A stretch of DNA of 46,267 nucleotides. Source: an uncultured Gemmiger sp. Lineage in GTDB: Bacteria; Bacillota; Clostridia; Oscillospirales; Ruminococcaceae. Position numbers and translations under genes: made by a program. Positions 1 to 46,267 of the stretch are shown piece after piece. Location of the stretch: positions 1 to 46,267 of the forward strand of contig CANRLV010000013.1 in the NCBI GenBank assembly GCA_947631565.1. The letters run 5' to 3'. The notes below the pieces were generated by a model, which had not been told where the DNA came from, searched no databases, and saw only the letters and a program-made list of their open reading frames with translations. Every line of letters begins with the position of its first letter. The stretch's first letter is position 1.

Positions 1-49
1 CTTCCGCTTCCTTTAATAATCTTAACGCTTCCTGTTTACTAGGATACAT
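1..49 (-). CDS. 5' end of a protein, possibly an HD-domain hydrolase (partial)
   Basis: Only the first 16 codons lie in the window; the gene continues past base 1. The translation begins MYPSKQEALRLLKEAE. The ATG at 49-47 is preceded by an AGGAGAG ribosome site and, further upstream, by a good promoter (108-136). The opening resembles the N-termini of small HD-domain phosphohydrolases of Clostridia, but 16 residues cannot prove this, so the family name is a weak inference. That a gene starts here is well supported by the promoter, ribosome site and open frame. Confidence 0.5.
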   Translation of the reverse strand, partial: MYPSKQEALRLLKEAE

Positions 50-107
50 CGGTTTTCTCTCCTATAAATCCCGGTTTGACGGGCATATAGTTTTCTCTGC
101 CGGAAAC

Positions 108-136
108 ATTATACAACGCTCCTAAATGAAAAGCAA
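108..136 (-). promoter_or_regulatory. Promoter of the partial gene at the left edge
   Basis: On the minus strand TTGCTT (131-136) and TATAAT (108-113) are 17 bp apart, about 60 bp upstream of the start codon at 49. Confidence 0.7.
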
Positions 137-213
137 TACGGCCAAAAAAGCATGAAACAAGAGAGGTATAGACAGCTTATGCCGCCTATACCCCTCCAAA
201 GTACCATTTAGGC

Positions 214-229
214 GTACAAGAAATTGTAC
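214..229. other. Small hairpin with GAAA loop
   Basis: GTACAA, GAAA, TTGTAC forms a 6-bp stem with a GNRA-type tetraloop. It lies in the 579-bp gene-free stretch 50-628. That stretch also holds an inverted GGTATAG/CTATACC pair near 165-193, the structured repeat (301-450), two strong hairpins (448-502) and the PAP2 promoter. No real coding sequence was found there. Confidence 0.3.
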
Positions 230-300
230 TGCATGATTTTTCCGAGCTGTGCTTGATGCTATTCATAGTGTCGGCCCATATGTGCGCGAAAAACTATCCG

Positions 301-450
301 CATGTGCAGACGGGGGCGATACCTCTAGAGCAAAAAATATCGTTCGAGTCGCCGTCAGGCATGAGAACGATATTTTTTGCGATTGGGTGTGTCCAAGAGA
401 GGGGTGCAGGCGGACTGGCGCAGCCAGCCAGGCCGAACCCCTCTTTTGCA
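301..450. repeat. Dispersed structured repeat, copy 1
   Basis: About 150 bp matching 6511-6661 at most positions. The core has a 16-bp stem (330-345 with 365-380) with a smaller GCC/GGC helix inside its loop, then a second stem (395-405 with 437-447). Compared with copy 2, two adjacent base pairs of the first stem change on both arms so that pairing is kept, and a G-U pair in the second stem is G-C in copy 2. Short overlapping reading frames here are not coding. The orientation of the functional strand is unknown. Confidence 0.85.
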
Positions 451-476
451 GCGTGTCGAGTTCCTCGACACGCTGC
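448..476. repeat. Perfect 13-bp inverted repeat
   Basis: GCAGCGTGTCGAG (448-460) and its exact complement (464-476) are separated by TTC. It abuts the end of structured repeat copy 1 and is followed at once by another hairpin with a T-run. No plus-strand gene ends here, so it may end transcription from the repeat itself. Confidence 0.7.
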
Positions 477-478
477 AT

Positions 479-508
479 CCGCCGCCGGAAGTCCGGCGGC
501 GGCTTTTG
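479..508 (+). terminator. Hairpin with T-run, intrinsic terminator
   Basis: Perfect 10-bp stem (479-488 with 493-502), AAGT loop, then CTTTTG. It lies just upstream of the PAP2 promoter and shields it from upstream transcription. Confidence 0.6.
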
Positions 509-554
509 TGACGGTCTGCTTAGCAGATTTTACAACTTTGTCACCAATTCTTTA

Positions 555-583
555 TTGATTTTGCCGGCAGAACGGCGTATAAT
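555..583 (+). promoter_or_regulatory. Promoter of the PAP2 phosphatase gene
   Basis: TTGATT (555-560) and TATAAT (578-583) with a 17-bp spacer. Because the -10 box overlaps the longer reading frame starting at 584, transcription would start after that ATG, which favours the start codon at 629. Confidence 0.8.
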
Positions 584-628
584 GTGCTTCGGTCACACAA
601 AGTATCGTGTAACAGGAGCGTTTTTGCC

Positions 629-1294
629 ATGTATCGTTGGTGTTCCCGCCATCCTGTACGGTTCATGTTGTGCTATGGGTGGTTCTATCTCTGCTTCTTC
701 TTTCTGCTGGAAAACGGCGTGACGGTGCCGGACCTTGTGCTGCACTGCCGGCTGGACGACAGGATCCCTTTCTGCAAATATGCCATCGTGCCGTATTACC
801 TGTGGTTCGCGTGGATCCTCTTTACCCTTGTCTACTTTCTGCTGCGCGCGCCCAGGGCGGAGTTCTGGCGCCTGTGCCTGCCGCTGTTCGCCGGCATGAC
901 CATCTCGCTGCTGTTCTGCGCCGTGGTGCCCAACGGCATCTACCTGCGCCCGCGCTATGTGCCCGGCAATGACATCTTCGCCGTGCTGGTGCGCGGCCTC
1001 TACCGCACCGACACCGCGACCAACGTCTTCCCCAGCATCCATGTGTTCAACTCGGTCACGCTGGACATGGCCTATCAGCGGAGCAGCTGCTTTGCCGGCC
1101 GGCGCCGGCGCCTGGTACGGTGGGGCGCGCATATCCTGGACGTGTCCATCATCCTGTCGACGCTGCTGCTCAAGCAGCACAGCGTGCTGGACGCCACCGC
1201 CGGGCTGATCCTGGCCGTGGCGCTGGAGGTCATCGCGGTCCATCTGGACCGCGAGCGCGCGCCCGAGCGCGAACGTGTGCCGCGGCTTTTGTAA
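629..1294 (+). CDS. PAP2-family membrane phosphatase
   Basis: 221-residue polytopic membrane protein. The segment PSIHVFNS (histidine motif) and the later KQHSVLDATAG are the second and third motifs of the type 2 phosphatidic acid phosphatase family, whose two histidines perform phosphoryl transfer. The first motif is weak, as in the bacterial subgroup related to inositol phosphorylceramide synthases and diacylglycerol or isoprenyl pyrophosphate phosphatases. At least five hydrophobic segments are visible. I chose ATG 629 because AGGAG stands 12 bases before it and the promoter -10 box ends at 583. The gene is single, bounded by hairpins on both sides. The substrate (lipid phosphate, undecaprenyl pyrophosphate or phospholipid head group) is not determined. 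Confidence 0.85.
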   Translation: MYRWCSRHPVRFMLCYGWFYLCFFFLLENGVTVPDLVLHCRLDDRIPFCKYAIVPYYLWFAWILFTLVYFLLRAPRAEFWRLCLPLFAGMTISLLFCAVVPNGIYLRPRYVPGNDIFAVLVRGLYRTDTATNVFPSIHVFNSVTLDMAYQRSSCFAGRRRRLVRWGAHILDVSIILSTLLLKQHSVLDATAGLILAVALEVIAVHLDRERAPERERVPRLL

Positions 1295-1303
1295 GCGACA
1301 AAA

Positions 1304-1339
1304 AACCTCCGGCCGGTCCTGTGGGACCGGCCGGAGGTT
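1304..1339. terminator. Bidirectional terminator between PAP2 and fdtA-like genes
   Basis: AACCTCCGGCCGGTCC pairs perfectly with 1324-1339 around a four-base loop. A-rich sequence on the left and TTTTG on the right let it end transcription from both convergent genes. Confidence 0.85.
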
Positions 1340-1349
1340 TTGTTTGCCC

Positions 1350-1757
1350 TTATTTCTTTTTGCCGATATAGCGCAGAAACTCGTCATAATCCCGGATATA
1401 GTCCTCCTCGCTGTACCAGGCGTCGGCGGCGACGCAGAGCACCGAATCGGCCTCGCGCCAAAGCATCTCGCGCCATATGTCGGAGCCGAGCACCAGCCCC
1501 TTCGTCGGGTCGTTGAGTGGCACCTCCCGCTTCTCGGTGCCGTCGTCCAGCCGCATCAGGATATCGCCGCGGGGGCACCACAGCATCTGGCGCAGGTTTT
1601 TGTGCGCGTGCCCGCCGCGCAGTATGCCCTTGGGCACGCCGTGGATGTAGTAGATGCGCTTGATGGCAAAGGGCAGGTCCCGCTCCGCTTCAAAAAAGGA
1701 GAGCGTGCCCTCGCCGGGGTCGGTGATGCTGCGGATGTCGATGGTCTGGATCTGCAA
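1350..1757 (-). CDS. FdtA/QdtA-type sugar 3,4-ketoisomerase (cupin)
   Basis: Small single-domain cupin. YYIHGVPKGILRGGHAHK and the following QMLW/GDILMRLDDG match the FdtA/QdtA/WxcM C-terminal family, which moves the keto group of dTDP-4-keto-6-deoxyglucose from C4 to C3 before transamination. The His pair in GGHAHK corresponds to the conserved active-site region. The aminotransferase directly upstream is the expected partner that acts next. A frame start exists at ATG 1775, next to the upstream stop, but AAAGGAAG lies inside it and places a TTG at 1757 in good position; the resulting MQIQTIDIRSI start matches family length (135 residues), so I prefer it. Last gene of the minus-strand operon. 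Confidence 0.85.
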   Translation of the reverse strand: MQIQTIDIRSITDPGEGTLSFFEAERDLPFAIKRIYYIHGVPKGILRGGHAHKNLRQMLWCPRGDILMRLDDGTEKREVPLNDPTKGLVLGSDIWREMLWREADSVLCVAADAWYSEEDYIRDYDEFLRYIGKKK

Positions 1758-1775
1758 AGCGTGACTTCCTTTCAT

Positions 1776-2894
1776 TTACGGGGCAAATGCGTTGACGGCA
1801 TCGATGACCGCCTGCACCTGCGCCCCGGTCATGCCGTAGTACATGGGCAGGCTGAGCTCGGTGGCGCTGATCTGTTCGGCCAGCGGGTAGCTGCCGGGGC
1901 CAAGCCCCCACTCGGCGTAGGCGCCCTGCAGGTGGATGGGCGTGGGATAGTGCTTGTTGGTGCCGATGCCGGCGGCGGCCAGGTGGGCCTCCAGCGCGTC
2001 GCGCTGCTCGCAGCGCACGGCAAAGACGTGCCACACCGGCTCACAGTCGGAGGCGACGGCGGGCAGTTTGACGGCCGGGTTGGTGATGCCGGCCAGATAG
2101 CGGGCGGCGATGTCCCGCCGGGCAGCGTTCATGCGGTCCAGGTGGGGCAGCTTGGCGGCCAGAAAGGCGGCCTGCAGCTCGTCCAGGCGGCTGTTCTGGC
2201 CCTTATAGATGTGGTGGTACTTGGCGTCGGAGCCATAGTCGCCCAGCGCCCGCACCCGCGCGGCCAGCGCGGGGTCGTTGGTGGTCACGCAGCCGGCGTC
2301 GCCCAATGCGCCGAGGTTTTTGCCGGGGTAAAAGCTGAAGCCGGCCGCATCGCCAAGGCTCCCGGCGCGGCGGCCCCTGTAGCGGGCGCCGTGGGCCTGG
2401 GCCGCATCCTCGATGACCTTGAGGCCATGGCGGCGGGCGACGGCCAGGATGGGGTCCATGTCGGCGCACTGGCCGTAGAGGTGCACGGCAATGACGGCCT
2501 TGGTGCGCGGCGTGACGGCGGCCTCGATGCGGGCGGGGTCGATGTTGAAGGTGTCGGGCTGCGGCTCCACCAGCACCGGCGCGGCCCCCGCGTACGAGAC
2601 GGCCAGCACGGTGGCGATGAAGGTGTTGGAGGGCACGAGCACCTCGTCGCCGGGGCCGATGCCCATCGCCTTGAGGATGAGCACGAGCGCGTCCAGCCCG
2701 TTGCCGCAGCCGACGCAGTGCCGCACGCCGCAGAAGGCGGCAAAGGCGGCCTCAAAGGCGGCGTCCTCCTGCCCGGAGATGTACCAGCTGTTCGCGTACA
2801 CGCGCGCGAAGGCGGCGCGCAGGTCGGCGTCCAGCTCCTGCTCCAGCGGCCGGAAGCTGGCGAAGGGTATCGGCTGTTTGTCTGCCTGGGGCAT
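1776..2894 (-). CDS. DegT/DnrJ/EryC1 family PLP sugar aminotransferase (FdtB-like)
   Basis: 372-residue aminotransferase. [13 protein letters not shown] near the N-terminus, [11 protein letters not shown] (PLP-binding Asp), and [16 protein letters not shown] with the Schiff-base Lys are the DegT/StrS family hallmarks. With an FdtA-type ketoisomerase immediately downstream, the likely reaction is transamination of a dTDP-3-keto-6-deoxyhexose, giving a 3-amino-3,6-dideoxysugar for a surface glycan. The frame can begin at a GTG at 2918 overlapping the upstream stop as GTGA, but ATG 2894 has AAGGA seven bases ahead and fits the family start. No glycosyltransferase or dTDP-glucose synthesis genes are nearby, so the donor must come from elsewhere in the genome. 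Confidence 0.88.
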
Positions 2895-2914
2895 AGCTTT
2901 GTCCTTTCCGCTGC

Positions 2915-4129
2915 TCACAGCTCCAGCCGGGGGGCGGGCGGGGCGGCGGGCGGCGCCGGGGCGTTCAGCGGGCCGCTGCCGGCCAGGCCGTCGGCACGGA
3001 GCATGTTCTCCATGACCTCGATGTCGGCCGAGACGTCCATCGCATCGCTTTGGAACAGCTGGTCGAGCTGGTTCTCGAACGCCACCACCAGCGTGTCCAT
3101 CGCCTGCTCGATACGCTGCTTGGACAGGCGGATGTTGTCGCCCTCGACGCCCTGGGCGTCCAGCTCGGCATAGGTCTTGAGCAATTTCAGCGCCGTGGGC
3201 AGGTAGTAGTCCATGAATTTGCGCATCTGGGGCAGCTTGTCGGGGTTGGCCTGCGCCTGGCGGAAGATGCGCGCGCTGACGGTCTCCAGCCGGCCGATCT
3301 TTTCACTCATCTCATCGTCGGGGATGGCGTCGTTGACGCTGCGCAGCTCATTCAAGATCTGCTGGTAGCGGTCCGTCTTCTCGGGCTTGGGCGCCGGCGC
3401 CGGTTTGGCCTTGGGCCTGGTCTGGGGCTGCGGGGCGGGGCCGCGCACGACCAGGCACTTGGTGCGCATATCGAGATACGCATCGTCGCCGAACATCCCC
3501 TTGTCGATGCACTTTTCCAGGTGCTTGCAGCACTTTTCAAAGCGGCAGGGGATGGCATCGGCGATGTCCTGGATGTACATATGGTCGGCGCTGCCGACGA
3601 TGTTCTCGATCTTTTTGCGCATACGCGCGCCGGTGCGCGTCGTGATGCCGGCGCACAGCGAGGCGATGCCGCCGCCGAGGATGGCGAGGCCCCCGAACAG
3701 GTCCTCGATCCACATGGTCCACCACGAATTGCCGGCCAGCAGGTCGCCGGCAATGTAGCTGACAGGCTCGCCGACGGCGGCGATGCCGACCAGCAGCAGC
3801 ACGACGCCGACGACGGTCAGCACGGTGGACAGGCGGTTGCTGGTGTCGGCCTTGCTGTCCACCTTGGCGGTGGCGGCCTTGAGCTTCTGGTCGGCGCGGG
3901 CGCGCACGGTCCGGTTTTGGGCGTAAAGCGGCGTGCCGGCGGCGGCGGTGCTGTTGGGCAGCGGCCCGGTGTTGGCCGAGCTGCGCAGCACGCTGTTGGC
4001 GATGATGAAGAAAAAGCCCAGCGGCCACCAGGTCACAAAGCCGGCGATGATGGCCCAGATGGGGAACTGGAAGGGCGCGTCGCCCTTGTGGTACTGTTCG
4101 TAGTCATTGCCGGGGGTGTACTGCGGCAT
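2915..4129 (-). CDS. XpaC-like membrane protein (5-bromo-4-chloroindolyl phosphate hydrolysis family)
   Basis: 404 residues. The N-terminal half has three or four hydrophobic segments (roughly 21-47, 100-121, 142-164). A Pro/Lys/Ala linker (about 232-250) follows, then a helical domain with [14 protein letters not shown] and [18 protein letters not shown]. The DYYLPT...LLxxY pattern is typical of the XpaC family, often found with tellurite-resistance-like TelA proteins. The family name comes from a chromogenic phenotype in Bacillus and does not establish an enzyme activity. Between the two parts, [11 protein letters not shown] and the Cys-containing stretch after it look like a small helical module. 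It sits 28 bp after the SGNH hydrolase and overlaps the extended aminotransferase frame, so it is in the same operon. Confidence 0.75.
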
Positions 4130-4157
4130 CGCGGGTCCATCCTTTCGGAATAAAATC

Positions 4158-5399
4158 TCACGGCAGGTCGCTGAGCAGGTCCAGCAGATTGGCGCTCAGG
4201 TACCATTCGCTGCCCGGCTGGTAGGGGTTGTGCCGGTCATAGGGGGTGTGGGCGGTCAGGAACGCCACCCACTTGCGGTAGCCGGCCGTGGTCAGGTGGA
4301 TACCGTCCGGCTGGGCGTAGTCGGCCTGCAGGGCGCCGGCGGCATCGCTGAACTCGGCGTTCAAATCAAGGAAATAGCAGCCCTTTTCTTTGCACTGGGC
4401 GGCGATGGCGGCGTTGACCTCCCGCAGGGTCTCGGGCGCCAGTCCGGGCGAATCGGCCAGGGCCTCCGGCCGCACCGGCAGCACCGACTGCACAAAGATC
4501 ATCGTGTTCGGCAGGGCGGCGCGCAGCTCGTCCAGCATACGGCCGTAGTAGGCCAGAAAACCGTCGTTGTTGTCGCCAAAGCGCAGGGCGTTGGTGCCCA
4601 TGAGCACATAGAGCTTTTTGGGCTGGGCAGCGGCGAGCACATCCAGCGGGATCTCGTCCCCGCGTTCCGGGTGGGTGAGGGCGGCGCGGTTGACGATCTG
4701 GTTGGGGCTGGCGCCGGTGTAGGCGCAGATGAGGGCGTCGGCGACCGAGATGTCGTAGTCGATGTAGCCGACGGTGAGCGAATCGCCCAGGAAAGCGGCG
4801 TCGGCAAACCACTGGGTCGTGACGTTGCCGAAGGCCGGCAGCGCGTCCTGTTCCGCGGGCGCGGCGGTGAGGGTAATGCCCTCCCCGTCCTGCCGTTGCG
4901 GGCCGACGGTGCCCCAGTTGACGGCCGGCGACAGGATCTCGGCCTGCTGGCCGCCGTAGGGCAGCGGCGCCACCAGCTGCCGGTCGACCGTGCCGGGGTC
5001 GGCCCCGGTGTCGGCGGCCGCGTCGCCGGCGGGGCGGGTGAGCTCGGCCGGCAGCAGCAGCGTGATGATGCCGGACAGCAGCAGAATGCCGCCCACCACC
5101 CCAAAAAAGCGCAGGCGCTTCTGGCGGCGGCGCTTCTCGCGCAGCTGGTGCGCGACGGAACGGGCGCGGCGCTGGCCGGTGGGCGCCGGCTGCGGCGGCA
5201 CCTGGTACCAGCCGCCGCCCTGCGCGGTGGCGCGCTGGGAGGGGATGCGCGGGTCGGCGCCGGCCGGCGGTGCGGCGCTGCGCGGCGCTGTGTGCCGGGC
5301 CGAGCCGTGGCCTTGTGTGCGGCCCGGGGCGCCGTTGGGGGCGCGGCCCGCCGCGCTGCGGTATACCTGCCGCGGCGGCTGCGTGCCGTTGCCTGCCAT
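4158..5399 (-). CDS. Membrane-anchored SGNH/GDSL hydrolase
   Basis: 413 residues. Residues 1-97 are a Pro/Arg/Gly-rich, positively charged cytoplasmic tail ending in REKRRRQKRLR. One membrane segment follows (about 98-117), then an extracellular SGNH domain with FLGDSLTVG (nucleophile Ser near 206), MGTNALR (Asn block) and DGIHLTTAGY (Asp/His of block V). Such enzymes remove acetyl or acyl groups from cell-wall or surface polysaccharides, which fits the amino-sugar genes downstream. ATG 5399 is chosen over ATG 5423 because a run of G with AAGGGG precedes it directly. It is the first gene of the operon and has its own promoter. The exact substrate is unknown. Confidence 0.85.
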   Translation of the reverse strand: MAGNGTQPPRQVYRSAAGRAPNGAPGRTQGHGSARHTAPRSAAPPAGADPRIPSQRATAQGGGWYQVPPQPAPTGQRRARSVAHQLREKRRRQKRLRFFGVVGGILLLSGIITLLLPAELTRPAGDAAADTGADPGTVDRQLVAPLPYGGQQAEILSPAVNWGTVGPQRQDGEGITLTAAPAEQDALPAFGNVTTQWFADAAFLGDSLTVGYIDYDISVADALICAYTGASPNQIVNRAALTHPERGDEIPLDVLAAAQPKKLYVLMGTNALRFGDNNDGFLAYYGRMLDELRAALPNTMIFVQSVLPVRPEALADSPGLAPETLREVNAAIAAQCKEKGCYFLDLNAEFSDAAGALQADYAQPDGIHLTTAGYRKWVAFLTAHTPYDRHNPYQPGSEWYLSANLLDLLSDLP

Positions 5400-5437
5400 G
5401 GCCGGTCCCCCCCTTCCCCGCATTTTGCATATGGTCC

Positions 5438-5466
5438 ATTATAGCACACCCAGGCCGCAAAAAACA
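5438..5466 (-). promoter_or_regulatory. Promoter of the SGNH hydrolase operon
   Basis: Minus-strand TATAAT (5438-5443) with an upstream TG giving an extended -10; the -35 box at 5461-5466 (TGTTTT) is weak at 17 bp. A 16-bp perfect palindrome GGCAAAAATTTTTGCC at 5512-5527 lies between this promoter and the marR promoter. Confidence 0.65.
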
Positions 5467-5538
5467 GGGGTTCGGCGGAAAAAAGGCGCCGCCGAGGCCG
5501 GCGCCGCGCCGGGCAAAAATTTTTGCCAACTTTTTTAT

Positions 5539-5592
5539 TTAGGTACCTTGACAAATGGGCCAGGATGGTGTATCCTATAGTTAGGCACCTAA
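5539..5592 (+). promoter_or_regulatory. marR-type promoter flanked by two TTAGG-N2-CC operators
   Basis: TTGACA (5548-5553) and TATCCT (5571-5576) are 17 bp apart. TTAGGTACCTTG (5539-5550) overlaps the -35 box and TTAGGCACCTAA (5581-5592) lies just after the -10 box. Both fit the pattern TTAGG-NN-CCTAA, a dimer site typical of MarR proteins, so autorepression by the downstream gene is likely. Confidence 0.75.
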
Positions 5593-5627
5593 ACAATAGT
5601 GAGCTTATCAGAAAGGATGGGACCACG

Positions 5628-6470
5628 ATGAGCAACGAATACCGAGACGATTTCGACCGCGTCCCTGCGCCGGAGACCTGCCCCGGCTGCCCGCAGCGCT
5701 GTGCACCGGACGCCCCCGGCTGCGAGGACGGGCGCGCCTATGCCGCCCCGCCCCCGCTGCCCCCGGAAGAGCCGGATGACCGTCCCGCCCCGCCGCCCGA
5801 CGGCCCCGGTCCGCAGGATGCCCCGCCGCCGCACGAGCGCCCGGACGGGCCCCGCGGCCCGGAACCGCACGAGCCCCCGCCTCCCCCGCCGCCGCATGGG
5901 CCGCACCGTGGGCCCGGCCATGAGCTGCCGCCGCCCCCGCACGGCCCGCATGAGCCGCCCTTCGGCCCCCATCACGGGCCCGGGCATATGCCGCCGCCGC
6001 ACGGTCCCCATGGCCCCCATGGCCCCCACGGCCCCGGTCCTGAGCCGCCGCACCGGCCGCATCCGCCCCGCCCGCCGGAGTTTTTGGAGGACCCGGAATC
6101 ACTCAGCGGCCTTATGCACCGGTGCGAGCACGCGCTGCACCGCCGCGCCGACCGGGACCGCGGCCAGCGCAGCGTGCTGGCGCTGCTGGCCGCCTGGGGC
6201 GAGACCGACCAGCGCGTTCTACAGCAGACGCTGGCCATCCAGCCCGGCTCGGTGAGCGAGCTGCTGGCCAAGCTGGAGGCCAAGGGCTACATCACCAAGA
6301 CCCGCAGCGAGCAGGACCGCCGCATGGCGACCATCGCCCTGACCGAGGCCGGCAAGGCCGCCGCCCGCGCCCTGCCGGACAAAAAGCAGGACCTGTACGC
6401 CGCCCTGACTGAGGAGGAGCAGGCCACGCTGAAAGCGCTGCTGCAAAAGCTGCTGGAAAGCTGGCAGTGA
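5628..6470 (+). CDS. MarR-family regulator with His/Pro/Gly-rich N-terminal extension
   Basis: 280 residues, about twice the normal MarR length. The C-terminal half (from about 150) is a winged-helix domain: QRSVLALLAAWGETDQRVLQ, then SVSELLAKLEAKGYITKTRS (recognition helix) and EQDRRMATIALTEAGKAAA (wing). The N-terminus has four Cys (18, 21, 25, 32) in CPGCPQRC and GCEDG. It is followed by about 85 residues made almost only of Pro, His and Gly, with repeated HGPH units. The Cys/His wealth suggests metal binding or a metal-sensing tail, which is inference. GAAAGGAT stands before ATG 5628. Two operators surround its promoter. No transporter follows it, unusual for autoregulated MarR genes, so targets are probably elsewhere. 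Confidence 0.88.
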   Translation: MSNEYRDDFDRVPAPETCPGCPQRCAPDAPGCEDGRAYAAPPPLPPEEPDDRPAPPPDGPGPQDAPPPHERPDGPRGPEPHEPPPPPPPHGPHRGPGHELPPPPHGPHEPPFGPHHGPGHMPPPHGPHGPHGPHGPGPEPPHRPHPPRPPEFLEDPESLSGLMHRCEHALHRRADRDRGQRSVLALLAAWGETDQRVLQQTLAIQPGSVSELLAKLEAKGYITKTRSEQDRRMATIALTEAGKAAARALPDKKQDLYAALTEEEQATLKALLQKLLESWQ

Positions 6471-6498
6471 CACAGCAAAGCACCGTTTTAAACCCATC

Positions 6499-6527
6499 GG
6501 CCCCGGCGGACATGTGCCGCCGGGGCC
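6499..6527 (+). terminator. Hairpin downstream of the MarR gene
   Basis: GGCCCCGGCGG (6499-6509) pairs perfectly with 6517-6527. There is no T-run directly after it; its right arm is also the start of structured repeat copy 2. Confidence 0.5.
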
Positions 6528-6661
6528 GATACCTCTAGAGCGAAAAATGCCGTTCAAGTCGCCCTTTGGGCATGCGAACGGCATTTTTTGCGACGGGGTG
6601 TGTCCAAGAGAGGGGCGCAGGCGGACCGGCGCAGCCAGTAACGCCGAACCCCTCTCTTGCA
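6511..6661. repeat. Dispersed structured repeat, copy 2
   Basis: Second copy of the element at 301-450. It lies exactly between the convergent ends of the MarR gene (6470) and cysK (6671). Stem 1 is 6540-6555 with 6576-6591, stem 2 is 6606-6615 with 6649-6658. Relative to copy 1 the changes in stem 1 (A-T to G-C and T-A to C-G) occur on both arms. The loop helix GCC/GGC becomes GCCC/GGGC. Confidence 0.85.
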
Positions 6662-6670
6662 GTGATTTCA

Positions 6671-7606
<936 letters not shown>

Positions 7607-7639
7607 GTTCTTTCCCTCCTGCCCTCTTGGGCGGTTTAT

Positions 7640-7660
7640 AACCTACTTACCTTGTAGGTT
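7640..7660 (-). promoter_or_regulatory. Inverted repeat in the cysK leader, probable Rrf2 operator
   Basis: AACCTAC and GTAGGTT, perfect 7-bp arms with a 7-base spacer, just downstream of the cysK -10 box. Position and symmetry fit a repressor site for the divergently encoded Rrf2 protein. Confidence 0.65.
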
Positions 7661-7667
7661 TACAGGA

Positions 7668-7696
7668 ATTATAGTCCCCCTGTCCCGCCCTGTCAA
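7668..7696 (-). promoter_or_regulatory. cysK promoter
   Basis: Minus-strand consensus TTGACA (7691-7696) and TATAAT (7668-7673), spacer 17 bp. Confidence 0.85.
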
Positions 7697-7716
7697 GGGG
7701 TTTTTGCAAAAAAATC

Positions 7717-7747
7717 GGTTGAAATACCATCAACCTTGCGGTATACT
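7717..7747 (+). promoter_or_regulatory. Rrf2 gene promoter with internal inverted repeat
   Basis: TTGAAA (7719-7724) and TATACT (7742-7747), spacer 17 bp. GGTTGA (7717-7722) and TCAACC (7730-7735) form an inverted repeat with a 7-base spacer that overlaps the -35 box, the same geometry as the cysK site, suggesting autoregulation. Confidence 0.7.
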
Positions 7748-7779
7748 GGGTTTATAGCAGAAAAAGGGGGCGCTGCAAG

Positions 7780-8211
7780 ATGCTGATCTCCTCGCGCGGG
7801 CGGTATGCGCTGCGTATGCTGGCCGATATGGCCGAGCACCAGACCGAGGGGTATGTGCCGCTCAAAGAGATCGCGGCCCGGCAGGATATCTCGGAGAAAT
7901 ACCTTGAGAGCATCGTCAAGGTGCTGGTGCACGACGGCATCCTGGTGGGACTGCGCGGCAAGGGCGGCGGCTACCGCCTGAACGGCGACCCGGAAAAATT
8001 CACGGTGGGGCGCATCCTGCGCCTGACCGAGGAATCGCTGTCACCGGTGGCATGCCTGGAAAGCGGCGCCGCCGCCTGCGCCAAGATGGCGGACTGTCGC
8101 ACGCTGCCGATGTGGCAGGGGCTGGACAGGGTGATTTTTGAATATCTCGAAAAATACACCATCGCCGACCTGATGCACACCGCCCAGCCCGGCGACAACT
8201 ATGTGATTTGA
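7780..8211 (+). CDS. Rrf2-family transcriptional regulator with Cys triad
   Basis: 143 residues. The N-terminus MLISSRGRYALRMLADMA and the wing LRGKGGGYRL are characteristic of the Rrf2 family (IscR, CymR, NsrR). Cys92, Cys100 and Cys106 have a spacing like the Fe-S ligands of IscR (C-X5-C-X5-C there, C-X7-C-X5-C here), so a cluster-bound form is plausible. CymR, the classical cysteine regulator of Firmicutes, lacks such a cluster. Being divergent from cysK, it probably senses cysteine or Fe-S status and controls cysK; the exact signal is inference. Confidence 0.88.
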   Translation: MLISSRGRYALRMLADMAEHQTEGYVPLKEIAARQDISEKYLESIVKVLVHDGILVGLRGKGGGYRLNGDPEKFTVGRILRLTEESLSPVACLESGAAACAKMADCRTLPMWQGLDRVIFEYLEKYTIADLMHTAQPGDNYVI

Positions 8212-8230
8212 TGCTTGCCCCGGCAAAGCG

Positions 8231-8265
8231 CCGCCCCCGCCGGTCCTGTGGACCGGCGGGGGCGG
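8231..8265. terminator. Hairpin between convergent Rrf2 and helicase genes
   Basis: Perfect 16-bp GC stem (8231-8246 with 8250-8265) and a TGT loop. The T-run is poor, but position between two convergent stops supports a shared terminator. Confidence 0.7.
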
Positions 8266-8274
8266 TTCGTCTGT

Positions 8275-9462
8275 TCAGAAATAACTTTTGATTTGAAAGC
8301 GGTCGCCCGTCTGCTTTTGCTCCACGATGAGCTTTTCATGGTTGAAGTCGAACTTGACGGCGCGGCAGTCCTCGGCGTTGCGGGTCAGGCGCAGCAGCGT
8401 GTCGACGCGCTTTTCCTCTTCCTTCGTATAGAACAGGTAGCTCACGCCCTCCTTGCGGGCGCGGCCGGTGCGGCCGATGCGGTGGGTGTAGTGCTCATTC
8501 TCCTCCGGCACGTCGTAGTTGATGACGGCGTCCACGTCGGAGACGTCGATGCCGCGGGCGGCGACGTCGGTCGAGACGAGCACGGCGATCTCGCCGGCCT
8601 TGAAGCGGCCCATGATGCGGTTGCGCTCGGCCTGCGACAGGTCACCGTGCAGGCAGTCGACGTTGAAGTTGCTGCGCGCCAGCTGGTTGGCCAGCATGGC
8701 GGTGTTGTACTTGGTGTTGCAGAACACCATGACCCGCTTGTAGCCCTGCCCGATGATGATCTGCGCCAGATCTGCCAGCTTGTCGCGCCCGGTGGTGAGC
8801 AGCTTGTACTGGGTGATCTTGGGGCTGGAATCCTCCACCGGCTGCACGCTGACCTCGGCGGCGTTGTGCTGGTACAGCCAGCCGATGTCCAGCACCTCGC
8901 GGCTGATGGTGGCCGAGAACATGGACAGGCTCTTGCGGTTCTTCATCAGGTCGATGATGTGGCGCACGTCCTTGTAAAAGCCCATGTTGAGCATCTCGTC
9001 CGCCTCGTCCAGCACGACGGTCCCGACGCGGGAAACGTCGATGGCCTTGTGGCGGTAATGGTCCATCAGGCGGCCGGGCGTGGCCACCACGATGTGGCAG
9101 CCGGCCTTGAGCGCGCGCTGCTGCTTGTCCATGCCGGCGCCGCCGTAGACGCACACGATCTTGATGGCTGGCAGGAACTGCGCCAGCGATTCGAGGTCCT
9201 GGGCGATCTGCTGCGCCAGCTCGCGCGTGGGGCTCAATACCACGGCCTGCGGCTTGCACAGCGCCGGGTCCACTTTGGACAGCAGCGGGATGCCGAAGGC
9301 GACGGTCTTGCCGGTGCCGGTGGGGGCCTTGGCGATCATATCGTGCCCGGCCAGCATGAGGGGGATGGCCTTTTCCTGGATCTCGGTCATCTCGGTGAAG
9401 CCCATCGCCTGGGTGGCGCGGATGAGCTCGGGCGCGACGTTGGTCAGTTCGGTAAATTGCAT
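8275..9462 (-). CDS. DEAD-box ATP-dependent RNA helicase
   Basis: 395 residues containing only the two RecA-like domains. In order: APTGTGKT (motif I), SPTRELAQQ (Ia), TPGRLMDH (Ib), DEADEMLNMGF (II), SAT (III), VFCNTKYNTAMLA (IV), STDVAARGIDV (V) and HRIGRTGRA (VI). The C-terminal RNA-binding extension of CshA or DeaD is absent. It unwinds short RNA duplexes in ribosome assembly or RNA decay, often at low temperature; which role applies is not visible. Single gene with its own promoter; GAAAGG precedes ATG 9462. Confidence 0.95.
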   Translation of the reverse strand: MQFTELTNVAPELIRATQAMGFTEMTEIQEKAIPLMLAGHDMIAKAPTGTGKTVAFGIPLLSKVDPALCKPQAVVLSPTRELAQQIAQDLESLAQFLPAIKIVCVYGGAGMDKQQRALKAGCHIVVATPGRLMDHYRHKAIDVSRVGTVVLDEADEMLNMGFYKDVRHIIDLMKNRKSLSMFSATISREVLDIGWLYQHNAAEVSVQPVEDSSPKITQYKLLTTGRDKLADLAQIIIGQGYKRVMVFCNTKYNTAMLANQLARSNFNVDCLHGDLSQAERNRIMGRFKAGEIAVLVSTDVAARGIDVSDVDAVINYDVPEENEHYTHRIGRTGRARKEGVSYLFYTKEEEKRVDTLLRLTRNAEDCRAVKFDFNHEKLIVEQKQTGDRFQIKSYF

Positions 9463-9501
9463 AAAAACAGCCTTTCATATTTGGTAACTCGTTCGACTCG
9501 T

Positions 9502-9530
9502 ATTATAGCAGGAAATGCGCCCCACGGCAA
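9502..9530 (-). promoter_or_regulatory. DEAD-box helicase promoter
   Basis: Minus-strand TTGCCG (9525-9530) and TATAAT (9502-9507) at 17 bp, with an upstream TG (extended -10). The -35 box falls in the loop of the hairpin at 9516-9540. Confidence 0.7.
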
Positions 9531-9540
9531 GTGGGGCGCA
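9516..9540 (-). terminator. Hairpin downstream of the XRE gene
   Basis: TGCGCCCCA pairs with TGGGGCGCA around a 7-base loop, 18 bp after the stop of the XRE gene; only a short T-run follows. Confidence 0.5.
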
Positions 9541-9558
9541 CTCTCAGCGTAATAAAAT

Positions 9559-9786
9559 TCAGGCGCGGAAGTCAAACAGCTGGACCGGGGTGATGTCCAG
9601 CACCTTGCACAGGCGGAAAACAAGGTCCAGCGAAATGCCCTGTGTCGCGATTTCAATGCCACTCATGTGGCTGCGGTCAATGTCCAGTTCTTCGGCCAAC
9701 TGTAACTGCGTATATCCGCGTGCTTTACGGTAATAGGCAATATTGAGGCCCAATTGCCGGTACTCTTCATAATAGTCCTGCTTCAT
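9559..9786 (-). CDS. Small XRE-family helix-turn-helix regulator
   Basis: 75 residues. The whole protein is one HTH_3 domain: LGLNIAYYRKARGYTQLQLAEELDIDRSHMSGIE with the second helix at QLAEELD and the recognition helix at RSHMSGIE, then VFRLCKVLDITPVQLF. No effector domain, so it is a stand-alone repressor type. It is divergent from a small acidic gene (9914) across a 127-bp gap and may control it; this is inference from position. Confidence 0.88.
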   Translation of the reverse strand: MKQDYYEEYRQLGLNIAYYRKARGYTQLQLAEELDIDRSHMSGIEIATQGISLDLVFRLCKVLDITPVQLFDFRA

Positions 9787-9864
9787 TGGCCGCCCCTCCC
9801 GTCTGTTATTATGATAGAGGGCATACGGCCGAAATAAAACCTTGCCGCATTTCTATTATGACTA

Positions 9865-9893
9865 TTGACATTCAGCATTATGCGTTTTATACT
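9865..9893 (+). promoter_or_regulatory. Promoter of the small gene at 9914
   Basis: TTGACA (9865-9870) and TATACT (9888-9893), spacer 17 bp, followed 20 bp later by a strong AAAGGAGG ribosome site. Confidence 0.8.
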
Positions 9894-9913
9894 GAGCAAA
9901 AGGAGGCATCATC

Positions 9914-10120
9914 ATGCCAAAGACGCTGGAAGAAGAGTATGAAGAGTCTCTGAAGGGGTATGACCATCCCAGCCTGAAAGAGCTGTACGAGCGCCATCCC
10001 GCGCTGCAGCTCATGGCTTTTCAAGCCGGCATGTACGAGCGGCTGTTGGCCCGCCTGTACCCGGAGACTGCTGACGAAGAAAAAGAAGAAAAAGCAGCAG
10101 AACAGCCGCCCACAGCGTGA
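9914..10120 (+). CDS. Small hypothetical protein
   Basis: 68 residues, not recognised. It has a consensus promoter, an AAAGGAGG site and a hairpin overlapping its last codons, so it is a real and probably well expressed gene. The sequence is helical and acidic at both ends (LEEEYEESLKGYDHPSLKEL, then ADEEKEEKAAEQ) with amphipathic PALQLMAFQAGMYERLLARL between. No Cys and no membrane segment. It may form a helical dimer or partner the adjacent XRE protein; neither can be shown. Confidence 0.8.
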   Translation: MPKTLEEEYEESLKGYDHPSLKELYERHPALQLMAFQAGMYERLLARLYPETADEEKEEKAAEQPPTA

Positions 10121-10135
10121 GCGGCTGTTCCTTTG
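10100..10135 (+). terminator. Terminator of the small gene
   Basis: GAACAGCCGC (10100-10109) pairs with GCGGCTGTTC (10121-10130), followed by CTTTG. The stem includes the stop codon. Confidence 0.65.
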
Positions 10136-10157
10136 TAACACGGCAACGCGTACGGTT

Positions 10158-10760
10158 TTACTTGTTTTTGCTGCTGCGGCGGCCGGCCTTGCCGCCGGTC
10201 TTTTTGGCCGCGCCCTTGCCGGTCTGGGTGCGGGTGGAGGTTTTGGCCGCCGCCTTGCGCGCCGGGCGCGGCGCGGGGGCCGCCAACTCCTTTTGCAGCA
10301 GGCGGTCCGGCACCGGGTCCAGCCGCCAGAGCTGGTTCTCGCCGTCGACGTCCTGCCAGATCTGCGCGCGGGCGCCGTTTTCCAGGCACATATCGACGAG
10401 GTCGACGACCTTGTCGGCCAGGATGTTGCGCAGCTTGACGCGGCCGTTCGCGGCAAGCACGACCTCCCAGCGCTGGCTGGCGCCGCTGCTCACCGACCAT
10501 TGGTGCAGCCAGGTTCCGTTGTTCACACCCAGCATCGCCAGGTCCATCACCTTGCCGGTGAAGCGGTTCTTGATGCGGTACTGCCCCTCCACCGCCTCCT
10601 CAAAGGTCCACTGCTGCCAGGGCTGGCCCTCGTAGTTCCACAGCTGGATGGCGGCGCCGTTCTCGGTGTTGTAGTCGGCGACCTCCAGCACGCGGCCGCC
10701 CACGGCGGAGATGGTATAGTACGCGCCCTCACGCAGGACGGTCTGTGCGGATTTTTTCAT
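10158..10760 (-). CDS. Ricin-type beta-trefoil lectin with basic C-terminal tail
   Basis: 200 residues. Residues about 10-140 carry repeated QxW-type motifs of the ricin B / CBM13 fold (AAIQLWNYEG, QPWQQW, LHQWSV, SQRWEV, ARAQIWQDV, NQLWRL), usually a galactose- or N-acetylgalactosamine-binding fold. The last ~40 residues are Lys/Arg/Ala/Pro-rich (ARKAAAKT, KKTGGKAGRRSSKNK), like histone H1-type or nucleic-acid-binding tails. There is no signal peptide or membrane anchor. ATG 10760 is chosen because AGGAGG stands in front of it. A cytoplasmic lectin with a DNA/RNA-binding-like tail is unusual and its role is unknown. Confidence 0.8.
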   Translation of the reverse strand: MKKSAQTVLREGAYYTISAVGGRVLEVADYNTENGAAIQLWNYEGQPWQQWTFEEAVEGQYRIKNRFTGKVMDLAMLGVNNGTWLHQWSVSSGASQRWEVVLAANGRVKLRNILADKVVDLVDMCLENGARAQIWQDVDGENQLWRLDPVPDRLLQKELAAPAPRPARKAAAKTSTRTQTGKGAAKKTGGKAGRRSSKNK

Positions 10761-10823
10761 CGCGGTCTCCTCCTTTACGCGCGGGGCGCCGGGTGCGCTG
10801 CCCCGCTGTTTTTCCATATTGGT

Positions 10824-10871
10824 ATTATACCACCGGGCGAGCCGGCACGTCTGCCAAAATTTGGCAGACGT
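10824..10871 (-). promoter_or_regulatory. Promoter and 25-bp palindrome upstream of the ricin-lectin gene
   Basis: Minus-strand TATAAT (10824-10829) with upstream TG (extended -10). ACGTCTGCCAAA (10847-10858) and its exact complement (10860-10871) are separated by one base and cover the -35 region. This looks like a repressor operator. Confidence 0.65.
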
Positions 10872-10971
10872 TTTTGGGCAATGCGCTAAAAAATGCGGCA
10901 CAGCGTCGGCCCCCGCCGCCCCTTATCGCTAAAAATTCGCAAATTTCACCGGTTTGTCCATCCCGCGGCGC

Positions 10972-11000
10972 TTGCAATGGCGATTTTTATGCTTTATAAT
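10972..11000 (+). promoter_or_regulatory. mgsA promoter
   Basis: TTGCAA (10972-10977) and TATAAT (10995-11000), spacer 17 bp; about 55 bp of leader precede the start codon. Confidence 0.75.
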
Positions 11001-11054
11001 AAGCATATGCTGCGTTTGTGCGGCAAAAGCTGTGAAAGAAAGTTGGACCCTGCC

Positions 11055-11459
11055 ATGAGGATCGCCCTGATCGCGCACGATTCCCGCAAGGAACTGATGA
11101 CCCAGTTCTGCACCGCCTATGTGCGCATCCTGTCGCAAAATGAACTGGTCGCCACCGGCGTGACCGGCAAAATGGTGCACGAGGCCTGCGGGCTGCCGGT
11201 GCGCTGCCTGTTCCCGGGCGGGCGCGGCGGCGCCGAGCAGATCTCGGCCATGATCGCCTGCGGCGAGGTGGATATGCTGCTGTTCTTCCGCGACCCGGTC
11301 TCGGCCAAGCCCGGCGAGCCCAACGACGTGACACTGCTGCGTTTGTGCGACATCCACACCATCCCGGTGGCCACCAACATCGCCACCGCCGAGGTGCTCA
11401 TCCACGGGCTGGAGCGCGGCGACCTGGATTGGATCGAGCTGCGGCACGACCGGCGCTGA
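11055..11459 (+). CDS. mgsA: Methylglyoxal synthase
   Basis: 134 residues. It converts dihydroxyacetone phosphate to methylglyoxal and phosphate, a bypass that frees phosphate when sugar phosphates accumulate. MRIALIAHDSRK is the family start. ATGVTGKMV and FPGGRGGAEQISAMI form the phosphate site, VDMLLFFRDP contains the catalytic Asp (about 73), and IPVATNIATAEVLI closes the active site. The chosen ATG gives the standard family N-terminus although only a weak ribosome site (GTTGGA) is visible. The neighbouring convergent DJ-1 gene may deal with the toxic product. Confidence 0.95.
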   Translation: MRIALIAHDSRKELMTQFCTAYVRILSQNELVATGVTGKMVHEACGLPVRCLFPGGRGGAEQISAMIACGEVDMLLFFRDPVSAKPGEPNDVTLLRLCDIHTIPVATNIATAEVLIHGLERGDLDWIELRHDRR

Positions 11460-11478
11460 CCTTTATACGCAACAAATA

Positions 11479-11518
11479 CCCCGGCGCTGACCTGTAACGG
11501 TCGGCGCCGGGGCTTTTT
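11479..11518 (+). terminator. Terminator between mgsA and the DJ-1 gene
   Basis: 14-bp stem with one G-T pair (11479-11492 with 11499-11512), TGTAAC loop, then CTTTTT. Confidence 0.85.
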
Positions 11519-11535
11519 GCTGTGTTGGGGGCGGG

Positions 11536-12096
11536 TCAGCGGCAGACGATGGCGTTTTTGACGTGGTCGGCCTTGTCCGGCCCGGCCAAAACGCCGGCCA
11601 GCGTGAGGGCAAAGGGGATGGCGCTGCCCAGCGCCTCGCCGGTGATGAAGTTGCCGTCCACCGTGACCGGGGCGGCCGTGTATTCGGCCCCGCCGGCCCT
11701 GACCGCCTCGATGAGGTCCGGCCCGGGGTAGACGGTGGCCTTTTTGCCCGCCAGCAGCCCGAAGACCGCCAGCGCCGAGGGCGCGGCGCAGATGGCCGCC
11801 ACCACCTTGCCGGCGGCGGCCGCCTGCCGGCAGGCGTTCTGCACCGCCGCGCTGGCCTTGAGGTTGGCGACGCCGGCCAGCCCGCCGGGCAGGATGACGG
11901 CGTCAAACGCGATCGGGTCGACGTCCTCGGCCAGCGCGTCACAGGTGATGACCGCCTTATGGGACGAGACGACGGTCTTCTCGCCGCCGACGGCGGCGAC
12001 GGTGACCGCGACCCCGGCGCGGCGCAGCAGGTCGACGGTGATCAGCCCCTCGCACTCCTCAAGGCCGGGGGCAAAGTAGATGACGGCGCTGGACAT
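11536..12096 (-). CDS. DJ-1/PfpI family protein (YajL/ThiJ-like)
   Basis: 186 residues. FAPGLEECEGLITVDLLRRAG is the DJ-1 family start with the conserved acidic residue. VVAAICAAPSAL holds the nucleophile elbow Cys (103), and DAVILPGGLAG is the preceding loop. Members act on methylglyoxal (glyoxalase III type) or repair or sense oxidised thiols; the placement next to mgsA favours methylglyoxal handling, as inference. AGGGGAGG precedes ATG 12096. It follows the esterase by 22 bp, so the two form an operon. Confidence 0.88.
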   Translation of the reverse strand: MSSAVIYFAPGLEECEGLITVDLLRRAGVAVTVAAVGGEKTVVSSHKAVITCDALAEDVDPIAFDAVILPGGLAGVANLKASAAVQNACRQAAAAGKVVAAICAAPSALAVFGLLAGKKATVYPGPDLIEAVRAGGAEYTAAPVTVDGNFITGEALGSAIPFALTLAGVLAGPDKADHVKNAIVCR

Positions 12097-12118
12097 GGCG
12101 TTCCCCTCCCCTGTTGTT

Positions 12119-12874
12119 TCAGCGGTTGTGGCCGTACAGGAATTTCATGAACTGCGGCACCTGGGTGGCCCAGTCGGCCTCGCAGTGGCCGCCGCCGACC
12201 TGCAGCCAGGTCCAGACCTCGGCCCCGCGCGTCTGCAGGGTGTTCGCGACCGAGAGCACGCGCTCGGTGTGCTCGGCCAGGCCCTTTTTACCCTGGCATT
12301 CCTTGCTGCCCCAGCTGACGTAGACGCGGGTCAGGCCGGGGAAATGTACCTTGGCGATGTCGGCGAGCAGCGCCTCCATGCAGATGCTGATGGAGGGCGA
12401 CAGGCAGGCCGCCTTGCTGAACACAGCGCTGTGGGCGGCGATGGCGTACAGGCTCATCAGGCCGCCCATGCTGGAGCCGCCGATGCCGGTGTAGCGCCGG
12501 CCCGGCTTGGTGGGGTAGTGCGCGTCGATGTAAGGCTTGAGCTCGTCGACCAGCCACTGCAGATAGGCCTTGCCGGTGCCGGTGATGCCGCCCCAGCGGC
12601 GGGTCTTGTAGGGGCAGTATTCGACCAGGCGGTCGTTGCCCTCGTGGTTGCAGTCCACCCCAACGACGATGAAGTCCGGGTGGGCATCCAGGTATTCCTT
12701 CAGGCCCCAGCAGGTGCCGTAGGTCGCCGTATCGTCAAAAAACAGGTTGTGGCCGTCGAACATATACAGCACGGGGTAGCGCTCGCCACTCGTTTTGTAA
12801 TCGTCGGGCAGATACACGAACACCTTGCGGTCCAGACCGTAGGGGGTGATGCGGGTCATGAATGTCGTAACCAA
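12119..12874 (-). CDS. Alpha/beta-hydrolase esterase (esterase D/Fes-type)
   Basis: 251 residues. The order YPVLYMFDGHNLFFD, YTGIGGSSMGGLMSLYA (nucleophile Ser in GSSMGG) and VGGGHCEADW (catalytic His) matches the putative esterase family that includes enterobactin esterase-like and acyl-ester hydrolases. AVFSKAACLSPS follows the nucleophile helix as in that family. The likely start is TTG 12874, seven bases after AAAGGAGG; ATG 12859 is five codons inside. No signal peptide, so a cytoplasmic substrate is expected. First gene of the operon with the DJ-1 gene; substrate unknown. Confidence 0.87.
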   Translation of the reverse strand: MVTTFMTRITPYGLDRKVFVYLPDDYKTSGERYPVLYMFDGHNLFFDDTATYGTCWGLKEYLDAHPDFIVVGVDCNHEGNDRLVEYCPYKTRRWGGITGTGKAYLQWLVDELKPYIDAHYPTKPGRRYTGIGGSSMGGLMSLYAIAAHSAVFSKAACLSPSISICMEALLADIAKVHFPGLTRVYVSWGSKECQGKKGLAEHTERVLSVANTLQTRGAEVWTWLQVGGGHCEADWATQVPQFMKFLYGHNR

Positions 12875-12917
12875 AGGGGGACCTCCTTTATAAAAATGGG
12901 ATATACAGTATGCTCCT

Positions 12918-12946
12918 ATTGTAGCGCGGGCGCTTTGCTTTTGCAA
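12918..12946 (-). promoter_or_regulatory. Promoter of the esterase/DJ-1 operon
   Basis: Minus-strand TTGCAA (12941-12946) and TACAAT (12918-12923), spacer 17 bp. Confidence 0.7.
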
Positions 12947-12956
12947 GGGCGCGGGG

Positions 12957-14162
12957 CTATTTTGCGGCCGGGTTTTTGTCGCCCTTTCCGAACAAAAACC
13001 GCCTGGATACGGCCCCCGCCAGCCGGTAGTGCGGCGGGCGCAGGTCGGCGTCCGCGAGTTTGAGCAGGGCGCGGATGGGCAGGTGCTGCGGGCAGTGCTG
13101 CTCGCATTTGCCGCAGCCCACGCACTGGGTGGCGAAGGCCGGCTCGCGCCGCAGGCTGACCACCTGCCAGTATTCCCGCCGGCCGGCGGCGGGCGTCTCG
13201 GTGTACATCTCGTTCCAGCAGCGGAAGGCGCCGGGGATGTCGACGCCCTTGGGGCAGGGCAGGCAGTAGCCGCAGCCCGTGCAGGGGGCCTTGACCGCGT
13301 GCTCGATGGCCGCCTTGACCCCGCGCAGCACGGCGCGGTCGCTCTCGGTCAAAGCGCCCGCCCTGGCGTCGGCGGCGATGCGGCAGTTCTCCTCGACCAT
13401 ATCGAGGCTGTTCATGCCCGAGAGCACGCAGGTCACGGCCGGCTGGTCCCACAGCCAGCGCAGCGCCCACTCGGCCGGGGTCCAGCCGCGGGGCGAGGCG
13501 GCAAACAGCTCCTTCGCTTTGGCCGGCAGCATATTGACCAGCTTGCCGCCGCGCAGCGGCTCCATGATGATGACCGGCAGCCCCCTGGCGGCGGCCGCCT
13601 CCAGCCCGGCGCGGCCGGCCTGGCTGTTCTCGTCGAGATAATTGTACTGGATCTGGCAGAAGTCCCAGTCATAGGCGTCGAGCAGCTGCAAAAACATCGC
13701 CGTGTTGCCGTGAAAAGAAAAGCCGATGTTCCCGATGGCGCCGCTTGCCTTTTTGGCCGCGATCCACTCCCGCACGCCCAGCGCCTCGAGCTTGTGCCAG
13801 CTCTCGACGTCGGTGAGCATATGCATGAGGTAATACTCGATGTGGTCGGTCTTCAGGCGCTCCAGCTGCTGGGCGAAATAGCGGTCAAGGTCCCCGGCCG
13901 AGCGCACGAGATACTGCGGCAGCTTGGTGGCAAGGCTGACCTGACCGCGCAGGCCGGTGCGGGCCAGCACCTCGCCCACGGCGGCCTCGCTGCCGGGGTA
14001 GATGTAGGCGGTGTCCAGGTAATTGACGCCGGCCTGGATGGCGGCGGTGAGCTGGGCCTCGGCGGCGGCCAGGTCGATGCCGGCGCCCTTGCGGGCAAAG
14101 CGCATACAGCCAAAGCCCAGCAGCGAGATGGGCCGGCCGTGCCGGTCGGGGCGATATTGCAT
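12957..14162 (-). CDS. Aldo/keto reductase with C-terminal 4Fe-4S domain
   Basis: 401 residues. The N-terminal TIM barrel shows LGFGCMRF, NYLDTAYIYPGSEAAVGE (catalytic Asp and Tyr), LATKLPQY (Lys) and DHIEYYLMHML (His). The C-terminus adds CTGCGYCLPCPKGVDIP (about 293-309) and CVGCGKCEQHCPQHLPI, a ferredoxin-like Fe-S module found in the clostridial YdbC/oxidoreductase-type AKR group. The substrate is unknown; the clusters suggest redox coupling beyond simple NADPH reduction. It starts 22 bp after the histidine kinase with an AAAGGAGG site, so it is probably co-transcribed with the two-component system. Confidence 0.92.
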   Translation of the reverse strand: MQYRPDRHGRPISLLGFGCMRFARKGAGIDLAAAEAQLTAAIQAGVNYLDTAYIYPGSEAAVGEVLARTGLRGQVSLATKLPQYLVRSAGDLDRYFAQQLERLKTDHIEYYLMHMLTDVESWHKLEALGVREWIAAKKASGAIGNIGFSFHGNTAMFLQLLDAYDWDFCQIQYNYLDENSQAGRAGLEAAAARGLPVIIMEPLRGGKLVNMLPAKAKELFAASPRGWTPAEWALRWLWDQPAVTCVLSGMNSLDMVEENCRIAADARAGALTESDRAVLRGVKAAIEHAVKAPCTGCGYCLPCPKGVDIPGAFRCWNEMYTETPAAGRREYWQVVSLRREPAFATQCVGCGKCEQHCPQHLPIRALLKLADADLRPPHYRLAGAVSRRFLFGKGDKNPAAK

Positions 14163-14184
14163 GGCGGGGACCTCCTTTTTTTGC

Positions 14185-15753
14185 TTATGCGCCGGGCTGC
14201 CTGCGGCGGCGCTTTTTCTTTTTTCCGGTGTCCGGGCCGGCGGGGGCGTCCGCGGCAGAGGGCGCCTTGGCCGGCAGCGTGAAGGTGAAGCGGCACCACT
14301 GCCCCTCCTCGCTCTCGACGCGGATGGTGCCGCCCATCAGGCCGACCAGCACCTTGCTGATGTGCAGCCCCAGCCCGGCGCCGCGGGTGTTGAGGCCGCG
14401 GGAGCGATCCTCTTTATAAAAGCGCTCGAACACATAGGGCAGCGCGTCGGCGGCGATGCCGGTGCCGGTGTTCTCGATGCTCAGGGCCAGCTGCTCCCCC
14501 TGCGGGGCGGCGGCAAAGCGGATGACGCCGCCGGGCGGCGTGAACTTGATGGCGTTGTCGACGAGGTTGTAGACGATCTGGTGCACAAGGTCGGGGTCCG
14601 CCCAGACCCTGGCGGGCGGACCGCCCAGGCCCTCGATGTCGATATGGCCCTCCTCGATGCGCTGCTCGTCGGCCAGGACCACGTCGGTGACGGTGGTGAA
14701 AATGTCGTACTCGCGCGCATGGATGGGCACCTCGCCGGCCTCGAGGCGCGTGATGTCCAGCATATTTTGCACAAGACGCGACAGGCGCGCTGTCTCCTGC
14801 GCGACGACGGCGAGATATTTTTCATGTTCCTCGGGCGGGATGGTGCCGTCCCGCATGCCCTCAATAAAGCCCTGGATGCTGGTCATGGGGGTGCGCAGCT
14901 CATGCGCGATGTTGCCCATGAACTGCCCGCGGGCGTTATCAATCGTTTGCAGGCGGGCGGCCATATCGTTGAAAGCGGCGGACAGGTCCTCGAGCTCCTG
15001 GTAGCCGGCGGCGGGCGCGCGGGCGGAGAAATCGCCGCTGCCCAGCCGCCGCGCCGCGGCGTTGACGGCGCGGACGGGGGCCGCCAGGCGGCGGGTCATG
15101 ACCAGCGAGACGATGCCGGAGAACAGCAGCATGAGCAGCGCCGAGAAGACGAAGATGCCCAGCATATCGCTGAGGTAGCGGCGCAGCATATCCATCGGCG
15201 TGGCCACGAACAGGTAGCCGGCCGCGCCGCCCAGCGGCAGCGCCCGCCCGGCCACATAGCAGCGCCGGGTCAGCACGCCGCCGAGGTCGCTCTGCTCCAT
15301 GCGGTCCTGACCGCCGTCCATTGCCCGCAGGCGGTCGGCGCTGACCGGCCGGCCGGTAAAGTTGTCGTCCGGGCCGGTGCTGAGCAGGATGTTGCCGTCG
15401 CCGTCGGCCACGAACACAACGGCGCCCGAGACCGTCTCGAACAGGGCGAGGCGGTCGCGGGCGTTCTGTAAAAGCGCGGCGTCGGTGTCCGGCAGGGTGA
15501 CGACGGTGCCCTCGCCGGCCAGCCGCTGGCTGAGCATGGCGGCGCCGTCCAGCACGCTGGTCAGCGCGGCGCGGCGCTCGCGCGCAAAATAGACGGTGGA
15601 CAGCGCCGTCTGGATGCCGCACATCAGCGCCAGCCCCAGCAGCAGCATGACGGCCATGCTGGAGAACAGCTCCCCGGCGAAGGTCTTCGGCGTTTTGGGG
15701 GGCTTGGCCGGCCTGGCGGCCGGGGCGGCTTGCGGCCCGGTCTGGCGGTCCAT
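14185..15753 (-). CDS. Sensor histidine kinase
   Basis: 522 residues. One membrane segment (about 30-55), an extracellular sensor of ~120 residues (FLASERRAAL-type helix then VVFVADGDGNILLSTG), and a second membrane segment at FVFSALLMLLFSGIVSLVM. A HAMP linker (RRLAAPVRAVNAAARRLGSG) follows, then the dimerisation H-box AHELRTPMTSIQG and the ATPase domain (LVDNAIKFT, N-box; VFERFYKEDRS; GAGLGLHISK, G-box). It ends in an unusual basic tail GKKKKRRRRQPGA. The start codon follows the response regulator stop directly (TAAATG), so the two are translationally coupled. Its external signal is unknown. Confidence 0.93.
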   Translation of the reverse strand: MDRQTGPQAAPAARPAKPPKTPKTFAGELFSSMAVMLLLGLALMCGIQTALSTVYFARERRAALTSVLDGAAMLSQRLAGEGTVVTLPDTDAALLQNARDRLALFETVSGAVVFVADGDGNILLSTGPDDNFTGRPVSADRLRAMDGGQDRMEQSDLGGVLTRRCYVAGRALPLGGAAGYLFVATPMDMLRRYLSDMLGIFVFSALLMLLFSGIVSLVMTRRLAAPVRAVNAAARRLGSGDFSARAPAAGYQELEDLSAAFNDMAARLQTIDNARGQFMGNIAHELRTPMTSIQGFIEGMRDGTIPPEEHEKYLAVVAQETARLSRLVQNMLDITRLEAGEVPIHAREYDIFTTVTDVVLADEQRIEEGHIDIEGLGGPPARVWADPDLVHQIVYNLVDNAIKFTPPGGVIRFAAAPQGEQLALSIENTGTGIAADALPYVFERFYKEDRSRGLNTRGAGLGLHISKVLVGLMGGTIRVESEEGQWCRFTFTLPAKAPSAADAPAGPDTGKKKKRRRRQPGA

Positions 15754-16443
15754 TTATTCCTTGACCTCGAACTTGTAGCCCACGCCCCACACCGTTTTCA
15801 GGTTCCACTGGTCGCTGGCGCCCTCCAGCTTTTCGCGCAGACGCTTGACGTGCACGTCGATGGTGCGGGAATCGCCGTAATACTCAAAGCCCCACACCTC
15901 GTCCAACAGCTGGTCACGGGTGTAGACGCGGTTGGGGTGGCTGGCGAGGCACGCCAGCAGCTCCAGCTCCTTGGGCGGCGCCTCGACCACCTTGCCCTTG
16001 ACCTTGAGCTCGTAACGGTTCATGTCCAGGTGCAGGTCGGGGAAATCGTAGATGCCCTTGTCCTCCTCCTCGCGGGCGGCGCAGCGGCGCAGCACCGCCT
16101 TGATGCGGGCGGTGACCTCCTTGGGCTCGAACGGCTTGACGATGTAATCATCGGCGCCCAGCTCAAAGCCCAGCACCTTGTCGTAGGTCTCGCCCTTGGC
16201 GGTCAGCATGATGACCGGCGTTTTGCCGGCGGCGCGGATCTTGCGGCAGACCTCCCACCCGTCCATGCCGGGCATCATCACGTCCAGCAGGACCATGTCC
16301 GGCGCGCTGCGCTCGAACTCGGCCAGCGCGGCGGCACCGTCATAGGCGAGCAGCACGCTGTAGCCCTCCTTGACCAGGTACAGGCGCAGCAGCTCGCAGA
16401 TGTTTTTATCGTCGTCCACCACCAGGATCTTTTCGTTGGCCAT
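15754..16443 (-). CDS. OmpR-family response regulator
   Basis: 229 residues. Receiver domain with acidic pair DDD (10-12), phospho-acceptor Asp54 in VLLDVMMPG, Thr/Lys in MLTAKG and VKPFEP. The C-terminal winged helix shows LDMNRYELKVKGK, PPKELELLACLASHPNRV, TRDQLLDEVWG and RTIDVHVKRLREKLE. Start at 16443 is supported by AAGGGGGG. A longer reading frame back to 16512 is not needed. Partner of the kinase that follows directly. Confidence 0.95.
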   Translation of the reverse strand: MANEKILVVDDDKNICELLRLYLVKEGYSVLLAYDGAAALAEFERSAPDMVLLDVMMPGMDGWEVCRKIRAAGKTPVIMLTAKGETYDKVLGFELGADDYIVKPFEPKEVTARIKAVLRRCAAREEEDKGIYDFPDLHLDMNRYELKVKGKVVEAPPKELELLACLASHPNRVYTRDQLLDEVWGFEYYGDSRTIDVHVKRLREKLEGASDQWNLKTVWGVGYKFEVKE

Positions 16444-16477
16444 CGGGACGGACCCCCCTTTTCTATGCGATGGTTTT

Positions 16478-16483
16478 ATTATA
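16478..16483 (-). promoter_or_regulatory. Probable -10 box of the two-component operon
   Basis: TATAAT on the minus strand about 35 bp before the response regulator start. No clear -35 box (TTCTTT at 17 bp), as expected for an activator-dependent or weak promoter. Confidence 0.5.
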
Positions 16484-16600
16484 ATCGGTAATTGTGAGAA
16501 AAGAAAGAACAAATTGAAGATTTGCCGTGAACGCCTCCGCCCGCCTGTACGCGCGGCGGCGGGCCTGTGCGCGTGTGAAAAACAAAAAAGGAAAAATCCT

Positions 16601-16630
16601 TTGACAGGGACGCTCCCGGTATGGTACTAT
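16601..16630 (+). promoter_or_regulatory. hypB operon promoter
   Basis: TTGACA (16601-16606) and TACTAT (16625-16630), spacer 18 bp. Confidence 0.75.
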
Positions 16631-16723
16631 ATTGGCAGATATCCACAAAATTTCAGTCGGGCGGACGAAAAAAGCACAGCAGTTTTATCGCCGTATCCCG
16701 CCGTGACAGGAGGAAGATGCCCT

Positions 16724-17395
16724 ATGGATGCCGTGCGCGTTTTGGAGGTCAAGCAGAGCGTGTTCGCCGGCAACGACCGCCGCGCCGAGGCGCTGCGGCA
16801 GGAGCTCAAGGCCAAAAGGCTGTTCCTGCTCAACCTGATGTCCTCGCCGGGGTCGGGCAAGACGACGACGCTGACCCGCACCATCGAAGCGCTCAGGAAC
16901 AAGCTGCGCATCGGTGTGATGGAGGCGGACATCGACTCCGACGTGGACGCCAAAGCCATCTCGGCGCTGGGCGTGCGCACCATCCAGCTGCACACCGGCG
17001 GTATGTGCCATCTGGACGCCGAGATGACGGCGCAGGGCCTCGCCGGCCTGCAGACCGGCGATCTGGACCTGGCGGTGCTCGAAAACATCGGCAACCTCGT
17101 CTGCCCGGCCGAGTTCGACACCGGCGCCGTGAAGAACGCGATGATCCTGAGCGTGCCGGAGGGCGACGACAAGCCACTCAAGTACCCGCTGATGTTCACG
17201 GTCTGCGACGCGGTGCTCATCAACAAGCTGGACGTGCTGCCCTACTTTGATTTTGATTTGGAGAGGTGCAAGGAGCGCATCCGTATGCGCAACCCGAACG
17301 CCGCCATCTTCCCCGTCAGCGCCCGCACCGGCGAGGGCATGGATGCCTGGACCGCCTGGCTGGAGGCGCAGGTGCGCGGCTGGCAGCAGGACTGA
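16724..17395 (+). CDS. hypB: Nickel-insertion GTPase HypB
   Basis: 223 residues, G3E GTPase. NLMSSPGSGKTTTL is the P-loop, VMEADIDSDVDAKAI the switch region, GGMCHLDAEM the conserved metal-site block of HypB, LENIGNLVCPAEFD the DxxG-equivalent block, and INKLDVLPYFDFD the guanine-binding NKLD. HypB hydrolyses GTP to help HypA hand nickel to an apo-enzyme. The His-rich N-terminal tail and the N-terminal CxxCGC nickel site of some homologues are absent. AGGAGG precedes ATG 16724. It opens a three-gene operon with hypA, but no hydrogenase, urease or CODH genes are in the window. Confidence 0.95.
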   Translation: MDAVRVLEVKQSVFAGNDRRAEALRQELKAKRLFLLNLMSSPGSGKTTTLTRTIEALRNKLRIGVMEADIDSDVDAKAISALGVRTIQLHTGGMCHLDAEMTAQGLAGLQTGDLDLAVLENIGNLVCPAEFDTGAVKNAMILSVPEGDDKPLKYPLMFTVCDAVLINKLDVLPYFDFDLERCKERIRMRNPNAAIFPVSARTGEGMDAWTAWLEAQVRGWQQD

Positions 17396-17427
17396 AACGA
17401 CAATGGAAAACAGGAGGAAGCTTTGCC

Positions 17428-20241
17428 ATGGATATGAGTCATGTGTACGAGAACTGGCCTGCCAACCACAAGCACGACGCCGCGCCCCGCAAAAAGATCC
17501 TGAAGCTGGGCCGCAAGATCACCGACGTGGCCGCGCACAAGCTGGGCGGCGTCAAGGTCGAGGACGCCGAATACTGGGGCCTGGCCGAGATCATTTCCGA
17601 CGAGATGGCGGACGTCGCTTTGAAGATGAAGGTCCGCCACCCCTACACGCTGGACGAGCTGTGCGCCTTATGCGGCGTCGACGAGGCCGGCCGCCCGGCG
17701 CTGGAAAAGCTGCTGGGCGAGATGAGCTACATCGGCCTGCTGGAGTACGACTACGGCTACCACTATGACCACGACGGGCGCACCGCGCCGCAGTCCGAGC
17801 GGCGGTATATCCTGCCCATGTTCGTGCCCGGCGCGGCCGAGCTGTTCAACATGGAGGAGCTGCCCGACCGGTCCAACCCGCGCCTGCGCGACCACCCGGA
17901 CGTGGCTGCTTTCTTTGAGCGCATGACCTATGTGCCGCTGGCCGGCATCACCCAGATGGTGCCGCCGGGCGGCGCCGGCATCGGTATGCACGTCATCCCG
18001 GTCGAGAAGGCCATCTCGATGGAGAACCGGTCGGTGGATCTCGAGCATCTCTCCTACTGGCTCAAAAAGTACGAGGGGCACATCGGCGTGGGGCGGTGCA
18101 GCTGCCGCGCCTCGCGCAAGGTGCTGGGCGACGGCTGCGGCGACGACGACTACGGCTGGTGCATCGGCGTCGGCGATTTTGCCGACTACTGCCGCGAGAC
18201 CGGCAAGGGTCATGACATCACCTATGAGGAAGCGATGGCCATTTTGCAGCGTGCCGAGGACAATGGCTTCGTGCACCAGATCACCAACATCGACGGCGAG
18301 AACAAGATCTTCGGCATCTGCAACTGCAACGTCAACATCTGCAACGGCCTGCGCACGAGCCAGCTGTTCAACACGCCCAATATGTCCCGCTCGGCCTATG
18401 TGGCCCACGTCGAGAAGGAAAAGTGTGTGGCCTGCGGGCGCTGTGTCGAGTACTGCCCGGCCGGCGCCGTCAAGCTGGGGCAGAAGCTGTGCGACAAGCA
18501 GGGCAAGGAAATCGAATATCCCCGCCACGAGCTGCCCGACGAGACCAAGTGGGGCCCGGAGAAATGGGACCCCGATTACCGTGACAACAACCGCATCAAC
18601 TGCCACGAGACCGGCACCGCCCCCTGCAAGACCGCCTGCCCGGCCCACATCGCCGTGCAGGGGTACCTGAAAAAGGCGGCGCAGGGGCAGTACCAGGAGG
18701 CGCTGGCGCTCATCAAGCGGCAGAACCCTTTCCCGGCCGTATGCGGGCGGGTGTGCAACCGCCGCTGTGAGGATGCCTGCACCCGCGGCACCGTCGACCA
18801 GGCCGTGGCCATCGACGCGGTCAAAAAGTTCATCGCCGACCAGGACCTCAAGGCCGAGACGCGCTACATCCCGCCCGTGGTCATCCCGGCCAGCATCCAC
18901 CGCAGCCGCTGGGAGGAGAAGATCGCCGTCATCGGCGGCGGCCCGGCCGGGCTTTCGGCGGCGTTCTATCTGGCTGAGCGCGGCTACCGCCCCACCGTGT
19001 TCGAGAAAAACGAGCTGCCCGGCGGTATGCTGCAGTACGGCATCCCCTCCTACAAATTGGAAAAGGATGTGCTGGCGGCCGAGATCGACGTCATGCGCGA
19101 GATGGGCGTCGACATCAGGACCGGCGTCGAGGTCGGCAGGGACGTGACACTGGACGAGCTGCGCGCGCAGGGGTACAAGGCGTTCTACATCGCCATCGGC
19201 TGCAGCGCCGGCCGCCTGCCCGGTGTGCCCGGCGAGGATGCCGAGGGCGCCACCACCGCCATCGACTATCTGCGCGCAGCCAACACCGGCGAAAGCAAGT
19301 TCACCGGCCGCGTGGTGGTGGTCGGCGGCGGTAATGTGGCCGTCGACGCCGCCCGCGTCAGCGCCCGCAGCGGCGCCGCGAGCGTGACGATGCTGTGCCT
19401 CGAATCGGAAAAAGAGATGCCTGCCTCGGCCGAGGAGATCCGCGAGGCCGCGGAGGACGGCGTGACCGTCCAAAACGGCTGGGGCCCCAGGGAGGTGCTG
19501 ACGAAGGACGGCAAGGTGACGGGCATCGTCTTCAAGCGCTGCACCGCCGTGTTTGACGCCGACAGCCGCTTTGCGCCTGTCTACGATGAAAATGATACCA
19601 TCACCGTCGAGTGTGACCGGGTCATCTTCGCCATCGGCCAGCAGATCGTCTGGGGCGACCTGCTCAAGGGCGCCAAGGTGGAGCTGGGCCGCGGCAGCGG
19701 CCCGGTGGCCGACACGCTGACCTTCCAGACCGCCGAGCCCGACATCTTCGTCGGCGGCGACGTGTTCACCGGTCCCAAGTTCGCCATCGACGCCATCGCC
19801 CAGGGACATTATGCCGCCGAATCCCTGCACCGCTATGTGCAGGGCGGGCACATGACCATCGGCCGCAACCGCTGGGAGTTCATCGAGCTGGACAAGGACA
19901 ACATCACGGTGCCCAGCTACGACAATTCCTCCCGTCAGGTCGAGGGCACCGACCCGAGCGTCGGCGCGAAGTCCTTCCGCGACAACCACCTAACCCTGAC
20001 CGAGGAGCAGGTCAAAATCGAGACCGCCCGCTGCCTTGGCTGCGGCGCCTCCGTCGTCGACCCCAACAAGTGCATCGGCTGCGGCGTGTGCACGACAAAA
20101 TGCGCGTTCGACGCCATCACCCTGCACCGCGACCGGCCCGAGTGTACCAGGATGATCAAGGCCGAGGACAAGTTCAAGGCCATCCTGCCCTACCAGGCGC
20201 AGCGGGCCATCAAGATCGCCCGCAAGAAAAAGGACAAGTGA
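17428..20241 (+). CDS. 937-residue Fe-S flavoprotein oxidoreductase (GltD/NfnB-like) between hypB and hypA
   Basis: Residues 1-110 are helical and resemble a winged-helix lead-in. Residues 217-308 hold a Cys-rich block (GRCSCRASR, CGDDDYGWCIG, ICNCNVNICN) seen in clostridial and archaeal Fe-S proteins. Residues 333-355 are a ferredoxin site CVACGRCVEYCP. Residues 400-451 are the Fe-S lead domain of GltD (CKTACPAHIAV, CGRVCNRRCEDAC). Then come the FAD Rossmann motif VIGGGPAGLSAA (about 501), the NAD(P) motif VVGGGNVAVDAARV, the FAD closing motif VGGDVFTGPKFAIDAI, and a final CLGCGA/CIGCGVCTTKC site. It should move electrons between NAD(P)H, FAD and ferredoxin-type clusters. ATG 17428 has AGGAGG. 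Spacing to hypB (32 bp) and hypA (1 bp) implies a shared job; the acceptor is unknown. Confidence 0.85.
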   Translation: MDMSHVYENWPANHKHDAAPRKKILKLGRKITDVAAHKLGGVKVEDAEYWGLAEIISDEMADVALKMKVRHPYTLDELCALCGVDEAGRPALEKLLGEMSYIGLLEYDYGYHYDHDGRTAPQSERRYILPMFVPGAAELFNMEELPDRSNPRLRDHPDVAAFFERMTYVPLAGITQMVPPGGAGIGMHVIPVEKAISMENRSVDLEHLSYWLKKYEGHIGVGRCSCRASRKVLGDGCGDDDYGWCIGVGDFADYCRETGKGHDITYEEAMAILQRAEDNGFVHQITNIDGENKIFGICNCNVNICNGLRTSQLFNTPNMSRSAYVAHVEKEKCVACGRCVEYCPAGAVKLGQKLCDKQGKEIEYPRHELPDETKWGPEKWDPDYRDNNRINCHETGTAPCKTACPAHIAVQGYLKKAAQGQYQEALALIKRQNPFPAVCGRVCNRRCEDACTRGTVDQAVAIDAVKKFIADQDLKAETRYIPPVVIPASIHRSRWEEKIAVIGGGPAGLSAAFYLAERGYRPTVFEKNELPGGMLQYGIPSYKLEKDVLAAEIDVMREMGVDIRTGVEVGRDVTLDELRAQGYKAFYIAIGCSAGRLPGVPGEDAEGATTAIDYLRAANTGESKFTGRVVVVGGGNVAVDAARVSARSGAASVTMLCLESEKEMPASAEEIREAAEDGVTVQNGWGPREVLTKDGKVTGIVFKRCTAVFDADSRFAPVYDENDTITVECDRVIFAIGQQIVWGDLLKGAKVELGRGSGPVADTLTFQTAEPDIFVGGDVFTGPKFAIDAIAQGHYAAESLHRYVQGGHMTIGRNRWEFIELDKDNITVPSYDNSSRQVEGTDPSVGAKSFRDNHLTLTEEQVKIETARCLGCGASVVDPNKCIGCGVCTTKCAFDAITLHRDRPECTRMIKAEDKFKAILPYQAQRAIKIARKKKDK

Positions 20242-20242
20242 G

Positions 20243-20587
20243 ATGCACGAGCTGGGTGTGGTGTTCTATGTCGTCCGCGACGTCAAGGAGGTCGCGGAGA
20301 AAAACGACGTACAGCGTGTAAATTCCGTCACGCTGGAGATCGGCGAGGTGTCCGGCGTGGTGCATGAGCTGCTGACCGACTGCTGGAACTGGGCCGCCAA
20401 AAAGGAGCCGCTGCTGGAGGGGGCAAAGCTCATTATCGAGACCATCCCGGCCGTGACCCACTGCGATGACTGCGGGCAGGACTATGAGACGGTCAAGTAC
20501 GCCAAGGTCTGCCCCCACTGCGGCAGCGAGCACACCTGGCTTGTGCAAGGCAACGAGTTCAACATCAAGGAGATAGAAGTGGAATAG
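20243..20587 (+). CDS. hypA: Nickel metallochaperone HypA
   Basis: 114 residues, normal length. It begins with MHE, whose amine, His2 and Glu3 bind nickel. The zinc site is CDDCGQDY and CPHCGSEH, two CxxC pairs. VNSVTLEIGEVSGVVHELL is the conserved beta-strand block. It delivers nickel together with HypB. The gene begins one base after the stop of the oxidoreductase gene, so the two are translationally coupled. Confidence 0.95.
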   Translation: MHELGVVFYVVRDVKEVAEKNDVQRVNSVTLEIGEVSGVVHELLTDCWNWAAKKEPLLEGAKLIIETIPAVTHCDDCGQDYETVKYAKVCPHCGSEHTWLVQGNEFNIKEIEVE

Positions 20588-20615
20588 CGCCCCGCGCGGC
20601 ATACCAAACCAGTGC

Positions 20616-20652
20616 GCCCCGGCCCGGGAAAATCCCGGGCCGGGGCGGTTTT
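20616..20652 (+). terminator. Terminator of the hypB-hypA operon
   Basis: 14-bp perfect stem (20616-20629 with 20633-20646) with AAA loop, then GGTTTTTT. Confidence 0.9.
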
Positions 20653-20675
20653 TTGCCGGAAAAGGCCTTGTTGAT

Positions 20676-20704
20676 TTGCATTTCCGGCACAGGCCCGTTA
20701 TAAT
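20676..20704 (+). promoter_or_regulatory. ychF promoter
   Basis: TTGCAT (20676-20681) and TATAAT (20699-20704), spacer 17 bp. Confidence 0.75.
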
Positions 20705-20750
20705 AAAGAGGTCATGATACACAGCGATTCTGCAAGGGATGTGACACAAT

Positions 20751-21881
20751 ATGAAATTAGGCATCGTGGGGCTGCCCAACGTGGGCAAATCCACCCTGTT
20801 CAACGCCATCACCTCGACCACCAACGCGCAGGCGGCCAACTATCCGTTCTGCACCATCGAGCCGAACGCCGGCGTCGTCGCCGTGCCGGACCCGCGGCTC
20901 GACAAGCTGGCCGAGGTCTGGCAGACCGCCAAGAAAACGCCCGCCATCGTGGAGTTCGTCGACATTGCGGGCCTTGTCAAGGGCGCCTCGCAGGGGGCCG
21001 GGCTGGGCAACAAGTTTTTGGGGCACATCCGCGAATGCGACGCGCTCGTGCATGTGGTGCGCTGCTTTGACGACGACAACATCGTGCACGTTGTCGAGGA
21101 CGTCAACAAACCGGAGGGCGTCGACCCCATCCGCGACATCGAGGCCATCGACCTGGAGCTCATCCTCGCCGACCTGGAGCATATCAACAACCGGCTGGCC
21201 CGGCAGCAGAAGGCGGCCAGGACCGGCAACAAGGCGGCCGCCGCCGAGGCGGTGTGGCTGGCGGCGCTCGCCGCCCACCTCGAGGCACAGCAGCCGGCCC
21301 GCACCTTCGCCTTTGACAGCGCCGACGAGGCACAGGCCGCCGCCGTGCGCGAGCTGGGCCTGCTCTCGGCCAAGCCGGTCATCTACGCCGCCAACGTCGG
21401 CGAGGACGACCTGCTGGGCGGGCTGGACGCGAACCCCTACTGGCCGCTGGTCGCCGCGCGTGCCGCCGCCGAGGGCGCGCAGGCCATGCCCATCTGCGCC
21501 AAGACCGAGGAGGATCTGGCCGGCGCCAGCGAGGAGGAAAAGCTGGCCTTTTTGGCCGAGATGGGCATCACGGCCACGGGTCTTGACAACCTGGTCAAGG
21601 CCAGCTACACGCTGCTGGGGCTCATCAGCTTTTTGACCGACGGCAAGAAAGAGTGCCGTGCCTGGACCGTCCGCACCGGCACCAAAGCCCCGCAGGCGGC
21701 CGGTAAAATCCACAGCGATTTTGAGCGCGGGTTCATCCGCGCCCAGGTCATCGCCTATGACGACCTGGCCGCCGCCGGCTTCGACTATGCGGCCGTCAAG
21801 GCCAAGGGCCTGCAGCGCACCGAGGGCAAGGAGTATGTGGTGCGCGACGGCGACGTCATCGAGTTTTTGTTCAACGTATAA
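20751..21881 (+). CDS. ychF: Redox-regulated ATPase YchF (Obg family)
   Basis: 376 residues. GLPNVGKSTLFNA is the P-loop, NYPFCTIEPN the G2 region, FVDIAGLVKGASQGAGLGN the G3/switch II region, and VIYAANVGEDD replaces the usual NKxD, consistent with ATP instead of GTP preference. The C-terminal TGS domain (AWTVRTGTKAPQAAGKIHSD) is typical. It binds ribosomes and influences stress responses and translation. First gene of a plus-strand run continuing into mtnN. Confidence 0.96.
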   Translation: MKLGIVGLPNVGKSTLFNAITSTTNAQAANYPFCTIEPNAGVVAVPDPRLDKLAEVWQTAKKTPAIVEFVDIAGLVKGASQGAGLGNKFLGHIRECDALVHVVRCFDDDNIVHVVEDVNKPEGVDPIRDIEAIDLELILADLEHINNRLARQQKAARTGNKAAAAEAVWLAALAAHLEAQQPARTFAFDSADEAQAAAVRELGLLSAKPVIYAANVGEDDLLGGLDANPYWPLVAARAAAEGAQAMPICAKTEEDLAGASEEEKLAFLAEMGITATGLDNLVKASYTLLGLISFLTDGKKECRAWTVRTGTKAPQAAGKIHSDFERGFIRAQVIAYDDLAAAGFDYAAVKAKGLQRTEGKEYVVRDGDVIEFLFNV

Positions 21882-21896
21882 GGAGGATACAACAAT

Positions 21897-22574
21897 ATGG
21901 TTTACGGCATCATGGGCGCGCTGGACATCGAGGTCCAGGCGCTGTGCGACAAGCTGGAAAACGTCGCGGCGGAGACCTACGCCGGCGTGACCTACCATCG
22001 GGGCACGCTGCACAGGCAGCAGCTGGTCGTGTGCTGCGCCGGCATGGGCAAGGCCAACGCCGCCAGTACCACGCAGGTGCTCATCACCCGCTACGGCGCG
22101 CAGCGCATCCTTTTCTCCGGCATCGCCGGCAATATGTCCGACGCCATCGGCATCGGCGACGTCGTGGTGGGCAAGACGGTGTTTTACCATGACGCCGAGC
22201 TGCGTATGCTGGCCGAGAGTGCGCCGTTCTTGCAGGCCTATGAGGGCGACCCGACTCTGCTCGCCGCCGCCATGGACGCCTGCAAGGCCCTGGGCGTGAC
22301 GGCCATCGCCGGGCGCATCGCCACCGGCGATCTGTTCATCGGCGACGCCGCCGCCAAGAACGCCATCGCGGAAAAGTGCCACCCCGACTGCGTCGAGATG
22401 GAGGGCGCAGCGGTCAGCCAGGTGGCCGGGCGCAACGGCGTGCCCTGCCTGATCTTACGGGCGATGAGCGACAACGCCGACGACAGCCCCCACAAGCTGA
22501 CCGAGTTCTCGGTCCAGAGCTATGTGGCCACCGCCACCGCCATCGTGGAACGGATGATCGCCGCGCTGGCGTAA
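21897..22574 (+). CDS. mtnN: 5'-methylthioadenosine/S-adenosylhomocysteine nucleosidase
   Basis: 225 residues. It cleaves adenine from methylthioadenosine and S-adenosylhomocysteine in methyl-cycle recycling. MVYGIMGALDIEVQAL is the family start, FSGIAGNMSDAIGIGDVVV the purine phosphorylase block, VEMEGAAVSQVA holds the ribose-binding Glu, and RAMSDNAD the catalytic Asp. It lies 15 bp after ychF with an AAGGAGG site, and 52 bp before the TIR gene with no terminator visible between, so read-through into that gene is possible. Confidence 0.95.
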   Translation: MVYGIMGALDIEVQALCDKLENVAAETYAGVTYHRGTLHRQQLVVCCAGMGKANAASTTQVLITRYGAQRILFSGIAGNMSDAIGIGDVVVGKTVFYHDAELRMLAESAPFLQAYEGDPTLLAAAMDACKALGVTAIAGRIATGDLFIGDAAAKNAIAEKCHPDCVEMEGAAVSQVAGRNGVPCLILRAMSDNADDSPHKLTEFSVQSYVATATAIVERMIAALA

Positions 22575-22626
22575 GGCGCGGCCCAAAGGAACGTTAAAAA
22601 GGGGAACGCAGAAAGGGGGCGCCGCC

Positions 22627-25600
22627 GTGACCGGGGACTATGCCGCTTTTATCAGCTACCGCCACCGCCCGCTGGACACCGCGGTGGCGACCCGCCTGCA
22701 CCGCCTGATCGAGCACTACCGCATACCCAAAGATCTGCGGCAGGACGGACAAAAGCACGTCGGCCGCGTGTTCCGCGACCGGGACGAGCTGCCCTTGAGC
22801 AGCGACCTGACCGCCGAGCTGCGCGCCGCGCTCGACCATTCGAAGTTCCTCATCGTCATCTGCACGCCGGACACGCCGCAGTCCATCTGGGTGGACCGCG
22901 AGATCGAGTATTTTCTGCGCAGCCATGACCGGGACAACGTGCTGGCGGTGCTGGCCGCCGGCACGCAGGACGCCGCTTTCCCCAAGCGGCTGACCGAGGT
23001 CTATGCCGAGGACGGCGTGACGGTGGTCGAGCAGGTCGAGCCGTTGGCCGCCAACATTGCCGACGAGACCAACCCTATCACGCCGGCCAACCGGCTGCTG
23101 CCGCACCGCCTGCGTGTGCTGTGGCGGCTGCGCGGCGAATTTTTGCGCCTGATGGCGGCGCTGCTGCACTGCCCGTACGATACCCTGCGCCAGCGCCGGC
23201 GCCAGTACATCCTGCAGCGGGTGCTGGCTGCCACCCTGGCGGCGGCCGGCGTTGTTGCGGTGTTCGCGGGGATGCTGCTGGACCGCAACCGTGAGATCGC
23301 GCGCCAGATGACCCTGGCGCAGCAGAACGAGCAGCGTGCTCTGGCCAGCGAGGCGCAGGCGCAGGAGAACGAATCCCGCGCGCTGGCCCTGCTCAGTGAG
23401 CAGCAGCTGGCCGGCGGCGACCGCGACGGCGCGCTGCGCAGCGCGCTGGCCGCCCTGCCGGATGCTGCGGCCCCCGACCGCCCTTACCTTACCGAGGCCG
23501 AAAAAGCGTTGGCGGACGCGCTGTACCTCTACCAGCCCCCTGCGCTGCGCCAGGTCCGCACCGTGGAGGAAGACACCGACCTGGTCTGCCTGACCGTGAC
23601 CGCCGACGGCAGCCGCGTCATCTGTGCGGACAGTAACTCGGTCCTGCGGTGTTATGACACGGAGGACGGCGCCCTGCTGTGGACCACCGCCTGCGACATG
23701 TACCCCGAACGCCTGACCGTGGTAGATGAGCATGGCCTTTTGCTGGCCGTCTGCATCAGTGTTCCCTGCGTCGGCGTGTTCGACCTGGTCGACGGGACGC
23801 TCCTGGCCGACGGAACGTTCTTGGTCCTGGCCGACGGAACGTTCTTGGGCGGCAAACTTAGCGGCGCCGACGCCGCCGTCACCGTTGCCCCCGACGGGCA
23901 GACGCTGGCCTTTGCCCGCAGCACCTTTGATGAGGCTGCCGGCCGTGGCGCCGAGTTTGTTTTTCAAGACCTGTACGGCGGCGGGGATCGGACCGTACCG
24001 CTGACGCTGGCCTGCGCCGGCGACGTCGGCGGGAGCGCCAACCCCGAGGGGGTCGTGTTTTCGCCGGACGGCAAGCTCTGGGCCGTGATGATGGTCCAAG
24101 GCGATGACGAGGCGCCGCAGACGCTTTTTGTCGGTGACAGTGCCAGCGGGCAGATCCTGGGCCGCTGGGAGCTTGCGACCCAAAGCTTTTACGCCATCCG
24201 CTACGCCTTTACCGCGGCGGGGGACCTGCTGGTCGCGGACGCCGGCGGCGCGGAGCAATGGGTCAGCGCCTACCGCCCCGGCCGGCAGGAGCCACTCTAC
24301 CGCCGCGTGTATGCGCTGGCGCCGGAAACGGTTTTTGAGCGCACGTTCTGTACCCTGTACATGGACGGCGATACCGCCCTGTGGGTACACGGCGCGAACC
24401 TGGTCCGCCTGCAGGCGGACAGCGGCGAGGTCCTTTCCTACACCGCCCTTACGGATACGGCGGTGGCCTTCTTCCCCGCCGACGGCGATACGCCCGCGCG
24501 GTTGGCGTTGGCGGATGGCAGCCTGCTGGCGCTGGAGGCGGATGGGCCGGTCCTTTGCGCGCAGACCGGCTCACCCGTTCTCTCGATGGCTGCCGCCGGC
24601 GGCGGCGCGGTCCCGGAACGTCTCTGCGCCATACCCGCCGATGCGCCGGCGCAATTCGACCTGTATGCCCTTTTGGGCGACGACCGCGCCGCCCCCATGC
24701 CGGAGGATGGGCCGCTTGCCGGGCAGACCTACCTGAGCCTGTACCCGGTGCCGGATGGCCGCAGCCTGCTGGCGACAGGGCTCTTTGATTGGGACCACGA
24801 CAGACTGACCCTGCTGGACGCACAGACCCTGACCATGCGCGAGCAGTGGGCGTATACAGGCGCCGACCTTGCCCTGAAGGGCCTCTCGGCGGACGGAACG
24901 CGGGCTTTGCTTGTCCAACAGACCGTGCTGGATACCTCGACCGGCGCCGTGCAGGACCTGACGGAGGACCTGCCGCTTGCCTGGCAGGACGAGTTTCTTT
25001 ATTACAGCCACAGCGCTGCCTCGCCCTTTTTGCCGGGCGTGCCCGGTCTGACCGTGCTGATGAATATCAACAGTGATGAAATGGCCTGGTCGCGCGATGC
25101 CGGCCCGCTGCAGCTGTTCTCGTATGCCGGGCAGGGGGTCTGGTCCTGGTACCTGAGTGGCCAGCACCCCGCCGTTTCCGGCAGCAGCGATTATCTGGCC
25201 GCCGGCAACAACGGATATCTGGCACTGGCCCTGTGCGATGAAAACAACGGCCCCATGACCCATTACGCTTTGTATGACACCGCCGGCGACGCCTGGTATA
25301 CCATCGCCGTGCCGCCCTCGACGGACTGCGGCGGCCCGATGGCCCTGGGCGACGTGCAGCCGTGGTTCGCCGTTGTCGGCACAGACGGCACGGTGTGCCT
25401 GTACGACATCGCCGGCGGCCGTGCCCTGCAGACCTATGACCTAGCGCTTTTGCCGGAATACGCCGCGCAGCTGCGTTTTTTGGATGAAGACCGGCTGCTG
25501 CTGGCGCGCGCCACCAACGGCACGATGTGGCTGCTGGACACCGCCGCCGGCACGGTGCTGTGTACCTGCCGGTTCGCCGATATCGTGGCCGCCTACCCGC

Positions 25601-25872
25601 GGGAGCCGGACCGGGGCGCCATGCAGATGTATGCGCAGGTGGATGCCGAGACCCGCACGCTGTACTTGGGCGACCGTGCCGGTCTGCTGACCGGCCTGTG
25701 CCTGGACATGGACAGCTGGCAGACCAGGGCCGATATCCCCGGCCTGATGTGTTACCTGCCCGCCACGCGGCAGGTGTTCTGCCGGGATGCCGACAGCGGC
25801 CTGCCGGTGGCCTACCCAGTCTGCACGCCGGAGGAACTGGCCGCCCGCGCCCGCGCGCTGCTGGCGCCCTGA
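22627..25872 (+). CDS. Membrane TIR-domain protein with C-terminal WD40-like propeller
   Basis: 1081 residues. Residues 5-130 form a TIR domain: YAAFISYRHRPLDTAVATRL, then VFRDRDELPLSSDL, SKFLIVICTPDTPQS and IWVDREIEYFL. The W-x3-E arrangement (Trp88, Glu92) corresponds to the region carrying the catalytic Glu of NAD-cleaving TIR proteins, so enzymatic activity is possible. A charged linker is followed by one membrane segment (about 198-217). Next comes a coiled, Gln/Ala-rich helix (NREIARQMTLAQQNEQRAL) like those before propellers in STAND ATPases. From about 310 on there are repeated beta-blades (VTADGSRVICAD, DTEDGALLW). The start is GTG 22627 after AAAGGGGG. It heads a tight four-gene set with DUF4231 and RyR genes. 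Defence or signalling role is inferred. Confidence 0.85.
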   Translation: MTGDYAAFISYRHRPLDTAVATRLHRLIEHYRIPKDLRQDGQKHVGRVFRDRDELPLSSDLTAELRAALDHSKFLIVICTPDTPQSIWVDREIEYFLRSHDRDNVLAVLAAGTQDAAFPKRLTEVYAEDGVTVVEQVEPLAANIADETNPITPANRLLPHRLRVLWRLRGEFLRLMAALLHCPYDTLRQRRRQYILQRVLAATLAAAGVVAVFAGMLLDRNREIARQMTLAQQNEQRALASEAQAQENESRALALLSEQQLAGGDRDGALRSALAALPDAAAPDRPYLTEAEKALADALYLYQPPALRQVRTVEEDTDLVCLTVTADGSRVICADSNSVLRCYDTEDGALLWTTACDMYPERLTVVDEHGLLLAVCISVPCVGVFDLVDGTLLADGTFLVLADGTFLGGKLSGADAAVTVAPDGQTLAFARSTFDEAAGRGAEFVFQDLYGGGDRTVPLTLACAGDVGGSANPEGVVFSPDGKLWAVMMVQGDDEAPQTLFVGDSASGQILGRWELATQSFYAIRYAFTAAGDLLVADAGGAEQWVSAYRPGRQEPLYRRVYALAPETVFERTFCTLYMDGDTALWVHGANLVRLQADSGEVLSYTALTDTAVAFFPADGDTPARLALADGSLLALEADGPVLCAQTGSPVLSMAAAGGGAVPERLCAIPADAPAQFDLYALLGDDRAAPMPEDGPLAGQTYLSLYPVPDGRSLLATGLFDWDHDRLTLLDAQTLTMREQWAYTGADLALKGLSADGTRALLVQQTVLDTSTGAVQDLTEDLPLAWQDEFLYYSHSAASPFLPGVPGLTVLMNINSDEMAWSRDAGPLQLFSYAGQGVWSWYLSGQHPAVSGSSDYLAAGNNGYLALALCDENNGPMTHYALYDTAGDAWYTIAVPPSTDCGGPMALGDVQPWFAVVGTDGTVCLYDIAGGRALQTYDLALLPEYAAQLRFLDEDRLLLARATNGTMWLLDTAAGTVLCTCRFADIVAAYPREPDRGAMQMYAQVDAETRTLYLGDRAGLLTGLCLDMDSWQTRADIPGLMCYLPATRQVFCRDADSGLPVAYPVCTPEELAARARALLAP

Positions 25873-25944
25873 CCCGGCCTTGACAGCGCCGCGCCGGTGT
25901 GCTATAAACAAAACAACGATACCATGCAGAGGGGGTGTGCCGCG

Positions 25945-26439
25945 ATGTCCTTTTGGGAATGGCTGCGCCGCCCGGCGCCCGGCAAAGCGCCGGAGGCGCC
26001 GGACGAGGAGACCGGTCCGCACCTGAGCGAGTATGTCAGCTTTGGCCCCGGGCATGCGGAATGCAAGGTCGTGTTCCTGGACCCCGGGCGCGGCATCCGC
26101 CGCACCGTTGTGGATGGGGACGGCATCATCCGTCACTTCCCCGGCTTTGACAAGAGCGACCCCCACCTCAAGGCGCTGGGGGAGCTGCCCCCGCCCCGCG
26201 TGCGCTACCGCACCGATTTTGAGCGCCTGCCGGACGCGCGCCATCGTATGCTGTGGCAGGTCCAGCCGGACGGCCGCTACTGGGCGGATGAGGACGGCTT
26301 CGGCATGACCAACGACGAGGAGATCACGCTGTACAGTTTTTTGGACGGGGACGGCCGCTTCACCGCGCCGTTCCGCGTGTACCGCGTGGGGCTGAAAACC
26401 TATTATGACCCGGACAAGGAGGGAGAGCAAAATGGCTGA
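25945..26439 (+). CDS. Hypothetical protein of the TIR/DUF4231/RyR cluster
   Basis: 164 residues, family not recognised. It begins MSFWEWLRRPAP, a short amphipathic or membrane-touching helix, then a Pro/Glu linker. A strand-rich body follows with many Gly and Asp turns (KVVFLDPGRGIRR, VVDGDGIIRHFPGFD, LWQVQPDGRYWADEDGF, ITLYSFLDGDGRFTAPFRVY). There is no Cys pair or signal peptide. AGGGGG precedes ATG 25945. Its last 8 bases overlap the next start codon, so it is translationally coupled to the DUF4231 gene and belongs to that system. It could be an adaptor or ligand-binding subunit; this is speculation. Confidence 0.8.
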   Translation: MSFWEWLRRPAPGKAPEAPDEETGPHLSEYVSFGPGHAECKVVFLDPGRGIRRTVVDGDGIIRHFPGFDKSDPHLKALGELPPPRVRYRTDFERLPDARHRMLWQVQPDGRYWADEDGFGMTNDEEITLYSFLDGDGRFTAPFRVYRVGLKTYYDPDKEGEQNG

Positions 26440-26923
26440 GACCTTTTCCATCGGCGCGGCCTACCAAAGCGGCGCCGATGCGCGGGAAAGCTACATCCGC
26501 AGCCGCATCGAGGACCAGATCGCCTACTACGAGAGCAAGAGCCAGTACAATAAAAAAATCTACTACGCCACCTCCATCCTGGCCGTCGTGACGAGCGCGC
26601 TGGTACCGGTGGTGTCGGTGTTCATGCCGTCGGACATCGTGCCCAAGCTCATCATCACGCTGCTCTCGGCCACCACCACCATCCTGACCAGCCTGCAGGT
26701 GCTGTTCAACGCCAAGGACCTGTGGACCAAATACCGCTTCAACGCCAGCCGGCTGACCGCCTGCCTGCACCAGTATTACTCGCACAGCGGGCCCTTTGCC
26801 GGCCACAGCGAGGAGGAGGCCTTCCAGCTGCTGGTCCAGATGAGCGAGGCCCAGATGGAGGACGAAAACAAGGGCTGGGGCACGATGTTCAAGCACGACG
26901 CGCCCCCCGCCCAGAAACCGTGA
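26432..26923 (+). CDS. DUF4231 two-TM protein (SLATT-like)
   Basis: 163 residues. YIRSRIEDQIAYYESKSQYN just before the first membrane helix is the signature of DUF4231. Membrane helices lie at about 43-64 and 71-92, with a short PSDIVPK turn between. A cytoplasmic helical tail follows (NAKDLWTKYRFNASRLTACL, then EEEAFQLLVQMSEAQMEDE). DUF4231 belongs with the SLATT-type two-TM proteins, predicted membrane effectors (pores) in nucleotide-signalled bacterial conflict systems. AAGGAGGGA precedes ATG 26432 inside the preceding gene. Pairing with a TIR protein and an RyR protein supports such a role. Confidence 0.85.
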   Translation: MAETFSIGAAYQSGADARESYIRSRIEDQIAYYESKSQYNKKIYYATSILAVVTSALVPVVSVFMPSDIVPKLIITLLSATTTILTSLQVLFNAKDLWTKYRFNASRLTACLHQYYSHSGPFAGHSEEEAFQLLVQMSEAQMEDENKGWGTMFKHDAPPAQKP

Positions 26924-26933
26924 GGTGAGACCG

Positions 26934-27215
26934 ATGTATGACCCGCATCCCCACACCGCAGAGCCCGAGGACCTGCCCGCCGCGCTGCGCCCGGCGCTGG
27001 AACACATCGCCGAGACCGTGCACGATACCTGGGCCGCCGGCCGCCTGGCCGAGGGCTGGCGGTACGGCCCCCAGCGTGACGATGCCGCCCGCACCCACCC
27101 CTGCCTTGTGCCCTATGCGGAGCTGCCGGAGAGCGAAAAGCTCTACGACCGCCGCACCGCCGCGCAGACCATCCAGTGCCTGCTGGACCTCGGCTACCGG
27201 CTGGAAAAGCCGTGA
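26934..27215 (+). CDS. Stand-alone RyR-domain protein
   Basis: 93 residues, made of a single RyR domain as repeated in ryanodine receptors. Hallmarks in order: MYDPHPHTAEPEDLP, IAETVHDTWAAGRLAEGWRY, GPQRDDAARTHPCLVPY, and LPESEKLYDRRTAAQTIQ, then LLDLGYRLEKP. Bacterial RyR domains occur in conflict and signalling operons and are thought to bind a ligand, possibly a nucleotide. ATG 26934 lies 5 bases after GAGGTGAG and 10 bases after the DUF4231 stop. A GTG at 26925 is an alternative start. Last gene of the cluster, closed by a large hairpin. Confidence 0.88.
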   Translation: MYDPHPHTAEPEDLPAALRPALEHIAETVHDTWAAGRLAEGWRYGPQRDDAARTHPCLVPYAELPESEKLYDRRTAAQTIQCLLDLGYRLEKP

Positions 27216-27229
27216 ACATTGGCATTAAA

Positions 27230-27272
27230 CTGCAGCGAGCCCCGGCGCCTTTGGCGCCGGGGCTCGCTGCAG
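27230..27272 (+). terminator. Very long perfect hairpin after the RyR gene
   Basis: 20-bp perfect GC-rich stem (27230-27249 with 27253-27272) with TTT loop. There is no T-run, so it may also protect the mRNA end. It separates the TIR cluster from the convergent iron locus. Confidence 0.7.
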
Positions 27273-27316
27273 ACTGTCGAGAAACTGGTATTCCAGCGTT
27301 CTTGTAGAAAGAGGAT

Positions 27317-27526
27317 TCAACCGTTTTTGCGCATCGGGTGCTCGCACCGGCCCACGCAGCCGGAGCAGCCGGCGCAGCCCGCGCAGCCGCACCCGCAGCC
27401 GAGGTCGCCGCGGTCCTTTTGGCGGTGGCGCCGGACGGCGGCGCGGCCGATGATGGCCAGGCAGAGGCTGAACAGGACCAGCGCCACCACCACGGTGGCG
27501 AGGTCAGGACCCAAAAAAGCAAGCAT
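27317..27526 (-). CDS. FeoB-associated Cys-rich membrane protein
   Basis: 69 residues. One N-terminal membrane helix (ATVVVALVLFSLCLAIIGRAA), a basic stretch RRHRQKDRG, then a Cys cluster CGCGCAGCAGCSGCVGRC. This small protein type is found directly after feoB in many Clostridia and probably handles ferrous iron leaving the channel; this role is inferred. It starts 24 bp downstream of the feoB stop, after GGGGTGA. Confidence 0.88.
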   Translation of the reverse strand: MLAFLGPDLATVVVALVLFSLCLAIIGRAAVRRHRQKDRGDLGCGCGCAGCAGCSGCVGRCEHPMRKNG

Positions 27527-27549
27527 ACAAGGTCACCCCTTTGTTGAAA

Positions 27550-29769
27550 TCACCGTTCGGCGGCGGCCACGCTGGTCACGCTGTGGTGCTCGTCAAATTT
27601 CGGCGCGGGGCGGAAGAGCAGGTAGAGGATGCCGGCCAGCGCCGCCAGCGCGGCGACGGTGAAGATGCTGAACCCGGCCTCGCCCACGGCCAGCCCGGCC
27701 AGCTGGTAGACGATCATCGCCACGACATAGGCGAAAGCGCACATATAGCCGATGGCGGCGGCCGTCCAGCGGGGGTTGTTCATCTCGCGCTTGATGGCGC
27801 CCATGGCCGCAAAGCAGGGCGCGCACAGCAGGTTGAAGATCATAAAGCTGTAGGCGCGCACGGGGCCAAAGTCGGCGGCGACGGCGGCCCAGATGGGGCT
27901 GGAATCCTCCATCAGGTCGACCTCGCCCGCGTACTGGTAGAGCACGCCGAAGGTGTTGACGACCTCCTCCTTGGCGACGAGACCGGTCACGCTGGCGACG
28001 GTGGCCTTCCAGGCCATGCTGCCGGCCCAGCCCAGCGGGTAGAACACCCACGCCACGGCGTTGCCGATGGCCGCCAGCAGCGAGTGGTTGTTGTCCTCGA
28101 CCGCACCGAAGGCCCCGTCTACGAAGCCGTAGCCCTGCAGGAACCACAGCACGATGCTGGACACCAGCACCACGGTGCCGGCGCGGCGGATGAAAGACCA
28201 GCCGCGCTCCCAGGTGGCGCGGAAGACGTTGCCCCAGGCGGGCACATGGTAGGCGGGCAGCTCCATGACGAAGGGCGCCGGCTCGCCGGCGAAGGACCTG
28301 AACTTTTTGAGCATGATGCCGGACACGATGACCGCCCCGATGCCGATGAAGAAGGCCGAGGTGGCGACGAGCGGGCTGCCGCCGAAGACGGCGCCGGCGA
28401 ACAGCCCGATGATGGGCATCTTGGCGCCGCAGGGGATGAAGCAGGTCGTCATGATGGTCATTTTGCGGTCACGGTCCTGCTCGATGGTGCGGGTGGCCAT
28501 GACACCGGGCACGCCGCAGCCGGTGGCGACCAGCAGCGGGATGAAGCTCTTGCCCGAAAGCCCGAAGCGGCGGAAGATGCGGTCCATGACGAAGGCGATG
28601 CGCGCCATGTAGCCGACGTCCTCGAGAATGGCGAGCAGGAAGCTCAGCACCAGGATCTGCGGCACGAAGCCCAGCACCGCGCCGACGCCGGCGACGATGC
28701 CGTCCTGGATGAGGCCGTAGAGCCAATCGGCCACGACCGGCTCGCCGGCGGCGTTCAGCAGCAGGCGGTCAAACAGGCCGGGCACGAGCTCGCCGAAGAG
28801 CGTATCGTTGGCCCAGTCGGTGCCGAAGGTACCGATACCGATGCCGCCGTCCGCGACCGAGGTGCCCATGGCGATGGCATAGATAAAGAACATGACGACG
28901 GCAAAAATGGGGATGGCCAGCACGCGGTTGGTGACGACGCGGTCGATCTTGTCCGAGATGCTCAGATCGCCGATGTGGCTGCTCTTTTTGACCGCCCTGG
29001 TGACGACGCTGTTGATGTAGGCATAGCGCTGGTTGGTGATGATGCTCTCGGCATCGTCGTCCATCTCGCGCTCACAGTCGGCGATGTGCTCGTCGATGTG
29101 GGCGAGCAAATCGGCGGGCAGGGACAGCTCCTGCTGCACCTTTTCGTCGCGCTCAAACAGCTTGACCGCGTACCAGCGCAGGAAACGCCGGTCCACCCTG
29201 CCCTCGATGGATTCCTCGATGTGGGCCAGCGCGTGCTCGACGCTGCCGGTGAAGACGTGCGGCAGCTCGCCGGCCTTGTGGCTCTCGGCGGCTTTGATGG
29301 CGGCCTCGGCGGCGGGCAGGATGCCCTCACCCTTGAGGGCGCTGATCTCCAGCGCCTGGCAGCCGACCTCCTTGCTCAATTCGGCCAGGTCGATCCGGTC
29401 GCCGTTTTTGCGCACGAGGTCGATCATGTTGACGGCCATCACCACCGGGATGCCCAGCTCGACGAGCTGGGTGGTCAGGTAGAGGTTGCGCTCGATGTTG
29501 GTGCCGTCGATGATGTTGAGGATGGCGTCCGGCTTCTCGCCCACCAGATAGCTGCGGGCCACGACCTCCTCCAGCGTGTAGGGCGACAGCGAGTAGATGC
29601 CCGGCAGGTCCTGGACGATGACGTCCTTATGGTTTTTTAAGTGGCCCTCCTTCTTCTCCACCGTCACGCCCGGCCAGTTGCCGACGTACTGGTTGGAGCC
29701 GGTCAGGGCGTTGAACAGCGTGGTCTTGCCGCAGTTGGGGTTGCCCGCAAGGGCAATTTTCAGTGCCAT
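27550..29769 (-). CDS. feoB: Ferrous iron transporter FeoB
   Basis: 739 residues, usual size. The N-terminal G domain has GNPNCGKTTLFNALTG (P-loop), VEKKEG switch I, DLPGIYSLSPYTLEE (G3) and VNMIDL (G4). The membrane part contains two Gate-type repeats, with ATGCGVPGVMATRTI and FIPCGAKMPIIGLF carrying Cys that can line the iron path, and AKEEVVNTFGVLY near the end. It imports Fe(II) under anaerobic conditions. A terminator-like hairpin separates it from feoA, and GGAGGG precedes ATG 29769, so it may be expressed partly on its own with the Cys-rich protein. Confidence 0.97.
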   Translation of the reverse strand: MALKIALAGNPNCGKTTLFNALTGSNQYVGNWPGVTVEKKEGHLKNHKDVIVQDLPGIYSLSPYTLEEVVARSYLVGEKPDAILNIIDGTNIERNLYLTTQLVELGIPVVMAVNMIDLVRKNGDRIDLAELSKEVGCQALEISALKGEGILPAAEAAIKAAESHKAGELPHVFTGSVEHALAHIEESIEGRVDRRFLRWYAVKLFERDEKVQQELSLPADLLAHIDEHIADCEREMDDDAESIITNQRYAYINSVVTRAVKKSSHIGDLSISDKIDRVVTNRVLAIPIFAVVMFFIYAIAMGTSVADGGIGIGTFGTDWANDTLFGELVPGLFDRLLLNAAGEPVVADWLYGLIQDGIVAGVGAVLGFVPQILVLSFLLAILEDVGYMARIAFVMDRIFRRFGLSGKSFIPLLVATGCGVPGVMATRTIEQDRDRKMTIMTTCFIPCGAKMPIIGLFAGAVFGGSPLVATSAFFIGIGAVIVSGIMLKKFRSFAGEPAPFVMELPAYHVPAWGNVFRATWERGWSFIRRAGTVVLVSSIVLWFLQGYGFVDGAFGAVEDNNHSLLAAIGNAVAWVFYPLGWAGSMAWKATVASVTGLVAKEEVVNTFGVLYQYAGEVDLMEDSSPIWAAVAADFGPVRAYSFMIFNLLCAPCFAAMGAIKREMNNPRWTAAAIGYMCAFAYVVAMIVYQLAGLAVGEAGFSIFTVAALAALAGILYLLFRPAPKFDEHHSVTSVAAAER

Positions 29770-29837
29770 GGATATCCCTCCTGGTTATACTATACTAACT
29801 CTGGTTTGCTTTGGCTAACGCAAGGGGCGAAAAAAGC

Positions 29838-29852
29838 GCCCCGCAGCGGGGC
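29838..29852 (-). terminator. Terminator-like hairpin between feoA and feoB
   Basis: On the minus strand GCCCCG, CTG, CGGGGC is followed by GC and TTTTTT (29830-29835). It could end or attenuate transcription before feoB. A second small hairpin (GGGCGG/CCGCCC, 29861-29876) sits just ahead of it. Toward feoB a minus-strand TATAGT near 29795 may be part of a separate promoter. Confidence 0.65.
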
Positions 29853-29875
29853 CGGCGCGCGGGCGGCAAGCCGCC

Positions 29876-30094
29876 CTACTGCACCTCGATCATCTCGGCG
29901 TCCGCCTTGCGCACGCTCAGCTCATAGCCGCGCACGTTGAGCTCCATCGGGTCGCCCAGCGGCGCCACCTTGCGCACATAGATCTGCGTGCCCTTGGTGA
30001 TGCCCATGTCCATGATGCGGCGCTTGACCGGTCCCTCGCCGTGCAGGCGGCTGACGGTGACGGTCTGGCCGACCTTGACGTCTTTCAAAGTCAT
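29876..30094 (-). CDS. feoA: FeoA family protein
   Basis: 72 residues, an SH3-like FeoA domain: MTLKDVKVGQTVTVSRL, then VKRRIMDMGITKGTQIYV and PLGDPMELNVRGYELSVRKADAE. FeoA binds FeoB from the cytoplasm and is needed for iron uptake. AGGGGGGT precedes ATG 30094. It is 17 bp after the other FeoA-like gene and upstream of feoB. Confidence 0.93.
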   Translation of the reverse strand: MTLKDVKVGQTVTVSRLHGEGPVKRRIMDMGITKGTQIYVRKVAPLGDPMELNVRGYELSVRKADAEMIEVQ

Positions 30095-30111
30095 CACGAT
30101 ACCCCCCTTGC

Positions 30112-30321
30112 TTACACCAACACGCGGTTGGCCATGGATTTGTCCAGGGCGATGCGGCTGTCCTTGACCTGCACGATGAGACCGCTGCCCAGGTCGGTCA
30201 AAACCAGCACGTCCTGCCCGACCACAAAGCCCAGCTCCGCCAGGTGCTGACGGACCTCGTCCCGGCCGGTGATCTTGCGGATGGTGGCGGGCGCGCCCAC
30301 CTGTGCCATCGTCAAAGGCAT
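30112..30321 (-). CDS. Second FeoA-like protein
   Basis: 69 residues. MPLTMAQVGAPATIRKITGRDEVRQHLAELGFVVGQDVLV and the final DSRIALDKSMANRVLV match the FeoA domain with a divergent sequence. Two consecutive FeoA-type genes before feoB are common in Clostridia. ATG 30321 is preferred because GGGGAG lies about 10 bases ahead; ATG 30330 is too close to that site. First gene of the iron operon. Confidence 0.88.
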   Translation of the reverse strand: MPLTMAQVGAPATIRKITGRDEVRQHLAELGFVVGQDVLVLTDLGSGLIVQVKDSRIALDKSMANRVLV

Positions 30322-30369
30322 ACCCAACATCTCCCCTGCCCGGCCGTGCCGGGCTGTATTTACGGTATG

Positions 30370-30398
30370 AGTTTACCACCGCTAATTATAGTTGTCAA
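30370..30398 (-). promoter_or_regulatory. feo operon promoter with possible metal-repressor site
   Basis: Minus-strand TTGACA (30393-30398) and TAAACT (30370-30375), spacer 17 bp. Around the -35 box GTTAGCTAT and ATAATTAGC form an imperfect inverted repeat (about 30380-30405), a plausible site for a DtxR- or Fur-type iron repressor. Which one cannot be told. Confidence 0.6.
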
Positions 30399-30474
30399 TA
30401 GCTAACTGCAAATTTTTTCACATTCGTCGCCCCGTACAAAAGGTTTTTACCTTGTCCGGTTTTTTTGCGCAAAA

Positions 30475-30500
30475 GCGGCCCCGGCGAAAGCCGGGGCCGC
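30475..30500 (-). terminator. Terminator of the GH79-like gene
   Basis: 11-bp perfect stem (30475-30485 with 30490-30500), GAAA/TTTC loop, followed on the minus strand by TTTT. Confidence 0.75.
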
Positions 30501-30517
30501 CTGTATTGGGTTAGGGT

Positions 30518-32065
30518 TTACAGTACAAAGAATGTACAGGTCATAGGTTCCAAAACCACCTTGCCGGCGGCCTGCGGCGCGCCGGAGAGGTCGGGCAGGG
30601 CATCGCCGGCGCCCAGGGTCAGGTCGCAGCCGTTCAGCGTCATGACGGTGGCGCGCTTGTTGCCGCCCTTGCCGGCCAGCGTGTAGCGCGTGGCCTCCTT
30701 GGGCAGCTCGACGGTGGTCGCCTCGGTCTCGGAGTTGTTGATGATGAGGTAGACGACACCGTCCTGCCCGTCCTTGCGGGAGTGGGCGTAGACATGGGCG
30801 CCCATGCGGGTGGGCTCGCCGGTGTCATAGACGGTGGTGCCCATCAGGCGGGTCCACAGCAGCACCGCAAAGTAGTTGGGGCGCGGCTCGTGGGTGACGC
30901 GGTCGAGGTAGGCGTAGTCCGAGGCCGCCAGCGTGTTGTGGAAGATGACGCCGTCGGTGATGGCGGAAAAGCCGCCCGCCTCGTTGAGGGTGCGCAGCAC
31001 GTCCAGGTAGGTGGAGGCCCAAGTATCGCCGCCGCCGCCGGCGTCGCCGGATTCAGTCACCCACATCTCGCCGCCGGGGCAGTATTCGTCACGCAAAGGC
31101 GCGTTGCCGCGCGCATTGTTGAGCGCCACGGCCAGGTACGCCTCGCTGTTGGCCTCCTCGGGCAGCCAGTGGCCGGCGGGCATGGCCCCGGCCAGCCGCT
31201 CCGACACGCCGTTGTAGTAGTGGTAGCTGTACACGTCCAGGGGGCAGGGGTCGGGGCCCATCAGGTCGCGGGTGGAGCAGGTCTTGAGCACCATCTCGAC
31301 GCCGCCGCCGGCCTTCTTGCCGGCGTCCTCGCCTTCCTTGCCGAAGCCGCCGCCCTCGCCGCCGACCGAGCAGGGCCCGATGTAGAGGCAGTCCGGGTAG
31401 TTGGCCTTCAGCCAATCATAGAAAATCTTCTGGTCGCGGGCATGGTCGGCGGCCGTGTAGTCGGCCGGGAAGCCGGTGTCGCTGAGCATATTGGGCTCGT
31501 TGACGAACTCCGACCCGCTGATGGGCACGCCGTAATCGGCGCTGAATTTGAACAGCTTTTCGGCCTCATGCGGGGTCCAGGGCGGGATGGGGCCCTTGTC
31601 GGTGCCGTAGACGCCGGGGCAGGCCGAGACCGACACCATCAGCTTGGCGCCGACCGCCTTGACGAAGTCCAGCACGCCGACCCACTGCTCGCGGGTCAGG
31701 GTGTTTAAGTAGCCCTCCGGCACCTTGCCGCCCATCTTGCCGTCGAGATCATAGTAGGTCTTGGTCGCCCAGGTGCCGGACACACGCACCCACAGCGGGC
31801 CGAACTCCTTGGCCAGCTTGCGCAGCTTCTCGTCATACAGATCGATGGGCGGATAGACCTGCATCAGGTCCTTGTAGGCCGCAGCCAGCCCGCCCGACAT
31901 ATCGACATTGAAGGGCTCGGTGCCGGCGATCTGGCCGGGGGTGTAGGCCTTCCAGAAGGTGCCGCCCGTGACCTCGGCAAACTCGATGTTGTAGCTCATC
32001 ATGCGGGGGTTGACCTCGCGCAGCGCTTTCAGCGTGCCGGGGTCCAGCCTGACGAATTCTGCCAT
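30518..32065 (-). CDS. GH79-like glycoside hydrolase (beta-glucuronidase/heparanase type)
   Basis: 515 residues. The (beta/alpha)8 barrel shows the clan-A pattern: SEFVNEPNM with the acid/base Glu after Asn (about residue 190) and MWVTESGDAGGGG with the nucleophile Glu (about 345). SYNIEFAEVTGGTFWKAYTP near the start and a final beta-domain (VVYLIINNSETEATTVELP) match heparanase/GH79-type enzymes that cleave terminal glucuronic acid. GH39-like alternatives cannot be excluded. No signal peptide is present, so it should act on imported oligosaccharides. GAAAGGAG precedes ATG 32065. A promoter-proximal operator and a leader hairpin suggest regulated expression. Confidence 0.78.
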   Translation of the reverse strand: MAEFVRLDPGTLKALREVNPRMMSYNIEFAEVTGGTFWKAYTPGQIAGTEPFNVDMSGGLAAAYKDLMQVYPPIDLYDEKLRKLAKEFGPLWVRVSGTWATKTYYDLDGKMGGKVPEGYLNTLTREQWVGVLDFVKAVGAKLMVSVSACPGVYGTDKGPIPPWTPHEAEKLFKFSADYGVPISGSEFVNEPNMLSDTGFPADYTAADHARDQKIFYDWLKANYPDCLYIGPCSVGGEGGGFGKEGEDAGKKAGGGVEMVLKTCSTRDLMGPDPCPLDVYSYHYYNGVSERLAGAMPAGHWLPEEANSEAYLAVALNNARGNAPLRDEYCPGGEMWVTESGDAGGGGDTWASTYLDVLRTLNEAGGFSAITDGVIFHNTLAASDYAYLDRVTHEPRPNYFAVLLWTRLMGTTVYDTGEPTRMGAHVYAHSRKDGQDGVVYLIINNSETEATTVELPKEATRYTLAGKGGNKRATVMTLNGCDLTLGAGDALPDLSGAPQAAGKVVLEPMTCTFFVL

Positions 32066-32101
32066 GGGATATCGCTCCTTTCGGGGAAAAAATATAAACA
32101 A

Positions 32102-32163
32102 GGGCCGCCGCCGGCAAAAGCCCGGCGGCGGCCCGACGGTACTGCCCTGACAGTACCATGATA
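32102..32163 (-). promoter_or_regulatory. GH79 gene control region: -10 box, operator and leader hairpin
   Basis: Minus-strand TATCAT (32158-32163) is followed by a perfect inverted repeat GGTACTG/CAGTACC with 6-base spacer (32138-32157), an operator-like site. Then comes a perfect 13-bp hairpin (32102-32114 with 32122-32134) followed on the minus strand by a T-rich stretch (32085-32101), which could work as a leader terminator. Confidence 0.55.
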
Positions 32164-32250
32164 CCGCGTTTTTTGGTGCTGGTATAAGGAAAATTTTGCG
32201 TTTTATCCGTACTGTATCCGCAAAAGGGGCCGCCAAACGCCCCCGGCCGG

Positions 32251-34053
32251 TCAGCTTTTGAGCGCCGTCAGGCGGGCGAAATACTCGGCGTGGGCCTGCT
32301 GATACTCGCGGTTGAAGTCCTCGTCGCGGCCGGCGTGCAGCATACCGGCGTAGTCGTGCACCTGGTGGGCCAGCTCCGGCGTGGCGCGCACGATGGTGGC
32401 CATGCCGATGTTGGAGCAGGTGTCCGAGATGCGCTCGGCCTCGGTCAGCAGGTCCAGGAACTCGCTGCCGGCAAAAATCGTGCATTTCCCCTCGCGCAGG
32501 CGCTCCAAATGGCTGCTTTTGAGGGTGCCGACCATGTCGTCCACGACCTCCTCCAGCGGCTCGATGTGGCGGGCGGAGTCGACGTCGCGCTTTTCAAAGG
32601 CGGTGCGGCTGTAGTCGAGGATGGTGTCCAGCAGCCCGCGCAGCACCTTGACCTCGCGCTGGGCGGCGGCCGAGAATTTGGCGCCGTGCGCCTGCATATC
32701 GGCGGCGATCTCGGCCACGTTCATGGCGTGGTCGCTCAGGCGCTCGAACTCGGTGACGACGGTGTAGTAGTGGTTCAAGATCTCGATGTGGTAGGGCACG
32801 GTCAGGTGGGCGGAGAGCTGCACCAGATAGTTGCTGATGCGGTCGGCCATCGCGTCCACGCGGTCCTCGGCGGCGGTGATGTCGGCGACGGCGTCGGCGT
32901 CATAGCTTTCGATGACGTCAAAGGCCTTGTCGACGCTGGCGCGGCCGACCTCGTACATGGCGAGCAGCGCCTCATAGCAGCGGCCCAGGGCCAGCGCCGG
33001 CGTGCTGAAGAAGGCGGGGCTGAAGGCGTCGGCCATGGCGTCCTCCGGCCCGGCGGCGGGGGCCTGCTTATCCGGGACAAGGCGGTAGCTGGCCTGCTCC
33101 AGCCCGCGCAGGCAGGGGAACAGCGCCAGCGCGCAGGCCAGGTTGAACAGCGTGTTGGTGTTGGCGATGCCGCCGGAATCGATGACCCGGCCCCACAGCC
33201 CGTCCAGCACGCCCAGCCGGTGCAGGATGGCGACGGCGAGCAGGATGAGCAGCGACTTGCCGAGGTTGTACAGGATGTTGACGGTGCCCACGCGCTTGGC
33301 CTCCGGCTTGGCGCCGATGTTGCAGACGATGGCGGTGGTCACGCAGTCGCCGAGATAGATGCCGACCAGCACCGCGTAGATGGCCCCGAAGGTGAGCTGG
33401 CCGGAGGTCGAGAACGCCTGCAGGATGCCGATGCTGGCCGAGGAGCTTTGCAGCACGAAGGCGACGCCGGCGCCGGTCAGATAGCCGAGCACGGGGTTGC
33501 CGCCGAGGCGCGAGAACAATCGCTCGATGATGCCGCTCTCGGCCAGCGTGCTGACGGCCGCCGTCATGTTGAGCAGGCCGGAGAACAGGATGCCGAAGCC
33601 GATAGCGATCTGCCCGGCCGTGCCGGGGCCGCGGCTGCCGCGGTACATGATGATGACGATACCAACGATGAGCGCCGCCGGCGCCAGCGTCGAGGGCTGG
33701 AACAGCTTCAAGAAAGAGGCGCCCTCGGCGTTCAAATCGAGCAGGCGGATGATCTGCCCGGTGACCGTGGTGCCGACGTTGGCGCCCACGATGATGCCGA
33801 GCGACTGGTGCAGCGACAGGATGCCCGCGCCGACCAGGCCCGAGGTGATGACGATGGTGGCGGTGGAGGACTGGATGACCGCCGTCATGGCCAGCCCGAG
33901 CAGAAAGGCCTTGACCGGCGTGTTGGTCAGCTGCTCCAGCGCCGTTTTGAGCGTGCCGGAGGAGCCTTCCTTGAGGCCGTCGCCCATCAGGCGCATACCG
34001 TACAAAAACATCGCCAGCCCGCCGAGCAGGGATATCAGGTCAAAAATACTCAT
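32251..34053 (-). CDS. Na+/Pi cotransporter family protein with PhoU domain
   Basis: 600 residues. About eight to ten membrane helices include the two QSS repeats of the NptA/PF02690 family (AVIQSSTATIVITSG and FVLQSSSASIGILQA) and VGANVGTTVTG. From about 350 onward a PhoU-like helical domain follows (YEVGRASVDKAFDVIESYDA, EFERLSDHAMNVAEIAADM with the ExxxD metal motif). It likely exports or imports phosphate with sodium, gated by the PhoU part. Single gene with an extended -10 promoter element. Confidence 0.92.
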   Translation of the reverse strand: MSIFDLISLLGGLAMFLYGMRLMGDGLKEGSSGTLKTALEQLTNTPVKAFLLGLAMTAVIQSSTATIVITSGLVGAGILSLHQSLGIIVGANVGTTVTGQIIRLLDLNAEGASFLKLFQPSTLAPAALIVGIVIIMYRGSRGPGTAGQIAIGFGILFSGLLNMTAAVSTLAESGIIERLFSRLGGNPVLGYLTGAGVAFVLQSSSASIGILQAFSTSGQLTFGAIYAVLVGIYLGDCVTTAIVCNIGAKPEAKRVGTVNILYNLGKSLLILLAVAILHRLGVLDGLWGRVIDSGGIANTNTLFNLACALALFPCLRGLEQASYRLVPDKQAPAAGPEDAMADAFSPAFFSTPALALGRCYEALLAMYEVGRASVDKAFDVIESYDADAVADITAAEDRVDAMADRISNYLVQLSAHLTVPYHIEILNHYYTVVTEFERLSDHAMNVAEIAADMQAHGAKFSAAAQREVKVLRGLLDTILDYSRTAFEKRDVDSARHIEPLEEVVDDMVGTLKSSHLERLREGKCTIFAGSEFLDLLTEAERISDTCSNIGMATIVRATPELAHQVHDYAGMLHAGRDEDFNREYQQAHAEYFARLTALKS

Positions 34054-34105
34054 GGTCGCTCCCGTATGGGTAGGGTTTGCCGCGTCTTTCCGCGTTCTAC
34101 CCAGT

Positions 34106-34111
34106 ATTATA
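34106..34111 (-). promoter_or_regulatory. Extended -10 element of the Na/Pi cotransporter gene
   Basis: TGGTATAAT on the minus strand about 53 bp before the start codon; no clear -35 box. Confidence 0.55.
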
Positions 34112-34160
34112 CCAGAAACCGACAGCGATTTCTACCCTTTGGGAGGATGTCCTGCGATCG

Positions 34161-34218
34161 GGGAACTTTTTCCGGTCGAAAAAGGCGGAAAAGTTCCCAA
34201 CATAATAGATAAGTGCTT
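34161..34218. repeat. GGGAACTTTT inverted repeat, copy 1
   Basis: GGGAACTTTT (34161-34170) and AAAAGTTCCC (34189-34198), 18 bases apart, followed by AAGTGCTT (34211-34218). The same set in the same order and direction recurs at 36658-36710, on the other side of the DUF4143 ATPase and fic genes. Confidence 0.75.
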
Positions 34219-34287
34219 TTTGAATATAAGCATCCGACAGGGCTCTTCCTGCCGGGCACCTTTCTGTTTCGCATTTTTGAAAAATAC

Positions 34288-34317
34288 TTGATTTTGCGAA
34301 ATAGATTGCGGTATAAT
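34288..34317 (+). promoter_or_regulatory. Promoter of the first DUF4143 ATPase gene
   Basis: TTGATT (34288-34293) and TATAAT (34312-34317), spacer 18 bp. Confidence 0.65.
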
Positions 34318-34336
34318 ACGAACGAGGTGGTTTGCC

Positions 34337-35530
34337 GTGCGATTGATCAAGCGTGACTTCTATCTGAACAAGCTGAAGGATGTCATGGGCACCCCGGATA
34401 TCAAAGTCATTACCGGCGTCCGGCGCAGCGGAAAGTCCAAGCTGCTGGAGGTTTTCATGGCCCATGTTCTGGACACCGATCCGAGCGCGAACATCATTCA
34501 TATCAATTTCAATATGACTGCGTATGAGGGTCTGACTGAATATCATGCACTGAATGACTATATCGAAAAAGCATATACACCGGGGAAAAACAACTTCATC
34601 TTCATTGACGAGGTCCAGATGTGTGATGGCTTTGAGAAAGCCATCAACAGCCTTCACGCTTCCGAGAAATACGACATTTACATCACGGGCTCCAACGCTT
34701 TCCTGCTGAGCAGTGATCTGGCGACCCTGTTCACCGGACGCACCTTTGAAATCGAGGTGTTTCCCTTCTCCTTTGCGGAGTTCATGCAGTACTTTGATCT
34801 GACGGACCAGTATTCCGCCTTGAACCGCTATATCCGGGAGGGAGGAATGTCCGGCTCCTATCTCTATAAAACACCGGAATCGAAATACAGCTATATCTCC
34901 GATGTTTTCAACACGCTGATCGTCCGGGATATCCAGCGCAAGTATCGGATACGCAGCATGCCGCTGATGGAGCGTCTCTGTGATTTCTTAATTGATAATA
35001 TCTCCAATCAGATTTCCACCCGCAGCGTGGCCGCAAGCTTTATAAGAGAGCACAACAAAACAAATGACCGCACCATCAGCGCCTATATCAAGTATCTCTG
35101 CAACGCTTTTGCGTTCTACAAGGTCAGACGGTACGATATCCAGGGCAAACGGTACCTGGCGTCAAATGATAAATACTATCTCAGCGACCACTCCTTCAAG
35201 TATGCCAAGCTGGGCACAAAAAACGCCGATTACGGCAGGATGATCGAGAACATCGTCGCCATCGAGCTTCTGCGCCGGGGATATGAGCTGTATGCCGGGG
35301 TGTTGTATAAGAAGGAGATCGACTTTGTCGCCATCAAGCGCGATGAAAAGGTCTATATCCAGGTTTCGGGCAGCATAGACGACCCCGACACCTTCCAGCG
35401 CGAGATCGAGTCGCTGCTGAGGATCCGGGACGCATACCCGAAGCTGCTTCTCACCCGCACCCGCCAGGAGGCGTACCAGTACGAGGGCGTGCAGATCATC
35501 GACGTGGCGGATTGGCTTCTGCAGAATTGA
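34337..35530 (+). CDS. AAA-type ATPase with DUF4143 C-terminal domain
   Basis: 397 residues. VITGVRRSGKSKLLEVF is the Walker A region (about 25-40), NFIFIDEVQMCDGFEKAI the Walker B, and IYITGSNAFLLSSDLATLFTGR the sensor block with arginine, the pattern of the ATP-binding DUF4143 family. The C-terminal half contains VAIELLRRGYELYAGVLYKKEIDFVA, a PD-(D/E)XK-like nuclease remnant (E..K, EIDF). Function in these common gut-bacterial proteins is unknown; transfer and toxin-like roles have been suggested. The start is GTG 34337 after GAGGTGG. Base composition is lower in GC than the neighbours, pointing to horizontal transfer. Confidence 0.85.
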   Translation: MRLIKRDFYLNKLKDVMGTPDIKVITGVRRSGKSKLLEVFMAHVLDTDPSANIIHINFNMTAYEGLTEYHALNDYIEKAYTPGKNNFIFIDEVQMCDGFEKAINSLHASEKYDIYITGSNAFLLSSDLATLFTGRTFEIEVFPFSFAEFMQYFDLTDQYSALNRYIREGGMSGSYLYKTPESKYSYISDVFNTLIVRDIQRKYRIRSMPLMERLCDFLIDNISNQISTRSVAASFIREHNKTNDRTISAYIKYLCNAFAFYKVRRYDIQGKRYLASNDKYYLSDHSFKYAKLGTKNADYGRMIENIVAIELLRRGYELYAGVLYKKEIDFVAIKRDEKVYIQVSGSIDDPDTFQREIESLLRIRDAYPKLLLTRTRQEAYQYEGVQIIDVADWLLQN

Positions 35531-35611
35531 AGGTGAGGTACTCATAATTATTGATGCTGAAAATTATCGGGTAAGGGGAAGCTGTAAAGGGCAGGCTGCC
35601 AACATAAATTT

Positions 35612-35655
35612 CCCGGTCTGGCGGGGAACTTCTCCCCTGCCAGACCGGGCTTTTC
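35612..35655. terminator. Hairpin terminator between ATPase and fic genes
   Basis: CCCGGTCTGGC (35612-35622) pairs with GCCAGACCGGG (35639-35649), partly extended inside, then CTTTTC. It serves the convergent genes. Confidence 0.75.
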
Positions 35656-35693
35656 TGTATCGTTTTGTGATCTCTATTTTGTCGGTGCCATTC

Positions 35694-36638
35694 TCAAAAG
35701 GTCCGCCAGCACTTGGCGCGCATGAAAGCTTCCGTCTCGCCACCGTCCCGGTCCTCATAACAGGCGACCAGCAGGCGCTTGAATTCTGGCACGTTCTGCT
35801 CCGGGATGACCAGCAGGCCCTGTCCCTGTGCAATCATGTAATGGTTGGCAAAAATCACCGCGGCGCGCTTGTTGCCGTCGTTGAAGACCTGCGCTTTCAT
35901 GCAGTACAGGCACAGGCGGATGGCCGTATCAACGGCATCCGCATCCCCGGCACGGGCCAAAATGACGCTGATATTCTCTTTGACGACCGTTTCGATGGGC
36001 AGCGGCGGAACATAGCTCGTGCCGCCAATGGTCACCGGCACGCCGCGGATACGCCCGCCGTCGGCAAAAAAGCCTTCGTTGACCAGGCGAGCGATGTGGC
36101 AAAGAATATCGTAATTCGTCGGGTAGCCGAGCACATCCTTGTCCAAGATGAACTCCCACGCGTGCTTGAGGTTCAAGATCTTCTGCACGTCGGCGGCGGT
36201 CATGCCGGCCACGGCGCCGCCGTCAATGATGTCCTCCGTCTGCGGGAAGGTCGTGGCCACGCCTTCCAAAATTGCCTGGTCGTAGATGTTGGCCTTCATG
36301 TTGGCGCGGGCAAAGTCCAAATTAAGCAACACACGCGGCGGCAGCTCGGTCTCGGTATAGCCGAGCTTGGCCAGCTCCTTCTCCACGCGGCGGATGTTTT
36401 TGCGCAGCTCGCGCGCCTCCCGCGCGTTGCGCAGCAGCAGCTCATACAGCGGCTCGGAATAGATATCCACATAGGTGGATGTCAGGCGGCTGCCCACACG
36501 TTTGCGCACATACAGGTAGCGCTGCTCATCGCGTTCCTTGATCTCTGGGCTGCCGTCATACGGTATCAGCCTAAGGCGGGCCTGATAATCTGCCTTCTGG
36601 TGCAACAGCTCCTGGATTTGAGCATATTCAGCTTCCAT
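35694..36638 (-). CDS. Fic/DOC family protein lacking the catalytic His
   Basis: 314 residues. The Fic core reads QVFNDGNKRAAVIFANHYMI (from residue 250). In active AMPylators the motif starts with His-Pro-Phe; here position 250 is Gln and the Pro is Val, while the DGNKR phosphate-binding loop is intact. Helix-rich residues 1-100 include a coiled segment (LYELLLRNAREARELRKNIR). The stretch GGTSYVPPLPIE is the usual beta-flap before the core. A Fic protein without the His cannot do standard AMP transfer; other chemistry, such as kinase or phosphocholine-type activity, or a non-catalytic role remain open. The promoter carries the GGGAACTTTT inverted repeat. Confidence 0.88.
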   Translation of the reverse strand: MEAEYAQIQELLHQKADYQARLRLIPYDGSPEIKERDEQRYLYVRKRVGSRLTSTYVDIYSEPLYELLLRNAREARELRKNIRRVEKELAKLGYTETELPPRVLLNLDFARANMKANIYDQAILEGVATTFPQTEDIIDGGAVAGMTAADVQKILNLKHAWEFILDKDVLGYPTNYDILCHIARLVNEGFFADGGRIRGVPVTIGGTSYVPPLPIETVVKENISVILARAGDADAVDTAIRLCLYCMKAQVFNDGNKRAAVIFANHYMIAQGQGLLVIPEQNVPEFKRLLVACYEDRDGGETEAFMRAKCWRTF

Positions 36639-36657
36639 TTTCTATCTCCCGTTTGTA

Positions 36658-36710
36658 GGGAACTTTTATGGATGTATAATAGCAAAAAGTTCCCCAATAT
36701 GCAAGTGCTT
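36658..36710 (-). promoter_or_regulatory. fic promoter inside GGGAACTTTT inverted repeat, copy 2
   Basis: Minus-strand TTGCAT (36699-36704) and TATTAT (36676-36681), spacer 17 bp. GGGAACTTTT (36658-36667) and AAAAGTTCCC (36685-36694) bracket the -10 box, so a protein bound there would block the polymerase. AAGTGCTT follows at 36703-36710. Confidence 0.7.
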
Positions 36711-36832
36711 CTGCTACATTATGGTGCTAAATCATCAGTCCGGGAAATTTTTGATGAATTTTTCAAGAGTACCCTATTTTTGAGTCACATAACTAAAAGA
36801 GGGCCGAGGCTTCGACCCTCTTTTCATATCGT

Positions 36833-39718
36833 TCATTCCACTTTTAAGAACCCGTCCGCGAACGCGGCCGGGAACTGGAACGACTTTTGCATCCCGGCAA
36901 AATCCACGCGGACATAGCCGCCGTCCAGCTGTACCACCGTGCCCCTGCCGAAAGCACGGTGACTGACCTTACTGCCGACCGCCACGCCCGAGACATCCAC
37001 CGCCGCCTTGGGCCTGGCCGGAGCCGCCGAGGCTGCAGGCACCGGCACCACAAAGGCGGGGCGCCATGTCGGCGCGGGAGGGGGCGCGGGTACCGCCGGA
37101 GCTGCTTTTTGGGTGTTGGCCACAGGCACAGAGCTGCCTGCCGCGGCGCCCGCTTTCGCCACCGCGGCAGCGGCCGCCTCCGTACCGGCAGCCCGCTGCG
37201 ATTCCTGCAAAAGCCCGGCCATGCGCTCATAATCGCGGCGGGTGATGACGGTGTTGTACAGCCCCACCTCCTCGCCGGCGTGGCGGTCGATGCCGGTGTA
37301 GGAAAGGCTGGCGTCCTCATACCGCTTGAACTTGTACACGGCGTCGTTCATCAGCGCTTCGTTGAAGACGTTGAGCGAGACCAGCAGCTCAAAATCCTTG
37401 ACCTCCAGCCCCGTCACCTTTTTGAACAGCGCCGGTTCCAGCTGCGTGATGACGTCCTTCAGGCTGTACTCGCGGTAGTCGGTCAGGTACATGAACACCG
37501 GCACGCGGGTGGCAAATTTGATGAGCTTTTCCTGGATGAGCTTGCGCTTGCTCTTGTACTCCTTCTCGGCCTCGGTCAACTCCCGCTTCTCGGCGGGGGT
37601 CAGCCTGTCTTTCTCCTGCCGTGCCTTTTTGACCGCCGCCGATTTGTTGATGATGGTCTCGATGTCCGCGTTGAGGCTGCGGAAACCCTCGATGCGCATC
37701 AGCGCCTGCATGGCCTCCTCGTTGGCCAGCAGGCGGGCCAGCGTCTCGTTGTCGACGTTGACGAGCAACGCGCTCTCCCACCGCTTGGCCAGCAGCGTGG
37801 CCGAGGTGCCGGCCATCGCGATGTCCAGTATCTCGCCGGCGTCCACCTGCCGCATGGCGCTGCCGTCATAGGCCAGCACCGGCAGAAAATGGATGAACTC
37901 GCCGACCTTTTTCTCGGGGTTGCTCTCGGCCACGTTCAGCCGGCAGCTGTAGTCCGAGATCTGCCGCAGCGCGCGGTCCAGCGCAAAGTCAAAGACATAG
38001 CATTCTTCCTTGAGTACGGTGCGGGTGCCGTCGTCGTTCTCGACCTCCCACGGGCTCTGCACGCGGAACGCGGCCTGGAAATAGGTCTCCGGGCTGGTCA
38101 AGTTGCGCAGCATGAAGATGCCGGTCCACAGGCGGACGGTGACGCCGGCGGTCAGCTTGCCGCAGGAGAGCGTGATGGTCTTGGTGGTCAGCGGGTCGCC
38201 CATCGAGCGGCGCACCGGCTCCAGCGCCGCCGCGCCGATGCCCGCCGCGCTTCCCGCGCAGACGTTGACGGTGTAATCGTGGTAAAAGGTATTCTGCCGC
38301 TGTGCCAGCAGGTTAGCCATCGCATGGCAGGCGGCGACGTTGGGCAAAAACCACAGCGTGTGCGTCAACACGTTCAAAAGGCGCGTGTCGGAGTAGGGCA
38401 TGGGCGGCTTCTGCGCGCCGAGCTTGAGTTCGTCGACGTTTGTCTCAAGATACGCGCCGCGGATGAGGTCGAGCCATTTCTGCACATAGTCCTCATACTT
38501 GAAGCGCGCCGCACTCCCCTGCCCCTCGGCGGCAAAAAATACGTTGAGGTCGAACTCATTGAATTCGCCCTGCCGGGCGATGTCCTGGATGTTGTCCGGG
38601 ATGCGGTAGGTCATCATCACCATGCGCGGCAGGGCGCGGTAGGGGTTGCCCGGCCCTGTCCACGCGGCCTTGGCACGCTGCTCGTCGCCGTAGGTCCAGT
38701 TATAGATTTGTTCTTCGATGAACTCGCCGGAGTTGAGGGCGCGAAACGGCGTGCCGGACAGGTATAAGTAGTAGCGCGTGGTGATGGGCAGCCACGTTTC
38801 GTCGCAGGCGTTGCCGCGGTCATAGCGGCTCAGGTCCTCGTCGTAGACGTCCTCGTCCTGCTCGAACAGGCGCTTGGCGTTCTCTTTCCAGGCGCCGAAA
38901 TGGTACTCGTCAAAGATGACGAGGTCCCAGTTCATCATGTGCACCCACTCGTTGTTGGCCTTGATGCCGCCGGTCTCGCGGTTGACGCCGAGCAGGTCCT
39001 GGAAAGAGCCAAAGCAGACGATGGGCCGCGATTTATCGCAGTGCTCGAACTGGGCGTCCATGCCCGGCTCGGCGGGGTTCTGCGGGCGGCAGATGAACTG
39101 CCAGCCCTCAAAATCAACGTGCTGCAGAAGGTCGTCCCGCCAGGCCGCCTGCGCGGCGGGCTTGAAGGTCAAGATCAGCACCCGCTTGAGGCCCATCTGC
39201 TTGGCCAGCTGGTAGGCGGCAAAGGTCTTGCCGAAGCGCATTTTGGCGTTCCACAAAAACTTGGGGATGTGGGCGGCGCCGTCTTGGCCGGCAGATTTGT
39301 AATAGGCCATCGTCCGGGCCACAGCCGTTTTTTGCTCCGGGCGCATACCAAAGGTCTTGGTGCGGTCCTCGACGTTGGCGGTGCGGGTGCGCACGGCGGT
39401 GATGGCAGCCAGCACATCGTCCGGTGTGCAGCGGAACCATTCGCCGCCCACGCCCTCGATGTGCTTTTGCCGCAGCATCCGGTGCACGGCATGGTCGGTG
39501 AAAGAGCCGCCGTCCGGGTACATGGCGGATTCCCGCACCACGATATGGTACGGCGCGCAGCCGTCCGGGCGCTTGGTGGGGTACTGCTGCGCCACGCGGC
39601 GGTCGATGTCGCGGGCGGTATAGCCTACTTTCAAACAGCCGGGATAACTGCTGTCACTGTAGGCGTAGATCATCGGATGGTCTGCGGGGCGCTGGGGAAA
39701 AAAGTCCATCGTCGGCAT
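36833..39718 (-). CDS. GIY-YIG / DEAD-like helicase restriction protein
   Basis: 961 residues. Residues 17-105 form a T5orf172/GIY-YIG-type nuclease (MIYAYSDSSYPGCLKVGYTARDIDRR). The helicase follows: NAKMRFGKTFAAYQLA (Walker A, about 157-170), LVIFDEYHFG (DExH, 270-273), YYLYLSGTPFRAL (motif III), then AAFRVQSPWEV. A helical region with a Lys/Glu-rich coil (about 700-750) follows, then a low-complexity Ala/Pro linker. The final tudor-like module VGSKVSHRAFGRGTVVQLDGGYVRVDF is as in UvrD/PcrA. It lies 13 bp after the methylase gene. With two methylase subunits upstream it should be the motor and nuclease of a restriction-modification system. Confidence 0.9.
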   Translation of the reverse strand: MPTMDFFPQRPADHPMIYAYSDSSYPGCLKVGYTARDIDRRVAQQYPTKRPDGCAPYHIVVRESAMYPDGGSFTDHAVHRMLRQKHIEGVGGEWFRCTPDDVLAAITAVRTRTANVEDRTKTFGMRPEQKTAVARTMAYYKSAGQDGAAHIPKFLWNAKMRFGKTFAAYQLAKQMGLKRVLILTFKPAAQAAWRDDLLQHVDFEGWQFICRPQNPAEPGMDAQFEHCDKSRPIVCFGSFQDLLGVNRETGGIKANNEWVHMMNWDLVIFDEYHFGAWKENAKRLFEQDEDVYDEDLSRYDRGNACDETWLPITTRYYLYLSGTPFRALNSGEFIEEQIYNWTYGDEQRAKAAWTGPGNPYRALPRMVMMTYRIPDNIQDIARQGEFNEFDLNVFFAAEGQGSAARFKYEDYVQKWLDLIRGAYLETNVDELKLGAQKPPMPYSDTRLLNVLTHTLWFLPNVAACHAMANLLAQRQNTFYHDYTVNVCAGSAAGIGAAALEPVRRSMGDPLTTKTITLSCGKLTAGVTVRLWTGIFMLRNLTSPETYFQAAFRVQSPWEVENDDGTRTVLKEECYVFDFALDRALRQISDYSCRLNVAESNPEKKVGEFIHFLPVLAYDGSAMRQVDAGEILDIAMAGTSATLLAKRWESALLVNVDNETLARLLANEEAMQALMRIEGFRSLNADIETIINKSAAVKKARQEKDRLTPAEKRELTEAEKEYKSKRKLIQEKLIKFATRVPVFMYLTDYREYSLKDVITQLEPALFKKVTGLEVKDFELLVSLNVFNEALMNDAVYKFKRYEDASLSYTGIDRHAGEEVGLYNTVITRRDYERMAGLLQESQRAAGTEAAAAAVAKAGAAAGSSVPVANTQKAAPAVPAPPPAPTWRPAFVVPVPAASAAPARPKAAVDVSGVAVGSKVSHRAFGRGTVVQLDGGYVRVDFAGMQKSFQFPAAFADGFLKVE

Positions 39719-39731
39719 TGTACGTTCCTCG

Positions 39732-41243
39732 TTATTCCATCGGGCGTATCATGGATTCAATAAAGGCGATCTCCTCGTCGCTCAGACCGTATTTTTGGTA
39801 GAGCTCAGCATCCGTCCACGGACGGGAAAAGTCCTGCATGGGGACAAACTGATATACGTTTTTGGTGGCGTGCTGTGTGTTTTTCAATAGCAGGACGAGA
39901 AAACGAAGAAATTTTGTCGATAAATAGCTGATGATATTTTCCGCAATCTGTTTTGTTTCACATGGACCAATGACCAAATACGTTTCTGTACAAGCCGACC
40001 CCGGTTCACCGTAAAACGGCTTGTTGATGATTTGATGCGGGAAGTCCTCGCCGGCGCCGTATGCGTAGGAAATATACACCTTGTGCTTGTCGATCATTTC
40101 TGTGCCAGCGGTAATGTACCGCGGGTTTATATAGCCGATGCTTTTGTTGCCGTATAGCTTGATGCTACCGGCCTGTTTTAGCTGGTTTCCTGTAACATTT
40201 GTAGACAGACCGAAAGGTTTTCGAGCGCTGATAAGTTCAGAAAACGATTTTTCTTGTAAGGCTTTTACTTTCCTGTAAATCGATATAGCCTCATTGTATC
40301 GGATAAATGTGGATGTTCCGTTTTCCAACAGCGAACGTATCATCGTAGAGGTTTCGCCATTACGGCAAGTTGTAACTTGACATTCCCCACGATAATCTCT
40401 TTCCCAAAGGAAATAACAAACACCGCCCTTTATTTCAACGCTTGGAAAGCAATCTGAAGAAAGCGGATAGTCATACAGCTTGCTCAAATGTTGAGAATTA
40501 AGCATCAGATTGCGAAATTCATCAAGGCCCTTACCTCCTGAAAACCACCTGGAAGGTATAATCATTGATAAATAACGCGGAGCAAGTTTTATGGATCGTT
40601 CAACAAATAAATTATATATTGGCGTTGCACTGCCGCCACCTGCACCGTCATTCAACTGATACGGCGGGTTGCTGACGATGACATCGAATTTCATGTTGAA
40701 GATATCCCCCGGCGTTGGTGTGTGTATCCACTCATAAGCGTGGGTCTCGAGGTCCTCGCCGCGTTTGGCGGCACCGTACTCGGCTTCCGACGCGCCGCAG
40801 AAAATGCAGCGCCCGTCACGCCATCGGTGCCGGATGCGCTTGAAGCGGATGTTGCCCTGTATGTCGGGGAATTTTGAGACGGAGTATGGGCCGTTCGGGT
40901 ATTTTGAGCAGTACACACTGCGCCGGGCCAGCAGACTGGTCAGCTCGGTGATGGCGATGCCGTACAGCTGTTTTTGGAAGATGTGGTCTATCCGCTGCTG
41001 CAAATCGGGGATGGCATCCTCCAGCCCCACGATGAGCCGCTTGGCGATCTCGCGCAAAAATACGCCGGATTTGACCGCCGGGTCCAAAAAGGTCGTGTCC
41101 GGGCTGCGGAACAGCTCCTGCGGCAGCATATCCAAAAGGGCGTTCGCCACCTCCGGCGGGGTGAACACCTCGTCGTTGGACAGGTTCGCGATGCAGCTGA
41201 GCACATCGGGGTTATACGTTGCCGGGGCCGTTCGTTTCGTCAT
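39732..41243 (-). CDS. Eco57I-type N6-adenine DNA methylase
   Basis: 503 residues. [17 protein letters not shown], then [16 protein letters not shown] (motif I, SAM binding, residues 52-66) and [14 protein letters not shown] (motif IV NPPY, 192-195) define an amino-methyltransferase. A possible Zn site CIFCGAS lies at 146-152. The second half (about 250-480) looks like the DNA-recognition region of Eco57I-type enzymes and is AT-richer than the rest. It overlaps the upstream methylase-like gene by 32 bp, and its partner helicase starts 13 bp downstream. Confidence 0.9.
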
Positions 41244-41928
41244 CGTCCTGCACCTTTCGGTAATGTGTTACGACCTGCCGCAGCAGCTCGCTCTCCGCCG
41301 GCGGCGCGGCGGGCGAGACATCCGGCAGTTTCAGCTGCTCCGGCCCGGTTTGGGCCTGGGCCTCCTCCAGCAGCCTGTCAAAGCGGTAATCCTTGCGCTG
41401 CAGGTTGGCGCCGGTGATGAATGACCACTCGGAAAAGACGATGGGCAGGTCGGTGTCCTGGCCGTTGGCATCCACGCAGCGCATGGACAGCGCGTTGCCG
41501 CACACGATGTTGCGCTTGAAGATGACCCGCACCGCGCGGCGGGTCTCGTCGTTCGCTGCCCTGCCGCAGACCTTGGTGTACTCCCCGTTCCAGATATCGA
41601 ACATCCGCTGGCGGCAAATTTCGACGTTGTCCTGCAAAATATCTACGCCATAGATGCTGCACGCCGCGATGACGGCCTTTTTCTCATAGTCGGGCAGCGA
41701 GATGCTTTTGCGGCGCGGGATGCGCGATTCCCGCAAAGCCACCGCCAGCTTGCGGCGCAGGATCTCGGCCAGGAAAGCTCCTTCTCCACAGGCCGGCTCC
41801 AGGAAGCGGCTGTCGATGCGCTCGGTCTCCGGCTTGACAAGGTCTAAAATGGCGTTGACTTCTCGGGGGTTCGTAAACACTTCTCCGTGTGCCGCTACCC
41901 GCTCTTTGGATTTGACCTGCCGTTCCAT
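41212..41928 (-). CDS. Second methylase-like subunit lacking the NPPY motif
   Basis: 238 residues. [17 protein letters not shown] and [18 protein letters not shown] (motif I, residues 41-57) match the N-terminal part of N6-adenine methylases. Where motif IV is expected there is [13 protein letters not shown], with no NPPY or DPPY. So it can probably bind SAM but not methylate, and may act as an accessory or recognition partner of the downstream enzyme. ATG 41928 is chosen after a run of G; a longer frame to 41970 lacks a ribosome site. First gene of the restriction-modification operon. Confidence 0.82.
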
Positions 41929-41985
41929 ACTGCCCCCGGATTTTTGGTTTAAAAAAGGGTAAAATACCACCTATTTTATCTATAA

Positions 41986-42035
41986 AGCTACCAAATATTG
42001 ACACTTTCGGCTAAAAGTACCAATATCTTGACGAT
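41986..42035. promoter_or_regulatory. Divergent control region with direct repeats
   Basis: Two direct copies of a TACCAA-TAT-TTGAC-like motif (about 41989 and 42020) lie between the methylase operon and the divergent XRE gene, probably binding sites of that regulator. A TAAAAT-like -10 for the minus strand lies near 41975; promoter assignment is uncertain. Confidence 0.45.
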
Positions 42036-42082
42036 TGTATGCACTTTGCAACAGAAAATTGTATATTTTTGTCAGGATGGTG

Positions 42083-42400
42083 ATGAAAGTGCTTGGCGAA
42101 CGGCTATCGGAAATACGCAAGGATTACAAACAAACACAATATGATCTGGCAAGGGCACTGGACGTTGGTGTGCAGACGGTACGCAACTGGGAACAGGGCC
42201 GCAACTACCCGCCCGGTGATAAATTGATGCTGATTTGTGAGTTGTACAACACCTCCGCCGATTATTTGCTGGGCCTTTCCGACTACGACCCCTCCGGCGA
42301 GGAGCGCCGCCGCAAAAGCCGCCTGAGCCAGGAGGAGCTTGCCGCCCTGCATGACTACGAAAAATATCTGCTCTGGAAACGCAGAACCACCAGCCGGTGA
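42083..42400 (+). CDS. XRE-family regulator of the restriction-modification locus
   Basis: 105 residues. LGERLSEIRKDYKQTQYDLARALDVGVQTVRNWEQGRNYP is a classical HTH_3 domain, followed by GDKLMLICELYNTSADYLLGL. It ends in a charged helix (RRRKSRLSQEELAALHDYEKYL). Divergent XRE genes often act as controller proteins that delay restriction until methylation is complete; that role is inferred. ATG 42083 follows CAGGA; ATG 42077 is an alternative two codons earlier. Confidence 0.88.
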   Translation: MKVLGERLSEIRKDYKQTQYDLARALDVGVQTVRNWEQGRNYPPGDKLMLICELYNTSADYLLGLSDYDPSGEERRRKSRLSQEELAALHDYEKYLLWKRRTTSR

Positions 42401-42424
42401 GGAGTCCCCCGGCTGGTGGTTTTT
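42386..42424 (+). terminator. Terminator of the XRE gene
   Basis: ACCACCAGCCGG (42386-42397) pairs with CCGGCTGGTGGT (42409-42420), then TTTTG; the stem covers the stop codon. Confidence 0.85.
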
Positions 42425-42458
42425 GTATCCTGCAATAAATTACAGCTTAAATTCCCGT

Positions 42459-43781
42459 TTAGAAGAACATCGCATAATAAATCGGCATATAGATGATTTT
42501 TCCGTCTTTTTTGACCGTTCTCTCGTTGGAGACCACATATGCCTTTTTGATATGATAGTCCTCATTGCCCACAAAGTGGCTGAGCGCGCTGTGGACGGTA
42601 TAATCCTTGCCGGACTTCACCTTAATGGGCACGACGGCCAAATCGTCGTAGTCGTCGATGAGATAATCCACCTCGCCCTTGCTGCGGTTGTCGTAATAGA
42701 ACAGCCGGTGCCCGTGGGCGGCCAGTTCCTGCGCAACGACGCTCTCATAGACTGAACCAAGATTGATGCCGGCTTCGTCATCCATTACGGCGCGGATGTT
42801 GGGGCCATACAGGGCGCTGCTCAGCAGCCCGACGTCGTTCCAATAGAGCTTGAGCAGGTTTTTTCCCACCGACTGTGCGAGCGGAAACATAGGGTTTGCG
42901 ATCGCGTTGACGTCCAGCGCGATGCCGGCGGAGATCAGATATTCAAACTCGTCCTGGTAGTCTGCAAAGCGTCTGCCTTTTTTCTCCTCGATGTTCTGAA
43001 AAACCACCCGCTTCTTCTTGTTTTCCAGGTTGGAGGGGACCAAGTCATAGATGCGGCGGATCTTCAGTCTTCGGTTGTTGTCCTGTTCGTATTTTGCCGC
43101 ATCGTCAACATAAAATTGGCGGATGTCACTGTGGATGGCCCGCACCCGGACGATGTTGGCATCTGCCAAAAAGGAATTCACCGCGTCGGGCAGGCCACCG
43201 ATGAGAAGGTATTTTTTGAACAGGTCCATGACCCGCGTATGCACGGCCCCGTCCAGGCTCTGTCCGGCAGCAAAGGCCTGCCGCATCCCGTCGACGGCAT
43301 AGCGGCCAAACCCGTTGGCGAGCAGAAATTCCTCGAAATCCAGCGGGAACATCCGCTGGACCTCGATGCTGCCGATGGGGATAGAGGTCGTTTTTTTCAG
43401 TGTCACACCCAACAGTGACCCGCAGGCGATATAGGTATACCGGTCATCCTGCTTCAAAAATTTGAGCATCGTCAGCAGATGCGGATATACCTGTATCTCG
43501 TCCAGAAAAATCAGCGTATCCTGCTTTTTGCCCATTTTTTCGCCGGCCAGCGTGCTGAGCTGGAAATAGAAGTCCTGCACAGTGCGGACCTGCTCAAACC
43601 GCTTGGGACCGTTGCAGTCCTCTGCGAAATTCAGCTCGATGTAATTTTTAAACAGCTTCTGCCCGACATGGCGGATGATAAATGTCTTCCCAATTTGTCG
43701 GGCCCCGTCGATGACTAGTACCTTGTTGGTTTCGGATCTCATATAATTTTCGATAAAAGGCCGAATTTTTCGGTATAACAT
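42459..43781 (-). CDS. Second AAA-type ATPase with DUF4143 domain
   Basis: 440 residues. VLVIDGARQIGKTFIIRHVG is Walker A (21-40), TLIFLDEIQVYPHLL Walker B, and YIACGSLLGVTLKKT sensor I. FPLDFEEFLLANGF and LLIGGLPDAVNSFL are typical of the DUF4143 group. The C-terminus has ELAAHGHRLFYYDNRSKGEVDYLIDD and VVPIKVKSGK, a PD-(D/E)XK nuclease-like core (E-V-D-Y with K-V-K). ATG 43781 follows GAGGT; the frame stays open back to 43868 only through the 33-bp repeat array and is not coding there. It shares little sequence with the ATPase at 34337 beyond motifs. Confidence 0.87.
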   Translation of the reverse strand: MLYRKIRPFIENYMRSETNKVLVIDGARQIGKTFIIRHVGQKLFKNYIELNFAEDCNGPKRFEQVRTVQDFYFQLSTLAGEKMGKKQDTLIFLDEIQVYPHLLTMLKFLKQDDRYTYIACGSLLGVTLKKTTSIPIGSIEVQRMFPLDFEEFLLANGFGRYAVDGMRQAFAAGQSLDGAVHTRVMDLFKKYLLIGGLPDAVNSFLADANIVRVRAIHSDIRQFYVDDAAKYEQDNNRRLKIRRIYDLVPSNLENKKKRVVFQNIEEKKGRRFADYQDEFEYLISAGIALDVNAIANPMFPLAQSVGKNLLKLYWNDVGLLSSALYGPNIRAVMDDEAGINLGSVYESVVAQELAAHGHRLFYYDNRSKGEVDYLIDDYDDLAVVPIKVKSGKDYTVHSALSHFVGNEDYHIKKAYVVSNERTVKKDGKIIYMPIYYAMFF

Positions 43782-43791
43782 GGGAAACCTC

Positions 43792-43901
43792 ACACTTTTC
43801 AACAAGAATAGACCGTCAATAAATACACTTTTCAATAGAAATATATTGTTAAAAACAACACTTTTCAATATTTATTATACTCAAAAAATCACACTTTTCA
43901 A
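43792..43901 (-). repeat. Four copies of an 11-bp motif at 33-bp period
   Basis: ACACTTTTCAA occurs at 43792, 43825, 43858 and 43891, exactly 33 bp apart, with unrelated AT-rich sequence between. On the minus strand each reads TTGAAAAGTGT. The copy at 43891 provides a TTGAAA -35 box for a TATAAT at 43874-43879 (16-bp spacer), a promoter for the second DUF4143 ATPase; the other three copies lie in its leader. Confidence 0.8.
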
Positions 43902-44004
43902 TACCGGCTCCCAAAATTCCCGGGGCAAAATGGGCTTGCCATCCCCCAAATCCCCGTCACGGGACGACCCTGCCCCCGCATACACTGTGCGGGGGGTGAA
44001 GTGT

Positions 44005-44706
44005 ATGTTGGGGGTATTGGCGCTGTTTTTGCAGGCGGCGGCGGGGCAGGTGCTGTACCTGGCGCTGCGGCTGGAGAGCGGGAGCTTTCCGCGGCCGCTG
44101 CCGCCGGCCGAGGAGCAGGCTGCCTTTGCGGCCCTGCAGGCAGGCGACGCGGCGGCGCGGGACAAACTCATCCGCCACAACCTGCGGCTGGTGGCCCATG
44201 TGGCCAAAAAATACTACGCCGTGCAGAGCGCGCAGGACGATATCATCAGCATCGGCACCATCGGGCTCATCAAGGCGGTGGACACCTACCGTCCCGAGCG
44301 CCGCGTGCGCTTTGCCAGCTATGCCAGCCAGTGCATCGAGAACGAGATCCGTATGTACCTGCGCAAGCTCCGGCGCGAGGTGCCCACGGTCAGTTTGCAG
44401 GAGCCGCTGGAGGGCGCCGGCAATGACGGCGGGCAGCTGACGCTGGCCGACGTGCTGCCGGACGAGGCCGTGATGACCGACGGCTGTGAGCGGCGGGACA
44501 CCGCCGCCCGCCTGCGGCGGCTGGTGGCGGCGCTGCCGCCGCGGGAGCAGCGGGTGCTGGCGCTGCGCTACGGTCTGGGCGGCCGCGCGCCGCTGACCCA
44601 GCAGCAGGTGGCCGAGCGGCTGGGCATCAGCCGCAGCTACATCTCCCGCATCGAAAAGCGGGCGCTCGAACAGCTCGGCGCCCGCTGGCGGGAAAACAAC
44701 GGATAA
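44005..44706 (+). CDS. sigK: Sporulation sigma factor SigK (pro-sigma-K type)
   Basis: 233 residues. The N-terminus MLGVLALFLQAAAGQVLYLAL is a hydrophobic pro-sequence like that of SpoIIGB/SigK precursors. Then come SFPRPLPPAEEQAAFAAL, LIRHNLRLVAHVAKKYY (region 2.1), DDIISIGTIGLIKAVDTY (2.2-2.3) and ASQCIENEIRMYLRKLRRE (2.4). Region 4 is LPPREQRVLALRYGLGG and QQQVAERLGISRSYISRIEKRALEQL. SigK drives late mother-cell genes during spore coat formation after pro-peptide removal. GGGGGGTGA precedes ATG 44005. The gene is intact, with no skin-type insertion. Confidence 0.88.
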   Translation: MLGVLALFLQAAAGQVLYLALRLESGSFPRPLPPAEEQAAFAALQAGDAAARDKLIRHNLRLVAHVAKKYYAVQSAQDDIISIGTIGLIKAVDTYRPERRVRFASYASQCIENEIRMYLRKLRREVPTVSLQEPLEGAGNDGGQLTLADVLPDEAVMTDGCERRDTAARLRRLVAALPPREQRVLALRYGLGGRAPLTQQQVAERLGISRSYISRIEKRALEQLGARWRENNG

Positions 44707-44708
44707 GG

Positions 44709-44760
44709 CGCGCCGCCCCCGGTCCTTTGCGGGCCGGGGGCGGCGCGTTTGTTGCTTTTT
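44709..44760 (+). terminator. Terminator after sigK
   Basis: 14-bp perfect GC stem (44709-44722 with 44734-44747), extended inward by two or three pairs, then GTTTGTTGCTTTTTT. It also faces the convergent htrA gene. Confidence 0.8.
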
Positions 44761-46267
44761 TACTGTGTGCTGACGCCCAAGGTCACGTCCAGCGTGATGA
44801 GACGGCCGTCGCGCTCGATCTGCAGCGTGACGGTGTCGCCCACCTCGCAGTCGGCCAAATAGTCGGTCAGGTCGCTGTTGACTGAGATGGGCACGTCGGC
44901 CACGGCGGCGATGCGGTCGCCCATCTGCACGCCGGCGGCGTCGGCGCCGCTACCCTGCGTGACCTGGTAGACATAGACGCCATAATTGGTCACGCCGTAC
45001 TGCTGGGCCATCTGGGCGTCGTCGATGGTGATGACGGTGATGCCCAGCGCCGGGCGCTGCACGAACCCGACGTCGATGAGATCACGGGCGACGCTGAGCG
45101 CCGCGTTGACCGGGATGGCGAATCCAAGGCCCTCGGCCTCGGTCGGGCTGCCGGTCGCATCGACCGAGCGGCTCTTGGCGTTGACGATGCCGATCAGCTC
45201 GCCGTTGGCGTTGAACAGGCCGCCGCCGGAGTTGCCGGGGCTGATGGCCGCGTTGGTCTGGATCAGGGTCATGGCGTTGCTCTGGACGCTGACCTCGCGG
45301 TTGATGGCGCTGATGATGCCGTCGGTCACGGTGCCGCCCAGGCGGCCCAGCGGGTTGCCGACCGCCAGCACCGTCTCGCCGACGGCGAGCGTGTCGGAAT
45401 CACCCATGACGGCCGGGGTCAGGCCGGTGGCCTCGATCTTGATGACCGCGATGTCGGTGCTGGTGTCGGCGCCGACGACGGCGGCCGTGTACTCGCTGTC
45501 ATCGGCCAGCGTGACCTTGATGTTCTGCGCGCCGTTGACGACGTGGGCGCAGGTCAGGATATAGCCGTCCTCGCTCATGATGACGCCGGAGCCGGCTCCA
45601 CTCTGCACATAGCTGCCGCCGAACCAGTTGTAGGGCGTGCTGACCATCTGCTCGGTGGTGATGACAACGACGCTGGGCGCCACGATGGAGGCAACGTCCT
45701 TAAGCGGCAGCGTGGCACCGACCGCACTGCCCTGCGGGGTGTCCCCGTCGTCGCGCGGCGAGACCTGCTGCACGACCACGCTGGAGCCGGCAAGGCCCAT
45801 GCGGGCGGCCAGCACCGCGCCGCCGAAGCCGCCGGCCGCGCCCAGGGCCAGCACCAGCAGCCCGGCAAGGATGCGCAGCAGCACCTTTTTGGCGCCGCCG
45901 TGCTTCTTTTTGGGCGGCTGCGGCGGCTGCGGGGCGCTGGAATAGCTGTAACCGTTGTACGCGCCGCCGCCGTTCATGCTGCTGGCGTAGCCGCCCTGGG
46001 GCTGGGTGTGGGGGTTATAGTTGTAGTTGTACTGGTAGCCGTTGTACGCGCCGCCGGGCTGGCCGGCGGGCTGCGCGGCCCCACCGGCCGCGGGCTCGGT
46101 GTAGTCGGTGCGGGCGGTGTTGGCGGTGTTCATGCCGCTGCTGCCCACGTTGGGGTAGGCGCTGCCGGCGTTCGGGGCGCCGGCGGGCGCGGGCTGCGGG
46201 GCGGCTGCCTCCGGGGCGGGGGCCGCTTCCGGGGCGGCGGGCGCCGCGGCGGAGTCCGCCGTAGAGG
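44760..46267 (-). CDS. HtrA/DegP-type serine protease with PDZ domain (5' end outside the window)
   Basis: The frame is open to the window edge, so the true start is upstream. The visible N-terminal part is Ala/Pro-rich, then a Gly/Tyr/Asn-rich stretch (GGAYNGYQYNYNYNPHTQPQ), cytoplasmic. One membrane anchor follows (VLLRILAGLLVLALGAAGG). The trypsin-like domain has TCAHVVNGAQN (His), STDIAVIKI (Asp) and NAAISPGNSGGGLFNANGEL (Ser). A single PDZ domain (LGITVITIDDAQMA to GVQMGDRIAAVADVPI) ends the protein. It degrades or refolds damaged extracytoplasmic proteins at the membrane surface. ATG 46148 is an internal in-frame Met, not a supported start. Confidence 0.92.
   Translation of the reverse strand, partial: STADSAAAPAAPEAAPAPEAAAPQPAPAGAPNAGSAYPNVGSSGMNTANTARTDYTEPAAGGAAQPAGQPGGAYNGYQYNYNYNPHTQPQGGYASSMNGGGAYNGYSYSSAPQPPQPPKKKHGGAKKVLLRILAGLLVLALGAAGGFGGAVLAARMGLAGSSVVVQQVSPRDDGDTPQGSAVGATLPLKDVASIVAPSVVVITTEQMVSTPYNWFGGSYVQSGAGSGVIMSEDGYILTCAHVVNGAQNIKVTLADDSEYTAAVVGADTSTDIAVIKIEATGLTPAVMGDSDTLAVGETVLAVGNPLGRLGGTVTDGIISAINREVSVQSNAMTLIQTNAAISPGNSGGGLFNANGELIGIVNAKSRSVDATGSPTEAEGLGFAIPVNAALSVARDLIDVGFVQRPALGITVITIDDAQMAQQYGVTNYGVYVYQVTQGSGADAAGVQMGDRIAAVADVPISVNSDLTDYLADCEVGDTVTLQIERDGRLITLDVTLGVSTQ

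Follow-up and report, generated by a model that had tools for sequence, protein, structure and literature searches.

The described Thoeris effectors include the ThsA SLOG-NADase, TM-macro and caspase-like types, and newer types are reportedly named in a systematic treatment of TIR systems by Yirmiya et al. in 2025. In animal calcium signaling, the direct action of cADPR on ryanodine receptors is a long-standing open question. Among phages, RyDEP is an RyR-domain cADPR glycosidase or sponge in which four residues handle 2'/3'cADPR, and phage RyR proteins bind 2'/3'cADPR, as stated in PMC13232231. That paper was the only one on RyR proteins in defense among the matches listed when the literature was searched with Thoeris and effector. 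We found no literature joining an RyR domain, TIR and SLATT; papers covering SLATT and RyR together were likewise absent from the matches listed, the listed word-start matches to RyR and SLATT appearing unrelated by title.

We propose, with a probability of about one half, that a four-gene cluster in the window (the whole stretch of 46,267 nucleotides) is a Thoeris-like, membrane-associated NAD-signaling module in which TIR would supply the signal, RyR would read it and SLATT would act as the effector. In order, the genes encode a TIR-TM-propeller protein, a 164-aa protein, a SLATT_1/DUF4231 protein and an RyR protein; all lie on the plus strand and are closely packed, with gaps of 72, -8 and 10 bp, the largest following the TIR-propeller gene, and a purine-rich stretch precedes each of the four starts. 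The ORF calls and the Pfam and NCBIfam matches confirmed the order, shared strand, domains and gaps described in an earlier note on this DNA. Profile searches of the assembled genome (2.47 Mb in 140 contigs, 89.2% complete and 5.05% contaminated) found TIR_2, DUF4231/SLATT_1 and RyR once each, and every one of these matches falls within the 4.6 kb of the cluster, so the grouping exceeds chance. The GC3 of the four genes (0.84-0.91) is slightly under that of YchF, MTAN and FeoB (0.90-0.93). The earlier note had the cluster end in a perfect hairpin, and a perfect 20-bp stem with a 3-nt loop does lie at 27230..27272 (no strand assigned; fold z -8.7), between the RyR gene and the convergent FeoB gene. 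A canonical terminator was not recovered there: a plus-strand T-run is absent and the terminator scan output does not include the hairpin, so we infer a terminator role rather than observe it.

The first gene product, P0001 (22627..25872, plus strand; 1081 aa, GTG start), is a TIR-single TM-beta-propeller protein by ORF call and Pfam, and the same domain order is found in homologues. Its TIR domain (approximately 22642..22977) matches Pfam ThsB_TIR (7.4e-8, 33.2 bits, cut-off 21.2) and TIR_2 (1.7e-7). Glu92 (codon 22900-22902), in the motif W88-V-D-R-E92, is the putative catalytic residue, as is known for the TIR family. A hydropathy scan placed the single transmembrane segment at residues 199-217 (23221..23277), with the TIR side the more positive flank (K/R 5 versus 3), and this positive-inside charge would place the propeller outside the cell. 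The predicted propeller region (23554..25869, boundary approximate) drew weak PQQ_2/WD40-type matches (PQQ_2 7.2e-5, below the cut-off) and is clearer in the homologues L040, L067, L096 and L088. This region contains 19 Cys; many Cys are unusual in exported Gram-positive domains, and the count sits awkwardly with the predicted external location, which speaks against the proposed module.

P0002 (25945..26439, plus strand) is a 164-aa protein with the motif WQVQPDGRYWADEDGFG and an all-beta predicted structure, and the last 8 bp of its gene are shared with the beginning of the SLATT gene. Scans of Pfam, PADLOC and NCBIfam returned no match to it, bearing out its earlier description as unrecognized. 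P0003 (26432..26923, plus strand; 163 aa) has two TM segments by hydropathy and matches Pfam DUF4231 (1.7e-15) and SLATT_1 (2.6e-9), as well as NCBIfam SLATT_1 (NF033634, 95.4 bits, cut-off 41); PADLOC (2023) matches it weakly as a '2TM effector' (1e-4, 0.02). P0004 (26934..27215, plus strand; 93 aa) is a single-domain RyR protein (PF02026; 1.6e-27, 96 bits against a gathering cut-off of 27.4). In alignment with DyoEdafos gp78, its H30, W33, H55 and D72 (codons 27021-27023, 27030-27032, 27096-27098 and 27147-27149, spanning 27021..27149) correspond at identical spacing to all four RyDEP residues, H75, W78, H100 and D117, whose roles are given in PMC13232231. According to the same paper, two of eight RyDEP homologues formed no stable complex and cleavage was seen with DyoEdafos RyDEP alone (PMC13232231); the residue match is therefore insufficient proof of binding or catalysis by P0004.

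A modular version of the quartet, RyR with TIR and/or a channel-like gene, recurs in other genomes. The neighbors of 84 stand-alone RyR genes were examined, a set that omits RyR fusions longer than 180 aa as well as L093, which shares its contig with L036. A TIR gene lies no more than 4 ORFs away from 30 of them and a channel-like membrane gene no more than 3 ORFs away from 41, and 30 have neither nearby. TIR, RyR, channel, SLATT and 164-aa neighbors were marked with profiles built in this analysis rather than Pfam, the channel profile containing an RyR segment; kinase, PP2C and other labels lacking a library match were assigned by eye. TIR lay within 5 kb of RyR in 27 of 80 loci, against 0.96 expected from the genome-wide TIR density. 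One sample of RyR relatives kept the best 80 of 385 and is therefore skewed toward close relatives. Of the co-occurrence put forward earlier, the RyR-TIR linkage thus recurs, and the quartet as a conserved unit does not: the exact TIR-propeller/164-aa/SLATT/RyR arrangement was a singleton among the loci examined. The 164-aa family adjoined TIR and RyR in one of five relatives and was located mostly elsewhere. A SLATT_1-like gene adjoined RyR in the window and at none of 100 other loci (L093 repeating L036), as searched with a profile built from four SLATT_1 proteins, which may overlook other SLATT families. SLATT_1 was present in 5 of 27 RyR-bearing genomes of the class and was adjacent to RyR in the source genome only.

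In these relatives, an RCK-type channel-like protein with its own RyR segment may fill the slot of SLATT. Such a membrane partner of RyR, L062, is modeled as a CASTOR/GsuK-like gating-ring protein. Its RCK gating-ring fold was matched by Foldseek with a best E of 1.6e-6 but at low query TM-scores (0.31-0.37), and the comparison bears on the gating-ring part, the TM part being barely covered. The model alignment comprised 24 of 44 channel-like proteins. These 44 were picked by hand: a cluster of 58 proteins, in which kinase-like proteins and fragments were mixed, supplied 40, and the other four were L041, L042 and two RyR fusions, L069 and L099. Pfam RCK/TrkA_N matches occur in some of the 44, and 38 carry the four RyDEP-type residues in a C-terminal RyR segment.

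The TIR linkage, the four retained RyDEP residues and the RyR-bearing gating-ring-type membrane partners suggest that RyR is most likely the reader, or the off-switch, of a TIR-made ADPR signal, with SLATT as the predicted membrane effector. We hypothesize that a trigger sensed by the propeller leads to activation of TIR, which would convert NAD+ to an ADP-ribose-type signal (2'-/3'-cADPR or a relative). The small RyR protein would then bind this signal, as its residue identity and the recurrent TIR-RyR linkage suggest, and signal-bound RyR would switch the two-TM SLATT protein so that the membrane is opened or damaged, leading to growth stop or death of the infected cell. The 164-aa protein could be an accessory, perhaps a SLATT partner given that their genes overlap. 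The working model proposed earlier, in which TIR signals, RyR or the 164-aa protein reads and the membrane protein executes, gains support as a model, with RyR as the reader, from the RyR-TIR linkage, the channel-like neighbors of 41 of the 84 RyR genes and the cADPR-binding phage RyR proteins of PMC13232231; conservation of the quartet as a unit does not.

We considered that RyR could instead silence the system or end the response by hydrolyzing or soaking up the TIR product in the manner of RyDEP, with SLATT sensing the signal directly. The catalytic pair of RyDEP is present in P0004 as H30/D72, L166-L168 pair TIR with SLATT and have no RyR nearby, and RyDEP cuts cADPR signals and two tested homologues sequester them, as PMC13232231 states. 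However, RyR segments are built into the channel-like proteins, two PrsW-family proteases and one TPR-S/cyclase protein, an arrangement more in keeping with a sensor than with a scavenger, and we regard the off-switch as rather unlikely. Very improbable is the chance capture of a phage-derived anti-Thoeris gene. RyR relatives are found at 13 IMG/VR phage loci (best segments 44-56% identical), 12 of which have no TIR within 4 ORFs, and 268 phage records match RyR at E up to 0.01. Yet the three flanking genes scanned with Pfam (YchF, a PNP_UDP_1 nucleosidase and FeoB) are housekeeping, so that P0004 was not classed as phage-encoded, and the bacterial RyR-TIR linkage far exceeds the genome-wide TIR density.

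It is also quite unlikely, though less so than phage capture, that the TIR-propeller protein is self-contained and that the SLATT, RyR and 164-aa genes are unrelated neighbors or a separate small system. Of 36 TIR-propeller places, 28 were examined (26 fetched, the window and L040), and the window and L040 were the two exceptions: in none of the 26 fetched relatives, 6 of them on contigs under 8 kb, did a search of the nearest 4 ORFs show an RyR, SLATT, channel or 164-aa gene. For the TIR-propeller, this is largely the outcome that the earlier note named as refuting its reading. RyR was near SLATT_1 at none of nine fetched SLATT_1 loci, and the TIR-propeller gene is set off from the other three by the largest of the gaps, 72 bp. 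On the other hand, TIR-propeller proteins adjoin RyR or sit within 3 ORFs of it in L040, L062, L067, L088 and L096, and the single-copy TIR_2, SLATT_1 and RyR genes of the assembled genome are adjacent.

More broadly, we suggest tentatively, and as a somewhat unlikely generalization, that bacterial RyR domains are receptors for TIR-made cyclic ADPR and control the opening of membrane pores, the pore being an RCK-type channel-like protein in many relatives and SLATT in this window. This would be a prokaryotic form of the disputed cADPR-ryanodine receptor axis and possibly its source. The domain type of animal calcium-release channels is found here in a bacterial NAD-signaling-like cluster, and related bacteria pair it with an ion-channel-like protein. 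If bacterial RyR reads TIR-made cADPR and gates a channel-like or SLATT effector, the cADPR-RyR question would become testable in a 93-aa protein, a new type of sensor would be added to the effector domains of TIR immunity, and phage RyR proteins would be explained as copying or blunting the reader domain of the host.

In summary, the cluster resembles Thoeris in that a TIR with a putative catalytic Glu stands beside candidate sensor and effector genes, and differs in having RyR and SLATT in place of a ThsA-type effector and a TIR fused to a TM segment and propeller. ThsA SLOG-NADase, TM-macro and caspase-like effectors were unmatched in P0002-P0004 by Pfam, PADLOC 2023 and NCBIfam, a scope that precedes later-defined types, and the cluster may overlap the newer TIR types of Yirmiya et al. 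P0004 shares with RyDEP the PF02026 domain and the four ligand residues at the same spacing, but its gene lies in a bacterial TIR cluster rather than in a phage NARP1 operon, and its activity is predicted only. As in the TIR-SLATT pairs of L166-L168 and of PMC9503650, TIR adjoins a two-TM SLATT protein; unlike here, the TIR of L166-L168 is small (144-165 aa), has no TM segment by scan and has no RyR nearby. The RCK channels CASTOR/DMI1, GsuK and Slo1 share a gating-ring fold with the modeled L062 of a relative, which adds a C-terminal RyR segment and is TIR-linked, whereas the window has SLATT instead. Finally, P0004 belongs to the same domain family as Repeat12 of the animal ryanodine receptor, which binds adenine nucleotides according to the abstract of PMC12627627, but it is a 93-aa single domain rather than part of a giant Ca2+ channel.

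The four genes of the cluster (22627..27215, forward strand) encode a TIR-TM-propeller protein (P0001), a 164-residue protein, a two-TM SLATT_1/DUF4231 protein and a RyR protein (P0004). The earlier note's description of four ORFs on a single strand, with their gaps, was borne out by an ORF check, and library scans placed the TIR, DUF4231/SLATT_1 and RyR domains that it had named above cut-offs; the 164-residue protein, which it had left unrecognised, gave zero library matches, Pfam included. The perfect hairpin claimed 3' of RyR is a 20-bp stem without mismatch and has no T-run. TIR_2, DUF4231/SLATT_1 and RyR each have a single match in the assembled 2.47-Mb genome, all within the cluster. 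GC3 is 0.84 to 0.91 in the four genes versus 0.90 to 0.93 in the flanking genes identified by library scan, namely YchF and an MTA/SAH-nucleosidase-like PNP_UDP_1 protein upstream and a convergent FeoB downstream. FeoB regions from 10 relatives, 8 of them extending 9 kb or more downstream of that gene, showed not one of the four genes adjoining FeoB; YchF and the nucleosidase were likewise absent there, so the FeoB region is no clean empty site. This comparison and the restriction of the 164-residue protein to a single one of 197 family genomes, the cluster's own, are compatible with an accessory cluster.

The RyR domain is present in 27 of 391 genomes of the class. Eleven class genomes carry a stand-alone RyR gene, which a TIR gene adjoins in 8, own genome included, and not in 3 (G334, G448 and G322). 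Among the best 80 of 385 confirmed RyR loci, a TIR profile made in this analysis placed TIR within 2 ORFs of RyR in 21 and within 5 kb in 27, versus 0.96 expected when the TIR_2 density measured genome-wide in 50 of these genomes is applied to the flanks covered, a comparison that spans different TIR detectors and an excess that includes any clustering in defence islands. Near 84 stand-alone RyR genes, a channel-like gene lay within 3 ORFs in 41 cases and TIR within 4 ORFs in 30; 17 had both and 30 neither.

Other RyR contexts were also seen. At five loci (L033:5118-10143, L036, L055, L121, L126), which form a second context resembling PP2C/kinase systems, a PP2C-like gene and a 1359- to 1507-residue kinase-like protein precede RyR (labels by eye). 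RyR is fused to a PrsW-family intramembrane metalloprotease (L064:138-1196, L131:1308-2498), to a TPR-S sensor and guanylate/adenylate cyclase catalytic domain (L129:2587-4872) and, once, to a STAND-like protein. On viral contigs (L261:6768-9766, L264, L270), RyR is followed by a vWA-like protein and one resembling adenylosuccinate synthetase, as read from the sequences. The viral-collection contig L272, which has a 698-residue TIR protein directly 3' of RyR, may represent defence borne by a phage or a bacterial contig that was mislabelled.

The window runs TIR-propeller, 164-residue protein, SLATT, RyR; locus L062 runs TIR-propeller, channel-like protein with a RyR segment, RyR. At L067 a divergent TIR-propeller is followed by channel and RyR, and L040 combines a divergent TIR-propeller with RyR and a 556-residue protein with two TM segments by scan, more by eye, and zero Pfam families at 0.01. 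At L088 a channel-like gene accompanies two TIR-WD40 proteins that lack a clear TM segment, of which the closer one lies two ORFs away from RyR. L096 (Bacteroidales) combines TIR-propeller and RyR with a homologue of the 164-residue protein, the genes being 60 and 54 bp apart. From this comparison, the membrane slot appears exchangeable between loci. A SLATT_1-like gene adjoins RyR in the window and in none of 100 other loci (one a repeat). None of 9 retrieved SLATT_1 loci had RyR nearby; in 3, all of one genus, a small TIR gene lies immediately 5' of SLATT.

The channel-like proteins, whose middle part is RCK-type and whose C-terminal segment is RyR, adjoin stand-alone RyR genes, some also with TIR. 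Alignment A4 contains L062:3829-5592, L042, L041, L037, L058 and 39 others, a family that outnumbers the window finding itself. Proteins of 415 to 430 residues starting ...EFFD/EFYD..., with CARF/Card1-type likeness by eye, adjoin channel-like genes at L057, L063, L072, L074, L089 and L108.

A search of 291 class genomes recovered P0001-like TIR-propellers in 26, own genome included. Their surroundings speak against conservation of the cluster: no RyR, SLATT, channel or 164-residue-protein gene lay within 4 ORFs in any of 26 retrieved regions, and the profiles used marked no constant neighbour (L234-L259). The TIR-propeller is thus usually solo and linked to RyR in a minority of arrangements. 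The 164-residue protein has homologues in 4 of the 291 class genomes, counting its own, and in 3 of 247 from the class to which L096 belongs, one of these weak; at four retrieved loci (L139:9600-10082, L140:9493-9951, L141:9259-9684, L142:9417-9944) they share the motif W-PDG-Y---DGFG, with no TIR or RyR nearby.

Across 34 P0001-like proteins, which include a few TIR-TPR proteins or fragments, a clear TM segment follows the TIR domain in 31 and not in the other 3. All 31 carry more K/R on the TIR side, which by the positive-inside rule predicts a cytoplasmic TIR and an outside propeller, a Toll-like plan in reversed order. Many cysteines tend to speak against an exported domain, and P0001 has 19 beyond the TM segment.

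The phage RyR-domain protein RyDEP (DyoEdafos gp78) binds and cleaves 2'/3'cADPR via H75, W78, H100 and D117; 6 of 8 homologues assayed formed a stable complex with 2'/3'cADPR-type signals, and cleavage was absent in assayed homologues except DyoEdafos RyDEP (PMC13232231). We retrieved gp78, verified its numbering and aligned it to P0004, whose H30, W33, H55 and D72 occupy these positions. H30, W33 and D72 are invariant across the 84 stand-alone RyR genes, and position 55 varies: 41 genes encode H there, 40 T, 2 S and 1 N. We give a probability of roughly 0.5 to RyR being a reader with SLATT as its effector: TIR would act as an NADase making a putative ADP-ribose-type signal, RyR would bind it, SLATT would be gated in response, and the cluster may serve in phage defence.

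The presence of H30 and D72 would also suit an off-switch, in which RyR removes the TIR-made signal, a reading that we consider somewhat unlikely. That the cluster members are unrelated neighbours would agree with the solo TIR-propellers and the SLATT_1 loci lacking RyR; TIR-propellers near RyR at L040, L062, L067, L088 and L096 speak against it, and we consider it unlikely. Capture of RyR from a phage would agree with the RyR relatives on phage contigs and, given the TIR excess around bacterial RyR genes, seems highly improbable.

RyR, TIR and SLATT together were not found in the literature searched; the TIR-system survey of Yirmiya et al. 2025 lies outside it, and a described type with these parts may thus exist. 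A whole-word search for RyR with SLATT gave no paper among the matches listed, and literature on Thoeris, RyR and an effector points to the phage preprint PMC13232231. We place the cluster as a variant of TIR/Thoeris-like signalling and do not assign it to a Thoeris type already described.
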